In this document: positions 1-58,896 of the stretch, piece after piece
Layout of the letters: every line of letters begins with the position of its first letter
Numbering within the stretch: the stretch's first letter is position 1
NCBI GenBank assembly: GCA_015057715.1
Contig: SVDS01000015.1
Location: forward strand, 1 to 58,896
Length of the DNA stretch: 58,896 nucleotides
Direction of reading: 5' to 3'
Source: Paenibacillaceae bacterium
Lineage (GTDB): Bacteria; Bacillota; Clostridia; Lachnospirales; Lachnospiraceae
Notes under the pieces: model-generated
Told to the model about the DNA's origin: nothing
The model's database searches: none
The model's input: the letters and a program-made list of their open reading frames with translations, nothing else
Position numbers and translations under genes: made by a program

Positions 1-35
1 CAACAGGAGTTCGGGTTAACAATAAAATAGTACAT
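1..35 (-). CDS. 5' end of a probable diacylglycerol/lipid kinase family gene (truncated by window edge)
   Basis: An ATG on the minus strand is preceded five bases upstream by a GGAGGG ribosome binding site (41-46) and opens 11 codons reading MYYFIVNPNS plus one residue before the window ends. The IVNPNS opening is characteristic of the diacylglycerol kinase / YegS-BmrU lipid kinase family, where it forms the first strand and nucleotide-binding turn. Only the start is visible, so the family call rests on these few residues and on the good RBS. It could be an unrelated gene with a similar start. Confidence 0.45.
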   Translation of the reverse strand, partial: MYYFIVNPNSC

Positions 36-183
36 GGAATCCCTCCGCTTTTTGCTATTTGTAAGTATAACATAAAACATCAAAAATGAATATAAAAAAA
101 AAGGAAAAAGGTCTGGGTGCCTTGTCGAAAATGAATGAATTTTGTAGATTATGAGTTTTTTTATACAAATATTATATTTTTTA

Positions 184-212
184 TTGCATTTATTACACTC
201 TTTTTATATAAT
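184..212 (+). promoter_or_regulatory. Sigma-A-type promoter of the small cell-wall-binding protein gene
   Basis: TTGCAT at 184-189 and TATAAT at 207-212 are separated by 17 bp, in a very AT-rich stretch upstream of the gene that starts at 280. The predicted 5' untranslated region is about 60 nt. The rest of 36-279 shows no other coding signal. Confidence 0.6.
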
Positions 213-279
213 ATTTTTAAATTTGTCAGTCAGTCTTGGAGGCAACTGCAAGCAAATAAAATTATTGGGGGTATTTACC

Positions 280-723
280 ATGAGAAAAGTGCAATTATTT
301 CTAGTTGCTGCGTTATTGGCCGCAGCATTCAGTATGACTGCTTATGCTGCTGAATGGAAAAGCAACGACCAGGGGTGGTGGTATGAGAAAGATGACGGTT
401 CCTATCCGGCTAACAAACTGGAAAAAGTTGGAGAATACTGGTACTATTTTAATGAAGCCGGTTACGCACAAAGCGGCTGGGTTCAGCTTGATACCGGTTG
501 GTATGAGCTGAACGACTACGGAATCTGTCAAAACCCAATGGATCCTGCAACTCAGCTTCCAGTGGGTGCTCCTTATGGTGGTTGGATTAAGTATGTTGAA
601 TTGTTTGGAACTAAGGAAGAGCTTGGCGCTGTATCTTACAATAACTTTTACTGGGTAAAGTTTTATGATGTGCCAGAGACAGATATTACCAATGCATATC
701 AAACTGATTTTAATCAGGTCTAA
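280..723 (+). CDS. Small secreted protein with choline-binding-type cell-wall repeats
   Basis: The 147-residue product starts at the ATG behind a GGGGGT ribosome binding site; a longer in-frame reading upstream lacks an RBS. Residues 1-23 are a signal peptide (basic start, Leu/Ala core, AYA-A cleavage). Residues 25-85 carry aromatic Gly-rich repeats of the GWWYE/YWYYFNEAGYAQSGW kind, the choline-binding or cell-wall-binding repeat family that anchors proteins to wall polymers. The last 60 residues match no family I recognise and have no catalytic motif. It is probably exported and wall-associated. Its gene stands alone between its own promoter and a terminator. The same repeat type occurs in two other proteins of this window (the GH25 muramidase and the SLH giant). 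Confidence 0.8.
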   Translation: MRKVQLFLVAALLAAAFSMTAYAAEWKSNDQGWWYEKDDGSYPANKLEKVGEYWYYFNEAGYAQSGWVQLDTGWYELNDYGICQNPMDPATQLPVGAPYGGWIKYVELFGTKEELGAVSYNNFYWVKFYDVPETDITNAYQTDFNQV

Positions 724-735
724 TAACCTGTTCCC

Positions 736-770
736 ACTGGTCAGCACCATTGATGCTGGCCAGTATTTTA
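736..770 (+). terminator. Intrinsic terminator after the cell-wall-binding protein gene
   Basis: ACTGG-TCAGCA pairs with TGCTGG-CCAGT around a CCATTGA loop, followed by ATTTTAAATT. It lies 12 bases past the stop codon. Confidence 0.75.
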
Positions 771-795
771 AATTCATGACAATTGCTGCAAATAA

Positions 796-843
796 AAAAA
801 CACATCAGCTCCGACTCATATATCAGATTACCGTGTGTTTTTT
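796..843 (-). terminator. Probable terminator of the tRNA pair
   Basis: On the minus strand AAAAACACA pairs with TGTGTTTTT around a long loop just downstream of tRNA-Met, ending in a T-run. The loop is long (about 28 nt), so the call is moderate. Confidence 0.45.
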
Positions 844-846
844 AAG

Positions 847-920
847 TAGCGGAAGGGAGATTCGAACTCTCGACACCACGGGTATGAACCGTGTGCTCTG
901 GCCAACTGAGCTATTCCGCC
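847..920 (-). tRNA. tRNA-Met (anticodon CAT)
   Basis: A 74-nt cloverleaf reads on the minus strand: acceptor GGCGGAA/TTCCGCT with discriminator A, D-arm AGCTCAGTTGG, anticodon stem CACGG/CCGTG around TTCATAC, and T-arm GTTCGAATC. The GGCGG opening and loop match the elongator methionine tRNA of Firmicutes rather than the initiator. The CAT anticodon could also belong to a lysidine-modified tRNA-Ile, but the body fits Met. No CCA is encoded. It follows tRNA-Val on the same transcript. Confidence 0.93.
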
Positions 921-954
921 ATATTTAATTGTTTGATAAGCGCTTGCTTATCAG

Positions 955-1027
955 TGGGACCTACAGGGCTCGAACCTGTGACCCTCTGCTTGTAAGGCAG
1001 ATGCTCTCCCAGCTGAGCTAAGATCCC
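955..1027 (-). tRNA. tRNA-Val (anticodon TAC)
   Basis: A 73-nt cloverleaf on the minus strand has acceptor GGGATCT/AGGTCCC with discriminator A, D-arm AGCTCAGCTGG, anticodon stem TCTGC/GCAGA around CTTACAA, and T-arm GGTTCGAGCC. The anticodon is TAC. CCA is not encoded. It is the first gene of the two-tRNA unit, 34 bp upstream of tRNA-Met. Confidence 0.95.
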
Positions 1028-1075
1028 AGTGCCTGTCAGGAGCTTTTATTTTCTCTCGTTCCCGACTGCTTCATT

Positions 1076-1104
1076 AGTATAATATGAATTGTATTAATTG
1101 TCAA
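1076..1104 (-). promoter_or_regulatory. Promoter of the tRNA-Val/tRNA-Met unit
   Basis: On the minus strand TTGACA (1104-1099) and TATACT (1081-1076) are exactly 17 bp apart and about 50 bp upstream of tRNA-Val. This is a near-consensus vegetative promoter, as expected for stable RNA. Confidence 0.8.
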
Positions 1105-1176
1105 CACTTTTTTGTCAATTTTTTTCTTTTTTTACAATGTCTTGTAAAACCCTGATTCCTGCGAGGTTTTCTCCAC

Positions 1177-2061
1177 TTATTCTCCCCTATGGAACAGGTC
1201 AAAAAGCTCTTTATAGTAGGTTTGATAGATACTTTCTTTTCTCAAGATAAAAGAAAAATCATGAAACAATTCAAAATCCTCCAGATGAATTTTTCTCAGT
1301 ATCCCTTCTTCCAATTCCCGTTTTACAGCCGTCTCATATAAAAATGTAATGCCCGCTCCTTTTGCAGTCATCTGTTTTATGGCACCGATACTGTTGACCT
1401 CCACCTGGTTGGTAAAATCCTGGAGGAGAAGATTTTTTCCTTCCAGATACCGCTCTAATACATATCTGGTTCCAGAACCGGACTCTCTGATAAAAATTCG
1501 TTCTGAAAGCAGATCCTCCACTCTCTTTATTTCTTTATGAAATATATAATCCCCTGCACAGACTGCTGCAAACGGCTCTGAATCAAATACCAGAAAGTCA
1601 TACTCCTTCTTTTGGAAAAATCCTTCCACAAGGGCAAATTCTATCTCCCCCTCATTTAACTTTCTAAGAAGTTCTTTGGTATCCGCCACAATCATCTGAA
1701 CAGAAGAATCCGGATATGCCTCTAAAAATCTCACAAGTGCATCCGGCATCTTATATTCCCCGATGGTCATTGTTGCACCAAATACCAGATGCCTTTTTTT
1801 CTCCGACTGCTGCATCATTAGCTTCTTCAAATGCAGTTCATCATCTCTCATGGTAATGGCTGCTGACAAAAGAATCTTTCCGCCATCTGTCAGACTGATT
1901 TTCTTACCTGTATATTCAAACAGCCGGACTTTATATTCTTCTTCTAAATATCTGATGTGCTGGGAAACTGCTGGCTGGGTAATGTTTAGTTCCCCTGCTG
2001 CTTTGGTAAAATTCATGTGTCTGCATACTGCAAGAAAGGTTTCCATTCGAAAATCCAGCAT
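1177..2061 (-). CDS. LysR-family transcriptional regulator (YeiE/CysL-like)
   Basis: The 294-residue product has the LysR layout: a winged helix-turn-helix at residues 1-60 (including the NITQPAVSQHIRYLE recognition region), a linker helix, and a two-lobed effector domain from about residue 90. It should bind DNA as a tetramer and sense a small anion or metabolite. It is transcribed divergently from a YeiH-type transporter 130 bp away, the arrangement seen for YeiE-YeiH in other bacteria, where the LysR member controls the transporter and is linked to sulfite or sulfur stress. That function is inferred from context. The start follows an AGGGAGA ribosome binding site. The AT-rich intergenic region holds the shared control sites. 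Confidence 0.85.
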   Translation of the reverse strand: MLDFRMETFLAVCRHMNFTKAAGELNITQPAVSQHIRYLEEEYKVRLFEYTGKKISLTDGGKILLSAAITMRDDELHLKKLMMQQSEKKRHLVFGATMTIGEYKMPDALVRFLEAYPDSSVQMIVADTKELLRKLNEGEIEFALVEGFFQKKEYDFLVFDSEPFAAVCAGDYIFHKEIKRVEDLLSERIFIRESGSGTRYVLERYLEGKNLLLQDFTNQVEVNSIGAIKQMTAKGAGITFLYETAVKRELEEGILRKIHLEDFELFHDFSFILRKESIYQTYYKELFDLFHRGE

Positions 2062-2191
2062 TTATTATTATTCTCCCTTTTGGTGTTTTTTTAATCATAA
2101 CATAATTTTATCATATAATAAATATTTATAATTTTATTTTATTGTATTTCTTATATATAATTGCTTCAGATCAAAAAGGAGGAATTTACTT

Positions 2192-3190
2192 ATGAAAAAA
2201 TATGTTCCAGGCCTGCTTTTGTGCCTGATCCTTGCTATCCCCGCCTGGTATCTGGGAAAGCTGATTCCCGTTGTGGGCGGGCCGGTCTTTGCCATACTTC
2301 TTGGCATGGCTGTTGCACCATTTCTAACCGGAAAGGAAAAGATCAGGCCGGGTATTGCCTTTACTTCAAAAAAAATCCTGCAGTACGCAGTTATTTTACT
2401 GGGATTTGGCATGAACCTTTCCACTGTATTGCAAAAAGGGAGACAGTCTCTTCCCATTATTGCTGCCACCATTACCACATCCCTGATGATAGCATATATT
2501 TTGTTTCGAAAACTGAAGGTCCCTGAAAAAAGCGCAATCCTTATCGGAATCGGATCTTCCATCTGCGGCGGCTCTGCAATCGCTGCAACAGCACCAGTCA
2601 TCGATGCGGATGATAATGAGATTGCACAGGCAATATCGGTTATATTTCTATTCAACATTGCAGCTGCACTTTTATTTCCGGCTCTTGGCACAGCCCTTGG
2701 CCTTTCCAATGAAGGATTTGGCCTGTTTGCAGGGACTGCCATTAATGATACTTCTTCCGTTACTGCGGCTGCTTCTGCCTGGGACGGAATTTACAAAAGC
2801 AATACCTTGGAAGCTGCAACCATTGTTAAATTAACCCGGACACTGGCCATTATTCCCATTACACTGTTTCTGGCGCTGTACAGGGCGAGGAACGAGCAGA
2901 AGAACTCCAGAGAAAAACTGGGATTAGGTAAAATCTTCCCCTTTTTCGTGCTGTATTTTCTATTGGCTTCCATTATTACCACCGTTCTCCATCTACCCAA
3001 TTCCATGACCGGACATATAAAGGAGCTAAGCAAATTTTTTATTATCCTCGCCATGGCCGCCATTGGTACCAATACAAATCTCCCCAAATTATTGAAAACC
3101 GGAAAGAAACCGATGATCCTGGGCTTTTGCTGCTGGGTGGGAATTTCAGTGGTCAGTCTTACGCTTCAAGTTGTGCTTGGTATCTGGTAA
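2192..3190 (+). CDS. YeiH/YadS family (UPF0324) putative anion exporter
   Basis: The 332-residue protein has about ten hydrophobic segments and the UPF0324 hallmarks: a [11 protein letters not shown] segment near residue 28, ILLGFGMNL near 70, the [19 protein letters not shown] loop near 115, and [13 protein letters not shown] near 185. The family is a set of inner-membrane transporters with no universally agreed substrate; sulfate or sulfite export has been proposed. The start has an AAAGGAGG ribosome binding site nine bases upstream. The divergent LysR gene is the likely regulator. A strong hairpin ends the transcript 17 bp after the stop. Confidence 0.85.
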
Positions 3191-3206
3191 ATTTATAAAC
3201 AATATA

Positions 3207-3250
3207 AAAGACTGTGGGGAGAGTATCCAATCCTCTCCGTCACAGTCTTT
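3207..3250. terminator. Bidirectional terminator between yeiH-like and NYN genes
   Basis: AAAGACTGTG-GGGAGAG pairs with CCTCTCC-GT-CACAGTCTTT around TATCCAAT; T-rich on the plus side and A-rich upstream, so it can serve both convergent genes. Confidence 0.85.
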
Positions 3251-3255
3251 CTCAT

Positions 3256-4170
3256 TTATTTTATAAATACAGATTTGCTGTTGTTTTTATTCTCCCGGAC
3301 TTCCAGCTGGGAAATGCTGTGTACAAATTTGGAGAACGTGGAGTAACCGTAATCCTTTACTTTGAAATCAGTAAATTTGCGATGCATTCCATTCCCAAGT
3401 GCCGCCAGCTCCATTCCATTCTTGCCGCTGCCTTTTACCAGTTTCACAGCATAATCATCAAGTTCCTGCTTTTTGGTACGGTTGTCCTTAATACGGACAG
3501 TCACTACATTGCTGGTCTTTCTAAGTTCAAAACTATCCATCTCTTCCAGGAATTTGGACAAAGAACTGTATCCGTAATTTCTCACATCAAAATCCGAATA
3601 TTTTTTAACCAGACGGTTGCCAATTTCCCCCAGACCAGTAGCCTTGTTCTTATCCTCATTCTCCAGAATTATGGAAGCAATATCCTGCTCAATCACTTCT
3701 TTTCCAATAGCTCCGCCGCCAGTTCCCTCTTCATCCTGATCCAGTAAAACTTCAAGATTGGTAAATACGGTACAGGCAGCACGGAAAGACTTTGGTGTTT
3801 TTTCCTCTCCCATTCCAATGACTTCCTTGCCGGATTCACGCAGACGGCTGGCAAGACGGGTAAAATCGCTATCACTGGATACAATACAAAATCCATCTAC
3901 GTTATCTGTATAAAGTAAATCCATGGCATCGATAATCAGAGCGGAATCAGTTGCATTCTTTCCTACTGTATTGGAAAACTGCTGAATCGGTGTAATGGAA
4001 TTCTCAAGAAGCTCCATCTTCCATTTGCCCATCTGGGCGCTTGTCCAGTCACCGTAAATTCTTTTGTATGTAATTACCCCGTATCGGGTCATCTCATCCA
4101 GAATACACGTAATGTACTTGGCGGATATATTATCCGAATCAATCAAAACTGCAAATTTCTTATCACTCAA
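3256..4170 (-). CDS. NYN (LabA/DUF88-type) domain protein with two C-terminal OST-HTH/LOTUS domains
   Basis: The 304-residue product opens with a PIN-like NYN fold (residues 1-150). The acidic residues expected of this nuclease family are visible: LIDSDN near residue 12, SALIIDAMDLL near 80 and SSDSDFTRL near 100. After a Gly/Glu linker come two similar LOTUS (OST-HTH) modules, about 165-235 and 240-304, each with a DF-V-x-x-YGYS-x-FSKF core, a fold that binds RNA and often G-rich structures. The architecture suggests an RNA-binding endoribonuclease, or an RNA-processing factor if inactive. It is a single-gene unit with its own promoter. No partner is encoded next to it. Confidence 0.85.
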   Translation of the reverse strand: MSDKKFAVLIDSDNISAKYITCILDEMTRYGVITYKRIYGDWTSAQMGKWKMELLENSITPIQQFSNTVGKNATDSALIIDAMDLLYTDNVDGFCIVSSDSDFTRLASRLRESGKEVIGMGEEKTPKSFRAACTVFTNLEVLLDQDEEGTGGGAIGKEVIEQDIASIILENEDKNKATGLGEIGNRLVKKYSDFDVRNYGYSSLSKFLEEMDSFELRKTSNVVTVRIKDNRTKKQELDDYAVKLVKGSGKNGMELAALGNGMHRKFTDFKVKDYGYSTFSKFVHSISQLEVRENKNNSKSVFIK

Positions 4171-4231
4171 TCGTCTGCTCTCCCGTCATAATTGTTTTAC
4201 ATTTTATGTCAATTCCCTTGACTTTGTCTCT

Positions 4232-4260
4232 ATTATATTTCATTTTCTTAATTATTACAA
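4232..4260 (-). promoter_or_regulatory. Promoter of the NYN-LOTUS gene
   Basis: TTGTAA (4260-4255) and TATAAT (4237-4232) on the minus strand with a 17-bp spacer, about 60 bp upstream of the start codon. Confidence 0.6.
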
Positions 4261-4298
4261 TAACATCACAATGGGTAATCTGGGATAATTTTTGCAAA

Positions 4299-4326
4299 GT
4301 AAATTTTTATTTTTGCTCCATAATAA
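4299..4326 (+). promoter_or_regulatory. Possible sporulation (sigma-E-like) promoter of cotJABC
   Basis: GTAAATT at 4299 and CATAATAA at 4319 have roughly the spacing and sequence of mother-cell sigma-E promoters, about 40 bp upstream of cotJA. No good vegetative promoter is seen. In Bacillus subtilis the cotJ operon is sigma-E controlled, which supports the reading, but the match is loose. Confidence 0.35.
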
Positions 4327-4366
4327 AAAAGAGTTAAAGAATTCATCAAAAGAAGGGAGTGTTACT

Positions 4367-4561
4367 ATGAATTCAGTAGCTGTAAAGGAATGTGAATGTG
4401 AAACTGCAACACCCAGCAAAACCGTAGCATTAGCCATAGCAACCGTTCCCATGCAGCCTTGGGAACAGCCTTACGATCCTAAAACTGCTTTAAAACACGG
4501 AACCATATTCCCCAGTCTTGATTTGCCATTTTACGTAACAGGAGGGAATAGTCATGATTGA
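4367..4561 (+). CDS. cotJA: Spore coat-associated protein CotJA
   Basis: The 64-residue protein starts at the ATG behind an AAGGGAG ribosome binding site; the longer in-frame reading upstream has no RBS. Its centre (PMQPWEQPYDPKTALKHGTIFPSLDLPF) is the signature of the CotJA family, a small protein of the inner spore coat or outer forespore membrane. It overlaps cotJB by 8 bp. In Bacillus, CotJA is needed for assembly of CotJC. The Cys/Glu-rich N-terminus (VKECECETAT) is short and variable. Confidence 0.88.
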   Translation: MNSVAVKECECETATPSKTVALAIATVPMQPWEQPYDPKTALKHGTIFPSLDLPFYVTGGNSHD

Positions 4562-4850
4562 TCAAAAGAACCTGCTCAGTCAGATAACTGAAATCAGCTT
4601 TACTGTAAATGATTTAAATCTCTATTTAGATACCCATCCTCTTGACGAAAACGCTCTGAACGCTTTTAAAGATGCAATGACCCAGAGGAAACAACTTCTA
4701 CAAACCTATGCAGATAATTTTGAACCGCTCACCATGAACTGTATCTGCCCCGACAGCAACAATAAGACTAAATCAAACACAAAATATCCGGACCAGAGAC
4801 ATTTTACCTGGAGTGACGGACCTCTTCCATGGGAAGGAGGTGCATTCTAA
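4554..4850 (+). CDS. cotJB: Spore coat protein CotJB
   Basis: The 98-residue product fits the CotJB family: a helical N-terminal half that starts LLSQITEISF and includes LNLYLDTHP and a Tyr/Asp helix, then a C-terminal WSDGPLPWEGG motif. The ATG has a GGAGGG ribosome binding site inside the end of cotJA. Its stop codon shares one base with the cotJC start (TAATG), so the three genes are translationally coupled. It acts in the spore coat, probably as a partner of CotJC. Confidence 0.9.
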   Translation: MIDQKNLLSQITEISFTVNDLNLYLDTHPLDENALNAFKDAMTQRKQLLQTYADNFEPLTMNCICPDSNNKTKSNTKYPDQRHFTWSDGPLPWEGGAF

Positions 4851-5467
4851 TGTGGACTTATGAAAAAAGACTGCAATTTCCTGTAAATATAAAAAATACC
4901 TGTCCCAAAACAGCTTCTCTTATTATCAGCCAGTTTGGCGGACCTGACGGAGAACTGGCAGCTTCCATGCGTTATCTTTCCCAAAGATATACCATGCCAT
5001 GCAAGGAAGTGGGAGGACTTTTAACTGATATTGGTACGGAAGAGCTGGGGCATTTGGAGATGATTTGCTCCATTATTTACCAGCTTACAAAAAACCTGAC
5101 CATTGAACAGGCAAAAACAGCTGGTTTTGATGCTTATTATATCGATCACACTACAGCCCTGTGGCCAACTGCAGCCGCCGGAGTTCCTTTTAATGCCTGT
5201 GAATTCCAGTCCAAAGGCGATGCTATCACCGATTTGATAGAAGATCTTGCAGCAGAACAGAAAGCCAGAACCACTTACGATAATTTAATTCGTATAATCG
5301 AGGACCCGGATGTAAGAGAACCCCTTAAATTTTTACGGGCACGGGAAGTAGTTCATTTCCAGAGATTTGGTGAGGCTCTGGAAAATATAAAGACTACGTT
5401 AAATCCGAAAAACTACTATTATTATAACCCTGAATTTGACAAGCAGTTTGTAAAGAAAGAAATGTAA
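4850..5467 (+). CDS. cotJC: CotJC, manganese catalase-family spore coat protein
   Basis: The 205-residue product is a ferritin-like four-helix protein of the manganese catalase family. Metal-ligand positions are visible as GGPDGELAASMRYLSQRY near residue 25, TEELGHLEMI near 65 and AREVVHFQRFGEAL near 165 (Glu and Glu-x-x-His ligands of a di-manganese centre). It probably protects the spore or contributes to the coat, and catalase activity is plausible. The start overlaps the cotJB stop (TAATG) with a GAAGGAGG ribosome binding site. A very strong terminator follows. Confidence 0.92.
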   Translation: MWTYEKRLQFPVNIKNTCPKTASLIISQFGGPDGELAASMRYLSQRYTMPCKEVGGLLTDIGTEELGHLEMICSIIYQLTKNLTIEQAKTAGFDAYYIDHTTALWPTAAAGVPFNACEFQSKGDAITDLIEDLAAEQKARTTYDNLIRIIEDPDVREPLKFLRAREVVHFQRFGEALENIKTTLNPKNYYYYNPEFDKQFVKKEM

Positions 5468-5480
5468 GATTTTGTAATCA

Positions 5481-5526
5481 AAAAAATCACCTTTCGTTAC
5501 TTATTAGTAGCGAAAGGTGATTTTAT
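5481..5526. terminator. Terminator after cotJC (also serves the convergent carAB operon)
   Basis: An 18-bp stem (5483-5500 with 5507-5524, one G-T pair) with TTATTA loop; A-run on the left and T-run on the right, so it can act in both directions. Confidence 0.9.
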
Positions 5527-5545
5527 ATCACTCATCTATAGATTG

Positions 5546-5854
5546 TTAACGCTGTTCTTCATAGCTGTATTTCAACAGCTCATATATTTCATCTGTTACC
5601 CGATCATCTTTATAATACTCATCAAGAAGGCTGATGATTTTGGCTGCAAATTCCGACGGAACCGGACGCGCTGCAACTGCCTCATGAAAATCCTTCTTCA
5701 TATCACTGACCATTTCCTTTTTTTCCGGAACAGGCAGACCGTAAATCTTATAAAGCATTCCCATAGCCGCACACGCCTCATTGGGGGATGTTAAAGGCGC
5801 GTTTTCAAACCTGGTTTTAATTTCTACAGCCTGTTTATTAATATAAAATACCAT
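5546..5854 (-). CDS. Hypothetical protein, third gene of the carAB operon
   Basis: The 102-residue product is acidic and helical, with no membrane segment, signal peptide or motif I recognise. It follows carB by 14 bp on the same strand and comes before the shared terminator, so it is very likely cotranscribed with carAB. The RBS is weak (AAGGA, 12 bases from the ATG), so it may depend on ribosomes leaving carB. A charged helical stretch (KKEMVSDMKKDFHEAV) suggests a small soluble partner protein. I cannot assign a function. Confidence 0.65.
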   Translation of the reverse strand: MVFYINKQAVEIKTRFENAPLTSPNEACAAMGMLYKIYGLPVPEKKEMVSDMKKDFHEAVAARPVPSEFAAKIISLLDEYYKDDRVTDEIYELLKYSYEEQR

Positions 5855-5868
5855 GATATTGTGATTCC

Positions 5869-8800
5869 TTATACATTTTTCACTAATGCTATGTCAATCA
5901 GAGTGAGTTCCTTCGCTCTGTTTTCCATACTGGTTACAAGGGCTGCTGCCGTATCCAGGGACGTAAGCACAGTCACGCCGGTTTCTATTGCATTTCTGCG
6001 GATTACAAACCCATCCTTGCATCTGTCTGCGCCCTGTGGGGGAGTATCGATAACCAGGTCAATCTCATGACCCAGAATCAGATCCAGGAGGTTGGGGGAC
6101 TCCTGCTCCAGCTTGCGTACCTGGAATGCCTTGATTCCGTTATCGTTTAACACCTTGGCGGTACCGGCAGTTGAAAAGATCTTGTAGCCCTGATCTTTAA
6201 ATCTGCGGGCAATGTCGATAATCTCTTCTTTATCAGAATCCTTTACTGTAATGATCATGTTCTTATGCTTCGGAATTTTGATTCCTGATCCCGCAAAGGC
6301 TTTGTAAAGTGCCTCGTTAAAGGTCTTTGCAATACCCAGACACTCACCTGTTGACTTCATCTCAGGCCCAAGGCTGATGTCTGCGCCACGGATCTTTTCA
6401 AAGGAGAACACCGGCATCTTAACCGCGATATAATCTGCTTCCGGCTGAAGTCCTGGCTCATAACCAAGTTCTTTTATGGTATGTCCGCAGATGACTTTGG
6501 TTGCCAGCGGAACAATGGGGATTCCAGTCACCTTGCTGATATATGGCACCGTACGGGAAGAACGCGGATTTACTTCGATGACATAAACATCTTCACCGCT
6601 GACAATAAACTGAATGTTGATCATTCCCTTTACATGAAGTGCTCTTGCAAGTCTTCTGGTATATTCTACAAGCTTGTCCTTGATGTTTTCGTTTAAGCTT
6701 TGAGCAGGATATACAGAGATACTGTCGCCGGAGTGAACGCCTGCACGCTCGATATGCTCCATGATTCCCGGTATGAGTATATCTTCTCCGTCACAGACTG
6801 CATCTACCTCGATCTCTTTGCCTACGATATATTTGTCTACTAAAATAGGGTGTTCCTGAGCAATCTGATTGATGATGGCGATAAATTCATCAATATCCTG
6901 ATCAGAAATAGCGATCTGCATTCCCTGACCACCCAGTACGTAGGATGGTCTTACAAGTACCGGATAACCAAGTTTTGCAGCTACCTTCTTAGCCTCTTCT
7001 GCTGTATAGACGGTCTGGCCTGCTGGTCTTGGAATCTGGCATTCTTCCAGAATCTTATCAAACAGTTCCCGGTCTTCTGCCGCATCCACATCTTCTGCTG
7101 CTGTTCCAAGAATGGGAACTCCCATCTTCATAAGCGCCTCTGTCAGCTTGATGGCTGTCTGGCCGCCGAACTGTACCACTGCTCCGTCTGGTTTTTCAAT
7201 ATCAACAATGCTCTCCACATCTTCCGGAGTAAGAGGCTCAAAATACAGCTTATCTGCAATGTCAAAATCCGTACTGACTGTTTCCGGATTGTTATTGATA
7301 ATGATAGTCTCATATCCTTCTTTGCTGAAACTCCAGGTACTGTGAACGGAACAGAAGTCAAATTCAATTCCCTGACCGATTCGGATTGGGCCGGAGCCTA
7401 ATACCAGAACCTTTTTTCTTCCTGTTGTCTGTTCTGCCTCATTTTCACTTCCAAAGCAGGAGTAGTAATATGGTGTCTCTGCCGCAAACTCTGCCGCACA
7501 GGTATCTACCATCTTAAAGGCAGCAGTTATCCCGTTTTCTTTTCTTGTCTGATGGATTTCTTCTATAGATATACCGGTCAGCTTTGAAATGACTGTATCC
7601 GGAAATTCCAGTCTCTTTGCTTCTTTTAAAAGCTCCGTGGTGAGAGGTCCCTTCTTTAAGGCTTCTTCCATCTCCACCAGAATTGCCAGCTTATCAATAA
7701 ACCAGACATCAATCTTTGTGATGTCATGAATGAGTTCATAGGTGAAGCCTCTTCTTAATGCTTCTGCAATCACCCAGATTCTTCTGTCATCAACCAGATG
7801 AAGGGTTTCTGTCAGCTGATCATCTGTAAGTCCTGTAAAATCATAAGACATTAGACTGTCTACATGCTGTTCCAGGGAGCGGATTGCTTTCATTAAGCCG
7901 CCTTCAAAATTGGTGCAGATACTCATTACCTCACCGGTTGCCTTCATCTGGGTTCCAAGGGTTCTCTTGGCACTTAAAAACTTGTCGAAGGGAAGGCGTG
8001 GCATCTTAACCACACAGTAATCCAGCATGGGCTCAAAGCTTGCATAAGTTTTTTTGGTTACGGCATTTTTAATCTCATCAAGGGTGTATCCCAAAGCGAT
8101 CTTAGCTGCAACCTTAGCAATGGGGTATCCGGTTGCCTTGGAAGCCAGAGCGGAAGAACGGCTCACTCGTGGATTTACCTCGATTACACAGTACTCAAAG
8201 CTTTCAGGGTGAAGAGCGTACTGAACGTTGCAGCCTCCTGTTATGCCTAATTCACTGATAATCTTTAATGCAGAGGTACGAAGCATCTGGTATTCTTTAT
8301 CTCCCAGTGTCTGGGAAGGAGCCACTACGATACTGTCGCCTGTATGAACCCCTACCGGATCCAGGTTTTCCATGTTGCAGACAGTAATTACATTGCCTGC
8401 GCCATCCCGCATTACTTCGTATTCAATTTCTTTCCAGCCTGCGATGCAGCGTTCCACAAGAACCTGACCTACACGGGATAAACGAAGTCCGTTTTCCAGA
8501 ATTTCCCGGCACTGTGCGGGATTTTCAGCAATTCCGCCGCCTGAGCCTCCCAGTGTATATGCAGGACGTAAAACGATGGGATAACCAATCTGCTCTGCAA
8601 TTCTTAATCCATCTTCCACATTTTCAACGATATCCGAAGGAGCTACCGGCTCACCGATCTTCTCCATGGTTTCCTTAAACATCTCCCGGTCTTCTGCCTT
8701 TTTAATAGTCAGGGCAGTGGTTCCGATGAGGCGGACATTGTTCTTTTCAAAAAAGCCCCTGTCTTCCAGCTCCATGGCAAGGTTTAAGCCTGCCTGGCCT

Positions 8801-9072
8801 CCCAGTGTAGGAAGAACGCTGTCTGGTCTCTCTTTTAAAATCAGCTGCTCTACGACCTCTACTGTCAGCGGCTCAATATAAACCTTATCTGCAATGTCTT
8901 TATCCGTCATGATGGTTGCAGGATTGGAGTTTAATAAAACAACTTCAATTCCTTCTTCTCTTAAAGAACGGCATGCCTGCGTTCCGGCATAATCAAATTC
9001 TGCTGCCTGACCGATGATAATCGGACCAGATCCAAGGACTAGTACTTTTTTGATCTCCTGATTCTTAGGCAT
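5869..9072 (-). CDS. carB: Carbamoyl-phosphate synthase large subunit
   Basis: The 1067-residue length is typical. Two homologous halves are clear: each begins with a KKVLVLGSGPI-IGQ-EFD motif (residue about 8 and again near 556) and holds an ATP-grasp module with RPAY/SYVLGG and EVNPR-SR motifs (residues about 165/300 and 710/840). Between them is the oligomerisation domain, and the C-terminus (about 935-1067) is the MGS-like allosteric domain. It makes carbamoyl phosphate from glutamine-derived ammonia, bicarbonate and two ATP, feeding pyrimidine and arginine synthesis. It overlaps carA by 8 bp, so subunit synthesis is coupled. Nothing essential is missing. Confidence 0.97.
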   Translation of the reverse strand: MPKNQEIKKVLVLGSGPIIIGQAAEFDYAGTQACRSLREEGIEVVLLNSNPATIMTDKDIADKVYIEPLTVEVVEQLILKERPDSVLPTLGGQAGLNLAMELEDRGFFEKNNVRLIGTTALTIKKAEDREMFKETMEKIGEPVAPSDIVENVEDGLRIAEQIGYPIVLRPAYTLGGSGGGIAENPAQCREILENGLRLSRVGQVLVERCIAGWKEIEYEVMRDGAGNVITVCNMENLDPVGVHTGDSIVVAPSQTLGDKEYQMLRTSALKIISELGITGGCNVQYALHPESFEYCVIEVNPRVSRSSALASKATGYPIAKVAAKIALGYTLDEIKNAVTKKTYASFEPMLDYCVVKMPRLPFDKFLSAKRTLGTQMKATGEVMSICTNFEGGLMKAIRSLEQHVDSLMSYDFTGLTDDQLTETLHLVDDRRIWVIAEALRRGFTYELIHDITKIDVWFIDKLAILVEMEEALKKGPLTTELLKEAKRLEFPDTVISKLTGISIEEIHQTRKENGITAAFKMVDTCAAEFAAETPYYYSCFGSENEAEQTTGRKKVLVLGSGPIRIGQGIEFDFCSVHSTWSFSKEGYETIIINNNPETVSTDFDIADKLYFEPLTPEDVESIVDIEKPDGAVVQFGGQTAIKLTEALMKMGVPILGTAAEDVDAAEDRELFDKILEECQIPRPAGQTVYTAEEAKKVAAKLGYPVLVRPSYVLGGQGMQIAISDQDIDEFIAIINQIAQEHPILVDKYIVGKEIEVDAVCDGEDILIPGIMEHIERAGVHSGDSISVYPAQSLNENIKDKLVEYTRRLARALHVKGMINIQFIVSGEDVYVIEVNPRSSRTVPYISKVTGIPIVPLATKVICGHTIKELGYEPGLQPEADYIAVKMPVFSFEKIRGADISLGPEMKSTGECLGIAKTFNEALYKAFAGSGIKIPKHKNMIITVKDSDKEEIIDIARRFKDQGYKIFSTAGTAKVLNDNGIKAFQVRKLEQESPNLLDLILGHEIDLVIDTPPQGADRCKDGFVIRRNAIETGVTVLTSLDTAAALVTSMENRAKELTLIDIALVKNV

Positions 9073-10150
9073 TCTTTCCCACCTCCATCATATTTATAAA
9101 CCGGTCAAATAAGTAGCTGGAATCCTGAGGTCCGGGACAGGCTTCCGGATGGTACTGTACAGTAAATATGTTCTTTCCGGTATATTTCATTCCTTCGTTT
9201 GTTCCATCGTTGACGTTAACAAATGCAGGAACTGCCACAGCCGGATCCACAGTATCTTCATCCACCACATATCCATGGTTCTGAGAAGAGATGTAGACTC
9301 TTCCGGTTTCTAAATCCTTAACCGGGTGATTGCCGCCTCTGTGTCCGTACTTCAGCTTGTGAGTATCAGCGCCAGTGGCCAGTGCCATCAGCTGATGTCC
9401 CAGGCAGATTGCAAAGATGGGAACCTGTGATTCGTACAGCTTGCGGATTTCCTTAATAATCTCCGTACACTCCTTTGGATCTCCAGGGCCGTTTGACAGC
9501 ATAATTCCATCTGGATTTGTGGAAAGAATTACTTCTGCTTTCGTATCAGCAGGATATACAGTAACCTCACAGCCTCTTTCATTTAAAGACCGTGCAATAT
9601 TCTTTTTAGCTCCTAAATCTAACAATGCTACCCGCTTGCCTTCACTGGGAAGCACATAAGATTCCTTACAGGTGGTAGCTTTCACAACGCCCGTTACGGA
9701 ATAAGTTTTCATACGCGAAATGACTTCGTCAAGATCAAATCCTTCGTCGGTTGTGATCATGCCGTTCATTGTACCTTTTTCTCTTAAGATTTTTGTTAGG
9801 GCTCTCGTATCGATACCACTGATACCTGGAATGTCGTTAATTTCTAAGAAATGCTGAATGGTATCCTCGCTTCTAAAGTTGCTGGGGATTCTAGATAATT
9901 CTCTGACAATGTAGCCATCCGGCCAAGGTTTGTATGACTCCATATCTTCCTGACAAATGCCGTAATTACCAATTAGCGGATATGTCATCACAACTGCCTG
10001 TCCCGCATAGGATGGGTCGGTGAGGACTTCTAAATAACCCGTCATGGAAGTATTAAATACGATCTCACTGATCACTTCCCGTTTTGAACCAATGCTCGTG
10101 CCTGTAAAAACAGTGCCGTCTTCCAGTATTAAAAAAGCTTTCATACGCAA
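9065..10150 (-). CDS. carA: Carbamoyl-phosphate synthase small (glutaminase) subunit
   Basis: The product (361 aa) has the CarA N-terminal domain (FLILEDGTVFTG, then FNTSMTGYLEVLTDPSYAGQ) and a class I glutamine amidotransferase domain from about residue 180, with nucleophile Cys in AICLGHQ and the His-x-Glu dyad in QYHPEACPGPQDS. It releases ammonia for CarB. The start is taken as the TTG at 10150 because the AAAGGA ribosome binding site is 8 bases from it but 14 from the ATG at 10144; either gives a complete protein. A long leader with a threefold repeat lies between promoter and gene, pointing to leader-based regulation. Confidence 0.95.
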   Translation of the reverse strand: MRMKAFLILEDGTVFTGTSIGSKREVISEIVFNTSMTGYLEVLTDPSYAGQAVVMTYPLIGNYGICQEDMESYKPWPDGYIVRELSRIPSNFRSEDTIQHFLEINDIPGISGIDTRALTKILREKGTMNGMITTDEGFDLDEVISRMKTYSVTGVVKATTCKESYVLPSEGKRVALLDLGAKKNIARSLNERGCEVTVYPADTKAEVILSTNPDGIMLSNGPGDPKECTEIIKEIRKLYESQVPIFAICLGHQLMALATGADTHKLKYGHRGGNHPVKDLETGRVYISSQNHGYVVDEDTVDPAVAVPAFVNVNDGTNEGMKYTGKNIFTVQYHPEACPGPQDSSYLFDRFINMMEVGKNA

Positions 10151-10162
10151 AGTCCCAATCCT

Positions 10163-10320
10163 TTCTTAATATTTGTCCACGTTCTTTGGACATAAAGGGA
10201 TACCCGCAAGGGTGTTCTTAATATTTGTCCATGCTTTTTGGACATCAAGGGATACCCGCAAGGGTGTTCTTAATATTTGTCCATGGTTTTTGGACATAAA
10301 GGGATACCCTTTAAGGTTTA
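10163..10320 (-). repeat. Three tandem 52-bp repeats in the carA leader
   Basis: Copies lie at 10163-10214, 10215-10266 and 10267 to about 10320 (the last is partial). Each holds an inverted repeat TGTCCA-N7-TGGACA, a conserved TTCTTAATAT segment and, in the two full copies, ACCC-TTGC-GGGT. Differences fall mostly in the loop of the first inverted repeat, as expected if the stems matter. They are transcribed as the 5' untranslated region of carA, and the third copy in transcript order abuts the ribosome binding site. They do not match the PyrR binding loop I know. Confidence 0.9.
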
Positions 10321-10333
10321 ATTTTGAACTGAC

Positions 10334-10346
10334 TGGTATCAGACCA
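10334..10346. promoter_or_regulatory. Possible operator at the carA transcription start
   Basis: TGGTATCAGACCA, a TGGT-N5-ACCA inverted repeat of the type bound by GntR/FadR-family regulators, sits just downstream of the carA -10 box. No such regulator gene is in the window. Confidence 0.35.
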
Positions 10347-10356
10347 AATTGAATAG

Positions 10357-10385
10357 ATTATACATTATACCGCGACATTTTTCAA
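10357..10385 (-). promoter_or_regulatory. Promoter of carAB
   Basis: On the minus strand TTGAAA (10385-10380) and TATAAT (10362-10357) are 17 bp apart. The inferred start near 10350 leaves a leader of about 200 nt before carA. Confidence 0.8.
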
Positions 10386-10545
10386 CTGTTTTTTTATAAT
10401 TTATTTAACTACTTTTTATGCATTATTTTTCTTTTTTCAGATATTTTAATCAGCATTTGTGTATATTTATGCAAAAAGGTTAATATTATACATTTCCGTA
10501 TACTTTGCATCAACTTCGAACAAACTATACATGAGGTGATAAATC

Positions 10546-10743
10546 ATGATTGATAACAGCGAACTTCCCATTGGATTTACCATGGAACTGGCACAGCATT
10601 CGGACATTATGATACAGTTTGCCGGGCTCTCCAAAGAGGATCAAAACCGCATCATCAATGGCGCAAGAGAAATTGATAGCAGAGATGAAATGAGAAGCTA
10701 TGTAGAGTCCATGTTCCATGAACCCAAAACATCATTCTTTTAA
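10546..10743 (+). CDS. Hypothetical small protein (65 aa)
   Basis: A GAGGTG ribosome binding site lies ahead of the ATG and a strong terminator begins at the stop codon, so this is a real monocistronic gene. The product is soluble and acidic, with a helical middle (LSKEDQNRIINGAREIDSRDEM) and a short C-terminal tail; no membrane or secretion signal. The layout (a hydrophobic N-terminal patch, then an acidic helix) is shared by several small uncharacterised clostridial proteins. No function can be assigned. Confidence 0.7.
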   Translation: MIDNSELPIGFTMELAQHSDIMIQFAGLSKEDQNRIINGAREIDSRDEMRSYVESMFHEPKTSFF

Positions 10744-10790
10744 AAAAGCCCCCGCAAAAACTGATTTATTTAGTTTTATGCGGGGCTTTT
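10743..10790 (+). terminator. Terminator after the 65-aa gene
   Basis: AAAAAGCCCCCGC-AAAAACT pairs with AGTTTTATGCGGGGCTTTT around GATTTATT, ending in a T-run. Confidence 0.85.
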
Positions 10791-10848
10791 GTAATCATTG
10801 CCCAGAGCAGTTAATATATTAATAATAATCATTCAATAAGGGGCTATT

Positions 10849-12111
10849 ATGAATCCATATATGACCACTGCCCAGGAAACGGCTGCTACCGGTTCACTTC
10901 AGGTAGATGTGGTATCTACCGAGAACAACCACCCAATCGGTGATGCAGAGGTTTCCATTTCCTACACAGGAGACCCTGACAGTATTTTAGAAAAGGTTAC
11001 TACTGACAGTTCCGGTCAGTCCGAAACCGTAAGTTTATCAGCACCGCCTGTGGACTTAAGTCTGTCTCCCGGGCTGGCACAGCCGTATTCAGAATATTCA
11101 CTATTTATTACTGCACAGGGGTATGAACCAGTGGCTATTTCCGGAACCCAGATCCTGGCAGATACGGATGCCATACAGCCTGTCCGCATGACTCCTGTCA
11201 AAGACGAGACAACTCCTGATACACCTATTACCATTCCGGATCATACTTTGTACGGTAACTATCCTCCAAAGATAGCAGAGGCCGAGGTAAAGCCTGTTGC
11301 AGAAACCGGCGAGATTGTATTAAGCCGGGTTGTTGTTCCACAGACAATTATTGTACATGACGGTGTACCCACAGATCCCACAGCCACCAATTATTATGTT
11401 CCTTATAGCGATTATATTAAAAATGTGGCCTCCAGTGAAATTTATGCTACCTGGCCAAGAGAAACAATTATTGCCAATGTTCTGGCGATTATGAGCTTTA
11501 CGTTAAACCGGGTTTATACGGAATGGTACCGGAATCAGGGTTATGATTTCACCATTACTTCCTCTACCGCTTTCGACCATAAATGGATACACGGCAGAAA
11601 TATTTTTGACAGCATTTCCCAGGTTGTAGATGAAATCTTTAACAGCTACTTATCACGGCCCGGAATCAAACAGCCCATCTTAACCCAGTACTGCGATGGC
11701 CACCGGGTAACTTGTCCCAACTGGATGTCACAATGGGGAAGCTGCACCTTAGGGGAACAGGGCTATACTGCCATTGAAATTCTCCGTAACTATTACGGAA
11801 GCAACATGTACATCAATACTGCGGAACAGGTTTCCGGTGTTCCTTCCTCCTTCCCCGGATATAATTTAACCGTAGGTGCCTCTGGAGACAAGGTGCGCCA
11901 GGTTCAGGAACAGCTTGATACCATTGCCGGGGTTTATACCAGAATCCCCAGAATCACAGCAGACGGGGTATTTGGAGATAACACGGCAGAGGCAGTCCGT
12001 CAGTTCCAGTCCATATTTAAACTTCCTGTGACGGGAGTTATCGATTTTGCTACCTGGTATAAGATTTCCCAGATCTATGTGGGCATTACAAGAATTGCCG
12101 AGTATTCTTAA
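10849..12111 (+). CDS. SpoIID-like domain protein with C-terminal peptidoglycan-binding domain
   Basis: The 420-residue protein has three parts. Residues about 10-115 form a carboxypeptidase-regulatory-like beta domain. Residues about 175-325 resemble the SpoIID/LytB lytic transglycosylase fold: SSEIYATWPRETIIANVLAI matches the SpoIID segment carrying the catalytic Glu, and MSQWGSCTLGEQGYTAIEILRNYY matches its C-terminal motif. The last 75 residues are a PG_binding_1 domain (ASGDKVRQVQEQL, FGDNTAEAVRQFQ). No signal peptide is present, unusual for a wall enzyme, though some spore-compartment hydrolases lack one. A role in spore cortex or wall remodelling is inferred. The start has an AAGGGGC RBS. 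Confidence 0.7.
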   Translation: MNPYMTTAQETAATGSLQVDVVSTENNHPIGDAEVSISYTGDPDSILEKVTTDSSGQSETVSLSAPPVDLSLSPGLAQPYSEYSLFITAQGYEPVAISGTQILADTDAIQPVRMTPVKDETTPDTPITIPDHTLYGNYPPKIAEAEVKPVAETGEIVLSRVVVPQTIIVHDGVPTDPTATNYYVPYSDYIKNVASSEIYATWPRETIIANVLAIMSFTLNRVYTEWYRNQGYDFTITSSTAFDHKWIHGRNIFDSISQVVDEIFNSYLSRPGIKQPILTQYCDGHRVTCPNWMSQWGSCTLGEQGYTAIEILRNYYGSNMYINTAEQVSGVPSSFPGYNLTVGASGDKVRQVQEQLDTIAGVYTRIPRITADGVFGDNTAEAVRQFQSIFKLPVTGVIDFATWYKISQIYVGITRIAEYS

Positions 12112-12118
12112 ACTCTAT

Positions 12119-12165
12119 AAAAAAGGGATATCCCGTCAGATTTGTGACGAAATATCCCTTTTTTT
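12119..12165. terminator. Bidirectional terminator
   Basis: AAAGGGATAT-CC-CGTCA pairs with TGACG-AA-ATATCCCTTT; A-run on the left, T-run on the right, serving the SpoIID-like gene and the convergent DUF368 gene. Confidence 0.85.
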
Positions 12166-12178
12166 ATTTGTGATAAAA

Positions 12179-13081
12179 TTATCCCTCGCCTCCCAGCAGA
12201 TCTGCGATTACGTATCCCAAAAGTGCCAGTGCAATTCCTCCCAACAGTTCATAGATTGCCACGGTTTTCCACGGCACATCCCAAAGTATGACAAAGGGGG
12301 AAGAAATTACAAGACCAATGATCACCCGGTACATCTGATGCTCATAACGGGTCAGAAGCTGCTCCACCACTCTGGCAAACAGAAGAACCCCTGTCAGCAT
12401 ACCCAGAAAATATGGGAACAATACGATTACGTTTTTCATAAGACCTTGAAAATCAAGAGCACAGGCTGCACGGATGCAGGCATTATTGGTCTGCAAAACA
12501 GGCTCATAAAAGCCCAGCATCATCATAATCATGGACCCGCTTACCCCTGGTACGATCATAGTGCCGGCTGCAAGTAGCCCCACTGCAAAAAGAGTAACTA
12601 CCCAATATTTCCCCGATGATAAATATGCCGCACCGGAAGCCATGGCAAATCCTTCTCCGCTATGACCGGAAGCGATCACTGTTTCAGCTACATATGTAAT
12701 GAGGATTACAATACCGCATGTGATTCCAGCAGTTATAATTCCTTTCCATAAGTCATTTTTTTCTCCAGAAAAAGCTTTGCGCCCAAGAGCCGGAAGACCG
12801 CCTCCGATTAGTCCCAGAAACGATAGTTTCGTCTGAAGAGGATATGTATGAAACAGATATTCAAACACCAGTGACAAAAAAATGATGCCTGCAACTGCAC
12901 CGATACCATAAGGAAGAAGGATCCTTATACTTTTTGCCGGCTCTTTAAACAGCCGGTTTACCGCATGGATGATCTTATCATAGACACCCATGGTAATGGC
13001 CAATACTCCACCGCTTATGCCCGGCAGTATATTTGCCACACCAATAATTAAACCCTTTAAAAGCTCACCGATATACTTCAA
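12179..13081 (-). CDS. DUF368 membrane protein, PopT-like undecaprenyl-phosphate translocase
   Basis: The 300-residue protein has about eight membrane segments and the two family motifs NILPGISGGVLAI (residue about 17) and MIVPGVSGSMIMM (near 185), which form an inverted internal repeat. DUF368 proteins have been reported to recycle undecaprenyl phosphate across the membrane (PopT), keeping peptidoglycan and wall-polymer synthesis supplied. That function is from the family, not from this sequence. Translation appears to start at TTG, six bases after an AGGAGG site. It lies 27 bp behind the HAD phosphatase gene, probably on one transcript. Confidence 0.88.
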   Translation of the reverse strand: MKYIGELLKGLIIGVANILPGISGGVLAITMGVYDKIIHAVNRLFKEPAKSIRILLPYGIGAVAGIIFLSLVFEYLFHTYPLQTKLSFLGLIGGGLPALGRKAFSGEKNDLWKGIITAGITCGIVILITYVAETVIASGHSGEGFAMASGAAYLSSGKYWVVTLFAVGLLAAGTMIVPGVSGSMIMMMLGFYEPVLQTNNACIRAACALDFQGLMKNVIVLFPYFLGMLTGVLLFARVVEQLLTRYEHQMYRVIIGLVISSPFVILWDVPWKTVAIYELLGGIALALLGYVIADLLGGEG

Positions 13082-13108
13082 GCAATTCCTCCTGCATTAA
13101 TCCGTATA

Positions 13109-13759
13109 TCAAATCCTATGCACTTTTACTGCTTCTAATACTTCTTTTACCTGATTCAGCTTATAATCTGCAAGACTCTGGTCAAATCCATATCTTGTAT
13201 CGATAACTGCCGCAATTTTAAGCCCTGCCCGGTGTGCTGCCGTTATTCCAATGGTGGAATCCTCTACTGCCAGACACTCCTCTGTCTTTAATTTCAGCTG
13301 CCCTGCTGTATATAAATAGATCTCCGGATCAGGTTTACTCTTTTTAAACTGTTCTCCGCTGACCACTGCTTCAAAATAGTCCCTGATTCCATTTTCCTTA
13401 AGAACACGTTCCACCAGTTCCAAATGGGTGGAAGAGGCAAGAGCCAGACGAAAACCAGCTTCTTTCAGCTGTTTTAATGTATCGGTAACTTCCAGGCGGT
13501 AAATGCTTCGGTAATCTATTTCACCATAAATATCTCTTTGCCGGAACTCTTTCCTTAACTCCTCCCAGGTCTGCCCATTGGAAACAACTCTCTCCACTAC
13601 TTCCCAGCACTCCTGCTTTGTTGCCCCAACCATAGGATACAGATCCTCCAGTTTTACATTTGGATTTTTCTTTTTGGCAAATTCCAGCTGATATTCCAGA
13701 TATACACCCTCGCTGTCAATAATAACCCCATCCATATCAAATATCACTGCCTTAATCAT
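13109..13759 (-). CDS. HAD-family hydrolase (beta-phosphoglucomutase/phosphatase subfamily)
   Basis: The 216-residue product starts at the ATG behind GAGGAG, giving MIKAVIFDMDGVIIDSE with the HAD motif I nucleophile DxD. Motif II is LASST near residue 107, motif III is KKSKPDPEIY near 144 and motif IV is VEDSTIGITAA near 168. The cap is the helical C1 type of phosphoglucomutase-like and phosphoglycolate phosphatase-like members. Substrate cannot be read from sequence; a sugar phosphate is most likely. It precedes the DUF368 gene by 27 bp. Confidence 0.88.
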   Translation of the reverse strand: MIKAVIFDMDGVIIDSEGVYLEYQLEFAKKKNPNVKLEDLYPMVGATKQECWEVVERVVSNGQTWEELRKEFRQRDIYGEIDYRSIYRLEVTDTLKQLKEAGFRLALASSTHLELVERVLKENGIRDYFEAVVSGEQFKKSKPDPEIYLYTAGQLKLKTEECLAVEDSTIGITAAHRAGLKIAAVIDTRYGFDQSLADYKLNQVKEVLEAVKVHRI

Positions 13760-13839
13760 AATTCTCTCCTCTGTATTCATTCTGATTAAGACCATACGAC
13801 AATAAAAGGTATCTTGTCAAGTCAAAGTCATAAGAGATG

Positions 13840-13877
13840 GCCGGAAGAGGCTCTTCTATACCGCCCCTTCCGGCCTG
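13840..13877 (-). terminator. Hairpin after the amidase gene
   Basis: GGCCGGAAG pairs with CTTCCGGCC across about 19 nt downstream of the amidase stop. There is only a short T-stretch after it, so it may be a weak terminator or a transcript-end stabiliser. Confidence 0.5.
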
Positions 13878-13887
13878 TTTCCCCAAC

Positions 13888-14670
13888 TCAATATACAGCC
13901 GGGCGTTTCACCATAAATGTGTTATGCCCCAGCTGCCTGAGAGCCTGCTCCATTTTAACAGCATTGTCCATATTTCGGAATGCACCAACTCGAACCTTAT
14001 ATAATCCATCTTCATAAACTACGAATGCTGGAAATCCCTGGGATTTCAGCATATTGACCTGGTCTTCAGCCAGAGAACGCACCCGGAAAGCACCCGTCTG
14101 TATCTGATAGTACTCAACCTGATTTTCTTCCTGCTGCTGAATGGTATTTAAAATACCAGTAGCAATTGCCTGGGCTATCTCATCAAAGTGATCGTCAAAA
14201 AGATAATTATCCTCTTCATTATCTATAAACCCAACCTCTGTTATAACAGATGGAATCTTTGTTCTTCTCAGCACTACAAGCCCCGGACGTTCCACAGTTC
14301 CTAAATTGGTGAAGCCCATTTTTCCAAGTGCTTCTCCAATATTCGTTCCAAGCATTCCCTCAATGCCTTTGTTTTCAAAAACAACCGTTTCGACTCCGGA
14401 TCCTGTTCCAGGAACCGGCATGGCATTCCGGTGAATGGAGACGAATAAATCTGCTTCTGCATCATTGGCCATCATGGCTTTTTCCAGGGGTGTATTATAG
14501 GTATCGTCAGTTCTTGTATACCTGACATCAACTCCGTTGTCTGCCAGGATTTTCCCGACAGCTAACGCAAGTTTTAAGTTATCATCTTTTTCCTGCCGCC
14601 CATTATAGACTGCACCCGGGTCCGCACCGCCGTGACCGGCATCTATTACCACGATCTTTCTCTCAGCCAA
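13888..14670 (-). CDS. N-acetylmuramoyl-L-alanine amidase with SPOR domain
   Basis: The catalytic domain (residues about 1-180) is Amidase_3: VVIDAGHGGADPGAV with the first zinc His, a second His in FVSIHRNAM and the catalytic Glu in SVITEVGFIDN. Residues about 190-260 form a SPOR repeat (YYQIQTGAFRVRSLAEDQVNML, LYKVRVGAFRNMDNAVKM) that binds denuded glycan at septa or spores. The enzyme cuts the amide bond between muramic acid and the stem peptide. The start is set at a TTG eight bases after AAAGGAG; an upstream GTG would overlap that RBS. No signal peptide is visible, so it may work within the mother cell during sporulation or leave by an unusual route. Confidence 0.92.
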   Translation of the reverse strand: MAERKIVVIDAGHGGADPGAVYNGRQEKDDNLKLALAVGKILADNGVDVRYTRTDDTYNTPLEKAMMANDAEADLFVSIHRNAMPVPGTGSGVETVVFENKGIEGMLGTNIGEALGKMGFTNLGTVERPGLVVLRRTKIPSVITEVGFIDNEEDNYLFDDHFDEIAQAIATGILNTIQQQEENQVEYYQIQTGAFRVRSLAEDQVNMLKSQGFPAFVVYEDGLYKVRVGAFRNMDNAVKMEQALRQLGHNTFMVKRPAVY

Positions 14671-14750
14671 AAGAAAAACTCCTTTCACATACCTCTATTC
14701 TATAAAGTATGTAAAAGAAGTGTTCTCCGTACCACATTTCAGACTATGAT

Positions 14751-15206
14751 TTATTCATTTTCTCCTAATTCTGCCATAACATCCACCCCTCTTGGTCCAA
14801 CCGGAGTGGAAAAGACAATCTGAGTGCTGGTCTTTCCGTATTTCTGAAGCTGTCCGATGAAAATATCCAGCTCCATGGTGCTTTGAAATGCCACCTTAAT
14901 CAGCATGGAATAATCTCCGGTCACGCAGTTGCATTCCAACACATTGGGAATGGAATCCATGTAGGAATAAAACTGAATTTTATCTAGCGGCGATACATCC
15001 AGATTTACAAATGCAATGATATGGTATCCCAGCTTCATGGGATCCACTGACGCATGATACCCGGTAATGATTCTTTCCCGCTCCAGCTTTTCAATTCTGG
15101 AGGAAACAGCAGGTGAGGACAAAAAGGTGTTTTCTGCTATGTTCTTTAAAGATGCCCGTGCGTTCTTCTGCAGTGTCTGAACTATTTTCTTATCAATATC
15201 GTCCAT
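14751..15206 (-). CDS. Lrp/AsnC-family transcriptional regulator
   Basis: The 151-residue length is typical. Residues 1-60 hold the Lrp helix-turn-helix (IDKKIVQTLQKNARASLKNIAENTFLSSPAVSSRIEKLE) and residues about 70-150 the RAM effector domain (HIIAFVNLDVS, CVTGDYSMLIKV). It should sense an amino acid and control transport or metabolism. AAGGAGG precedes the ATG. It follows dapL but a terminator lies between them, so it probably has its own promoter. Lysine or another amino acid is a plausible effector from context only. Confidence 0.9.
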   Translation of the reverse strand: MDDIDKKIVQTLQKNARASLKNIAENTFLSSPAVSSRIEKLERERIITGYHASVDPMKLGYHIIAFVNLDVSPLDKIQFYSYMDSIPNVLECNCVTGDYSMLIKVAFQSTMELDIFIGQLQKYGKTSTQIVFSTPVGPRGVDVMAELGENE

Positions 15207-15225
15207 ATATTCCTCCTTGAATTAA

Positions 15226-15264
15226 AAAAAGCGCCAGTACCACTAAAGTACTGAACGCTTTTGT
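15226..15264 (-). terminator. Terminator of the glnA-ANTAR-dapF-dapL run
   Basis: On the minus strand AAAAGCG-TT-CAGTACT pairs with AGTAC-TGG-CGCTTTTTTT, with a T-run, 77 bp after the dapL stop and before the Lrp gene. Confidence 0.75.
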
Positions 15265-15340
15265 TCTTACAAATTAAGCTTAAACCTTATTAATCTTTTC
15301 TTATCAATATCATAACCAATTATTAAATACTTGTCAACGT

Positions 15341-16570
15341 TTATTTTATTAAGGATGGCATCTTTTTCATCCGTTCGATGGCTTCCACTGTATTTTCATA
15401 GGTTCCAAATGCTGTAAGGCGGAAGTAACCTTCTCCGCTGGGACCGAATCCGCTTCCAGGGGTTCCCACAACGCTGGCTTCCTCTAAAAGCCGGTCAAAG
15501 AAGTCCCAGGAAGTCATTCCTTCCGGCACCCGCAGCCAGATATAAGGTGCATTCACACCTCCGTATACTTCGCAGCCAGCCTCTTTTAAACCGTCATAGA
15601 TCACCTTTGCATTTCTCATGTAATAGGCAACCTGTTCTTTTAACTGAGCCTTACCTTCTTTGGAATAAACCGCTGTTCCAGCCTTCTGAATGATATAGGG
15701 AGCACCGTTAAACTTGGTACCGTGGCGTCTTGCCCATAAAGAATGGAGCATGACTCCCCCTCTTACCAGAGATTTGGGGATCACGGTAAAGCCAAGACGT
15801 ACACCGGTAAAACCGGCATTCTTGGAAAAGGAACGAAATTCAATGGCACAGGTATTGGCTCCTTCTATCTCATAGATGGAATGAGGCACATCCTCCTGAG
15901 CAATATAAGCTTCATAGGCGGCGTCATAAAGAATGACTGCACCTGTCTCATTGGCATAATCCACCCATACCTTTAACTGGTCTCTGGTGAGAGTGGTTCC
16001 GGTAGGATTATTGGGAACACATAAGTAAATAAGATCTGGAGTTTCCTCTGGAAGTTCTGGAACAAAATGTTTTTCTGCGGTACATGGCATGTAAATGACA
16101 TTGCTCCACTTCCCTGTTGTTTCATCATATTCACCGGTTCTTCCAGCCATGACATTGGAATCCACATAAACAGGATAAACAGGATCACAGACAGCGATTT
16201 TACAGTTCTGATCGAATATCTCCTGAATATTTCCACAGTCACTTTTTGCTCCGTCGGATACAAAAATTTCATCTGCTGCGATCTGGCAGCCTCTTGGAAT
16301 GTAATCTTCACTGGCAATCAGTTCTCTTAAAAAACCATAACCAAGATCCGGTGCATATCCGTGAAAAGTTCCCGCTTCCCCCATCTCATCTACTGCTCCA
16401 TGAAGCTCCTCAATAATTGCCGGAGCAATGGGCTGGGTTACGTCACCAATTCCAAGACGAATCACCTTTTTATCGGGATTTGCCTCTATATAAGCATTGA
16501 CCTTTTTCGCAATGGTGGAAAACAGATAACTTCCAGGTAATTTTAAGTAGTTTTCATTGATCTTAACCAT
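15341..16570 (-). CDS. dapL: LL-diaminopimelate aminotransferase
   Basis: The 409-residue fold-type I PLP enzyme is a clear DapL: MVKINENYLKLPGSYLF at the start, GIGDVTQP near 42, FVSDGAKSDCGN near 105, CVPNNPTGT near 186 and the PLP lysine in EFRSFSKNAGFTG near 247. DapL converts tetrahydrodipicolinate plus glutamate to LL-diaminopimelate in one step, bypassing the succinyl and acetyl routes. It is typical of clostridia and supplies lysine and cell-wall DAP. It lies 15 bp after dapF, the next enzyme of the path, with an AGGAGG site. Confidence 0.96.
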   Translation of the reverse strand: MVKINENYLKLPGSYLFSTIAKKVNAYIEANPDKKVIRLGIGDVTQPIAPAIIEELHGAVDEMGEAGTFHGYAPDLGYGFLRELIASEDYIPRGCQIAADEIFVSDGAKSDCGNIQEIFDQNCKIAVCDPVYPVYVDSNVMAGRTGEYDETTGKWSNVIYMPCTAEKHFVPELPEETPDLIYLCVPNNPTGTTLTRDQLKVWVDYANETGAVILYDAAYEAYIAQEDVPHSIYEIEGANTCAIEFRSFSKNAGFTGVRLGFTVIPKSLVRGGVMLHSLWARRHGTKFNGAPYIIQKAGTAVYSKEGKAQLKEQVAYYMRNAKVIYDGLKEAGCEVYGGVNAPYIWLRVPEGMTSWDFFDRLLEEASVVGTPGSGFGPSGEGYFRLTAFGTYENTVEAIERMKKMPSLIK

Positions 16571-16585
16571 AGGTTCCTCCTGTTT

Positions 16586-17398
16586 TTAAAGATTATTTAT
16601 GTCCAACTCTCCTGCAAACACCTCCACAGCAGGACCTGTCATAAATACATGACCGCTGCCCTCTCTGTCCCAGTGAATCGTTAAGTTGCCGCCTTTTAAT
16701 GAAACCTTCACCGTATTGCCAGTGCGTCCGCAAAGCGCAGAAGCAACCGCACTGGCTGTTGCTCCAGTGCCGCACGCCCAGGTCTCTCCGCTTCCTCTCT
16801 CCCACACCCGCATGCGGATGTGCTCCGGACTTACAACCTGAATAAATTCAGAATTGGTACGTTCCGGAAAACGCTTATGATGTTCAAACCCAGGTCCGAT
16901 TGCCTCTAAATCCAGGCTGTCAATGTCATCCATATAATAAACTGCATGGGGATTTCCCATGGAAATTCCAATAAACTCATAATCCGTACCATTCACACAA
17001 ATAGGCTCTGGTACCTGGCTGGTTAATTCCGGTATGCCCATATCAACCGTTAAAAGGACTGCTTTCCCATCTTCCTCAGTCACTTTTAAATGCTTGATTC
17101 CAGCTGCCGTTTCCACATCAAACTCTGTCTTTTCCACCAGATGATGATCGAAAACATACTTACCCACACAGCGGATCCCATTGCCGCACATGGGGCTTTC
17201 TGAACCGTCAGCGTTAAACATGCGCATACGGCAGTCTGCCACTTTGGACGGGCAGATCAGAATCAGACCGTCCGATCCGATTCCAAAATGCCGGTCACTG
17301 ACTTTTTTTGAAAGCTCTGCAGGATCCTCAACGGATTCCTCAAAACAGTTAATATAAACATAATCGTTTCCGATTCCCTGCATTTTTGTAAATTTCAT
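16586..17398 (-). CDS. dapF: Diaminopimelate epimerase (canonical)
   Basis: The 270-residue protein has both active-site cysteines: NADGSESPMCGNGIRC near residue 70 and ERGSGETWACGTGA near 210, plus GIGNDYVYI at the start and SMGNPHAV near 147. It converts LL-DAP to meso-DAP by two-base racemisation without cofactor. It sits 15 bp after the ANTAR gene and 15 bp before dapL. A second, divergent paralogue occurs at 35525-36385. This one is the housekeeping enzyme. Confidence 0.96.
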   Translation of the reverse strand: MKFTKMQGIGNDYVYINCFEESVEDPAELSKKVSDRHFGIGSDGLILICPSKVADCRMRMFNADGSESPMCGNGIRCVGKYVFDHHLVEKTEFDVETAAGIKHLKVTEEDGKAVLLTVDMGIPELTSQVPEPICVNGTDYEFIGISMGNPHAVYYMDDIDSLDLEAIGPGFEHHKRFPERTNSEFIQVVSPEHIRMRVWERGSGETWACGTGATASAVASALCGRTGNTVKVSLKGGNLTIHWDREGSGHVFMTGPAVEVFAGELDINNL

Positions 17399-17413
17399 CT
17401 TAATCCCCCACTG

Positions 17414-17962
17414 TTAAATATTAATAAGGCTCATGATCATCTGGGCAGTCTCTACCATGTTGGTTCCGCTGTCCATACTGCACTTTTGAATGTAACGGTG
17501 CGCTTCTGATTCTGTCATATGATTCCGTTCCATCAAAAGTTCCTTGGCCTGCTTAATCATCTCCTGCTCTTCTCCGCTTCTTTCCTTCGGCTGACTCTTT
17601 AACTTCTTCCGCCTTTTTGCCAGAGATTCCATCATCATCTCTAACGTACTTAAAAGATCCTGAACCTTTAAAGGCAGGCCAAGACAGACCACATCATCCG
17701 GTGCCTTGCCGCTCCACTGGCTGGGAGACGCTACCAGGAGCATGGGCATCCCTTTGGGGAGACATTCATAAAGCTCCTGATATACCATATCCGCAAACCT
17801 GCAGCCGCATACTACAATTCCGCTGCCCAGCTCATCTGCGCTGTTTACCGCCTGAGCGCCGGAGGTGCAGACTGCCGAGACCGAAAAGCCGTTTTTCATA
17901 AGAATATTCTTTATATTTTTCGCATCCTCTGCTTTTGAAAATGCCACAATCACATTGGTCAA
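17414..17962 (-). CDS. ANTAR-domain RNA-binding antitermination regulator
   Basis: The 182-residue product has a receiver-like N-terminal domain (1-115) and a C-terminal ANTAR domain (about 125-182) with AKELLMERNHMTESEAHRYIQKC, the three-helix RNA-binding motif. In the receiver the phosphoacceptor aspartate region reads IVVCGCRF, so the usual Asp appears absent and control is probably not by phosphorylation. ANTAR proteins bind paired hairpins in leaders and prevent termination, notably in nitrogen genes. Its position 42 bp after glnA, whose leader contains a terminator, makes that leader the prime target (inference). Confidence 0.88.
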   Translation of the reverse strand: MTNVIVAFSKAEDAKNIKNILMKNGFSVSAVCTSGAQAVNSADELGSGIVVCGCRFADMVYQELYECLPKGMPMLLVASPSQWSGKAPDDVVCLGLPLKVQDLLSTLEMMMESLAKRRKKLKSQPKERSGEEQEMIKQAKELLMERNHMTESEAHRYIQKCSMDSGTNMVETAQMIMSLINI

Positions 17963-18004
17963 ACACTCTCACCTCCAGATAACAGTATCAGGGAACGGGA
18001 TCTA

Positions 18005-19342
18005 TCAATACTTGTATAAGTATTCTTCCACTTCCCAGTCCGTTACCTGCGCACGGAATATACGCCATTCAGCTTCCTTTGCCTCTAAGTATTTGGTGTA
18101 AATGTGCTCGCCCAGCACTTCCTTCATAAACTCATCCTTACGGAACATTTCAATGGCCTCTCCCAGTGTTTCCGGAAGCTGCTCGATTCCTTTTGAAGCC
18201 ATCTCTTCCACTGACATGGAATAACCATTGCAGTCCACGCTTTCCGGCGGAGTCATCTTCTTTTCTATTCCGTCAAGGCCTGCCGCCAGACAGGCAGCAA
18301 GTGCCAGATAGGGATTGACTGCAGAATCCGGGCTGCGCAGCTCGATGCGTGTACTTTCTCCCCTTGCACAGGGAATCTTAATCATAGAGCTTCGGTTGGA
18401 CCGGGCTGACCATGCCACATAAACCGGAGCATCATATCCGGGTACAAGACGTTTGTAGGAATTGACCAGCGGATTGGTTAAAATAGTCATTCCCTGCATA
18501 TGATGGAGAATGCCTGCCATAAACTGGTAAGCCGTCTGGCTTAATCCCAGCTTATCTTCCGGATCTTCAAACATATTCTTACCTGATAAATCAGAAAGGG
18601 ACATGTTAATATGCATTCCGGAACCATTGACACCAGCCTTGGGTTTTGGCATAAAGGTGGCATGAAGACCGTGGCGCTTTGCAATTGCCTTAACTGCCAT
18701 CTTAAATGTCATAATATTATCAGCCGTCACCATACCTTCTGCGTACTGAAAATCAATCTCATGCTGACCCGGGGCGATCTCGTGGTGGGATGCCTCGATC
18801 ATAAAGCCCATCTCTTCCAGGGTAAGGATCATGTCTCTTCGGACATTCTCTGCCTGGTCAATGGGAGCCACATCAAAATAGCCTGCCATTTCATGGGTAT
18901 CTGTGGTTGGCTGACCTTCCTCATCCATATGAAAAAGGAAAAATTCGCATTCCGGGCCTGCATGAAATACAAACCCCATATCACTTGCTTTTTTTAATAC
19001 CTTTTTCATAACAAACCGGGGATCTCCTTCAAAAGGAGTCTGGTCGGGGCAGTGTACATCGCACATCAGCCTTGCAACTTTCCCCTGCTGGGGACGCCAT
19101 GGGAATATCTCAAAGGTATCCAGATCCGGATAGAGATACATATCAGATTCTTCACTTCTTACAAATCCCTCTATGGAAGAACCATCAAACATACAGCGGT
19201 TATCCAGGGCTTTTCCCAGCATATTCTTTGTGATTGCAACATTTTTTAACATGCCGAATATATCGGTAAACTGAAGACGGATAAATTCCACATCTTCTTC
19301 TTCCACAATGCGGAATATATCTTCTTTGCTGTACTTGCTCAT
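18005..19342 (-). CDS. glnA: Glutamine synthetase, type I-alpha
   Basis: The 445-residue product matches the short GSI-alpha form of Firmicutes. Motifs include [23 protein letters not shown] near residue 55, [10 protein letters not shown] near 190, the ATP-binding [10 protein letters not shown] near 250 and [19 protein letters not shown] near 305. The adenylylation loop of GSI-beta is absent, as expected, so control is transcriptional or by feedback. It makes glutamine from glutamate, ammonia and ATP. The ATG behind AAAGGAGAG is used; an in-frame upstream ATG has no RBS. It begins a run with ANTAR, dapF and dapL. Confidence 0.96.
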
Positions 19343-19530
19343 AAAACACTCTCCTTTTCTCATGATTGAATAAAGAGCCCCGCCTTATGGGACTCTTTGC
19401 CACTTATGCGATCCTTGCAAAGCGTCTTAGCTCTATGGGGAACGAGGTTCCTGAAGACAATAATACTTAGAAAAAGGGTGGGCAAACACAGCCTCACTTC
19501 ATGGACCATCTTCGCACCACCCCGTCATAT
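19343..19530 (-). promoter_or_regulatory. Structured glnA leader (candidate ANTAR antitermination target)
   Basis: About 190 nt are transcribed ahead of glnA. The segment contains a GGGTGG/CCACCC long-range pair followed by TTTTT (near 19522-19472), GGAAC-CTC-GTTCC (near 19450-19438), AGAGC-TAAGAC-GCTTT with a six-base loop (near 19434-19419), and CTTTGC (19422-19417) that can pair with GCAAAG (19400-19395). The last pair uses the 5' arm of the terminator, so the two structures exclude each other. The terminator and the ANTAR gene in the same run support antitermination. I do not see two clean loops with the usual A1/G4 bases. Confidence 0.5.
19372..19398 (-). terminator. Intrinsic terminator in the glnA leader
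   Basis: AAAGAGTCCC pairs with GGGGCTCTTT around ATAAGGC, ending in CTCTTTATT, 30 bp before the glnA start codon. A terminator placed between promoter and gene implies attenuation. Confidence 0.65.
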
Positions 19531-19536
19531 GTGTAA

Positions 19537-19565
19537 AATATAACAGCTTAAAAAAAATTTGTCAA
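19537..19565 (-). promoter_or_regulatory. Promoter of glnA
   Basis: TTGACA (19565-19560) and TATATT (19542-19537) on the minus strand with a 17-bp spacer. The -35 box contains the stop codon of the upstream P-type ATPase gene. Confidence 0.75.
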
Positions 19566-21439
19566 TGTGTTTTTTTATTCCCGTTTTGATACCGGAGCGC
19601 CCGGACTGCATTTAAAATCGCAATCACAGAAACGCCTACATCACCAAAAACAGCGGCCCACATAGTAGCAATTCCTGCTGCTGAAAGGATCAGAATCAGC
19701 ACCTTCACACCTATGGCAAAAATAATATTCTGCTTTACAATTCCCACAGTTTTTCTGGCAATCAGAATTGTATCAACCAATTTCGTAAGCTCATCGGTCA
19801 TAATTACCACGTCTGCTGCTTCCACGGCTGCATCAGAGCCAATCTGACCCATGGCAATTCCTACATCTGCACGGGCAAGAACCGGTGCATCATTGATTCC
19901 GTCTCCAACAAAGGCAATCGCTGCATCCTTATGCTTCTTTGTCAGCAGCTCTTCCACCTTGCCTACTTTATCGCCGGGAAGAAGACCTCCATGAACCTCA
20001 TCAAGTCCAAGCTTTTCTCCCACCAGTTTTCCTACCTCAGGTTTGTCGCCGGTAAGCATCACTAACTTTTTCACTCCAGCTGCCCTTAAGCCCTTTAAGG
20101 CTTGTGGTACATCTTCCCTGATGGTATCTGAAATCGTTACACTGCCAAGATAAGTGTTATTATCTGCTATATAAAGGGTTGTTCCTGCCATGGAATCTGC
20201 TGTATTTACAGCAATTCCCTGCCTTTCCATAAGTCTGGCATTCCCAATATACAGCTCTCTTTCCTTATTCTGTGTATAAACCTTTGTTTTTACTCCAAAT
20301 CCTGCAATTTCTTCTGCAGCGCCTACCATTGACGGATCAAGTGCTTTTCCGTAAGCTTCTTTTACCGAATGGGCAATTGGGTGATTGGAATGAAATTCAC
20401 CATAGGCGGCAAGCTCTAAGAGCTCTTCTTTTGTTCCTGCAAGTGGATCTACACCGGTAACCTGGAATTTTCCGGTTGTTAACGTTCCTGTTTTATCAAA
20501 AACTACCGTATCCAGATTAGCCATGGCTTCCAGATAGTTGCTTCCCTTTAACAGAATTCCCTGGCCAGAGGCCGCTCCAAGTCCTCCAAAAAAGCTTAAT
20601 GGAACGGATATTACCAGTGCACAGGGACAGGAAACAACTAAAAAGCTGCAGGCACGGTAAATCCAGGTTCCCCAGTCACCTGTGAATAAAGGCGGAATAA
20701 CACCAAGCATTAAGGCAAGCACTACCACAACAGGCGTATAGACTCTTGCAAATCTGGTGATAAAGTTTTCTGCTCTGGCCTTTCTCGAACTGGCATTCTC
20801 CACCAGTTCCAGGATCTTGGCAACTGTGGAATCATCAAAAAGTCTGGTAACCCGAACCTCTAAAACACCACTTAAATTGATGGAACCGCTTATAACCGGA
20901 TCATTCTCTTTGATTTCCACAGGCATGGATTCCCCGGTTAATGCTTTGGTATCAAGACTGCTGCTGCCTTTTACCACAACTCCATCAAGAGGCACTTTTT
21001 CTCCAGGCTTTACTACTATGATATCGTCAACTTCCACTTCATAGGGATCTACCTTCTCCTCTGTTCCATCACGAAGCAGATTGGCATATTCCGGATTAAT
21101 GTCCATAAGATCTGTTATGGATTTCCTTGATCTGTTTACTGCATAATCGTTAAACAGCTCACCGATCTGATAAAACAGCATAACGCCCACTGCTTCTTCC
21201 AGAGCTCCGATCCCGATTGCTCCAAAGGTTGCCACTGACATTAAAAAGTTTTCATCAAAGAACTGACCATTTTTTATATTTCTGACTGCTCTTAAGGGGA
21301 TATCATAGCCTGCAGCCAGGTAAGAGATAATAAATAAGATCCAGTACCAGAAAACTTTTCCCTCGGCTGCCATGGCAAGAGCAAAGAATACGGCACTTAT
21401 GACCAGTCTGATTCCCATGATTTTCTGTTTCTTTGTCAT
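19562..21439 (-). CDS. P1B-type heavy-metal (Zn/Cd/Pb) translocating ATPase
   Basis: The 625-residue protein has the P1B motifs: CPC in FLVVSCPCALVIS near residue 275, DKTGTLTTG near 317, HSNHPIAHSV near 352 and GDGINDAPVLARADVG near 520. The C-terminal membrane segments carry Lys and Asp (VKVLILILS, FGDVGVSV) typical of the Zn/Cd/Pb group (ZntA/CadA). There is no N-terminal metal-binding domain; a separate 74-residue HMA protein is encoded 15 bp upstream. It exports excess metal from the cytoplasm. It is the last gene of the ArsR-HMA-ATPase run, with no terminator before the glnA promoter. Confidence 0.94.
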   Translation of the reverse strand: MTKKQKIMGIRLVISAVFFALAMAAEGKVFWYWILFIISYLAAGYDIPLRAVRNIKNGQFFDENFLMSVATFGAIGIGALEEAVGVMLFYQIGELFNDYAVNRSRKSITDLMDINPEYANLLRDGTEEKVDPYEVEVDDIIVVKPGEKVPLDGVVVKGSSSLDTKALTGESMPVEIKENDPVISGSINLSGVLEVRVTRLFDDSTVAKILELVENASSRKARAENFITRFARVYTPVVVVLALMLGVIPPLFTGDWGTWIYRACSFLVVSCPCALVISVPLSFFGGLGAASGQGILLKGSNYLEAMANLDTVVFDKTGTLTTGKFQVTGVDPLAGTKEELLELAAYGEFHSNHPIAHSVKEAYGKALDPSMVGAAEEIAGFGVKTKVYTQNKERELYIGNARLMERQGIAVNTADSMAGTTLYIADNNTYLGSVTISDTIREDVPQALKGLRAAGVKKLVMLTGDKPEVGKLVGEKLGLDEVHGGLLPGDKVGKVEELLTKKHKDAAIAFVGDGINDAPVLARADVGIAMGQIGSDAAVEAADVVIMTDELTKLVDTILIARKTVGIVKQNIIFAIGVKVLILILSAAGIATMWAAVFGDVGVSVIAILNAVRALRYQNGNKKTH

Positions 21440-21454
21440 AACTGCTCCTTTTAC

Positions 21455-21679
21455 TTACCGAAGGACTTTAAATTCTGCTTCCGGTTCAATCTTATAGGCT
21501 GTTTTTCTGGCTGCTTCCATAATCTCATCCACTTTTTCTTCTGAAACTTCCATGGTTAATCTCTGGGTCATGAAACTTAAGGATGCGCTTTCCACACCAT
21601 TTAATTTTTTAACCTCTTCTTCAATTTTAGCTGCACAGTTTGCACAGCAAAGGCCCTCTAATTTAACAATTTTTTTCAT
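21455..21679 (-). CDS. Heavy-metal-associated (HMA) domain protein
   Basis: The 74-residue protein is a single ferredoxin-like HMA domain. The metal site is in EGLCCANCAAKIE near residue 8 (Cys-x-x-Cys with an adjacent Cys). It probably passes zinc or cadmium to the P1B ATPase encoded downstream, replacing the N-terminal domain missing from that enzyme. AAGGAGA precedes the start. The gap to the ATPase is 15 bp. Confidence 0.92.
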   Translation of the reverse strand: MKKIVKLEGLCCANCAAKIEEEVKKLNGVESASLSFMTQRLTMEVSEEKVDEIMEAARKTAYKIEPEAEFKVLR

Positions 21680-21717
21680 CTTTTCTCTTCTCCTTTTTCT
21701 CTATTTGATGTAAATCC

Positions 21718-22098
21718 TTATTCGCTGATATGCTCCATTCCCTGAGCCAGGATGGTTTGTATATGACCATCTGCCAGAGAATAAAAAACGGTCTTTCCTT
21801 CTCTTTTAAACTTCACCAGGCGCATCTGCTTTAACACACGAAGCTGATGGGAAATAGCCGACTGCCCCATCTGAAGCAGATTGGCAATGTCACAGACACA
21901 CATCTGGGACTGGCTGAGCACATAGAGAATTCTGATTCTCGTTGGGTCGCCGAAAATTTTAAAAAAATCTGCAAGATCCATGAGCTGCTGCTCTTTTGGC
22001 ATCGCTTTTAATACCTGATTTACAACATTCTCATGAACACAGATAAAATCACACTGATCAATCTCTCCATCACGAACGATTTTCTCTTCTTCTGCCAT
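21718..22098 (-). CDS. ArsR/SmtB-family metal-responsive repressor
   Basis: The 126-residue winged-helix protein has the ArsR core (FFKIFGDPTRIRILYVLSQSQMCVCDIANLLQMGQSAISHQLRVLKQMRLVKFKREGK split over residues 45-105). The CVC pair sits in the alpha-3 helix, where ArsR and CadC proteins bind soft metals, and an HENV/CDF stretch near the N-terminus resembles the alpha-N site of CadC. It should leave DNA when zinc, cadmium or lead bind. It is first in the run with the HMA protein and ATPase. An SmtB-like operator covers its promoter start. Confidence 0.92.
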   Translation of the reverse strand: MAEEEKIVRDGEIDQCDFICVHENVVNQVLKAMPKEQQLMDLADFFKIFGDPTRIRILYVLSQSQMCVCDIANLLQMGQSAISHQLRVLKQMRLVKFKREGKTVFYSLADGHIQTILAQGMEHISE

Positions 22099-22118
22099 CT
22101 GATACCTCCTTACATATT

Positions 22119-22144
22119 AATATGTGAATAACTGTTCATATGTT
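22119..22144. promoter_or_regulatory. Operator for the ArsR/SmtB-type repressor
   Basis: The minus strand reads ATATGAACAGTTATTCACAT, close to the 12-2-12 inverted repeat (TGAACA-N2-TATTCA) bound by SmtB/ArsR-type zinc sensors. It covers the transcription start, 21 bp before the ArsR start codon. Confidence 0.7.
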
Positions 22145-22145
22145 A

Positions 22146-22174
22146 ATATTAATCATTAATTAATAATTTGTCAA
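22146..22174 (-). promoter_or_regulatory. Promoter of the metal-export operon
   Basis: TTGACA (22174-22169) and TAATAT (22151-22146) on the minus strand with a 17-bp spacer. Confidence 0.75.
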
Positions 22175-22192
22175 GTACCTTTTGCCAGGGTA

Positions 22193-22221
22193 TTGACACT
22201 TTTTTCCTGTGATGATAGACT
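22193..22221 (+). promoter_or_regulatory. Promoter of the ABC-2 exporter operon
   Basis: TTGACA at 22193-22198 and TAGACT at 22216-22221 with a 17-bp spacer, divergent from the metal operon promoter. A start near 22228 gives a leader of about 230 nt. Confidence 0.6.
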
Positions 22222-22227
22222 ATAAGT

Positions 22228-22460
22228 CCTTTTCCATATCTAAACTCACATCTTAATTCAGGAAAAGAGAATATTGATACCACGGTAGAGTCCCCGGATT
22301 AAATTCCGGAGAGCTGTGCTGGCTGTATTGCCTGCACTGACCGCTTGGAAAGATATTAGAACGTTCTGACCAGTTATGACAGACCTCTTCCCTTTTACGG
22401 CAGGAGCTGCCCGCTGCAGGAATGAACCGTTCACAAATATTACTACCAGGAGGAATTTTT
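22228..22460 (+). ncRNA. Structured leader of the ABC-2 exporter operon, family unknown
   Basis: The leader contains CCGGA-TTAAAT-TCCGG (22294-22309), a six-base linker, then GTGC-T-GGC-TGTATT-GCC-T-GCAC (22316-22337), so two hairpins with six-base loops, and GGCAG-GAG-CTGCC (22399-22411) before the RBS. The loops lack the A1/G4 bases of known ANTAR targets, and I see no T-box, ykkC, SAM, TPP or FMN signature. It may be a cis-regulatory RNA. Confidence 0.4.
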
Positions 22461-23261
22461 ATGATTCAAGTGGAACACATGAACAAGACGTTCAAAGTCA
22501 CAAAAAGAAGTGCCGGATTTTCCAATGCGGTAAAGGCGCTTTTTCACAAGGAGACCGACACGGTCCATGCTCTGTCTGATATTTCCTTTTCTATCGGAGA
22601 CGGAGAGATGGTAGGCTATATTGGCCCCAATGGTGCCGGAAAAAGCTCCACCATTAAAATTTTAAGCGGCATTTTAACTCCGGATAATGGGACATGCCAG
22701 ATTAACGGCCGGATTCCATGGAAGGACAGAAGGGAACATGTTAAGGATATCGGCGTTGTATTCGGTCAGCGCACCCAGCTTTGGTGGGATGTTCCTGTAA
22801 TTGATTCCTTTGAACTGCTCCGCGACATCTACGAGATCCCCAGACACCAATACTTAACTACATTAGAAGAACTCACTGAACTTCTTGCACTGGAAGAGAT
22901 TATTAAAACTCCGGCAAGACAGCTTTCGCTGGGTCAGCGCATGCGCTGTGAAATAGCAGCCTCTCTTCTCCATACCCCAAAAATCCTTTTTCTTGACGAA
23001 CCCACCATTGGGCTGGATGCCGTATCAAAGCTGGCAGTCCGGGATTTTATCAGAAAGCTGAACCGGATCCACAAAACTACAGTTCTTCTTACCACTCATG
23101 ACATGCAGGACATTGATGCACTTGCAGACAGGGTTCTGCTGATCGGGAAAGGCCGGCTTTTATTAGATGGAACGCTTTCCGATTTGAAATCCCGCTGTGA
23201 GCCCCCATGTGCCACCCTGGATGAGATTGTCGCCTCCCTTTACCGGGAATTTCAGATTTAG
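22461..23261 (+). CDS. ABC transporter ATP-binding protein (ABC-2 type)
   Basis: The 266-residue ATPase starts at the ATG behind CAGGAGGAA. It shows Walker A (GPNGAGKSS near residue 60), a Q-loop in VFGQRTQLWWD, the signature LSLGQRMR near 155, Walker B (ILFLDEPTIGLD near 178) and the switch His in TTHDMQD. With two downstream permeases it makes a three-gene exporter of the DUF990/ABC2_membrane_6 group. KEGG-style names such as viologen exporter are used for that group, but the substrate here is unknown. Confidence 0.9.
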   Translation: MIQVEHMNKTFKVTKRSAGFSNAVKALFHKETDTVHALSDISFSIGDGEMVGYIGPNGAGKSSTIKILSGILTPDNGTCQINGRIPWKDRREHVKDIGVVFGQRTQLWWDVPVIDSFELLRDIYEIPRHQYLTTLEELTELLALEEIIKTPARQLSLGQRMRCEIAASLLHTPKILFLDEPTIGLDAVSKLAVRDFIRKLNRIHKTTVLLTTHDMQDIDALADRVLLIGKGRLLLDGTLSDLKSRCEPPCATLDEIVASLYREFQI

Positions 23262-23272
23262 GAGGGGGCAAG

Positions 23273-24076
23273 ATGAAAAAATACTGGTCTTTTTTTCGCA
23301 TCCGTTTTATCCGGGGATTGCAATACCGTACTGCCGCCCTTTCCGGAATGGTGACACAATTTGTATGGGGATCCATGGAGATCCTTTTATTCCGGGCGTT
23401 TTACCAGGCTTCCCCTGAAAGCTTCCCCATGACCTTTGAGGCGCTGTCCACTTATGTATGGCTCCAGCAGGCATTTCTGGCTCTTTATATGGTCTGGTTC
23501 TGGGAATCAGAGCTTTTCAATTCCGTCACAACCGGAGATGTGGCCTATGAATTATGCAGGCCGGTCCGCCTTTACGATATGTGGTTTGTCAGAGGTCTGG
23601 CAGTCCGGCTTTCCAAAGCAGTGCTGCGCTGCATGCCCATACTGATAGTTTCCTGGTTTCTTCCTGCTCCCTACGGACTTACACTGCCAGGAGATGTGAA
23701 AACCTGGGCGATTACAATTTTGTCCATGACATTGGGACTGCTTCTCATTGTAGCTTTTAACATGATTATTTATATGTCCGTGTTTTACACCGTTTCTCCC
23801 CAGGGGATTAAACTGTTTGTTACCTCTTTAGCGGAATTTTTAAGCGGTTCCGTAATACCCCTTCCCTTTCTTCCAGACCATGTACGAACAATTGTGGAAT
23901 TTCTTCCCTTTGCCTCCGCACAGAATGTTCCGTTCCGGATCTTTGCCGGAGATATAACAGGACCCGATCTTACCATCAGCATCTTAAAACAGACATTCTG
24001 GTTGTTTGCTTTTGTACTTATCGGGCGGTATTTAGAAAAGCGGGCATTAAAACGGGTTGTCATACAGGGCGGTTGA
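23273..24076 (+). CDS. ABC-2 type permease, subunit 1
   Basis: The 267-residue membrane protein has about six hydrophobic segments (near residues 20-40, 55-80, 115-135, 140-165, 170-195 and 235-255) and a GSMEILLFRAFYQ segment typical of ABC2_membrane_6 proteins. It starts 11 bp after the ATPase gene with a GGAGGGGG site. It should pair with the next gene product as a heterodimeric channel. No substrate information is visible. Confidence 0.86.
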   Translation: MKKYWSFFRIRFIRGLQYRTAALSGMVTQFVWGSMEILLFRAFYQASPESFPMTFEALSTYVWLQQAFLALYMVWFWESELFNSVTTGDVAYELCRPVRLYDMWFVRGLAVRLSKAVLRCMPILIVSWFLPAPYGLTLPGDVKTWAITILSMTLGLLLIVAFNMIIYMSVFYTVSPQGIKLFVTSLAEFLSGSVIPLPFLPDHVRTIVEFLPFASAQNVPFRIFAGDITGPDLTISILKQTFWLFAFVLIGRYLEKRALKRVVIQGG

Positions 24077-24088
24077 AAGGAGGATACC

Positions 24089-24874
24089 ATGAATTCAGTC
24101 AGGCTTTACGTTAGTTTCTTTTTCATGCATTTAAAAAGCATGATGCAGCACAAAATTTCATTTTTTATGACATTAATCGGGCAGTTTTTAATCTCCTTTA
24201 ATGTCTTTTTAGGAGTTTATTTTATGATGACCCGTTTCCACCAGGTGAACGGATTTTCTTACAGCGAGGTGCTTTTGTGTTTTTCCATTACTCTTATGGC
24301 TTTTACACTGGCAGAAACCGTTTTCCGAAGTCTGGATACCTTTGAAACCATAATTGGAAACGGAGAATTTGACCGTATTTTACTCCGTCCAAAAAACAGC
24401 CTGTTTCTGGTTCTTTGCAGCAAGGTGGACTTAACCAGATTCGGACGTCTTATTCAGGCTGTTGTCATGCTGGTTTATGGGATTTGCTACAGTTCCATAA
24501 ACTGGACACCCCTTCGGTGCATTCTCGTAGTACTGATGATTTTAGGAGGTGTGTGTGTGTTTGGAGCCATTTACCTGATTTTTGCATGCTTATGCTTTTT
24601 TACTCTGGAGGGGCTGGAATTTATGAATGTATTTACAGACGGAGCCAGAGAATATGGAAAATATCCCATCGGGATTTATGGAAAAACCGTTCTTTTCATT
24701 TGTACTTACCTGGTTCCCTTTGCTCTGTTCCAGTATTATCCTTTTTTATATCTGACGGGGAAATCCGACAACCAGTGGTACAGCCTGCTGCCGCTGTTTA
24801 GTGCCCTTTTTCTCATTCCTGCATTTCTTTTATGGAAATTAGGGTTAAGGCACTATCAGTCCACTGGCTCCTGA
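24089..24874 (+). CDS. ABC-2 type permease, subunit 2
   Basis: The 261-residue membrane protein has about six hydrophobic segments and motifs of the second ABC2_membrane_6 subunit (FDRILLRPKNSLFLVL near residue 95; PIGIYGKTVLFI near 195; PFLYLTGK near 225). It follows subunit 1 by 12 bp behind GAAAGGAGG and is last in the operon; a strong terminator follows within 8 bp. Confidence 0.86.
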   Translation: MNSVRLYVSFFFMHLKSMMQHKISFFMTLIGQFLISFNVFLGVYFMMTRFHQVNGFSYSEVLLCFSITLMAFTLAETVFRSLDTFETIIGNGEFDRILLRPKNSLFLVLCSKVDLTRFGRLIQAVVMLVYGICYSSINWTPLRCILVVLMILGGVCVFGAIYLIFACLCFFTLEGLEFMNVFTDGAREYGKYPIGIYGKTVLFICTYLVPFALFQYYPFLYLTGKSDNQWYSLLPLFSALFLIPAFLLWKLGLRHYQSTGS

Positions 24875-24881
24875 TTCAATA

Positions 24882-24924
24882 AAAATGCATCCCCACGGCT
24901 TTTACAGTCCATGGGGATGCATTT
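24882..24924 (+). terminator. Terminator of the ABC-2 exporter operon
   Basis: AAAATGCATCCCCACGG pairs with CCATGGGGATGCATTTT, T-rich after the stem; the A-run on the left means it can also act for the convergent NifX-like gene. Confidence 0.88.
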
Positions 24925-24948
24925 TATTATCCCATATATTTTATTGCA

Positions 24949-25344
24949 TTAATGACCGCAGCTCTCTCCGTGATGGTGATGACCACAATCGTGATCTTCA
25001 CTTCCCTCATGACGATGGCTGCAAAGAGTATCCGGATCAAACTGAAGGCTTCCTGACAGCAGGGAATTCACCGCCTCATCAGCATTTCCTTCTACTCCCG
25101 GATATAACTTGATTACTGCTTCTGACAATGCATTTCTCGCTCCTGCTCCAATCCCCCCGCAAATAAGAGTTTTTACACCCAGTCTGGTCAGAAAACCTGC
25201 CAGGGCACCGTGACCGTCTCCATTGGTATCCGTAATCTCCTGTGATATTACATTTTTTTCTTCCACCTCATAGATTTTAAACTGTGTGGTTTGTCCAAAA
25301 TGCTGAAATACATTTCCTCTGTCATAAGTAACCGCAATTTTCAT
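24949..25344 (-). CDS. NifX/NifB-type dinitrogenase iron-molybdenum cofactor family protein, His-rich tail
   Basis: Residues 1-105 form the NifX-like fold (MKIAVTYDRGNVFQHFGQT, then KTLICGGIGAGARNAL). The last 30 residues are packed with His, Asp and Cys (CSHRHEG, CGHHHHGESCGH), a likely metal-binding tail. No nitrogenase genes are nearby; stand-alone family members are common in anaerobes and are thought to handle iron-sulfur clusters or metals. The start follows AGGAGGTC. It is a single gene. Confidence 0.87.
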   Translation of the reverse strand: MKIAVTYDRGNVFQHFGQTTQFKIYEVEEKNVISQEITDTNGDGHGALAGFLTRLGVKTLICGGIGAGARNALSEAVIKLYPGVEGNADEAVNSLLSGSLQFDPDTLCSHRHEGSEDHDCGHHHHGESCGH

Positions 25345-25403
25345 AGCAAGACCTCCTGTTATTTAGTCAATGACTCACTATAAATATCATAGAATCATTT
25401 TCG

Positions 25404-26783
25404 TCATATGTCAATAACTTTTGTCCCTTTCTGTATGATTCGTCCAAACAAAGTTATAAAAACCAATATGGATACCATTACGCTTATGAAATCTGAGATT
25501 GGTTCAGTGTAAAAAATATAATTAACTCCCAGCCATGCAGGCAGCAACACCGCTCCAAGAAGGAAAATTGTCTTTCGGAACATGGAAAGTGAAATTGCTG
25601 CTTTTGCCGCCCCCAGACCGGTGAATCCGTCAACAATTACATACTGTAGTGCTAAAGGGATTATCCCCATGGTATAGATCTTTATCCCGCTGACAGTCAG
25701 ATCAACATAAGACTGGTCCCGTGTGAAAATATGTACAAACACCTGGGGAACCGTATGGGCAATCAGGAACATCACTGTGGTAAAACCAACTGCCAGAAGG
25801 GTAATATAGCGCTCTGCCTGTCTGATCCTCTCCGGTCTTTCTGCCCCTAAATTATAACCCAGAATTGTCTGGGTCCCTGTTGTAATACCGCCTAGAGGCA
25901 TGGTCACCATTAACATAAAGCTCTGCACAATGGTCATACAGGTAAGAAGCTTTTCTGCGCTGCCCTCACCCCCATAATGCATGATTACTGTATTTAACGA
26001 AATAATAAGTACGTTATCAAATGCAATAATGAGGAACGGGGAAAGCCCCAGTGTAAGAATTCTCTTCATCACTTCTAAGTCATACCCCTGAAAGGTTATG
26101 CCAATAGGAGGGATTTTACCAAAAAGAAATTTAAGAACGTAGATACAGGATATCACCTGGGACAGAACGGTTGCGATAGCAGCGCCTTTTACCCCCATTC
26201 CAAAAACAAAAATAAAAACAGGGTCCAGGATTATATTGCTCACAGCTCCACAAACAACGGATTTCATGGCTGTCCTGGCATATCCCTGACTTACAATGAA
26301 AGGATTTAACCCTGCGGAAAGCAATGCAAACACGGTTCCGGTAAGATACACGGTAAGATATTCATCTGCATAGGGAAATACTGTCTTTCCTGCGCCGAAC
26401 CACATGAGAAGGTGATCTTTTAACAGGAAGGATACCGCTGTGATAAGAACGGAAAAAGTCAATAAGAGCAGAAAGCAGTTGGCCAGAATCTGGCTGGCAG
26501 CTCTCTGGTTTTTCTCTCCCAGACGGATGCTCATAAGAGGAGATCCTCCTGCGCCCACTAAAAATGCAAAAGAAGAAATCAGGGTCACTATGGGACCGCA
26601 GATTCCAACTCCTGCCAGGGCGACTTCCCCGATCTCTGGAATATTTCCAATATACATACGGTCTACGATACTATATAAAACACTGACAAACTGAGCCAGC
26701 ATGGAGGGGATTGCTAGCCTCCATACCAGCCCTTTTATATGATCTGAATTTAAATCGTTTTCTTTTTTCACTTGTAACTCCAT
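25404..26783 (-). CDS. MATE family multidrug/metabolite efflux transporter
   Basis: The 459-residue protein has twelve hydrophobic segments in two similar halves. The opening GLVWRLAIPSMLAQFVSVLYSIVDRMYIGNIP and the GGSPLMSIRLG motif fit the MATE/NorM-DinF superfamily, in the MepA-like branch. It exchanges cations (Na+ or H+) for drugs or metabolites. The start overlaps the upstream GH25 stop codon (TAATG), so translation is coupled. Substrate is unknown. Confidence 0.92.
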   Translation of the reverse strand: MELQVKKENDLNSDHIKGLVWRLAIPSMLAQFVSVLYSIVDRMYIGNIPEIGEVALAGVGICGPIVTLISSFAFLVGAGGSPLMSIRLGEKNQRAASQILANCFLLLLTFSVLITAVSFLLKDHLLMWFGAGKTVFPYADEYLTVYLTGTVFALLSAGLNPFIVSQGYARTAMKSVVCGAVSNIILDPVFIFVFGMGVKGAAIATVLSQVISCIYVLKFLFGKIPPIGITFQGYDLEVMKRILTLGLSPFLIIAFDNVLIISLNTVIMHYGGEGSAEKLLTCMTIVQSFMLMVTMPLGGITTGTQTILGYNLGAERPERIRQAERYITLLAVGFTTVMFLIAHTVPQVFVHIFTRDQSYVDLTVSGIKIYTMGIIPLALQYVIVDGFTGLGAAKAAISLSMFRKTIFLLGAVLLPAWLGVNYIFYTEPISDFISVMVSILVFITLFGRIIQKGTKVIDI

Positions 26784-27742
26784 TATCTGGTCTGATTTGT
26801 TATCTCTCCCTGAGAACCGAAGGTATAAGATACATTGTCTATCACCATGGTCTTATCATGAACCACCATTCCATTGGAATCCAGATAATACCACGTTCCA
26901 TCCGGTTGAATCCAGCCGGTCTGTCTTTCATAGTTTTTCATGTAATACCGTTCCCCGTCAATGGTTTTAAAGCCATCTGCCGGAATCATGGAACCGTAAT
27001 CTGCAAAGGATAATTCAATGGTAACATCTCCATCGATCCCTGCCACCCTTCCTTTATCCGTACACTGCCAGATGGTTCTGTTTTGATAATCATTGACCGT
27101 TCCGTATCTGGCATACCATACATCATAGGGAACCTGGCTCATATCGATATGAAGAGACAGCCATTTATTATTTGCATAGACAATCGGGCGATAACCCGCA
27201 TCTGCAATGGTTTTACAGAATGCGTTGATATTATCCGTAATCTGCTGTTTGGAAAGCTTATTATCAAGAAGATACTGGGATTCCACGTCATAAGCAATCG
27301 GATAAGAGATTTTATAATCCTTTACCTGACGCAGCACATACTTTGCCTCTTCCACTGCAGTTTGTGTATCAAGAGCCTGGGTATAAAAAAACACGCCGGT
27401 TTTAAGCCCATTTTTCGAAGCATGTTTCATATTCTCAGAAAAATAGGGATCCATATCATTGAGATAACCGATTCTCACCATGGCAAAAGAAACTCCGTCC
27501 TCTGCCACCTTCTTCCAGTCAATCCCACCATTTTCCTCATTTTGCCTGTTCTGGTATTTAGTCACTGTAATCCCCTTTGCTAAAACTCCTGTAATGGGAT
27601 TACCGGATGCATCAATGTATTGTCCGTTCTCCAGTTTCCAGGCCTCTGCCGAATAACCATTTAAAGGGGTAGCAAATGCCTCAGAAGCCATAAGACATGC
27701 AATCAGATAAGCGGCGATTTTCAATCTTATGTTTTTTTTCAT
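26783..27742 (-). CDS. Secreted GH25 muramidase with choline-binding-type repeats
   Basis: The 319-residue product starts at the ATG five bases after GGAGG; an upstream TTG would overlap that site. It has an N-terminal signal peptide, a GH25 lysozyme domain (about 50-255) with the Asp/Glu pair in IAYDVES near residue 160 and WYARYG near 215, and a C-terminal pair of cell-wall-binding repeats (GERYYMKNYERQTGW, GTWYYLDSNGMVV). It cuts the muramic acid to GlcNAc bond of peptidoglycan. It lies between an AI-2E family permease and a MATE exporter on one transcript. Confidence 0.9.
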   Translation of the reverse strand: MKKNIRLKIAAYLIACLMASEAFATPLNGYSAEAWKLENGQYIDASGNPITGVLAKGITVTKYQNRQNEENGGIDWKKVAEDGVSFAMVRIGYLNDMDPYFSENMKHASKNGLKTGVFFYTQALDTQTAVEEAKYVLRQVKDYKISYPIAYDVESQYLLDNKLSKQQITDNINAFCKTIADAGYRPIVYANNKWLSLHIDMSQVPYDVWYARYGTVNDYQNRTIWQCTDKGRVAGIDGDVTIELSFADYGSMIPADGFKTIDGERYYMKNYERQTGWIQPDGTWYYLDSNGMVVHDKTMVIDNVSYTFGSQGEITNQTR

Positions 27743-27763
27743 TGTATCCTCCAATTACTGCGT

Positions 27764-28900
27764 TTAATCGATATCATCTTTCTCTTTTCTAAACCCATTG
27801 ATGTCGTGAACTAAGGTCTTTACGCTGTAAAGAAACCGGTCAAAGGCACCGAATTTATAAATGCTGATCACCAGCATTCCAATGGGAACAGCCAGTATCA
27901 TTCCGGCTATCCCGCTTATTTTAAATCCCAGATATAAAAATAATAATGTCATTAACGGGTCAAGACCCATGGTATCTCCTACAATCTTCGGCTGAATGAT
28001 CTGTCTCAATACCAGTGTCAGTACGTAAATCACAATCAGACCTACACCAAAGGCGTACTCTCCTGAAACAATCCTGAGAATCGCCCAGGGAATCAGGATT
28101 GTGCCAGTCCCAAGGATAGGAAGGAAATCAAGAATCGCAATAATGACAGCGAGCAAAAGTGCATACTTCACTCCCAGGACCAGAAATCCTGCTGCCAGTA
28201 CACCTGCGATAATGAACATGATCTTAAACTGCGCAAGAAAATATCCTCCTACCAGATGCTTTACGTCCTTTTTCAGATAATCATAATATTTGGAAAATCC
28301 ATCAGGAGTATACCGGTCTATAAAAGCAAGAATTTTATCCCGGTCCACAATAAAAATATAGGAAGAAAATATGGTTACAACCGTGTAAACCAGTGCTGCA
28401 GGAATACTTTTTACCACATTGCCCGCAGCCATAAAGGTGGGCGATGCGATTTTCTGCACCATAACATTTAAATATTCTCCAATATGTGTTACAAATACAT
28501 TTACCGAATCCTGAATTCCCTTGGGAAGAAATCGCAGCAGATCTTCTGCCGTCAGAAGCATCTTTTGAACCTCGACCCAGGCCGAATCATAGTAAAGGGG
28601 AATATCCTTCACAAATCCTGCTGTTTCCGAAATCAGTTTTGATATGATTAAATAAAAAGCACCAATAATAAGAGCCAGTACTGCCACAACAATCAGCACA
28701 GAACTGTGCTTTCTAACCAGCTTCAGACGTTTCTCCAACAAACGCACCAGAGGATTGGCAATGACTGAAATCACCCAGCCAATCACGAAAGGAAGAAAGA
28801 AATTCAGTATTCTTGGTCCCCAGATGCAGATTAAATAGGTAAACACAATAGGAATAATTATATTTAATAAGATTCTGCTATATTTTTTTACAAATTCCAT
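27764..28900 (-). CDS. AI-2E family (UPF0118/PerM) membrane transporter
   Basis: The 378-residue protein has paired N-terminal membrane segments, a middle amphipathic region, and the C-terminal family motifs (DFLPILGTGTILIPWAI near residue 255; GDTMGLDPLMTLL near 310). Family members export autoinducer-2 or other solutes, or act as Na+/H+ antiporters; the substrate is not settled. It leads an operon with GH25 and MATE genes, 21 bp upstream of GH25. The start follows GCAGGAG. Confidence 0.88.
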   Translation of the reverse strand: MEFVKKYSRILLNIIIPIVFTYLICIWGPRILNFFLPFVIGWVISVIANPLVRLLEKRLKLVRKHSSVLIVVAVLALIIGAFYLIISKLISETAGFVKDIPLYYDSAWVEVQKMLLTAEDLLRFLPKGIQDSVNVFVTHIGEYLNVMVQKIASPTFMAAGNVVKSIPAALVYTVVTIFSSYIFIVDRDKILAFIDRYTPDGFSKYYDYLKKDVKHLVGGYFLAQFKIMFIIAGVLAAGFLVLGVKYALLLAVIIAILDFLPILGTGTILIPWAILRIVSGEYAFGVGLIVIYVLTLVLRQIIQPKIVGDTMGLDPLMTLLFLYLGFKISGIAGMILAVPIGMLVISIYKFGAFDRFLYSVKTLVHDINGFRKEKDDID

Positions 28901-28954
28901 GCTTATCTCCTGCCTTTATCATACCTCAAAAAGTCCAAGTGATAAATAGTCTGA

Positions 28955-30007
28955 TCAAAGAAATTTCTCCAGGAAATCATAAAGCTTTTCCATCTCCTCA
29001 TCCGTACCAATGGTGATCCTTAAATAATTATCAAGCCTTGGCTGTTTAAAGTAACGAACGAAAATCTGTTTTTCCCTCAACGCCAGGTAAATATCTTCCG
29101 CTTTTTTCTCCTTATGACTGGCAAAAATAAAATTAGCCATGGAATCAGGAAATACAAACCCAAGCTCACTGAGACGTTTTTTCGCTTTCTCTCTTGTGGT
29201 TATAATTTTTTCAACCATCTGTCTGAAATAACAGTCATCCTTTACCGCTTCCGCGCCCAGAACCTGAGCCGGCATATTCATAGTATAGGAATTATAGGAA
29301 TACTTCACATCGTTTAAAGCCCGTATCAGTTCTTTGTTACCCATGGCAAAACCGATCCGCATTCCCGCCATAGACCGGGATTTGCTAAAGGTCTGCACAA
29401 CCAGCAGATTATCGTATTTTTTAATCAGCCTGGCTGCACTTTCACCGCCGAAATCAATGTAAGCTTCATCCACAATCACAACCGACTCCTGATTGTGGGC
29501 GATGATGTCTTCCACTTCACTTAATGGCATAAAAACGCCAGTGGGCGCGTTGGGGTTCGGAAATATGATTCCCCCATTCTCTTTATAATAATCTTCCTTA
29601 CAAATGAGAAAATGCTCATTAAGGACAGGTGTTTCAAAAGGAATACGAAACAGCTCCGCCCATACCTGATAGAAGGAATACGACACATCGGGAAATAAGA
29701 CTGGTTTTTCAGAATTAAAAAATGTGAGAAACGACATGGCAATCACATCATCAGACCCTACTCCCACAAAAATCTCATCTTCCTCCATCTGATAGTATTC
29801 ACACAGTGCCTTTGTCAGAACGGTGGAAGACGGATCCGGATATTTGCGGAACGTATCATAATCCATCTCACCCATGGCTTTTTTTACCAGAGGTGACGGA
29901 GGATAAGGATTTTCATTGGTATTCAGTTTAATTAAGTTCCCGCCCTTTGGCTGTTCGCCTGGAACATATGGGGTTACTGTTCGGATATTCGCCTGCCATG
30001 CTTTCAT
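28955..30007 (-). CDS. hisC: Histidinol-phosphate aminotransferase
   Basis: The 350-residue fold-type I PLP enzyme has NPYPPSPLV near residue 32, GVGSDDVIAMSFLTF near 82, FPNPNAPTG near 150 and the PLP lysine in TFSKSRSMAGMRIGF near 208, all HisC-like. It transfers an amino group from glutamate to imidazole acetol phosphate in histidine synthesis; aromatic transamination is a possible side role. No other his gene is near. The ATG overlaps the upstream aminotransferase stop by four bases (ATGA). Confidence 0.88.
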   Translation of the reverse strand: MKAWQANIRTVTPYVPGEQPKGGNLIKLNTNENPYPPSPLVKKAMGEMDYDTFRKYPDPSSTVLTKALCEYYQMEEDEIFVGVGSDDVIAMSFLTFFNSEKPVLFPDVSYSFYQVWAELFRIPFETPVLNEHFLICKEDYYKENGGIIFPNPNAPTGVFMPLSEVEDIIAHNQESVVIVDEAYIDFGGESAARLIKKYDNLLVVQTFSKSRSMAGMRIGFAMGNKELIRALNDVKYSYNSYTMNMPAQVLGAEAVKDDCYFRQMVEKIITTREKAKKRLSELGFVFPDSMANFIFASHKEKKAEDIYLALREKQIFVRYFKQPRLDNYLRITIGTDEEMEKLYDFLEKFL

Positions 30008-31212
30008 CTTATGCCCTCCCTGTCTGCTGTAAGTCCATATTCCTGTGCAATTGCATGAAATGCAGGAAGTGAACGTTCAATCTGTTCATAAGATACACAA
30101 TACGCAATCCGCGCATAGCCAGGACATGCAAAAGCACTTCCCTGCACCATAAGAACCCGGTGCTTTTTACAGAACTCACAGAACAGTTTGTCATCTTCCG
30201 GAGTTTTTATAAACAGATAAAATGCACCTTCCGGCTTGATACATTCAAATCCGTATTCTGTTAAACTGTTGTAAAGAAGCTCCCTGTTTTTATTATAGGC
30301 AGACAGGTTCACTTTTTCATCCACGCAGCGAAGAATCACTCTCTGCATCAGAGACGGAGCATTGACGCATCCCAGAACTCGGTTTGAAATGCTGGCAGCC
30401 GCAATCACAGCCTTTGAATCCTCCACCTCATCGGGAATGACCAGATATCCGATTCGTTCCCCCGGCAGAGATAAGGATTTGCTGTAGGAATAGCAGACCG
30501 CTGTATTTCTGTAAAACAGCGTCACATAAGGAACCTCAACACCATCATAAGCAAGCTCTCTGTAAGGCTCATCTGAAATCAGTAGTATGGAAGATCCATA
30601 CTCTTTTTCTTTCCGCTCCAGAATGGCACCAATCTCCCGAAGAGTTTCAGAAGAATAAACCACGCCGGTCGGATTATTGGGAGTATTTATAATGACTGCC
30701 TTAGTCCTGTTTGTGATTCTGCTTTCAAATTCCAGGAGATTGGGCTGAAAGGTTTCTGTATTCGGGGGGACAACAGAGAGCACACCGTCATAATTGCGTA
30801 CGTAAGATCCGTATTCCATAAAATAGGGGGCGAATACGATTACCTCATCACCAGGATCTAATATGGTCTTTAGAATCACGTTCAGACCGCTGGCAGCTCC
30901 TACCGTCATAAGGAGATTGCCTCCGTGAAAATGAGTCCCGAACCTTCGGTTGATGGACTGTGCTATGCCTTGTCTTACGTCATCAAAACCTGCATTGCTC
31001 ATATATCCATGAACCATGGTTGATTCTTCCTCGTTCATAATATCAAGGATGGCCTGCTTCACTGCTTCCGGTGCAGGCACATTAGGATTACCGAGGCTGA
31101 AATCATAGACATTTTCTGCACCATATTCGGCAGCCATCTTCTTTCCCTCTTCAAACATGGCGCGGATGGCGGAATTGTTTTCTACAAGGGGTCTCATCTT
31201 GTCTGCTATCAT
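30004..31212 (-). CDS. PLP-dependent aminotransferase (AspC-like, class I/II)
   Basis: The 402-residue product starts at the ATG eight bases from GGAAGGA; a longer reading upstream has no RBS. Motifs: FSLGNPNVPAP near residue 42, GAASGLNVIL near 100, INTPNNPTGVVYS near 170 and the PLP lysine in CYSYSKSLSLPGERIGY near 240. It probably uses aspartate, alanine or aromatic amino acids. Coupled to hisC, it may provide a second transaminase for histidine or aromatic amino acids (inference). Confidence 0.86.
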   Translation of the reverse strand: MIADKMRPLVENNSAIRAMFEEGKKMAAEYGAENVYDFSLGNPNVPAPEAVKQAILDIMNEEESTMVHGYMSNAGFDDVRQGIAQSINRRFGTHFHGGNLLMTVGAASGLNVILKTILDPGDEVIVFAPYFMEYGSYVRNYDGVLSVVPPNTETFQPNLLEFESRITNRTKAVIINTPNNPTGVVYSSETLREIGAILERKEKEYGSSILLISDEPYRELAYDGVEVPYVTLFYRNTAVCYSYSKSLSLPGERIGYLVIPDEVEDSKAVIAAASISNRVLGCVNAPSLMQRVILRCVDEKVNLSAYNKNRELLYNSLTEYGFECIKPEGAFYLFIKTPEDDKLFCEFCKKHRVLMVQGSAFACPGYARIAYCVSYEQIERSLPAFHAIAQEYGLTADREGIR

Positions 31213-31288
31213 ATCATTATTCCTTCCTTTATCCTGAAATGGTTTACGTGGATTATAACACATATGAAAAAAGAGGTCTATTCTTTAT

Positions 31289-34200
31289 TTACAATTCCTG
31301 ATCTGTACTGAGGGCATTTTTTAACAAGGAAGCTTTCACTCTGTCATAGCATTCCTCAAAATCATCATCCTGAACCCGGATTACAGTTAAACCTGCACGG
31401 ACAGGAAGCAGTGCTTTGGATATCTGGCTCATCATCTGATATCTTAATTCCTTTAAAATGCGTCTGCATTTCACCTTAATATCTTCTTCTTTGATATTCC
31501 GGCACAGTATCAGGACTTCATAATCCCCATCCAGGCACATGATATCGTCTTCTCTGAAAAACCGCTTCATGAACAATGCCTGTTCCAAAAATGCCTGTCT
31601 GGCGGAATTGGGGTCATTGTTTCCACCATGAAAGGAAAACAGCAAAAGACCTGAAGTTAAAAATCTGTGGCGTGATAAATAATTGTGCATCCTCCCCACT
31701 GCCGCATCACGATTCTGGAAGAACCGTACTCCCTCTGGCAGTAACGGAGTTCTGCATTCTTCCACCTGACTATATAACTCGCCAAGTTCTTCAATATCCA
31801 GCATCACTCCATAAAGAAAACTGTCCCCTGATTTCACAGATAATCTGGAATGGCAAAGAATCCATTTGTATCCGTTGCGGGTCAGGATACGGTACTCCAC
31901 ACCCTTTAAGCTCTCATCTGGACTTAAGGTCTCCGTCATGAGCCTGATTTTTTCCCTATCACCCGGGTGTATCATATTTAAAAGCCGATTCTGGAAGAGC
32001 TCATTCAGCTCATCACTACTATAGCCAAGGATCTCAAGGAATCGGGGGCTTGTATACAAAAACTCCATATCTTCGGATTTTCTGCAGCGGTAATATCCGC
32101 CTAACATACCGGAGCTTAAAAATTCCAGTTCGTCATTTTTAAACCGCAGGGTCCTGTTGGCTTCCTGAAGGCGCTTCTGTGCCAGTACCGTATCGGTAAT
32201 ATCCATGCAGGCGCTTACAATTGCAAATCTTCCGTCTTCCGCCTGTACCACCCGGCCCTTGGCCACCATCCACAGCCAGGTTCCATCTTTTTTTCTCAAC
32301 CTGTGACGGAACGTGTATTCCATTCCCGGAGCCATAAACCGAAGCGTATTCCCCTGTATCATGTTTAAATCTTCCGGGTGCAGAAGGTTTCGTCCTAACC
32401 CATCGGTCTCCCTGGCAAATTCCTCATAAGAATCGTAATTTAAAATACGAAGCATCTCATTATTGGCAAAATACAAAGGCAGCCCCTTATCACAGTAAAC
32501 TCCAATTAAACCACCTGGTGCCATCTGTGCAAAAACCGCGCTTGCTGCCCATTGATTCTCTTCTGCAATATTATTAAAGGAGATATTCTTACCGGCAATC
32601 TTTAATACATCTCTTAACATGTTCTGGGAGTCTTTCAGCTTCTGCCTCTGCTCCATCTGCTCTGTCGCATCTCTTACCGCCCCATAGTAAAGACGGTGAT
32701 CATCCTGCTCCCGTAAAAAGAAGACGCGAAGATGCACCCACATTAATTCTCCGCTGGTGCGGTAACGGCGAAAGGTTCCTTCTGCCCCCTGGAGCGGATT
32801 GTTATATGCCTCTTCAAAGATATTCAGAACCCAGTCCATATCATCTCGATATACCTTGTTTAACACATACCGTTTCCGTTCTTCCATATCAATTGGATTA
32901 TCACCGGTTACACGGTAATATTCCTCATTCACACGGAGAATCTCACAGCGGTCCTCGTAGATCTCATACAATGCAATGGCGCCAAGCATGTTGTTAAGCA
33001 TGGCTTCACTGATGATATTCTCATTAAACAGATCTTCCAGTTTCAGCTGCTTTAGCTGCCGTGCCTGAATTCCCCTGTAATCTAAATTATTGTCTTCATC
33101 CAGAAGTTTTTCTACTACGTGTACCGGGAGGGGCTCATGGTAATAAAAGCCCTGTCCGTAAATGCAGCCGATATTGATCAGGAAATCGACCTGTTCCTTT
33201 TCTTCCACGCCCTCTGCTATGACTTTTAACTGCATCACTCTTGCCATCCGGACAATGGTTTCTAAGATTCCCATCCCTCTTCCCTTGCTATTCTCGTTCA
33301 TATCAAGGAATTTGGTATCAATTTTGATTACGTCCACATTCACATCCTTTAACATGTTTAAGGATGAATACCCGCTTCCAAAATCGTCCATAAATACAGG
33401 GAACCCGGCCCTGCGCAGATCTTCCACAACTTTTCGGATCAGATCGTAATCTTCCGCATAGGCACTTTCCGTAATCTCAATCTCCAGATATTTGGGATCG
33501 ATCTCGTAGCGGCTTACCAGCTGTTTAAACTTCTCTACAACATCAATGGCATAAATATCCATGCGGGACATATTAACCGAAATCGGGATTGGGCGCCTTC
33601 CCTCTTTAATCCAGGCGCTTAGCTGTCTGCAAACCATCTCCCAGACATACACGTCAAGATATGTAATAAAGCCGTTCTGCTCCAGCAGCGGAATAAATTC
33701 TCCGGGTGATATCACCCCTCTCTGGGGGTGCTGCCATCTGACTAAGGATTCCAGACCGATAATCCTGCCCGTCAGCATATTGCACTGGGGCTGGGCATAG
33801 AATATAAATTCCTTCTTCTCAAGTGCACGCTGAATCTCAGAAAGCAGAACCTGATCGCTTTCCATCTTCCGCTTCATTCCCGGATCATACCAGCCCACAC
33901 GTTTCGTATAATTACCCTTCACGGAATTAAGAGCTATGGCAGCCCTGTCATACATCATGCTCACCGGAAGGCTTAAATCCTCAACCCGGTACACGCCAAA
34001 TGCAGGCATAAATCCCGCGTTGCCCCCATACTGCTTGGCATAGATGTTAATCACATCCTCCAGTTCTTCCAGCACGGACAAATCTTCGGGAATGAGGATC
34101 ACAAAATCATCCCCGCCCATATAACCAGCGACAGAAGAGTAAAATTTTTCGATCTCTTTTAAATAATCGCCAATTCTTATTAAGAAACGATCCCCTTCCT

Positions 34201-35098
34201 CTTCTCCATACCATTCATTAAAAAGCTTAAAATGTTCAATATCAATTGCCACCATAAAAAATCCAGAGGAATCTGTATTTTTTAACAGGTAATCCGCTTT
34301 CTCAAAGAACGGTCCATAACGGTAAAGACCAGTCATGGAATCCGTCTCTTCCCTAATCTCCCTAAGTCGTCTTTCCTCTTCTTCATCCTTCTTCTTACGC
34401 TCATCAATATCCTGGATATAACACATAATGATGGCATCTTTATCCGGATTTTCTCCGCTGCGGAATAAAACCAGAATCAGATTCATCCAGCAGTATCCGT
34501 CACCTGGCATCTTCCTGCGGAACTCTCCCCTTAATACCCGGTCGCTGTCCCTTAATCGGGAGGCCATGGAAGATAAATCCCAAAATTCTTCAAAGCTCTG
34601 CTTTTCATCGGGATGCACCATGAAATTCAGTGTTTCCGTAAGAATCTGATCCAACCGGCCTTCCTCAGGAGACAATTCCAGTTTTTCGCTATCATGAAAT
34701 AAAACTTTATAAGTATTCGCTAAAAAATTAAGTTCCAGCAATCCGTCATATACCGTTGACTCAGTCAGATAATAGAACAGATTTTTATTTTTTTCATCTA
34801 CCGGCCGTGACAAAATAAGCCTGCAGTTTTCACTGCCCGGCCAGTCAATCTGCCCGGAAGAAATTGCCATCCAGGCCTGAGAGGCAGTATTATAAGAAAT
34901 CACCGGACCGCCGTTCTCACCTGTCCAGGGGCAGTCCGTACAGGGAGCCGATTTTACTCCTATCCCTTGATAGCAGTGCATTCCTACCTGTAAATTCGGA
35001 TAATATAATTTTGCCATATCATTCAGATATACAATCTTGTAATCCTGGTCAATTATGTAAATACCAGCTTCTCCGTTTTCACACGACATACGCTTCAT
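31289..35098 (-). CDS. Multidomain PAS-GGDEF-EAL-PAS cyclic-di-GMP signalling protein
   Basis: The 1269-residue product (ATG nine bases after AGGAGAGG) has no clear membrane segment. Order: an N-terminal PAS-like sensor with a CTDCPW cysteine motif (about 1-110); a PAS_3-like region (to 235); GGDEF (about 240-410) with the active site read as GGDDF; EAL (about 415-675); then three PAS domains (about 690-1110) and a degenerate C-terminal cyclase-like region. EAL catalytic residues appear intact (Glu in GLESLVRW, SVNMS, EITE, DDFGSGYSS, IKID, IAEGVE, GQGFYY). So phosphodiesterase activity is likely and cyclase activity doubtful. It is a single gene. Confidence 0.9.
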   Translation of the reverse strand: MKRMSCENGEAGIYIIDQDYKIVYLNDMAKLYYPNLQVGMHCYQGIGVKSAPCTDCPWTGENGGPVISYNTASQAWMAISSGQIDWPGSENCRLILSRPVDEKNKNLFYYLTESTVYDGLLELNFLANTYKVLFHDSEKLELSPEEGRLDQILTETLNFMVHPDEKQSFEEFWDLSSMASRLRDSDRVLRGEFRRKMPGDGYCWMNLILVLFRSGENPDKDAIIMCYIQDIDERKKKDEEEERRLREIREETDSMTGLYRYGPFFEKADYLLKNTDSSGFFMVAIDIEHFKLFNEWYGEEEGDRFLIRIGDYLKEIEKFYSSVAGYMGGDDFVILIPEDLSVLEELEDVINIYAKQYGGNAGFMPAFGVYRVEDLSLPVSMMYDRAAIALNSVKGNYTKRVGWYDPGMKRKMESDQVLLSEIQRALEKKEFIFYAQPQCNMLTGRIIGLESLVRWQHPQRGVISPGEFIPLLEQNGFITYLDVYVWEMVCRQLSAWIKEGRRPIPISVNMSRMDIYAIDVVEKFKQLVSRYEIDPKYLEIEITESAYAEDYDLIRKVVEDLRRAGFPVFMDDFGSGYSSLNMLKDVNVDVIKIDTKFLDMNENSKGRGMGILETIVRMARVMQLKVIAEGVEEKEQVDFLINIGCIYGQGFYYHEPLPVHVVEKLLDEDNNLDYRGIQARQLKQLKLEDLFNENIISEAMLNNMLGAIALYEIYEDRCEILRVNEEYYRVTGDNPIDMEERKRYVLNKVYRDDMDWVLNIFEEAYNNPLQGAEGTFRRYRTSGELMWVHLRVFFLREQDDHRLYYGAVRDATEQMEQRQKLKDSQNMLRDVLKIAGKNISFNNIAEENQWAASAVFAQMAPGGLIGVYCDKGLPLYFANNEMLRILNYDSYEEFARETDGLGRNLLHPEDLNMIQGNTLRFMAPGMEYTFRHRLRKKDGTWLWMVAKGRVVQAEDGRFAIVSACMDITDTVLAQKRLQEANRTLRFKNDELEFLSSGMLGGYYRCRKSEDMEFLYTSPRFLEILGYSSDELNELFQNRLLNMIHPGDREKIRLMTETLSPDESLKGVEYRILTRNGYKWILCHSRLSVKSGDSFLYGVMLDIEELGELYSQVEECRTPLLPEGVRFFQNRDAAVGRMHNYLSRHRFLTSGLLLFSFHGGNNDPNSARQAFLEQALFMKRFFREDDIMCLDGDYEVLILCRNIKEEDIKVKCRRILKELRYQMMSQISKALLPVRAGLTVIRVQDDDFEECYDRVKASLLKNALSTDQEL

Positions 35099-35119
35099 AA
35101 GCTCCCGCCTCTCCTGCAA

Positions 35120-35443
35120 TATATCTTCTTTGCAGTAACTAAATTAAGGTATATTATAGTATGAAAATGTAGTTTTCGTCAACACGTTAGCAATATACCG
35201 CGGCAGAATTTTTATTCATAACAAATCATAATTATTCATATTTAATCAAAAACCTGCCCAATTATTTTTTTGAAACAAAATTATTTCAGGTATTTTTTTC
35301 CTATTTCCATGATAAACAGGGAATTTCACGTTCCTGTAAATTATACCTGTCTATCGATAGCAGGACGAAATATTTTTAATTCCAGGGTTTAATATGCAAG
35401 GAATTTTTCTTATTTTATTAATAAATATTTTTATACGGACAAG
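35120..35443. other. Non-coding AT-rich gap upstream of the GGDEF-EAL gene
   Basis: No credible ORF is present. The stretch holds the likely promoter region of the GGDEF-EAL gene and a 19-bp near-palindrome, CCTG-T-CTATCGATAG-CAGG (35346-35364). Nothing else is recognisable. Confidence 0.6.
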
Positions 35444-35510
35444 CAAAAAGCATGACAGCTACGGAAGCTGTCGATTTTTCTCAGACGGCTTCCCGGGACG
35501 GCTGTCATGC
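35444..35510 (-). terminator. Terminator of the ligase / DapF-like operon
   Basis: On the minus strand GCATGACAGC pairs with GCTGTCATGC around a long stem-forming loop, followed by TTTTTG, 15 bp after the DapF-like stop codon. Confidence 0.75.
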
Positions 35511-35524
35511 CTAAATATTTCTTT

Positions 35525-36385
35525 TTACTGAAGTGCCTTCACTTGTTCTGCAAATTCATGAGACAGGATAAATCTGCCTACATAACCCACTTCTCCTGTC
35601 ATCAGAACACTGTAATCTTCCTTAATTTCCACTTCCAGAACCCCGCCTGGCATATGCACATACATCTTTGGATCTGTCAGTCCCATACGGTATGCGGCTC
35701 CGGCTGCTGCGCAGCCGCTGGTTCCGGAGGCAAGGGTATAACCGGCTCCTCTTTCATAGATCTCAATTTCAATATTGGTGCGGTCCAGCACCTTTAAAAG
35801 CTGGGTATTGATCCGTTCCGGAAAATACTCGGCATTTTCAGAATGTTTCCCGATCCGGCATACCAGATCCTTTGATATATCATTTAACCAGATTACACAG
35901 TGGGGATTTCCAATGCTTACACAGGTAACACGGTAAGGGATGCTGCCAAACAGCATGGTTTCATTTAGAACCTCTCTTCTTGGGCCTGTAACAGGTATTT
36001 CATCACTGTAAAAGCTAAGTTTGCCCATGGAAACTTTAATCTTGGTTCCCTCTTCATTCAAATACTGGATGGTCTGCTCTCCGCTTAAGGTGTTGATTAC
36101 AAACTTATTTTTCTGAACATAACCGGCATCCTTTAAATATTTCCCGAATATCCGTACACCGTTTCCGCTTAACTCCGCTTCACTTCCATCGGGATTTAAT
36201 ATTTTTACTTCCAGCTTATCCTGCCCCATGATGGGTCCAACCAACAGCCCGTCTGAGCCCACACCGAAGTTCCGGTCACAAATCAGCCGGATATTCTCCT
36301 TTGTCAGTTTGCATTCATTTTTATTGGGATCAAAAATAAGATAATCATTTCCAAGACCATGATATTTTTCCAAAGTTATATTCAT
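35525..36385 (-). CDS. DapF-superfamily epimerase paralogue with both catalytic cysteines replaced by serine
   Basis: The 286-residue protein has the DapF two-lobe fold: LGNDYLIFD near residue 11, FGVGSDGLL near 40, NPDGSEAELSGNGVR near 70, SIGNPHCV near 157 and ERGAGYTLASGTSG near 212. In DapF the second and fifth of these read MCGNG and ACGTG; here both are Ser (LSGNG, ASGTSG). Ser at both sites is known in some relatives acting on hydroxyproline-type substrates, so it may be an epimerase of another amino acid, a dehydratase, or inactive. It overlaps the upstream D-Ala-D-X ligase gene by four bases. A normal dapF lies at 16586-17398, so this one is not the lysine enzyme. Confidence 0.85.
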   Translation of the reverse strand: MNITLEKYHGLGNDYLIFDPNKNECKLTKENIRLICDRNFGVGSDGLLVGPIMGQDKLEVKILNPDGSEAELSGNGVRIFGKYLKDAGYVQKNKFVINTLSGEQTIQYLNEEGTKIKVSMGKLSFYSDEIPVTGPRREVLNETMLFGSIPYRVTCVSIGNPHCVIWLNDISKDLVCRIGKHSENAEYFPERINTQLLKVLDRTNIEIEIYERGAGYTLASGTSGCAAAGAAYRMGLTDPKMYVHMPGGVLEVEIKEDYSVLMTGEVGYVGRFILSHEFAEQVKALQ

Positions 36386-37407
36386 TCTAATGCCCCTTTC
36401 CCATGTCTGACAATTAAGTCACACAGTTCCTGATAAGAGATTCCTGCAGCTTTTGCTTCCTGGGGGAGTAAGCTGTAAGGTGTCATCCCCGGTAATGTAT
36501 TTGCTTCCAGACAGTAAATACTGCCATCTTGTTCCATCATAAAATCCACTCTGGAGTAATAACCAAGTGAAAGAACCTTATGTACTTTTACAGCCAGATC
36601 AGCCAGTTGATCTGCTTCTTCTTTTGAAAGGCTGGCAGGACAGATCTCCTCTGTCTTACCCGGCTGGTATTTGTTCTCATAATCATAAAAGCCGCTTATG
36701 GGCTTAATCTCAATAGCTGGAAGTGCTGTTCCTCCAAGTATACCCACTGAAAATTCCCTTCCGGTAACTTTCGCCTCGGCAAGCACCGTGTTTTCACAGG
36801 AAAATGCAGTCTCAAGTGCCTTCTTCCACTGCCCTTCCTCTTCCACCATGGTTACTCCCACGCTGGACCCGCAACCGCATGGTTTGACAACACAGGGAAA
36901 TACAAAAGGCTCTGCGTCAGATCCTTTTTCATAAAGTCTCCATTCAGGAGTTTTAATATTCTCCTCCCGCATTAAAAGCTTAGCCAGATGCTTATCCATG
37001 GCTTTAAAGCAGCCCTCGTATCCGGTTCCCGTATAAGGAATCCCAAAGCCGTCAAGAATTGCCTGAATCTGGCCGTTTTCTCCTGCCCCTCCATGGAGCG
37101 CCAGAAAAACCATCTCCGACTCCATACATGCTTCCATCACCCGGTTTCCCATAATTCCACCCAGGCTTCCCCTCCGTTTTACATGTGCTAAATCGGGAGC
37201 ATTCTCGCCAATGTGACTGGAAAATTCCATGCCATCTTCTAAATGGTAAAACCGGATTTCTTCTCCGTCCGGAATTCCCAGATAAGAATCTATCAAACAT
37301 ACTTCATGCCCCTGCTCCATCAGTGCATTTGTAATCATGGCCCCTGAGGATAAGGACACTTCCCGTTCCGGGCTGTATCCGCCCGCCAGTACTGCTATTT
37401 TCATCAT
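36382..37407 (-). CDS. D-alanine-D-alanine ligase family protein (ATP-grasp)
   Basis: The 341-residue ATP-grasp enzyme shows the Ddl motifs: AVLAGGYSPEREVSLSSG near residue 5, LALHGGAGENGQIQ near 103, PCVVKPCGCGSSVGV near 178, FYDYENKYQPG near 250, and EANTLPGMTPYSLLP near 303. The FYDY-x-x-KY loop and SL pair are those of D-Ala-D-Ala ligases rather than D-lactate types, but substrate at the second site cannot be read. It is coupled to the Ser-Ser DapF-like gene, hinting at a dedicated D-amino acid substrate. A divergent AraC gene is 137 bp away. The start could be either of two adjacent ATGs. Confidence 0.88.
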   Translation of the reverse strand: MMKIAVLAGGYSPEREVSLSSGAMITNALMEQGHEVCLIDSYLGIPDGEEIRFYHLEDGMEFSSHIGENAPDLAHVKRRGSLGGIMGNRVMEACMESEMVFLALHGGAGENGQIQAILDGFGIPYTGTGYEGCFKAMDKHLAKLLMREENIKTPEWRLYEKGSDAEPFVFPCVVKPCGCGSSVGVTMVEEEGQWKKALETAFSCENTVLAEAKVTGREFSVGILGGTALPAIEIKPISGFYDYENKYQPGKTEEICPASLSKEEADQLADLAVKVHKVLSLGYYSRVDFMMEQDGSIYCLEANTLPGMTPYSLLPQEAKAAGISYQELCDLIVRHGKGALE

Positions 37408-37544
37408 TCATTCCTTTTCATTCCAGTATTTGATTGATACTATCTATTATAAACAGCACTTTCCAGCATTTCTATTAATATAATGCTTTATATATTGCAA
37501 ATTGTGTTGTATTATAAAACGGAAAGGAGGTGTCACCTGCTACA

Positions 37545-38399
37545 ATGAATAACTATGAAAAACGGGGATATCTAAACAGCAATTTTAAGCTGTTCCACCT
37601 TATGGACGAAGGTAAGCTAAGCTATGATTACCACTATCATGATTTTGATAAAATAATTATCTTTATCCAGGGATCTGTTACATACAGGATTGAAGGCTGC
37701 GCCTATTCTCTGGAACCATATGATATCATACTGGTAAGCCATAATGACATACACCGGCCGGATATAGCAGCACACATTCCTTACGAAAGAATCATTGTCT
37801 ATCTTTCACCCGGATTTTTGAACGCATACCAGTCAGATGACTATGATTTAAGCGCCTGCTTTCAAAAATCCAGAGAGCTTCATTCCCATGTACTGAGAAT
37901 CCACTCCATGGAGAAGAGCAGTTTGTACCGGACATTAACCAATTTGGAATATGCCTGCACCCATGACGGCTATGCAAAAGATTTATACTGTCAGGTAGTC
38001 TTTCTTGAATTTATGATTCAGTTAAACCGTGCCTCTCTGACAAACAGAGTCCAGTATCTGCCACCGTCTACCGGAGATGCCAGGATCTTAAGTATTATGG
38101 ATTATATTAACAGCCACCTGACAGAAGACATGACCGTGGATTTAATCTCAGAATCTTTTTTTATCAGCCGCTATCATCTGATGCATCTTTTTAAAGAAGA
38201 GACCGGCTATACCCTTTTTGATTATATTACAGAAAAACGCCTTCTGCTGGCAAGAGAACGCCTAAGAACCGGCATCTCCGTTACCGATGTATGTTTTTCC
38301 TGCGGATTTAAAAATTATTCTACGTTCTCCAGAGCTTATAAAAACAAGTTTCACATCTCGCCATCAGAGACCATAAAAGAGGATACTGGTTTTTTATAA
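37545..38399 (+). CDS. AraC-family transcriptional regulator with cupin sensor
   Basis: The 284-residue product has an N-terminal cupin-like sensor (KLSYDYHYHDFDKIIIFIQGSV near residue 25, with His ligands) and two C-terminal helix-turn-helix motifs (LISESFFISRYHLMHLFKEETG near 200 and VTDVCFSCGFKNYSTFSRAYK near 250). AAAGGAGG lies 14 bases before the ATG; a GTG at 37530 overlaps that site. It is divergent from the ligase gene and may regulate it. Confidence 0.88.
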   Translation: MNNYEKRGYLNSNFKLFHLMDEGKLSYDYHYHDFDKIIIFIQGSVTYRIEGCAYSLEPYDIILVSHNDIHRPDIAAHIPYERIIVYLSPGFLNAYQSDDYDLSACFQKSRELHSHVLRIHSMEKSSLYRTLTNLEYACTHDGYAKDLYCQVVFLEFMIQLNRASLTNRVQYLPPSTGDARILSIMDYINSHLTEDMTVDLISESFFISRYHLMHLFKEETGYTLFDYITEKRLLLARERLRTGISVTDVCFSCGFKNYSTFSRAYKNKFHISPSETIKEDTGFL

Positions 38400-38408
38400 T
38401 ATAACTGC

Positions 38409-38462
38409 CAGACATAAAACATGCGCATGAATCCGGTCATTTACCAGATCCATGCGCATCTT
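38409..38462. terminator. Bidirectional terminator between araC-like and polymerase genes
   Basis: ATGCGCATG pairs with CATGCGCAT around a 22-nt loop containing a small inner stem; T-rich on the minus-strand side, serving mainly the polymerase gene. Confidence 0.65.
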
Positions 38463-38477
38463 CCTATGAGTATTCTT

Positions 38478-39770
38478 TTATTCATGCCTTCCGTTATTCT
38501 TCCAGGAACAGAACACATACAGTGCACCAGTCAGTGCGAAATAAAACCAGGTTGCAGGGTTACTGTACCAGGTTGTAAAAAATGACAGAATTAAATACAT
38601 GGCGAACTGGGCATAAAACAGATAACCAATTGGGTTTCTCACCCGCTTTACAAGGCGCATCAGGAAAAATGCCACGGCTCCCAGGATACAGCTGAACAAG
38701 ATGACTCCCACGATGCCAAAATCATAAAAGGAATCATAAAAAAGAGTCACTGTAGTCAGTTCTTCTTTGGTCACATATATAGGAAAATCCACCAAAGCAG
38801 GTACCAGGAATTTTAATCCGGAAAGCGCCCATAATGGAAACAGCATTCTAAGTCCAAAGGTATGGGAAGGAAGCCATTCCACCAGGCAGTTAAAATTATC
38901 ATAGTTATTGGCAATATACATATACGGCTGTGTGATGAAAATAGGCATCTGACTGTATTTCATCTGAAAAATACCGTTTAAGTAGGTAACATCATGACCT
39001 CTTGCTATGGTAAGAATCACATAGATAGGAATCATTCCAAGCAAAAGCCCCACTCCGTATATAATCTTCAGCCTGTGCTCCATGGCAATGTAGGTAAGAA
39101 TCGCCAGACCCACAGCCAGGATCAGCTGAAAACGGGAAACACATAATACCGGAATCGCACAGGCGATTAAATCCATCAGCACTGTCAGAACCAGCCTGAA
39201 TCCGTTTCGTCCCTGCTCAATGCTGAAATACAGCACAGAAAGAGCTGGCACCAGAACACACGATACAGTAAAATAATGAATTCCCGTAATATGGAATGTG
39301 GAATAGGCATGAGGCATTCCCTTAATGAAAAATGGGATAAATCCCAGTACAGCCGCCTCAGTTAAAAATGCGCCAAGAGACAGTACCGTGGTCAGCAGCA
39401 TAGCCAGAAAAAGAGGTTTTTCGTATCCTTTAAAACTAAACCAGCTGGAACGCTGTCCTCCTGCAGAGCCCTGTGTTCTGATCATGAGTTCAAAGGTCAT
39501 ATAAAAGCCTAAGTATGCCACCAGAAAACAAAGCCAGGTAATGATACTCCAATCAGAAGAAAGCTGAGAAAGCTTTAAGCAGGCAACGCCCTCTCCGCCT
39601 ACCCAGAACAAGGAAAACAATCCCCGTAAATGAATGATATTCTCTGTTCTCCTGTAATCATTCCAGTAGAGAAAGAGTGCCGCAAGCATGAGGATTAAAC
39701 CGGAAAGCCAATAATAACCGGCTCTTGCAAACAGATAAGATGCTGCATAACTGATCAGATAAACGCTCAT
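38478..39770 (-). CDS. Oligosaccharide repeat-unit polymerase-like membrane protein
   Basis: The 430-residue protein has about eleven hydrophobic segments and resembles Wzy-type O-antigen or capsule polymerases (a long outside loop near the middle with Arg and His, DSFYDFGIVGVILFSCILGA near the C-terminus). It likely joins lipid-linked sugar repeats outside the membrane. The start is set at the ATG 10 bases after AGGGG. A longer reading to 39872 would place its first 34 residues inside the ptsI terminator, which argues against it. No other glycan genes are adjacent, so it appears as an orphan. Confidence 0.7.
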   Translation of the reverse strand: MSVYLISYAASYLFARAGYYWLSGLILMLAALFLYWNDYRRTENIIHLRGLFSLFWVGGEGVACLKLSQLSSDWSIITWLCFLVAYLGFYMTFELMIRTQGSAGGQRSSWFSFKGYEKPLFLAMLLTTVLSLGAFLTEAAVLGFIPFFIKGMPHAYSTFHITGIHYFTVSCVLVPALSVLYFSIEQGRNGFRLVLTVLMDLIACAIPVLCVSRFQLILAVGLAILTYIAMEHRLKIIYGVGLLLGMIPIYVILTIARGHDVTYLNGIFQMKYSQMPIFITQPYMYIANNYDNFNCLVEWLPSHTFGLRMLFPLWALSGLKFLVPALVDFPIYVTKEELTTVTLFYDSFYDFGIVGVILFSCILGAVAFFLMRLVKRVRNPIGYLFYAQFAMYLILSFFTTWYSNPATWFYFALTGALYVFCSWKNNGRHE

Positions 39771-39816
39771 CGTAACATATCCCCTTTTGTAAATAATCGC
39801 CTTTTCACCTTTTTTC

Positions 39817-39854
39817 GGAAAAAATGCAGCCGCCTTAACGGCAACAGCTGCATT
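39817..39854 (-). terminator. Terminator after ptsI
   Basis: On the minus strand AATGCAGC pairs with GCTGCATT around a loop with its own GCC/GGC stem, followed by TTTTTT; 18 bp after the ptsI stop. It marks the end of the cda-pts run and sits upstream of the polymerase start chosen above. Confidence 0.82.
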
Positions 39855-39871
39855 CTTTCCCATTCGTTCCA

Positions 39872-41587
39872 TTAGGAACGGCTAATAAAATCTTTCATAT
39901 AATCTTCTACTTCTTTTACAGTAACAAAAGTCATGGCCTTCTCGGCAACTTCCTTAAGCTCCTGTGTGCTGTATCCGGTAATCAGCTTTCTTGCATTTAA
40001 AATAGCAGATGCACTCATACTGAACTCATTTAAGCCAAATGCCAGAAGAAGGGGGATCAGCATAGGATCGCTTGCAGCTTCTCCACACATCCCTACCATA
40101 ATTCCTTCTTTTCTTCCACACTCAATCACGTGGCGAATACTTCTTAAAACAGCCGGATTAAGTGGTGAGTAGAGGTAGGATACCTTGTCATTACCACGGT
40201 CTACAGACATGGTGTACTGAGTCAGATCGTTGGTCCCAATACTGAAGAAATCAACTTCTTTTGCAAATACATCTGCCATCAGCGAAGCTGCTGCTGTTTC
40301 CACCATGATTCCGACCTGAATATCTTTTTTATAGGAAATGGATGCTTCATCCAGTTCTTTTTTAATCTCTTCGATCAAAGCCTTTGCTTCCCGGTATTCC
40401 TCAAGACATGTTACCATAGGTACCATAATGCGGATATTTCCAAATGCACTGGCTCTTAAAAGTGCCCGAAGCTGGGGACGGTAAACATCATCCTTGCGAT
40501 CCAGACAGAAACGGATCGCACGATATCCAAGGAATGGATTCTCATCCTTTTCCAGGCCCATATAAGGGATCTCTTTGTCTCCGCCGATATCCAGAGTACG
40601 GATAATAACCGGCTTGCCGTTCATGGCTGACGCTACCTTGCGGTATGCTTCAAACTGTTCCTCTTCCGTAGGCATGCTGGTCCGGTCCATAAAAAGAAAC
40701 TCTGTCCGGAACAGGCCAACGCCTTCTCCGTCATAATGAAGAACCTTATCCACATCTTCCGGTTTTCCAATGTTGGCAACCAGTTCAATGGTCACTCCAT
40801 CTTTTGTCACAGTTGGTTTTCCAATGTACTGTTCCAGTTCTTTCTTTTCTTTTAAGAATACATCTCTTTTTGCGGTGTACTCTTCTCTTACTGCCTGATC
40901 CGGGTCTGCAAATACCATTCCCTCTGATCCATCTAAGATAAGTTCTGTACCGTCTGTAATCTGGCTCATGATGCCATCTAATGCAACAACGGCTGGAATC
41001 TCCAGGGCTCTTGCAAGAATGGCGCTGTGTGATGTCTTACCACCCAGTTCTGTCACAATACCAGTTACATTGGCAGGATTAATTCCAGCTGTCATGGACG
41101 GAGTTAAATCTCTTGCCACAATCACACTTCCTGCCGGAAGAGCTCCGATATCCACGGAACTGACTCCCAGTAATATCTTTTGCATGCGGGTCTTAATATC
41201 CCTCATATCGGTAGCACGCTGCTGCATCAGTTCATCTCCCATGGAGGCAAACATATCTGCATACGTGTTGCATACAGTCTCAATTGCAAATTCGCTGTTA
41301 ACCATCTCCCCTGAAATGGAAGTTTCAATTTCACCTACCAGCATGGGATCTGAAAGCAGCAGAAGATGTCCGTTAAGAATCTCCGCCTCCTTTTCTCCCA
41401 CTCTTGTGGCAAGATCCTTTGCCAGAGCGTCTGTTTCTTCCATCGCCTGGTTTACAGCCCTCTGAAAGCGGGCTTTTTCCGCATCCACATCTGTAATTGT
41501 GTCTTTTTTAATCTTCAGTTCTGTCTCTTCTACGATAACGGCTTTCCCAATTCCGATTCCCGCAGATGCGCTTGTTCCTTTAAACAT
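39872..41587 (-). CDS. ptsI: Phosphoenolpyruvate-protein phosphotransferase (PTS enzyme I)
   Basis: The 571-residue enzyme starts at the ATG behind AAGGAGG. The phospho-histidine is in GGKTSHSAILARALEIPAV near residue 190, the PEP-binding barrel has GVGLFRTEFLFM near 295 and MVPMVTCLEE near 370, and the active-site Cys is in VGMCGEAASD near 500. It phosphorylates HPr using PEP and so drives sugar uptake. ptsH lies 34 bp upstream. Confidence 0.96.
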   Translation of the reverse strand: MFKGTSASAGIGIGKAVIVEETELKIKKDTITDVDAEKARFQRAVNQAMEETDALAKDLATRVGEKEAEILNGHLLLLSDPMLVGEIETSISGEMVNSEFAIETVCNTYADMFASMGDELMQQRATDMRDIKTRMQKILLGVSSVDIGALPAGSVIVARDLTPSMTAGINPANVTGIVTELGGKTSHSAILARALEIPAVVALDGIMSQITDGTELILDGSEGMVFADPDQAVREEYTAKRDVFLKEKKELEQYIGKPTVTKDGVTIELVANIGKPEDVDKVLHYDGEGVGLFRTEFLFMDRTSMPTEEEQFEAYRKVASAMNGKPVIIRTLDIGGDKEIPYMGLEKDENPFLGYRAIRFCLDRKDDVYRPQLRALLRASAFGNIRIMVPMVTCLEEYREAKALIEEIKKELDEASISYKKDIQVGIMVETAAASLMADVFAKEVDFFSIGTNDLTQYTMSVDRGNDKVSYLYSPLNPAVLRSIRHVIECGRKEGIMVGMCGEAASDPMLIPLLLAFGLNEFSMSASAILNARKLITGYSTQELKEVAEKAMTFVTVKEVEDYMKDFISRS

Positions 41588-41621
41588 AAAATCCTCCTTA
41601 TTAATTAAAAAATAATAAAAT

Positions 41622-41885
41622 CTATTCGCCAAGGCCCCCCTCAACAGCCTTGATCATGGTAGCCAGAGCTTCCTCTTCATCTGCTCCCTCACAGACAAAG
41701 GTAATCTCATCGCCGCTTTTTACGCAGGCTCCCAACACGCTGAGTACACTCTTTGCATTGGCAGTGGTGTTCTTAAAACGAAAACTCACCACTGAATTAA
41801 AGTTCATGGCTTCCCTACAAAGAATCCCTGCCGGTCTAAGGTGCAGACCGGTAGGATTCTTTATAACAACTTTAGCACTGACCAT
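41622..41885 (-). CDS. ptsH: Phosphocarrier protein HPr
   Basis: The 87-residue product starts at the ATG eight bases after GGAGG. The active His is in PTGLHLRPAG near residue 15 and the regulatory Ser in NAKSVLSVLGA near 46, the target of HPr kinase in Firmicutes, so this HPr can serve in catabolite control. It lies 46 bp after cdaR with no terminator between, then ptsI follows. Confidence 0.96.
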   Translation of the reverse strand: MVSAKVVIKNPTGLHLRPAGILCREAMNFNSVVSFRFKNTTANAKSVLSVLGACVKSGDEITFVCEGADEEEALATMIKAVEGGLGE

Positions 41886-41931
41886 ACTGAATTCCTCCAA
41901 CTTTTCTTCATAATACCTCGAAAGGCCCTTT

Positions 41932-43239
41932 TTACTGTGACGCACTTTCTGATGTGCTTGACACAGTGGTGGTTTCCTGCGTCTGCGCAGGTCCCGTGTG
42001 CTCCATGGCTACCGTAACATTAAAAGGCGTGTAAACGGTAATCTCAAACCCTTCTGCAATTTCAAAATGAAGCTGTCCGGGATAAGTGCCTGGATTTAAA
42101 TCGGAGACTTCAAGTACTGCATTTAAATTTTCTTCTTTCAATGCATCTAAGTCTTCTTTGAGCCCCTTTACGGTAACATCACAGGTCTGTTTGTCAAAAC
42201 TATAGCTGTAATCCGCAGACATGCCCTTTTTATCAAGTTCATTCAGCTGAAGGGTAAATACTCGGGTGGTCAGCGGCTCCACCTTCAGCTTAACGGATAC
42301 ATCTTTATATTTATCACCTGCAAGGGTGGTATTCGGCGGCAGATACTGGCTTAAATCCAGCTGTACCACTTTATCCTTCGTGGCACCGTCAATATTCAGT
42401 TTATCAGAAGATACTGCAATGGATGTAAGAGAGGCAAGAACCGACTTGGTTCCTACCACTGAAACAGACTTTACCTCTGTCTCAAGTCCTGTATAACGGT
42501 ATCCTTTGGCAACCTGACCCGTAACCTCATAATTAAGAGGAAGCTCCTTTGCCTTTAACATCTGGACATAATAGTCAATCTCTGGTTTATTTACAGTCAC
42601 CTTATTTGCCAGATCCAGCTTATTGCCATTTGCGTCATAAAAAAGAGGCGTCCCTGATGAACTGAAATCTGAACTCACATTATTGTTAATCTTGATCTCC
42701 ACTCCCATGTGATTAATCAGTCCAATTACCGATTCTGGTCCTTCCACCGTTACATTATCCGGTACCAGATTAATGGTTCCAGGTCTGTAACCCTCTTTCC
42801 CTGTTCCTATGGTATCCACCTGCAAGTCAAACTTTTTGGTCTGCAGCTGCTCCGCTTTAATCCGGATCACCATGGGTTTCGCAGTAATGGTATCGCTTTT
42901 TACCAGACTTTCTTTATCTTTATTAATCTCTACTGTAATAGGAATTGCACCCGTTACATTATAATCCTTTAAATCAACGTATGCATGAAAGTCTTGTGCC
43001 TTTACCAGAGAACGGTCTCTGGTTCTCACCTGATAACTGACTGCCACAACATCCTTGCCATCAATTTCATAGGTTAAGTTTGCCGCTTTTAAAGCTTCCT
43101 CGTTACGGACTTCAACCGTAACAAGCTGGGAGTCGTTAATGACCGGGTTTGATATATTCACCACCGCCATCCACACTCCAAGTGAAAGCACCAGCGACGC
43201 AACTTTCAGTCCAAGGTTATTTAACAGCTTTTCCTTCAT
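41932..43239 (-). CDS. cdaR: CdaR, YbbR-domain regulator of the diadenylate cyclase
   Basis: The 435-residue protein has an N-terminal membrane anchor (about residues 10-28) and four YbbR repeats outside the membrane (about 50-135, 140-225, 230-320 and 325-410), then a Ser/Thr-rich C-terminal tail. CdaR binds and modulates CdaA activity. Its ATG overlaps the cdaA end by 23 bp. In many Firmicutes glmM follows; here ptsH and ptsI do. Confidence 0.93.
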   Translation of the reverse strand: MKEKLLNNLGLKVASLVLSLGVWMAVVNISNPVINDSQLVTVEVRNEEALKAANLTYEIDGKDVVAVSYQVRTRDRSLVKAQDFHAYVDLKDYNVTGAIPITVEINKDKESLVKSDTITAKPMVIRIKAEQLQTKKFDLQVDTIGTGKEGYRPGTINLVPDNVTVEGPESVIGLINHMGVEIKINNNVSSDFSSSGTPLFYDANGNKLDLANKVTVNKPEIDYYVQMLKAKELPLNYEVTGQVAKGYRYTGLETEVKSVSVVGTKSVLASLTSIAVSSDKLNIDGATKDKVVQLDLSQYLPPNTTLAGDKYKDVSVKLKVEPLTTRVFTLQLNELDKKGMSADYSYSFDKQTCDVTVKGLKEDLDALKEENLNAVLEVSDLNPGTYPGQLHFEIAEGFEITVYTPFNVTVAMEHTGPAQTQETTTVSSTSESASQ

Positions 43240-44089
43240 TCTTACGCCTTCCCTTCAAAATCCTGAACCTGCTTCCTTCCTCTCCCGCCTGCTTGACTCC
43301 TGCCAGAATGGTTCTCAGCATATCCGCATCTGCTATCCGCTTTAATCCTCCCTCTAACGCAACCGTTACCCGTCCGGTTTCCTCAGAAACCACGATGGTC
43401 AGGCTGTCACTGACTTCACTGACTCCAACCGCTGCCCTGTGTCTGGTTCCCAGATCCTTACTGATGGTCATGTTATCAGACAGGGGAAGATAACAGGTCG
43501 CTGCTGCAACCCGGTTCCCCCGGACTACCACAGCACCGTCATGAAGAGGAGTGTTATGCTCAAAGATGTTAATAAGAAGCTGGCTGCTGACAACTCCGCC
43601 CACTTCGATTCCAGTCCGTTCAATCTCTTTTAAGGAATCGCTGCGTTCGATTACAATCAGGGCTCCTGTCTTAACTTTCGCCATCTCAAAGGTGGCTTTC
43701 ACCAATTCATTAATGGTCTTATCCGTAAATGCGGAATTGTCTCTTCCATCGTCAAAAGTAAGAATTCCAGTAAATGGATTCTTGCTTCCCAGCTGTTCAA
43801 GTGCCTTGCGAAGTTCCGGCTGGAAGATCACAATTACCATGGTTACTGCCGGAGCAGCAATCTTATTGAATATCCAGAAAATATTATCCAAACGAAAAAC
43901 GTAAGCAAAGACATAGAAAGCAAAGATTACTATGATCCCTTTTAACAGGGTCCAGGCTCTCGTATTCATAATCCAGGTCAGAAGCTCATACAGCAAAAAA
44001 GCTATGATAATAATCTCAACCAGATTCGTCTTTGAAATTCTGGGAAGGAATGATACCCAGGAATACATCTTATCTAAAAAATTTGCCAT
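43217..44089 (-). CDS. cdaA: CdaA, membrane diadenylate cyclase (c-di-AMP synthase)
   Basis: The 290-residue enzyme (ATG eight bases after GGAGG) has three N-terminal membrane segments and the DAC domain with the DGA motif in NTPLHDGAVVV near residue 190 and GTRHRAA near 220. It makes c-di-AMP from two ATP; this messenger controls potassium and osmolyte uptake and wall balance. The OpuC-type transporter later in this window belongs to the kind of osmolyte system controlled by c-di-AMP in Firmicutes. Confidence 0.96.
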   Translation of the reverse strand: MANFLDKMYSWVSFLPRISKTNLVEIIIIAFLLYELLTWIMNTRAWTLLKGIIVIFAFYVFAYVFRLDNIFWIFNKIAAPAVTMVIVIFQPELRKALEQLGSKNPFTGILTFDDGRDNSAFTDKTINELVKATFEMAKVKTGALIVIERSDSLKEIERTGIEVGGVVSSQLLINIFEHNTPLHDGAVVVRGNRVAAATCYLPLSDNMTISKDLGTRHRAAVGVSEVSDSLTIVVSEETGRVTVALEGGLKRIADADMLRTILAGVKQAGEEGSRFRILKGRRKNEGKAVK

Positions 44090-44115
44090 GTGATCCACCT
44101 CCCTTTTTGTTCTTC

Positions 44116-45063
44116 TTACCTTTGCGGTCTCTGGAGCTTTCTGGCATTTATTTTTTGAACTTTTACATCAGGGGTGCTGACTGTCAGCTTGGGAACCGCC
44201 TTGACATAATAATAATAATCATCATCTTCAAACTGTACGTATTCCGTACGGGTATAATCCACTGTAAAAACGAAAAACGTATAAATTCCTGCCAGTATGA
44301 GGGAAACCAGAACTCCTCCAAAGAGCCCGAGTACCGATACCGACACATCCGCAGTGATATCTCCGATGAAAATAACACTAAGCTGAGCAATTGTACCGGC
44401 GATAATCGCCACTACCCAGGAATAATCCATAGACAGCCCTTTGATTATCACCACAATTAACAGTGCCAAAACAAAAGCAAGCACCATAATTAACATCAGT
44501 TTATTGGCCAGCAGGCTTTTCATCAGCTGCATGAACTTCTGCATCTCATCCGTGGATAAATCATTGGTCAAAACTCCTGCATTCTGTTTTACATACAGAA
44601 GGGTAAAATAGATAAAAACACCGCACCCCACCGGGATTACGGAAACAATTCCTCCGGAAAGCCCTACAATCAGGGGTATGGCATAGGGTATCTTTAACAG
44701 GAAAAATACCGGTGTTAATACCAGAAGATAGCTGTCTCCCGGCTGGAAACCATAATACAAAAGACCAACCACCAGTATAAACACAGCCATAACCAGAGTA
44801 ACCTCCAGTGAAATACCTGATAAATGGGCGAGCATAAAGCTGGCTGCCACAAAAGAAATGGCTCCATAAGGCAGAAATGAGCAGACTAAAGCCAGAACCA
44901 GTGGAATAAACGGTTCTGTCAGCTTCGTCATAAATCCAATATTCTTGTTCATCAAAGAAAATGCCAGGAAACTGAATATAAACTTGATAACAGGAGTAAT
45001 ATAGATTCCATACCTTGCATAAAACTCTTTCAGTCGTTCTCTTAACACAAGAAGGCCCATCAT
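44116..45063 (-). CDS. Conserved-type membrane protein of unknown function upstream of cdaA
   Basis: The 315-residue protein has about eight hydrophobic segments, no recognisable enzyme motif, and an extracytoplasmic or cytoplasmic acidic tail with EDDDYYYYVKAVPKL near residue 275. It overlaps the upstream gene by four bases (ATGA) and precedes cdaA by 26 bp, so it is very likely cotranscribed with cdaA-cdaR. A role in c-di-AMP signalling or wall homeostasis is inferred from position only. Confidence 0.72.
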   Translation of the reverse strand: MMGLLVLRERLKEFYARYGIYITPVIKFIFSFLAFSLMNKNIGFMTKLTEPFIPLVLALVCSFLPYGAISFVAASFMLAHLSGISLEVTLVMAVFILVVGLLYYGFQPGDSYLLVLTPVFFLLKIPYAIPLIVGLSGGIVSVIPVGCGVFIYFTLLYVKQNAGVLTNDLSTDEMQKFMQLMKSLLANKLMLIMVLAFVLALLIVVIIKGLSMDYSWVVAIIAGTIAQLSVIFIGDITADVSVSVLGLFGGVLVSLILAGIYTFFVFTVDYTRTEYVQFEDDDYYYYVKAVPKLTVSTPDVKVQKINARKLQRPQR

Positions 45064-45488
45064 GATGTACGCCCTCCTTTTATTCTTTTTATTGATCTGG
45101 TGTTTCCATCATAGCGCTTGTCCAGTCTCTTTAATTTTGCCAGATAAACCTTCATTCCCCGGCTTGCATATTCGTAACGCTTCATATATATATAGATGCT
45201 GATCCCAAGATATACCCCAAGACCGGCAGCATAAATGATACCAATTCTGATTCCCGTTCCTGTCAGGCTCTTTAAATCCATGGTATTCAGCCACCGTTCC
45301 ATGTAATATAGTCCCCATAAAAGAAGGCAGGATAAAAAACTAAAGGTGTAGCTGAAAAAGGAGCGGAACAGCTTGCTGCTGACATAGTCACTTTTGAAGT
45401 ACCGGTTAATCGGAAATATTCTCTTACCTTCATGTTTCTCAAACATCGCGAGATTAGTCATGATTTTAATTTTTTCTTCACTCAGCAT
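45060..45488 (-). CDS. Small membrane protein of unknown function, first gene of the cda run
   Basis: The 142-residue product has two hydrophobic segments (about residues 43-62 and 78-102) between basic flanks, with a C-terminal region rich in Lys and Arg. No motif is recognised. It starts behind GAGGAG and is coupled to the next membrane protein. An extended -10 promoter lies about 35 bp upstream. It may form a complex with the 315-residue protein. Confidence 0.7.
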   Translation of the reverse strand: MLSEEKIKIMTNLAMFEKHEGKRIFPINRYFKSDYVSSKLFRSFFSYTFSFLSCLLLWGLYYMERWLNTMDLKSLTGTGIRIGIIYAAGLGVYLGISIYIYMKRYEYASRGMKVYLAKLKRLDKRYDGNTRSIKRIKGGRTS

Positions 45489-45522
45489 ATAGTCTCCTCA
45501 CTATACCATAAGATATCACCCT

Positions 45523-45531
45523 ATTATAGCA
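45523..45531 (-). promoter_or_regulatory. Extended -10 promoter of the cda run
   Basis: TGC-TATAAT on the minus strand (45531-45523), with no good -35 box. The TGn extension can compensate. Confidence 0.5.
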
Positions 45532-45580
45532 TAGAACCTTTTACTTTGCGAGCCTTTAAGGAATTTTTTATTTTTCAGGA

Positions 45581-45608
45581 AAAAAGCACAGCATGCCTGC
45601 TGCGCTTT
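45581..45608 (-). terminator. Terminator of the MacAB-like exporter operon
   Basis: AAAGC-GCAGCA pairs with TGCTGT-GCTTT around GGCA, followed by a T-run; begins directly after the stop codon of the last permease gene. Confidence 0.85.
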
Positions 45609-46820
45609 CTACTCATATCGTAAGGCCTCAATGGGATCTTTCCCTGCCGCTTTGGATGCCGGATAAATTCCAAAAAACACACCCACCAGTGCAGAAAATC
45701 CAACTGCAATAATAATTACCATTGGTCTGATAACAACTGTCATTCCCAGAAGGGTACCTCCAAGAAAAACAAGTCCTGCACCCGTTATAACTCCGATGAT
45801 TCCCCCCATTGCAGAAAGTATGGCCGATTCAGTGAGAAACTGGACCATAACATCCCAGGTCTTTGCTCCAAGCGCCTTTCTGATTCCGATTTCCCGGGTC
45901 CGCTCTGTAACAGAAACCAGCATAATATTCATGATTCCGATACCGCCTACCAGAAGGGAAATAGCGGCAATGCCTCCTACGGCTGCAGACAGACCGCCCA
46001 TAATCTGGTCCGCGCTTCCCATCTCGCTGGATACGGAATAAAAGGTAACATCTTCTCTCTTTCTGTTTTTGTTCTTGGCTATATACTGGGAAAAACGGTC
46101 AGAAAAATATTTCATATCAGTGCCTTCTTTTGCGTAAAGCCTGATATTATAAATGTTATCATTAGGCCATACCAGAATAGACTCAGGCAGATAACCTTTC
46201 TTATTCTCACCAGAACCACTTACCATAGCCATAAATGGATTTTCTTCCTCGCGGTAAACTCCTACCACATCATAATCATCCGTATCTCCATAAATCGTGG
46301 TCCGAAAAGATTTTCCTACGGCATCCTCCGTGCCAAACAGCTCTTTCGCCCCTTTTGCTTCCAGAACAACATGATTTTTTCTTCCTTTTATATCTCCCTC
46401 ATTTAAATTCCTGCCGTATATGATGTTAATCTTATGAACATCGGGATAATTAGAATCAATCCCCTCCATGGCGAATTTTACCTTGTTTCTGCCAAAAACA
46501 GCTTCCACATTCTGCCGGGAATCACCGTCTATATAAGTGATCTCATCTTTAAAAACTTCCCTGATTCGGTCAATCTCATCCACACTGAAATAATCGCTTT
46601 GTCTCATATCACTGCCGTCAGAGGGCCAGATGTAAACATAAGCCATGGTTGTTCCCACATCTTTATAGATATCAGAAATCATAAACCGCATGGTATCACC
46701 AATGGATACAATGGCAATAACCGATCCGATTCCAATGATAATCCCAAGCATGGTAAGAAGAGATCTCATTTTGTTCGCTTTTATGGCATGAACTGCCATC
46801 GTCATATTTTCAAACAGCAT
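45609..46820 (-). CDS. MacB-type ABC permease, copy 2
   Basis: The 403-residue protein has the MacB layout: an N-terminal membrane segment, a large extracytoplasmic domain (about 45-265) and three C-terminal segments. It shares its start (MAVHAIKANKMRSLLTMLGIIIGIG), the central AAISLLVGGIGIMNIMLVSVTERTREIGIRKALGA region and the C-terminal GIYPASKAA with the next upstream gene, so the two are paralogues from a duplication, most different in the outer domain. It is the last gene of the operon. Confidence 0.9.
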   Translation of the reverse strand: MLFENMTMAVHAIKANKMRSLLTMLGIIIGIGSVIAIVSIGDTMRFMISDIYKDVGTTMAYVYIWPSDGSDMRQSDYFSVDEIDRIREVFKDEITYIDGDSRQNVEAVFGRNKVKFAMEGIDSNYPDVHKINIIYGRNLNEGDIKGRKNHVVLEAKGAKELFGTEDAVGKSFRTTIYGDTDDYDVVGVYREEENPFMAMVSGSGENKKGYLPESILVWPNDNIYNIRLYAKEGTDMKYFSDRFSQYIAKNKNRKREDVTFYSVSSEMGSADQIMGGLSAAVGGIAAISLLVGGIGIMNIMLVSVTERTREIGIRKALGAKTWDVMVQFLTESAILSAMGGIIGVITGAGLVFLGGTLLGMTVVIRPMVIIIAVGFSALVGVFFGIYPASKAAGKDPIEALRYE

Positions 46821-46829
46821 GCTTCCCTC

Positions 46830-48038
46830 CTATTCATACCTCAATGCCTCGATTGGATCTGCCTTCGCCGCCTTGGAAGCCGGGTAAATTCCAAAAAATA
46901 TACCTACCAGCCCGGAAAATCCCACTGCCATAACAACTACGGATGGTTTTACTATTACGGTTGTTTTTAAAACCGCTCCTCCAATCATTACAATTGCCAC
47001 TCCAAGAATGATCCCAATCACACCACCGCATGCCGACATCAGTGCCGATTCCGTCAGAAACTGAATCATAATATCTCTGGTTCTGGCACCAAGTGCTTTC
47101 CGGATTCCAATTTCTCTGGTACGCTCAGTTACCGACACCATCATGATATTCATGATCCCGATTCCCCCTACCAAAAGAGAGATGGCTGCAATTCCTCCTA
47201 CCGCTGCAGACATGGCAGAAAGCTTGGAATCCACACTTCCCATCTGATCTACTACAGACATGACACGGATGTCTGATTCTTTGCGGCCTTTTGTCTTTGC
47301 AATGTATCTGGCAATTTCAGGCTGAAAATCTTTCAGGTTCACTCCGTCACGTACATAAAAATTCAGCGCCTGAAACCTGTCGCCTTTTGGGCTTACCACA
47401 GTGTCGGGGATAAATCCGGCCTGCTTTTGCCCATTGCCAAGGAGCATGGCAGCCATGGGCGATAAGTCTTTGTGATACACTCCCACCACGGTAAATTCCT
47501 GCGTGTTCTTATTAACAGTCATGCGGAAAGTACGTCCTACGCAGTCAGCTGTTCCAAAGAGCTCCACTGCTCCCTTATCTTCCAGCACCACATGATTTGC
47601 CGCTTTTTTTATATCTGCTTCATTGATAAACCTGCCGTAAATAATATTCTGGGGCTGAACGTCCGTATAATTATAGTCCACTCCCTGAAAATTGTATTTC
47701 ACCTTTTTTAAGCGGTTTATCGCTTCTGTATCTGCGCTGGAGTTGGTGTCAATATACGCGATCTTATCATGAAAAACCTCTTTCACCCGTTCCATCTCAT
47801 CCCGGTCAAAATAATCGGAATAACGGAAATCGGTCACTTCCCAGGATACCAGAACCATGGCCCGGTTAAGCCCTACATCTTTATACGCATCTGTAAAAAC
47901 ATTTCTCATGCTGTCTCCAACAGACACAATGGCAATCACTGCGCCGATACCGATAATGATGCCCAGCATAGTGAGAAATGAACGCATTTTATTGGATTTA
48001 ATGGCGTGTAACGCCATACTCATATTTTCTATCAGCAT
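46830..48038 (-). CDS. MacB-type ABC permease, copy 1
   Basis: The 402-residue protein has the same four-segment layout as its downstream paralogue. Both end with GIYPASKAA and DPIEALRYE. The two probably form a heterodimer with the ATPase encoded just upstream, overlapping it by seven bases. MacB-type exporters move peptides, antibiotics or lipids. Gram-positive versions work with a membrane-anchored adaptor, encoded here too. Confidence 0.9.
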   Translation of the reverse strand: MLIENMSMALHAIKSNKMRSFLTMLGIIIGIGAVIAIVSVGDSMRNVFTDAYKDVGLNRAMVLVSWEVTDFRYSDYFDRDEMERVKEVFHDKIAYIDTNSSADTEAINRLKKVKYNFQGVDYNYTDVQPQNIIYGRFINEADIKKAANHVVLEDKGAVELFGTADCVGRTFRMTVNKNTQEFTVVGVYHKDLSPMAAMLLGNGQKQAGFIPDTVVSPKGDRFQALNFYVRDGVNLKDFQPEIARYIAKTKGRKESDIRVMSVVDQMGSVDSKLSAMSAAVGGIAAISLLVGGIGIMNIMMVSVTERTREIGIRKALGARTRDIMIQFLTESALMSACGGVIGIILGVAIVMIGGAVLKTTVIVKPSVVVMAVGFSGLVGIFFGIYPASKAAKADPIEALRYE

Positions 48039-48850
48039 AATGCATCCCCACTCTGATACTCTGGCTCTTCCAACTCTTCTGGCTCATCCGGCTCTTCTTT
48101 CTCCCGCTTTGATACTGGAATATTAGGTGTATCACTGACCAGGCTTCCATCCCGGAATCGGATGATCCGATTGGTAAACGCTGCAATATCTTCTTCGTGA
48201 GTAACCAATACTACCGTTGCTCCCTCGTTATGAAGCTTGGAAAACAATTCCATGATTTCCACTGATGAAGCCGAGTCTAAATTACCAGTGGGCTCATCTG
48301 CAAGGATCAGGGGCGGCTCGTTAGCCAGCGCTCTGGCAATTGCAACCCTCTGTCTCTGACCTCCGGACAATTCATTGGGCATATGTTCGTATCTGGTTCC
48401 CAGACCTACCCGTTCCAAAAGCTCAAGTGCTCTTTTTTCTCTCGCTTTTTTAGAAACGTGGGCATAGGTCATGGGAAGCTCCACATTCTTTAAAGCTGAT
48501 GTTCTGGATATTAAATTAAAGGACTGAAAAACAAATCCGATTTTACGATTTCTGATGGCAGATAAATCATCAGACGGCAGATCCGCTGTATCAATTCCAT
48601 CCAGAAAATAATGTCCCATGGTGGGACGGTCCAGACAGCCAAGTATATTCATCAGTGTTGATTTTCCTGAACCTGACTGCCCCATAATGGCGACAAACTC
48701 GCCCCGTTTTATTGTTAAGTTTACCCGCTTTAATCCCAGAACCTTAATGGAACCGGTATCATAGATCTTTACCATATCAACCAGTTTAATCAGGTCTTCG
48801 CTGATATTCTGGGTGATATAGTCAGGTATTACATCTTTCTTTTTCCACAT
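48032..48850 (-). CDS. ABC exporter ATPase (MacB/LolD-type)
   Basis: The 272-residue ATPase has Walker A (GQSGSGKST near residue 57), Q-loop (FVFQSFNL), signature LSGGQRQRVA near 160 and Walker B (LILADEPTGNLD near 180). Its C-terminal tail is unusually acidic (residues about 245-270). The start lies 12 bp after the adaptor gene behind a GGGGG site. It powers the two permeases that follow. Confidence 0.92.
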   Translation of the reverse strand: MWKKKDVIPDYITQNISEDLIKLVDMVKIYDTGSIKVLGLKRVNLTIKRGEFVAIMGQSGSGKSTLMNILGCLDRPTMGHYFLDGIDTADLPSDDLSAIRNRKIGFVFQSFNLISRTSALKNVELPMTYAHVSKKAREKRALELLERVGLGTRYEHMPNELSGGQRQRVAIARALANEPPLILADEPTGNLDSASSVEIMELFSKLHNEGATVVLVTHEEDIAAFTNRIIRFRDGSLVSDTPNIPVSKREKEEPDEPEELEEPEYQSGDALC

Positions 48851-48862
48851 ATAACATCCCCC

Positions 48863-50242
48863 CTACTGCTGAGACGGAAGCACGTGTACCGTCATTCCAT
48901 CTGTAATCATAGGGGATGGAGCTTCAATCAGCTGCAGACCTTCTGTTAAGGCACCCTCTTCGTCCGGAATAATCTCCGCTTCAATATCGCTTTCTACACC
49001 GGTCTTTACAGGTATGTATTTTACTGTGTTATTAACAACGGAGGCGACTGCCATACTTCCATCAGGATTCTGAATAAGCGCCGATATAGGAACTACCCAT
49101 ACGTCTTCGGCTTTTTGCAGTTCGATTTTTGCCTTTGCCGTAATTCCCGCAATCAGCTTTGTATTCTGGTCAATAATACGAATGGTGGTTGGGATAACAC
49201 GTTCTGTAGAACCGCCTCCCTTTTCTTCTCCGGTAGGAGAAATGGCAGTTACTTCTCCTTTTACTGTATCACCATTTAAGATGTCTGCGTTAATATCTAC
49301 CGGCTGCCCAACTTTCACCTTGCCGATGGAATATTCACTTACGTTAATTTTCATCTCAAGGACATCCAGGTTATTAATGATAAACATAGGCTTATCATCG
49401 TCGGTTTTATCCGCAAAACGTCCCACCTTGCAGTTTACCCTTACTACAGTTCCTGCAATGGGGCTGGTTACTTTTGTATTCTCCAGTGCTTCTTTTTTCT
49501 GCTCCAGCTCAAATGCTTCTTTTTCAATCTGCAGAGAATAGGATTCATTGGCTACCGGTTTCCCATCCTTAATCGTATAGGTGGTAAGCTCCCTAGCCGC
49601 ATCATTCATGGTATTGGTAGCTTTCTCCAACTCAACACCTGTGGCACTTCCTCCCTGATAAAGAAGAAGTGTTCTGTTGTGATCTGCTTTTGCCGTCTCA
49701 AACTCCTGCTTAGCCTTGGCATAGCCGTTTTCTGCTTCCAGCTGTTTATCTTTATATGTACTGACAGCAAGATCATAAGCATTCTGTGCGATATCCACTC
49801 CTTTTTTCGCGTCCTTATCATCAAGAGTGGCTAACAGCTGTCCCTTCTCTACCTTGTCACCCTCTTTTACCCGTAGTTCCAGGATCTCAGCATGTAAATT
49901 GGAAACCACCTCCACACTGTCCGTTCCCTGCACCGGACCGCTTACAGAAAGGGTTTCTATAACTTCACCTTTCTTTAAAGGTGTTGCTGTAACCGGCATA
50001 ACCGCGCTTTTTCCGCCTGCCATACTATTAAAGACAATAAAAAGGAACACTACAGTAACTGCAGAGCCCACAATAATTTTCTTTTTTCTGCTCCATTTTT
50101 TCTTAAAAAGCTTTTTCTTCTTTTTACCTCCGTGCTCCTCAGTCATCAGATGCTCCAATTCTTTTTCAAAGTCATCATCGGCCATAGGACCGGCTTGCGC
50201 CACTTGCATCTCTTCTTCTATTTTCTTCCTGAAAAATTTCAT
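48863..50242 (-). CDS. MacA-like membrane-fusion (HlyD family) adaptor
   Basis: The 459-residue product starts at the ATG seven bases after GGAGGG. It has a cytoplasmic basic stretch, one membrane anchor (about 55-75), a biotinyl-lipoyl-like hammerhead split around a coiled-coil (about 130-240), a beta-barrel and a C-terminal domain. This is the RND/HlyD adaptor design used with MacB-type exporters in Gram-positive bacteria, where it acts outside the membrane. It leads the four-gene operon. Confidence 0.9.
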   Translation of the reverse strand: MKFFRKKIEEEMQVAQAGPMADDDFEKELEHLMTEEHGGKKKKKLFKKKWSRKKKIIVGSAVTVVFLFIVFNSMAGGKSAVMPVTATPLKKGEVIETLSVSGPVQGTDSVEVVSNLHAEILELRVKEGDKVEKGQLLATLDDKDAKKGVDIAQNAYDLAVSTYKDKQLEAENGYAKAKQEFETAKADHNRTLLLYQGGSATGVELEKATNTMNDAARELTTYTIKDGKPVANESYSLQIEKEAFELEQKKEALENTKVTSPIAGTVVRVNCKVGRFADKTDDDKPMFIINNLDVLEMKINVSEYSIGKVKVGQPVDINADILNGDTVKGEVTAISPTGEEKGGGSTERVIPTTIRIIDQNTKLIAGITAKAKIELQKAEDVWVVPISALIQNPDGSMAVASVVNNTVKYIPVKTGVESDIEAEIIPDEEGALTEGLQLIEAPSPMITDGMTVHVLPSQQ

Positions 50243-50351
50243 GCTCGTACCCTCCATATCGATTTCTGTCTCTATCCTATTATAGCGGGGTGTTATAATG
50301 AATTAAATATAAAAATTCTTATAATTTTCTAAATTTTTCCAAATAAATCGT

Positions 50352-50388
50352 AAAAACTGCTGTAAGAACGTATTTTCCTTACAGCAGT
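50352..50388 (-). terminator. Terminator of the opuC-like operon
   Basis: ACTGCTGTAAG pairs with CTTACAGCAGT around an 11-nt loop, then TTTTTA on the minus strand, 11 bp after the last stop codon. Confidence 0.85.
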
Positions 50389-50398
50389 CTCCTGTTAA

Positions 50399-50677
50399 TC
50401 ATTGTAAATTTAAAATTTTTATCATCTTTTTAAGAAAAAGAAATGTAACAAAAAGAAAAAACATTCCAACTCCCTGATAAAGATAAGGGATTGAAAAAAA
50501 GCTTAATGTCCATAAAAGAAAAAGAAGAAATGCATCTGCCCTTAAATACGTTCCAAACGCATCACTAATCCATACTTCCTTCTGTGTCAGTTCCTTCTCT
50601 CCAGCAAGCAGCCGGCATATACCAGGGCTGCAAAAGCACTGGGAAAGAATTAAAAACAACACAAAAGAAAAAATCAT
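50399..50677 (-). CDS. Small membrane protein coupled to the OpuC-type transporter
   Basis: The 92-residue product has an N-terminal hydrophobic segment and two more near residues 50-65 and 70-85. No family is recognised. Its start overlaps the permease-binding protein stop by four bases (ATGA), and the operon terminator follows. It might tune or stabilise the transporter, but that is a guess. Confidence 0.6.
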   Translation of the reverse strand: MIFSFVLFLILSQCFCSPGICRLLAGEKELTQKEVWISDAFGTYLRADAFLLFLLWTLSFFSIPYLYQGVGMFFLFVTFLFLKKMIKILNLQ

Positions 50678-52239
50678 GATACCAGCCCTCTTTCTCTTAA
50701 GAAATCTCCCGCTACCTTTTCCGGGGTCTGCTGCAGTTCATCCACTTTATAGTTCAGTTCCACCATGTCTTCATCTGTGAGTAATTCCCCCAGTTCTTCT
50801 AACAATCCGGGCAATTCCGGACACTCTTTCAGTGTTTCTTCCCTTACTACAGGCATGGCAAAGTAAGGAGGGAAAAAGTGTTTGTCATCAGTCAGTGTCT
50901 TTAACTGAAATTTCTTTAAAAGTCCGTCCGTGGCAAATGCATCCACCACATCCACCTCTCCACCAGCCAGTGCGGTGTAGCGGGGTGAACCGTCAATGGT
51001 AAGTTTATTACCCATTTTAAATCCATAAGCATTTTCTATTCCACTCAGTCCGTCTTCTCTGTTGGAAAACTCAAACGTAGTTCCAGAAGTCATAGTACCT
51101 GCTATCCTTGATAAATCACTGACTGTACCTAATCCATATTCCTTAGCAGTCTCCTGACTGACTGCAAGTACATAAGTATTGTTAAACTGCATTTGCTTTA
51201 AAACAGCAAGGTCAAAACGCTCTCCATATTCCTTTTTAACGGTTTCATAGACCTTCTCCATATCACTGATGGGCGGGTACTTTAACATATCTGTATATGC
51301 GGTTCCGCTGTATTCAATATAAAGATCAATATCTCCGCTCTTTAGTGCGCCTGCGCAAACCTGAGTACCACCCAGGCTCAGCCTGCGGTTCACTTTTATA
51401 TCAGTTCTTGCTTCTACTAAATCCGCCACCAGATTTCCCAATATTTCCTGTTCCGTAAAATCCTTAGAGCCAATGGAAATGGTCCTGCCTTCCTGATTGC
51501 CCGTGCCGATTGAAGTAAATAAAAACACGGCTGCAAGCAGAACTGCCGCTGCACCAAGACCCGCTTTCTGTACGGTTCTTTTCTTTATTTTTTCTACTCT
51601 GTCTCCCTTTTGCAGACTGATGGGGGTAACCAGTTTTTCAACCAGTCCGATGATAAAATCAACCGTTAAAGCAAGCACACAAGCCGGAATGGCTCCTGCC
51701 AGAATCTGGTTGTTATTCACTGTCCTGATTCCGGAAAAGACCAGATAACCCAGTCCGCCCGCTCCGATAAATGCAGCCATGGTCATAAGTCCTACTGCCG
51801 TGACAGATGCAATTCTCACTCCTGCCATAATTACCGGAAGTGCAAGAGGAATCTGAACCTTTGTCAGAACCTGTAAGGGCGTTAAGCCAATTCCTCTGGC
51901 TGCTTCAATTGTCTGTGGATTTAAATTTTCGATACCTGTATAGGTGTTTTTTATGATGGGAAGCAGAGAATAAAGAACAACCGCAACTATTGCGGGAACG
52001 GTACCAATACCAAGCAGCGGAATCATAAATCCCAGCAATGCCATACTTGGAATGGCCTGAATAATATTAGCTGCTGTCAGCACTGGTTTATTGGCTTTTG
52101 ATGCATAAGCGATTAAAATTCCAAGAGGCACACCAATTAATATTGCAAGTCCTACGGAAATTGCTGTCAGCTTCACATGTTCAATCAGCAAGGTTATGAT
52201 CTGCGGGTAACTGTCTCCAATATAAGTCCAAAAATTCAT
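50674..52239 (-). CDS. Osmolyte (betaine/carnitine/choline-type) ABC permease fused to its substrate-binding domain
   Basis: The 521-residue protein joins a permease (about 1-215, with AIPSMALLGFMIPLLGIG near 62 and the EAARGIGLTPLQVL coupling loop near 112) to an OpuAC/ProX-like binding domain (about 250-521, starting ISIGSKDFTEQEILGNL, with GGTQVCAGALKSGDIDLYIEYSGTAY near 295). Such fusions are common in Firmicutes OpuC-like systems. It imports compatible solutes such as glycine betaine, carnitine or choline; the exact substrate cannot be read. It starts one base past the ATPase stop with a GGAGGAG site. Confidence 0.9.
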   Translation of the reverse strand: MNFWTYIGDSYPQIITLLIEHVKLTAISVGLAILIGVPLGILIAYASKANKPVLTAANIIQAIPSMALLGFMIPLLGIGTVPAIVAVVLYSLLPIIKNTYTGIENLNPQTIEAARGIGLTPLQVLTKVQIPLALPVIMAGVRIASVTAVGLMTMAAFIGAGGLGYLVFSGIRTVNNNQILAGAIPACVLALTVDFIIGLVEKLVTPISLQKGDRVEKIKKRTVQKAGLGAAAVLLAAVFLFTSIGTGNQEGRTISIGSKDFTEQEILGNLVADLVEARTDIKVNRRLSLGGTQVCAGALKSGDIDLYIEYSGTAYTDMLKYPPISDMEKVYETVKKEYGERFDLAVLKQMQFNNTYVLAVSQETAKEYGLGTVSDLSRIAGTMTSGTTFEFSNREDGLSGIENAYGFKMGNKLTIDGSPRYTALAGGEVDVVDAFATDGLLKKFQLKTLTDDKHFFPPYFAMPVVREETLKECPELPGLLEELGELLTDEDMVELNYKVDELQQTPEKVAGDFLRERGLVS

Positions 52240-53373
52240 TTACGCATCTCCTCCTTCATACTCAAAATATTGCTGACTTAAGGTGGTCACCAGACTGCTT
52301 TTTGTAATCAGACCTTTTAAACGCCTGCCTTCATCCACAACCGGGACAGCAGATACTTTATAATCAGTAACGATTTTTAAGGCATCCAGAATATTCTCAT
52401 CTGGCATAAGTACTTTAAAATCCTGAGTCATATATTGTTCTGCCTGTTTTGACTTATCTTCTACGCTTCTTAACACCCTGGCTTTTACAATACCTTCCAG
52501 GCGCCGGCTTTCCCTGTCAATGATCAACAGAGTGTCTACTTTATTCTGACGCATCTTATCAATACATTTTAATATAGAAAGATCTTTTGCTGCTGTAACC
52601 GGCTGTTCAATCATAATATCCGATACCCGGATAAATTCCGGAGATGACCAGATTCTGTTTCTACCTACAAAGTTAGATACAAATTCATCCGATGGATTAT
52701 TTAAAATATTCTCTGGTGTATCATATTGTAAAATGTCTCCGTCCTTCATAATGCAGATCATGTCGGCGATTTTAATGGCCTCATCCATATCATGTGTGAC
52801 GAAAATGATTGTTTTTTTCAGCTTGCCCTGAAGCTGCACCAGTTCATCCTGTAAATCGGAACGGGTCATAGGATCCAATGCGGAAAACGGTTCATCCATG
52901 AGAATAATGTCCGGGTCTGTAGCAAAGGCTCTGGCTACCCCCACACGCTGCTGCTGTCCTCCGCTGAGCTCCGTGGGATACCGGTCTAAAAACTCACTGC
53001 AATCCAGCCCGACCATCTGCATCAATCTTTTTGTATTCTCTTCCCTGTCCTTTAACGGCATCTTTTCAAGCCTGGGGATCAGCTCTATGTTCTCTCTTAT
53101 GGTCATATGGGGAAAAAGTCCTGTCTGCTGGATGACATAGCCGATTCTTCTTCTCAAGGTAACTTCATCCATGGCAGCAGTATCTTTGCCGTCAATACAA
53201 ATCGTTCCGGAGGTAGGTTTTATCAGGCGGTTTATCATTTTTAAAAGCGTTGTCTTTCCACAGCCGCTCTCTCCAATAATTGCCACCAGGCTTCCTTTTT
53301 GTACAGTAAAGGTAATATCATTGAGAACCTTTTTTGCTTTATACTGTTTTGAAATATTCTCAAACTTTATCAT
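52240..53373 (-). CDS. Osmolyte ABC transporter ATPase with tandem CBS domains (OpuCA-type)
   Basis: The 377-residue ATPase starts at the ATG eight bases after GGAG. It has Walker A (GESGCGKTT near residue 35), Q-loop (YVIQQTGLFPHM), signature LSGGQQQRVG near 140 and Walker B (IILMDEPFSALD near 160), then a CBS pair (about 255-375). CBS domains in OpuCA/OpuA proteins sense ionic strength or c-di-AMP, linking this transporter to the CdaA enzyme also in this window. It leads the operon. Confidence 0.93.
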   Translation of the reverse strand: MIKFENISKQYKAKKVLNDITFTVQKGSLVAIIGESGCGKTTLLKMINRLIKPTSGTICIDGKDTAAMDEVTLRRRIGYVIQQTGLFPHMTIRENIELIPRLEKMPLKDREENTKRLMQMVGLDCSEFLDRYPTELSGGQQQRVGVARAFATDPDIILMDEPFSALDPMTRSDLQDELVQLQGKLKKTIIFVTHDMDEAIKIADMICIMKDGDILQYDTPENILNNPSDEFVSNFVGRNRIWSSPEFIRVSDIMIEQPVTAAKDLSILKCIDKMRQNKVDTLLIIDRESRRLEGIVKARVLRSVEDKSKQAEQYMTQDFKVLMPDENILDALKIVTDYKVSAVPVVDEGRRLKGLITKSSLVTTLSQQYFEYEGGDA

Positions 53374-53395
53374 CAATTACTCTCCTTTCTTGTTT

Positions 53396-53430
53396 AGTGA
53401 CAACTTATATTATATGTTAAAGTTGTTACT
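53396..53430. promoter_or_regulatory. Inverted-repeat operator in the opuC-like promoter
   Basis: The arms AGTGACAACTT (53396-53406) and AAGTTGTTACT (53420-53430) pair at 10 of 11 positions, 13 bp apart, overlapping the -10 box and the spacer. This is the position expected of a repressor. GbsR-like (MarR-type) proteins control opu operons in Bacillus, but the binding protein here is unknown. Confidence 0.6.
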
Positions 53431-53437
53431 TTGTCAA
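53409..53437 (-). promoter_or_regulatory. Promoter of the opuC-like operon
   Basis: TTGACA (53437-53432) and TATAAT (53414-53409) on the minus strand, both full consensus, with a 17-bp spacer. Confidence 0.85.
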
Positions 53438-53442
53438 ATCGC

Positions 53443-53488
53443 AAAATAAAGCCGCAGGATTTTATACGCTTCCTGCGGCCTTATTTTC
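53443..53488 (-). terminator. Terminator of the large SLH protein gene
   Basis: GCCGCAGGA pairs with TCCTGCGGC around about 11 nt, flanked by AAAATAA and TTATTTT, 13 bp after the stop codon. Confidence 0.8.
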
Positions 53489-53500
53489 ATATGGTTTTAT

Positions 53501-56500
53501 TTATTTTCTTACCCCCTTTTCATCCACTTCATAGTCATCTATTTTCGTGCTTCTGGCAAGAGAACCGTCAGCATTAAAGTAGTACCATTTTCCCTGGATT
53601 TCAATCCAACGGCCGGATACCAGGATGCCACTGCCGTCGAAGAAATACGTTACATCATTGATGGTCTGCCAGTCAGTGACGGCTTTTCCTTCACTGTAGA
53701 ACAGATACTGACCGCTGTCATTTTTCGCCCATTTTTCGGCAGTGGACGGATCAATGGTCAGCTTGATGTAGCGGTGAAGCATAGCGGAAATCTCAGCGCG
53801 GCTTGCATTGGCTTTTGGATTGAAGCTGTTTCCTTCTTTTGACAGGATAACACCTGCCTTCTGCAAGGCTGCCACTGCTTCCTGATATCCGCCCTGAATC
53901 TTTGCTGCATCAGTAAAGACTACGGCATTGCGGACCTGGGGAAGCTTATATTCTGTTGCTTTCCCATAGTTTGCCAGGATTGCTGCCGCCTCTTCACGGG
54001 ATAATGGCCGATCTGGCGCAACCTGACTGTTTTCCCAGTTTACTAAAATCCCTTTTTCTTTCGCCCACTGAATATATGGGCTGTATTCACTGTCTGCCAT
54101 TCCATCTTTTTTATAAGCATTTGGATCAATGTCCGCCAGCTTTCCAAGAGCTTTTGCCAGTACTTTCAGGGTAATGGCATTGTCCGGGGAGAATTCGGTT
54201 TGGGATATACCGTTGATCAGACCTCTGCCGACTACATAATCAATGGAATCCTTGGCCCAATGGCTGCTTATATCTCCTAATTTTGCTGCTGGGGTTTCAT
54301 AACCCAGTCCATATACAGAAAAATGGTTTGTGGTAAAAATCACGCTTCTGCTGTTTCTGTCATAGGCAGAACCTTTCACACGGGCTGGATTTCCCTGCTC
54401 ATCCACATAAACTGCATACAGTCCTCCTATTGCTTCCTCCGATGATGGAGTATAAGGAATACTTACGAAAACAGTACCTGTACCAAAGTTAGAAACATGT
54501 TTTGCTCCGCTTTCATAGCTTGCCTTTAAATCATAAACAGGACGTGTGCCGATCTGGCTTCTTGCCGCTCCGCTAAGTGTGGAGGGCTCCACCTTTTTTG
54601 CCGTAAGCTGTACATCTGCATTGGTCTGGCGATTAATTTCCGTAACTGCCGCCAGATTAATTCCGATTGTGATATCCGGCCGGTCAATCATCATTTCTAC
54701 GCTGGAAATTTTATTACTTATTACCTGCTGCTGTATGTTCTTCGGTAAGTTTACTGTTACAGAAGAGGCGTCCATACCGCCTGTAGAGACCTGGAGGGCT
54801 ACTTTAATATCTCCCGCATTTACACCTTTTTTAGCTGCATTTGCCCTGGCGTTTGCGATTGCATCCGTAATATTTTTGTCAGTAACGCTTACGGCTGCAT
54901 TTCCATTGTTGTCAACTGCTGCCGTACTCTGAGCCGCTCCTGTAACTGCCTGAGTGGGGATGGAGGAAGAACCGCTTGTGGAAGAGGAAGAATCACCGGA
55001 GCTGCTGCCGGAATTTCCGCCTGAGTTTCCACCTGTGTTTCCGCCTGTGTTTCCGCCGTTACTCGTGCCTGGCTGTCCGATTGTTACCGTCAGAGAATCA
55101 GCGCTGGCGGCAAACAGTTCAGTTTCTGCAAAACGTACCACATAGGAACCAGCGGATAAACCTGTAATTTCTCCATTTTCATTGGAGGTTACCTCTTTAT
55201 AGGATCCGTTGTCTTTCTTATACTCATATCTGGTATTAGGGATCAGTCCTGTGATCTTACCGTCATTTCCGCCATTTTCGGTGGTATTTGTCACATCAGG
55301 CTTTTCTGTAGCGTTTGCCTTCGTGCCTTTGTTAACCGTAAGGATACCTAATACTTTCTGACCAGCTGCATGAGTCTGTGTTTTTTCTGTTGTAAGACTG
55401 ATGCGAATGGTTCCTGCTTTGGTAACCGTAAGTATGTTTCCTGAAATGGTGCCAGTACCAGTACTTTCTTCCTCAATGGCATAAATCCGGTTTCCTGCAT
55501 TCTTATCTACAGTAAACAATGAGGAGATCTGTGAGAGATCTATGGTTGTTCCGCTGAAAGAAACAGATGCTTTTCCCCCCACATTTTTAATCGCTGCTTT
55601 TTTGCTGATTTTTATATCTGATGCAATGATATCATCTGCAAAAACATAATCAACACTTGCATTGCCGTTATTTCTTACAGTTGCTGGTTCCGTGTATTCT
55701 CCCTCAACGTTCTGAAGAATATCCATTCCATCATCCGTGATTCCATATCTGGCATGAATGGCAGTGGCAATTCCATCAAGACTGCTGACTGAACCGCTTT
55801 TTGCAAAGACAGTGCCGTCTGTAATTTCAATTCCACTATCTGATACGATACCAACGCTTCTATAATAAGCATCTCCTGCTATGGAAGTAATTTCACCACC
55901 ACTGAGATAAAGAATGCCCAGTGCATAGATGCCGGCACTATACGTTCCAACGGTATCTCCTGCTGATATCTGAAGTCTTCCTGTATTGCCTGCCATTTCC
56001 ATGTCACCGCTGCTAAAGATACCTATGAAATTAGAATCACTATTTGCATCTGAAACACTTACATGGTTGTCGCTGCCATCAGCCAGTAGAACTCTTGTTC
56101 CAGCGGGAAGTTTTATTCCAACCTCGTCGGAACTGATTAGATTAATCCCCTCCAATAAAAGTTCACCCTGGGAATGAAACCATTTCCAGCCTTCCGAAGT
56201 ATCATCAATGTCGCTTCTTCTGGGATTTTTACTTACCAGTTCTCCATTTGAGTTACGGTACCAGACGAGATCTGCTGTTAAGTCCAGCATGTTACTTCTA
56301 AGCCCTGCCTGTTCAATTTTAAACCTGGCATCGCTATTCTTTGCAACGGATAATGCCTGTGCACTTGCCAACTTATCGGCCGGAATAATAATACTTATGG
56401 TTTCATTTGATTTCTGGGCTGGAGTCCCGGAAAAAGTGATGCTGACTTGTCCATCGGAATAGATATGTTCTATCTTAGCAATAATTCCATCTGGAAGATT

Positions 56501-58189
56501 CTGAAACCACTGGGATACATTCTCATCTTCTTCTAAATGGAGGAACGTATCATTTTCCAGTGTAACAGTTACAGAATCTGTGCCTGAAAGTGCAGTTCCT
56601 GTCATTCCGGAAATAATTTTACTTTGTACAAAAGCTTCTGGGTTGGTTTGAATAGTGAATCTTAAATCAGATGCGGTAGTGTTATTTCCATAAACATAAT
56701 AACTACTTGAACCAGCTTTAAATAACTTTACAGCTACTGAATAATCATTGTCTCCCATTTGTAATACGGTAAGCCCTTTACTGTAATTGAACTCAGTAAA
56801 ATATGCTGCGTAACCTTTACCAGTGTCACTTGATTTAACGTAAATTGTTCCACCAGTATAGTTGAAAACATTCGTCAGAATCCCGTAACCAAAGGAGGAC
56901 GAAGGCAGCGACGTTTTTATGGTTCCACCTTCTATGGAAAGTGTGGATGTATGAATGGCTATACCTGTTAATTGCGTAGTTCCCTCAACAAACAGTTCAC
57001 CTTCTCCTTTAATTGTCAATCTCCCTGAAGATTGAATGGGACCAACACTAGATGTTACGGAGTTATCGCTTCCTTCTGCCAAAATGATGGTAGCACCATC
57101 AGGTAAAATAATGCCAGCGGAATCGGTAGTCTGCAAATTAATTCCATCTAATACAAGTGTTTTTTCAGGATAACCTTCCTCTTCATATCCGTCCCGGTAC
57201 CAGTACCAGCCTTCTCCCGTAATTGTAATATCTGATTCAACCGGATTTGCTCCTGTCGGAGAACCAATGGCATTTTTAAATATCAAATTGGGTTTTGTCA
57301 AATCTAGCACGGTTGTACGTTCATACCAGCCGTTGTTTGTATTTCTTAACATATTACCTACAGTTACCGATATAACGGGCAGATCTATACCATATGCCAG
57401 CGCATATTCTTCCGGAAGAGTTGGTTTAAAAATGTACTCTCCTGGCTCTTCTCCGTCATATTCCGGATCAGCACTCCACGTTACCGGTATGGATATCGTG
57501 CTTTCTACCAGACGGCTTTCCTGAAAGTCTGTTGTATCCGTATCACTGACATCAAATAGACCAACTCCGACACTGGCTACTTGAAATACATTGCTGCTGG
57601 TTACTCCAAGATCTTCTGGCTCCTGAGATTTCTCCGGCTCCTGAGATTTCTCCGGCTCCTGCTGTGTTTCCGATTCCTGAGATGTCTCCGGTTCCTGCTT
57701 CGTCTCCGGTTCCTGCTGCGTCTCAACCTCCTGCTGGGTCTCCGGTTCCTGCTGCGTCTCAACCTCCTGCTGGGTCTCCGGTTCCTGCTGGGTCTCCGGT
57801 TCCTGCTGCGTCTCTGGCTCCTGCTGTGTCTCTGGCTCCTGCTGGGTCTCTGGCTCCTGCTGGGTCTCTGGCTCCTGCTGGGTCTCTGGTTCTATGGTAT
57901 TACCATCCTCTGGCATTCCATTGGTTGGATCTACAGCCGGACTGTCAACAATTGTCTCCGTTGCAATAACTGCTGACAATCGGTTTGGCAGATTCAACTC
58001 GCTAAGCGTTGTACCAATCGGCACTGATTGGGATTGTGTCTCCTCTGCCAGTGGTTCAAATGCGGTTATTTCCATCTCGCGATCAGACGGCAGAATATCC
58101 GCTGATGCCGGAAAAGGCATTGCCCCCAACGCCACAACCATTGACAATATCATAGCCAAAGAGCGTTTTAAAGGTTCGTGTTTTTTCAT
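53501..58189 (-). CDS. Large secreted SLH-domain surface protein with hexapeptide repeat stalk
   Basis: The 1562-residue product starts at the ATG seven bases after GGAGGA; the longer upstream reading has no RBS. Order: signal peptide (1-30); an acidic Gln/Glu/Pro/Thr stalk of about 16 six-residue QEPETQ-type units (about 100-190); two related modules, each with a DLT start, GWYWY/GWKWF, then a beta-helix-like stretch (about 300-600 and 640-900); a small repeat domain; a Gly/Asn/Ser linker; a conserved region; three SLH motifs (about 1290-1460); and a C-terminal pair of cell-wall-binding repeats. It should bind wall polymer by SLH and wall repeats and hold the modules outward, perhaps as an adhesin (inference). 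Confidence 0.88.
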   Translation of the reverse strand: MKKHEPLKRSLAMILSMVVALGAMPFPASADILPSDREMEITAFEPLAEETQSQSVPIGTTLSELNLPNRLSAVIATETIVDSPAVDPTNGMPEDGNTIEPETQQEPETQQEPETQQEPETQQEPETQQEPETQQEPETQQEVETQQEPETQQEVETQQEPETKQEPETSQESETQQEPEKSQEPEKSQEPEDLGVTSSNVFQVASVGVGLFDVSDTDTTDFQESRLVESTISIPVTWSADPEYDGEEPGEYIFKPTLPEEYALAYGIDLPVISVTVGNMLRNTNNGWYERTTVLDLTKPNLIFKNAIGSPTGANPVESDITITGEGWYWYRDGYEEEGYPEKTLVLDGINLQTTDSAGIILPDGATIILAEGSDNSVTSSVGPIQSSGRLTIKGEGELFVEGTTQLTGIAIHTSTLSIEGGTIKTSLPSSSFGYGILTNVFNYTGGTIYVKSSDTGKGYAAYFTEFNYSKGLTVLQMGDNDYSVAVKLFKAGSSSYYVYGNNTTASDLRFTIQTNPEAFVQSKIISGMTGTALSGTDSVTVTLENDTFLHLEEDENVSQWFQNLPDGIIAKIEHIYSDGQVSITFSGTPAQKSNETISIIIPADKLASAQALSVAKNSDARFKIEQAGLRSNMLDLTADLVWYRNSNGELVSKNPRRSDIDDTSEGWKWFHSQGELLLEGINLISSDEVGIKLPAGTRVLLADGSDNHVSVSDANSDSNFIGIFSSGDMEMAGNTGRLQISAGDTVGTYSAGIYALGILYLSGGEITSIAGDAYYRSVGIVSDSGIEITDGTVFAKSGSVSSLDGIATAIHARYGITDDGMDILQNVEGEYTEPATVRNNGNASVDYVFADDIIASDIKISKKAAIKNVGGKASVSFSGTTIDLSQISSLFTVDKNAGNRIYAIEEESTGTGTISGNILTVTKAGTIRISLTTEKTQTHAAGQKVLGILTVNKGTKANATEKPDVTNTTENGGNDGKITGLIPNTRYEYKKDNGSYKEVTSNENGEITGLSAGSYVVRFAETELFAASADSLTVTIGQPGTSNGGNTGGNTGGNSGGNSGSSSGDSSSSTSGSSSIPTQAVTGAAQSTAAVDNNGNAAVSVTDKNITDAIANARANAAKKGVNAGDIKVALQVSTGGMDASSVTVNLPKNIQQQVISNKISSVEMMIDRPDITIGINLAAVTEINRQTNADVQLTAKKVEPSTLSGAARSQIGTRPVYDLKASYESGAKHVSNFGTGTVFVSIPYTPSSEEAIGGLYAVYVDEQGNPARVKGSAYDRNSRSVIFTTNHFSVYGLGYETPAAKLGDISSHWAKDSIDYVVGRGLINGISQTEFSPDNAITLKVLAKALGKLADIDPNAYKKDGMADSEYSPYIQWAKEKGILVNWENSQVAPDRPLSREEAAAILANYGKATEYKLPQVRNAVVFTDAAKIQGGYQEAVAALQKAGVILSKEGNSFNPKANASRAEISAMLHRYIKLTIDPSTAEKWAKNDSGQYLFYSEGKAVTDWQTINDVTYFFDGSGILVSGRWIEIQGKWYYFNADGSLARSTKIDDYEVDEKGVRK
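57611..57892 (-). repeat. 18-bp minisatellite encoding the QEPETQ stalk
   Basis: About 15 full 18-bp units plus a partial one read in frame as EPETQQ, with variants EVETQQ, EPETKQ, EPETSQ, ESETQQ and EPEKSQ. The order of variants shows local duplications of two-unit blocks. Copy number probably varies by slippage without breaking the frame. Confidence 0.9.
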
Positions 58190-58305
58190 ATGCTTTCCTC
58201 CTAATGTATTGATGTTGTATTTCCTGCCCGAGCCTTTCAACAGTTTTCCCCCTGTTGTATTACTTGCGATATTATACAACATTCCAATAAACGGAGAATA
58301 AACGA

Positions 58306-58343
58306 AAAAATCCGGCTTCTGCATGGGAATACAGAAAGCCGGA
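58306..58343 (-). terminator. Terminator of the BTAD regulator gene
   Basis: TCCGGCTTTCTG pairs with CAG-AAGCCGGA across a short loop on the minus strand, followed by TTTTTTCG, 20 bp after the stop codon. Confidence 0.85.
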
Positions 58344-58362
58344 TGTATAATAGTGTATTTAT

Positions 58363-58896
58363 TTAAAAATGCTTTTTCAGAAATAATAGCGGGTGGGGCA
58401 CATCATCGGAGAGCAGCAGACCTATCTCTTTGCGCAGCTGTTTTTCTTTTTTCTTCCTCCCAGTCCTGTTATAAAAATCCAAAAGTCTGTCAGAAGCTCC
58501 TTCGTGATATGGATCCAGTTCCAGCGCATGCAGATACATCCGTTCTGCTTCTTCCGCCCGATTCTGATCTTCTCTCAGTTCTCCTGCTTTTAAGAGATTG
58601 GATATCATGTTTTTTTCCAGAGTATGTGCTTTTGGGAAGGACCATTCAAAGGTTTTTCCCTGAAACAGTTCTCCACGGTAAAGCTCTTTCAGCCGTTCCA
58701 TTTCCTTCTCCGTCTTCCAAGCCAGGTTCTGCACCTGCTGGAATTCATATAAATCGCAGTAAATCCGCCTGGAATCCAGAGAAATCTGTTTTCTGGTAGT
58801 GATCAGGCATTCTTCCAGACCAAACTGCTGCAATGCCTTTCGTACATAATAAACGGTGGAGTTTAAGTTTTTCATTGCTTTGTCTAACGGGAAGCC
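58363..58896 (-). CDS. 3' part of a BTAD-containing transcriptional regulator (truncated at window edge)
   Basis: Codons remain open to the window edge (GFPLDKAMKNLNSTVYYVRKALQQFG), the end of a winged-helix DNA-binding domain, and are followed by a bacterial transcriptional activator (BTAD) domain of TPR-like helices (residues about 60-150 of the visible part, including RGELFQG and AEEAERMYLHALELDPYHE). Such regulators (SARP or response-regulator types with BTAD) occur in clostridia. The N-terminal domain is outside the window. Confidence 0.82.
   Translation of the reverse strand, partial: GFPLDKAMKNLNSTVYYVRKALQQFGLEECLITTRKQISLDSRRIYCDLYEFQQVQNLAWKTEKEMERLKELYRGELFQGKTFEWSFPKAHTLEKNMISNLLKAGELREDQNRAEEAERMYLHALELDPYHEGASDRLLDFYNRTGRKKKEKQLRKEIGLLLSDDVPHPLLFLKKHF

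Follow-up and report, generated by a model that had tools for sequence, protein, structure and literature searches.

We found that the DapF-like protein encoded at 35525..36385 on the minus strand of the 58,896-nucleotide stretch of DNA analyzed here (hereafter "the window") belongs to a distinct clade of proteins that carry no catalytic cysteine, i.e., it is a conserved paralogue and more than a chance variant. We refer to this protein, which has serine at both catalytic positions, as DapF-S; in gut clostridia, its gene is often accompanied by a regulator gene of its own. DapF is the standard case of thiolate-driven racemization and an antibacterial target whose cysteines are attacked by covalent aziridine inhibitors. 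A clade with a pocket for diaminopimelate (DAP) and no catalytic cysteine implies either that thiol-free chemistry is possible or that the pocket has been re-used, and because its genes exceed the TIGR00652 cut-off, pathway reconstructions may wrongly count them as ordinary dapF. Our searches, which covered open-access literature only, turned up no account of a Ser/Ser DapF. Tentatively, we favor the reading that DapF-S is a thiol-free DAP epimerase isozyme that is AraC-controlled in Lachnospiraceae, which we consider a real possibility while stopping short of calling it probable.

The locus in the window

The original prediction described dapF-S as overlapping a Ddl-family gene by four bases and sharing its terminator, with a divergent AraC regulator beside the pair and a normal Cys/Cys DapF 18 kb away, and this arrangement was borne out. 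The open reading frames of dapF-S and of the second Ddl homologue (36382..37407, minus strand; 341 aa) share the four bases ATGA, the junction reading GAATGAAT with GGGAAAGGGG just upstream. A terminator-like hairpin with a T-run (35454..35472, minus strand) follows 3′ of dapF-S at the end of the ddl-dapF-S operon, where positions 35440-35530 gave an RNA fold of -34.5 kcal/mol (z -5.7). Beyond ddl, a gene for an AraC-family regulator with cupin and HTH_18 domains (PF02311 and PF12833) runs divergently at 37530..38399 on the plus strand; its listed start, a GTG at 37530, is probably wrong, and relatives start close to the in-frame ATG at 37545 (MNNYEKRGYLN). The canonical DapF (16586..17398, minus strand), with both cysteines in the motifs MCGNG and ACGTG, is encoded 18.1 kb from dapF-S and adjoins dapL (15341-16570).

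The Ddl neighbor passed the cut-offs of its families (NF002378, 311.7 bits with a cut-off of 243; TIGR01205, 273.4 with 245.65), as expected for a D-alanine-D-alanine ligase, but it is a second copy that stands beside DapF-S in the nearest relatives only. Another Ddl, 30% identical to that of the window, is encoded elsewhere in the same genome and adjoins a gene recognized by eye as murI; it is thus presumably the housekeeping copy. Among the best 80 of at least 558 confirmed relatives in public genomes, the nearest named matches to the window were Lacrimispora xylanisolvens and L. amygdalina.

A DapF fold and pocket without the catalytic cysteines

Scored with the TIGR00652 DapF profile, DapF-S (286 aa) reached 231.7 bits (cut-off 114.65), and PF01678 was matched as well. 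The structure prediction that had been proposed as a check recovered the DapF fold: The model, built from 37 sequences, had a mean pLDDT of 93.5, and the best 14 structure matches found by Foldseek were all DapF (top E value 1.1e-31, TM 0.87). Structures of the DapF mutants C73S/C217S were among the Foldseek matches, and such mutants have reportedly been studied kinetically; the numbers are those of the H. influenzae enzyme, which we take as labels for the DapF positions. Alignment to canonical DapF, including that of the window, placed Ser73 (codon 36167..36169, minus strand) at the position of the first catalytic cysteine and Ser220 (codon 35726..35728, minus strand) at that of the second, as had been predicted, and hence no cysteine at either one.

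Compared with the DapFs of Anabaena (9MRO) and H. influenzae (1BWZ/2Q9H), DapF-S shares fold, length, and DAP contacts and keeps the motifs GNDY, ERG, and GNPH, with SGNG for CGNG. Unlike them, it has no catalytic cysteine, carries Ile for the third conserved cysteine (GNGIRC) and Tyr for Glu/Ile in ERGxGx, and separates from the compared Cys/Cys proteins in a tree (see below). With profile, fold, and pocket of a DapF and a Ser/Ser pair where DapF has two catalytic cysteines, DapF-S is best called a member of a DapF-related subfamily.

Several other assignments were considered and set aside. The proline racemase/hydroxyproline dehydratase superfamily is not the closest kin, as DapF ranked first by both sequence and fold. 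Its members 4HypE and t3HypD share with DapF-S a serine in place of cysteine at an active-site position and the same overall fold (passages of PMC4113996), but the likeness of this superfamily to DapF-S is a distant structural one, with Foldseek E values from 2e-13. Similarly, the best match to the PhzF family (8.1e-15) fell far behind that to DapF (1.1e-31). O-ureidoserine racemase (7VDY) has a DapF-like fold, ranked 15th among the Foldseek matches, and gave a profile match of 1.6e-44, but its sequence scored below the DapFs, in a comparison made by fold and sequence only. We also looked for a replacement cysteine elsewhere in DapF-S: Cys155 and Cys163 occur in Anabaena DapF too, and they are therefore not specific to DapF-S, so that this idea was dropped.

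Anabaena DapF holds DAP through Asn13 at the proximal amine and through Asn66, Asn164, Asn197, Glu215, and Arg216 at the distal end, as described in part of PMC12039745. The equivalents of these contacts were retained in the clade: N11, N64, and N190 in all 123 aligned members, N157 in 120 of the 123, and E208/R209, corresponding to Glu215/Arg216, in all 48 covering loci of an orthologue set that was not selected by motif. Since the DAP-binding side chains are kept in nearly all members, the pocket appears to be under constraint, even though both nucleophiles are gone.

Distribution and conservation of the clade

Within the family of the window, 49 of 299 genomes (that of the window among them) encode an orthologue of DapF-S with at least 49% identity, as counted by hand from the match list, in which the other matches reached at most 42%. 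Every one of these 49 carriers also had one or more DapF matches besides DapF-S. Across the phylum, 8 of 398 sampled genomes (again with the own genome) encoded DapF-S at 375-497 bits, other above-threshold matches scoring 255-276, and in Halanaerobiia the protein occurred in 3 of 59 genomes, with a canonical DapF alongside in two of them. A scan of public genomes, seeded by YHGLGNDY and ERGAGYTLA, neither of which includes the two catalytic sites, confirmed at least 558 relatives; the analysis used the best 80, which are biased to Lachnospiraceae and include clade members from Desulfosporosinus, Halanaerobiales, a Spirochaete, Planctomycetes, and a Poribacterium. A plasmid search (E 1e-40) yielded one distant dapF only, on an Agrobacterium vitis plasmid.

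Cysteine was absent throughout. Neither site carried one in any of these best 80 public-genome loci. In the orthologue loci L032-L080, the first position was non-Cys in 49 of 49 (L079 being frame-broken and poorly aligned there) and the second in all 48 covering loci (L080 being truncated at the edge of its contig). An alignment restricted to rows of 240-330 aa without X, in which a single phylum supplied most of the canonical rows, contained 123 clade members, none with Cys at either site, and 59 canonical DapFs, all with both. The 123 site pairs were SS (105), ST (6), AS (5), GS (3), SN (2), and SG (2), so that conservation of Ser/Ser across genomes, a check suggested at the outset, was found for most members. 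The remaining 18 lack Ser at one site, with Ala or Gly at site 1 or Thr, Asn, or Gly at site 2; the 10 of these that were checked all have a canonical DapF as well.

Thirteen alignment positions, the two catalytic sites among them, split the clade from canonical DapFs. Its diagnostic residues include Tyr8 (canonical Met), Ile79 (third conserved Cys), Glu208 (window numbering; canonical Arg), and Tyr216. Because the clade rows were picked by the motif ERGxGYT, their counts for Y216, E208, R209, and T214 hold by construction, but the similarity-picked set of L032-L080 showed the same state in the 48 loci that cover these positions. With the thirteen columns removed, a quick, unrooted tree of 92 representatives (LG+G4, no bootstrap) separated all 47 clade members from the rest by a branch whose SH-aLRT was 100.

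That DapF-S is a functionless, decaying duplicate, with Ser/Ser as its degenerate state, is very improbable on these data. Two of the 49 family orthologues do look disrupted (an internal TGA in G214 and a split frame in G205), such that the concern that the protein is a pseudogene product in relatives applies, but rarely, as the frames are intact in nearly all members. A single clade spread over several phyla, its residues fixed and its operator-like element (see below) conserved, refutes decay for the clade as a whole, although decay could hold in a single species.

Genomes with DapF-S as the only DapF homologue

A possible link to the DAP/lysine pathway was seen in genome G621, where the clade's gene lies in a lysA-dapF*-dapL operon whose lysA and dapL exceed NCBIfam equivalog cut-offs; this genome also encodes a canonical DapF. 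No such lysA/dapL-type link was seen in 50 clustered loci (49 plus the window). We then considered 19 genomes, own included, i.e., 14 selected as non-Lachnospiraceae or uncertain in family and 7 others, less 2 duplicates (the pairs G301/G642 and G302/G584 being counted once). The Ser/Ser type was the only DapF homologue in 8 of the 19 (G304, G306, G309, G310, G311, G394, G584, and G642), and serine occupies the two sites in each of these proteins. These are draft assemblies, with completeness known for three (90-96%). For six of the eight, the base composition of the contigs with DapF-S lay within about 6.5 points of that of other contigs in the same genomes, and mis-binning, while not excluded, is thus not obvious.

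None of the eight sole-copy genomes had a meso-DAP dehydrogenase (Ddh) above cut-off. LysA exceeded its cut-off in four (G309, G394, G584, and G642) and had best matches of 197-280 bits in the other four, compared to 277 for the best match in the own genome. DapL (TIGR03542) was above cut-off in G306, G310, G394, and G642, and G309 encoded a protein above the cut-off of the PRK09276 LL-DAP aminotransferase subfamily and under that of TIGR03540, which gives a DapL-type aminotransferase in five of the eight. Hence, G394, G642, and G309 encode both LysA and a DapL candidate, and the Ser/Ser protein is the only one seen that could connect the two; the loci of these three genomes (L222, L135, and L164, respectively) branch near the clade base in the tree as drawn, which is unrooted.

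Sole-copy status does not prove replacement, however, since DapF-free routes may exist: In the Halanaerobiia family f72, 13 of 14 genomes (all but G584) had no DapF match at E ≤ 1e-20. The genomes concerned (G720-G729, G537, G672, and G393) are mostly near-complete. DapF2, a PLP-dependent, non-orthologous DAP epimerase, has been proposed as an alternative where dapF is missing; it belongs to a family related to alanine racemase (PMC9026213), unlike DapF-S.

Gene neighborhood

Of 125 unique loci, 5 had no upstream sequence, leaving 120 to be scored. A divergent araC, called as a tblastn match to the AraC of the window at 1e-6 within 1.3 kb, which misses distant regulators, was found in 76 of these (69 directly and 7 across ddl) and not in the other 44, so that the regulator noted beside dapF-S proved to recur. 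On a hand-made list of non-Lachnospiraceae, it was not found in 17 of 20 upstream-covered loci. By comparison, ddl lies between araC and dapF-S in only 7 of the 120 loci (the window, L087-L091, and L032), which are the nearest relatives of the window, with DapF-like proteins 86-100% identical. In L092 (89%) and L093 (83%), araC is directly divergent with no ddl between, and the araC intergenic region aligns with the araC-ddl intergenic region of the window, which indicates an insertion of ddl between promoter and dapF-S. The coupling is thus most simply read as a late, local addition downstream of the araC promoter. The idea that pairing with a D-amino-acid ligase forms the core of a pathway did not hold up, and rarity of the pair, which had been named as a ground for refutation, applies to its Ddl half and not to the Ser/Ser positions.

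Among the 50 clustered loci, in which neighbor families were named by eye from their sequences, araC occurred in 35 and every other family in at most 13: arsR, a TPR lipoprotein, and addB in 13 each; a metal P-type ATPase, hflX, and addA in 12 each; and an aminotransferase in 9. A conserved metabolic operon in Lachnospiraceae was rejected accordingly; the families other than araC look like synteny at the level of the genus. For 65 of 108 neighbor proteins (long AddB-like proteins, Ddl, and some others being left out), Pfam counts were 6 each for glutamine synthetase and GNAT, 4 for class I aminotransferase, and at most 3 for the rest of the 25 families shown; no clear partner of dapF-S emerged from these 65.

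Some individual neighborhoods deserve mention. In relatives such as L035, L051, L054, and L058, the arsR (13 of 50) and heavy-metal P-type ATPase genes (12 of 50) are found no more than about 8 kb from dapF-S, and the window has a similar pair at 19562-22098, about 14 kb from dapF-S; this recurrence is probably inherited synteny, yet it is of interest for the thiophilic-metal idea discussed below. In L143 (6831-10359; Halanaerobiales), DapF-S is flanked by two serine beta-lactamase/esterase-like genes; PF00144 was matched by 2 of the 65 neighbor proteins, which were not assigned one by one to loci such as this. Genome G054 carries two DapF-S copies, one of them in L071 (G054:C44, 3769-11012), which resembles a small biosynthetic cluster: A metallo-hydrolase-like gene, an amino-acid-adenylating enzyme, and an aminotransferase precede dapF-S, and ABC-transporter genes follow it.

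Residues and neighbors together bear on an alternative in which the same pocket hosts another, one-sided reaction (dehydration, beta-elimination, or isomerization) of a DAP-like diamino acid, or of an amino acid with a distal L-amino-acid end, feeding a side pathway whose D-amino-acid product could be used by Ddl where present. We regard this alternative as possible but doubtful. Precedents are a Ser/Thr member of the proline racemase superfamily that is a dehydratase (passages of PMC4113996) and Cys-to-Ser glutamate racemases that catalyze elimination (passages of PMC8142540). A one-sided reaction would moreover tolerate the one-sided losses (ST, SN, SG, AS, and GS), and the family-specific Tyr216, Glu208 for Arg, Ile79 for Cys, and Tyr8 for Met point the same way, as do the position of the G054 gene (L071) between adenylating enzyme plus aminotransferase and transporter genes and the class I aminotransferase within about 8 kb in 9 of the 50 clustered loci. 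However, the DAP contacts are retained, the lysA-dapF*-dapL operon exists, and no neighbor other than araC occurs in more than 13 of the 50 loci.

A candidate operator upstream of dapF-S

The araC intergenic regions share an operator-like element. A TTTGCA[AT] core was present in register in 61 of 75 such regions, with flanking GCA half-sites in most, and GCA spacings of 9, 12, and 21 bp dominated (61-63 pairs each); TTTGCAA itself occurred in 60 of the 75, compared to 3.2 expected from shuffles. A weight matrix run over 2.65 Mb of loci, counting duplicates and training sites, matched 79 times; 71 of these matches carry a training-site sequence, and by their coordinates the other 8 are also situated just upstream of dapF-S or ddl. 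The single match within the window is CAACACAATTTGCAATATATAAAGCATTAT at 37480..37509 (minus strand). Of the 5.40-Mb own genome, 439,274 bases were scanned and contained no site besides that of the window, and a search for a regulon in G035, over 400,000 bases of a 2.77-Mb genome, gave one weak match, scoring 22.6 as opposed to 32.7 at the true site. With an HTH_18 domain (PF12833) and a direct-repeat element beside the gene, its half-sites 21 bp apart, the regulator has the features of the AraC family and would bind the element at 37480-37509. Judged from these sequence patterns, AraC and its candidate operator look like a local regulator of one gene.

A regulator so close to the gene is also what might be expected if DapF-S were a non-catalytic DAP binder, i.e., a pseudoenzyme serving as sensor or buffer that, for example, reports peptidoglycan turnover to the adjacent AraC. 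This would explain a pocket conserved while both nucleophiles were lost, and 18 members go further still, to Ala, Gly, Asn, or Thr. We nevertheless consider it unlikely: All eight sole-copy members keep Ser at both sites, the protein occurs as the sole DapF beside DapL and LysA, no araC was found in 44 of the 120 loci (including 17 of the 20 outside Lachnospiraceae), and the AraC protein has a cupin ligand domain of its own.

A possible thiol-free epimerase

In the preferred reading, DapF-S would bind LL-/meso-diaminopimelate in the normal DapF pocket, where Ser73 and Ser220, at the N-termini of two active-site helices, would interconvert the epimers in place of a thiol/thiolate pair. Outside Lachnospiraceae, it appears to be the sole DapF in some lineages; within Lachnospiraceae, it would act as a second copy, mostly under a divergent AraC via the 21-bp-spaced operator, with a probable use under conditions that disable thiol enzymes (oxidants, electrophiles, or thiophilic metals). 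In the close relatives of the window, insertion of a second ddl downstream of the promoter would have created an AraC-controlled peptidoglycan-precursor pair. DAP as substrate, catalysis by Ser/Ser, and the role in stress are inferred. The pocket residues, the G621 operon, and the 8 of 19 sole-copy genomes with Ser/Ser in all eight support an isozyme. Catalytic serines also have precedent in the proline racemase superfamily, where 4HypE uses Ser/Cys and t3HypD Ser/Thr for epimerization or dehydration (passages of PMC4113996). C. glutamicum DapF is inactivated by H2O2 through oxidation of its catalytic cysteine pair (part of PMC5296763), which could plausibly explain why a separately controlled copy free of thiols is maintained.

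Other observations count against an isozyme. Single Cys-to-Ser changes greatly reduce turnover in a related histidine racemase (part of PMC11602996), and the 18 of 123 members without Ser at one site show losses that a two-base mechanism would not tolerate. In the family of the window, DapF-S is never the sole copy (49 of 49 carriers have a further DapF match), and the own genome encodes Ddh (450 bits). Given the slow serine mutants, the 18 non-Ser members, the extra-copy status, and the DapF-less family f72, a changed reaction and a pseudoenzyme stay serious rivals. The fullest version of the preferred reading, which we consider rather unlikely in its entirety, is that a natural two-serine DAP epimerase without a thiol is the sole DapF in several lineages and that Lachnospiraceae turned it into a backup for making cell-wall precursors, controlled by AraC and proof against oxidation and metals, to which the Lacrimispora group added a second Ddl.

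Two further genes of the window may be recorded. Directly downstream of the ddl-dapF-S operon lies a gene for a large PAS/GGDEF/EAL protein (31289-35119), and a PAS/GGDEF/EAL-like gene was also seen by eye downstream in L032 and L033. A large repeat protein, in which EPETQQ hexapeptides follow one another close to the start, is encoded at 53501-58324.
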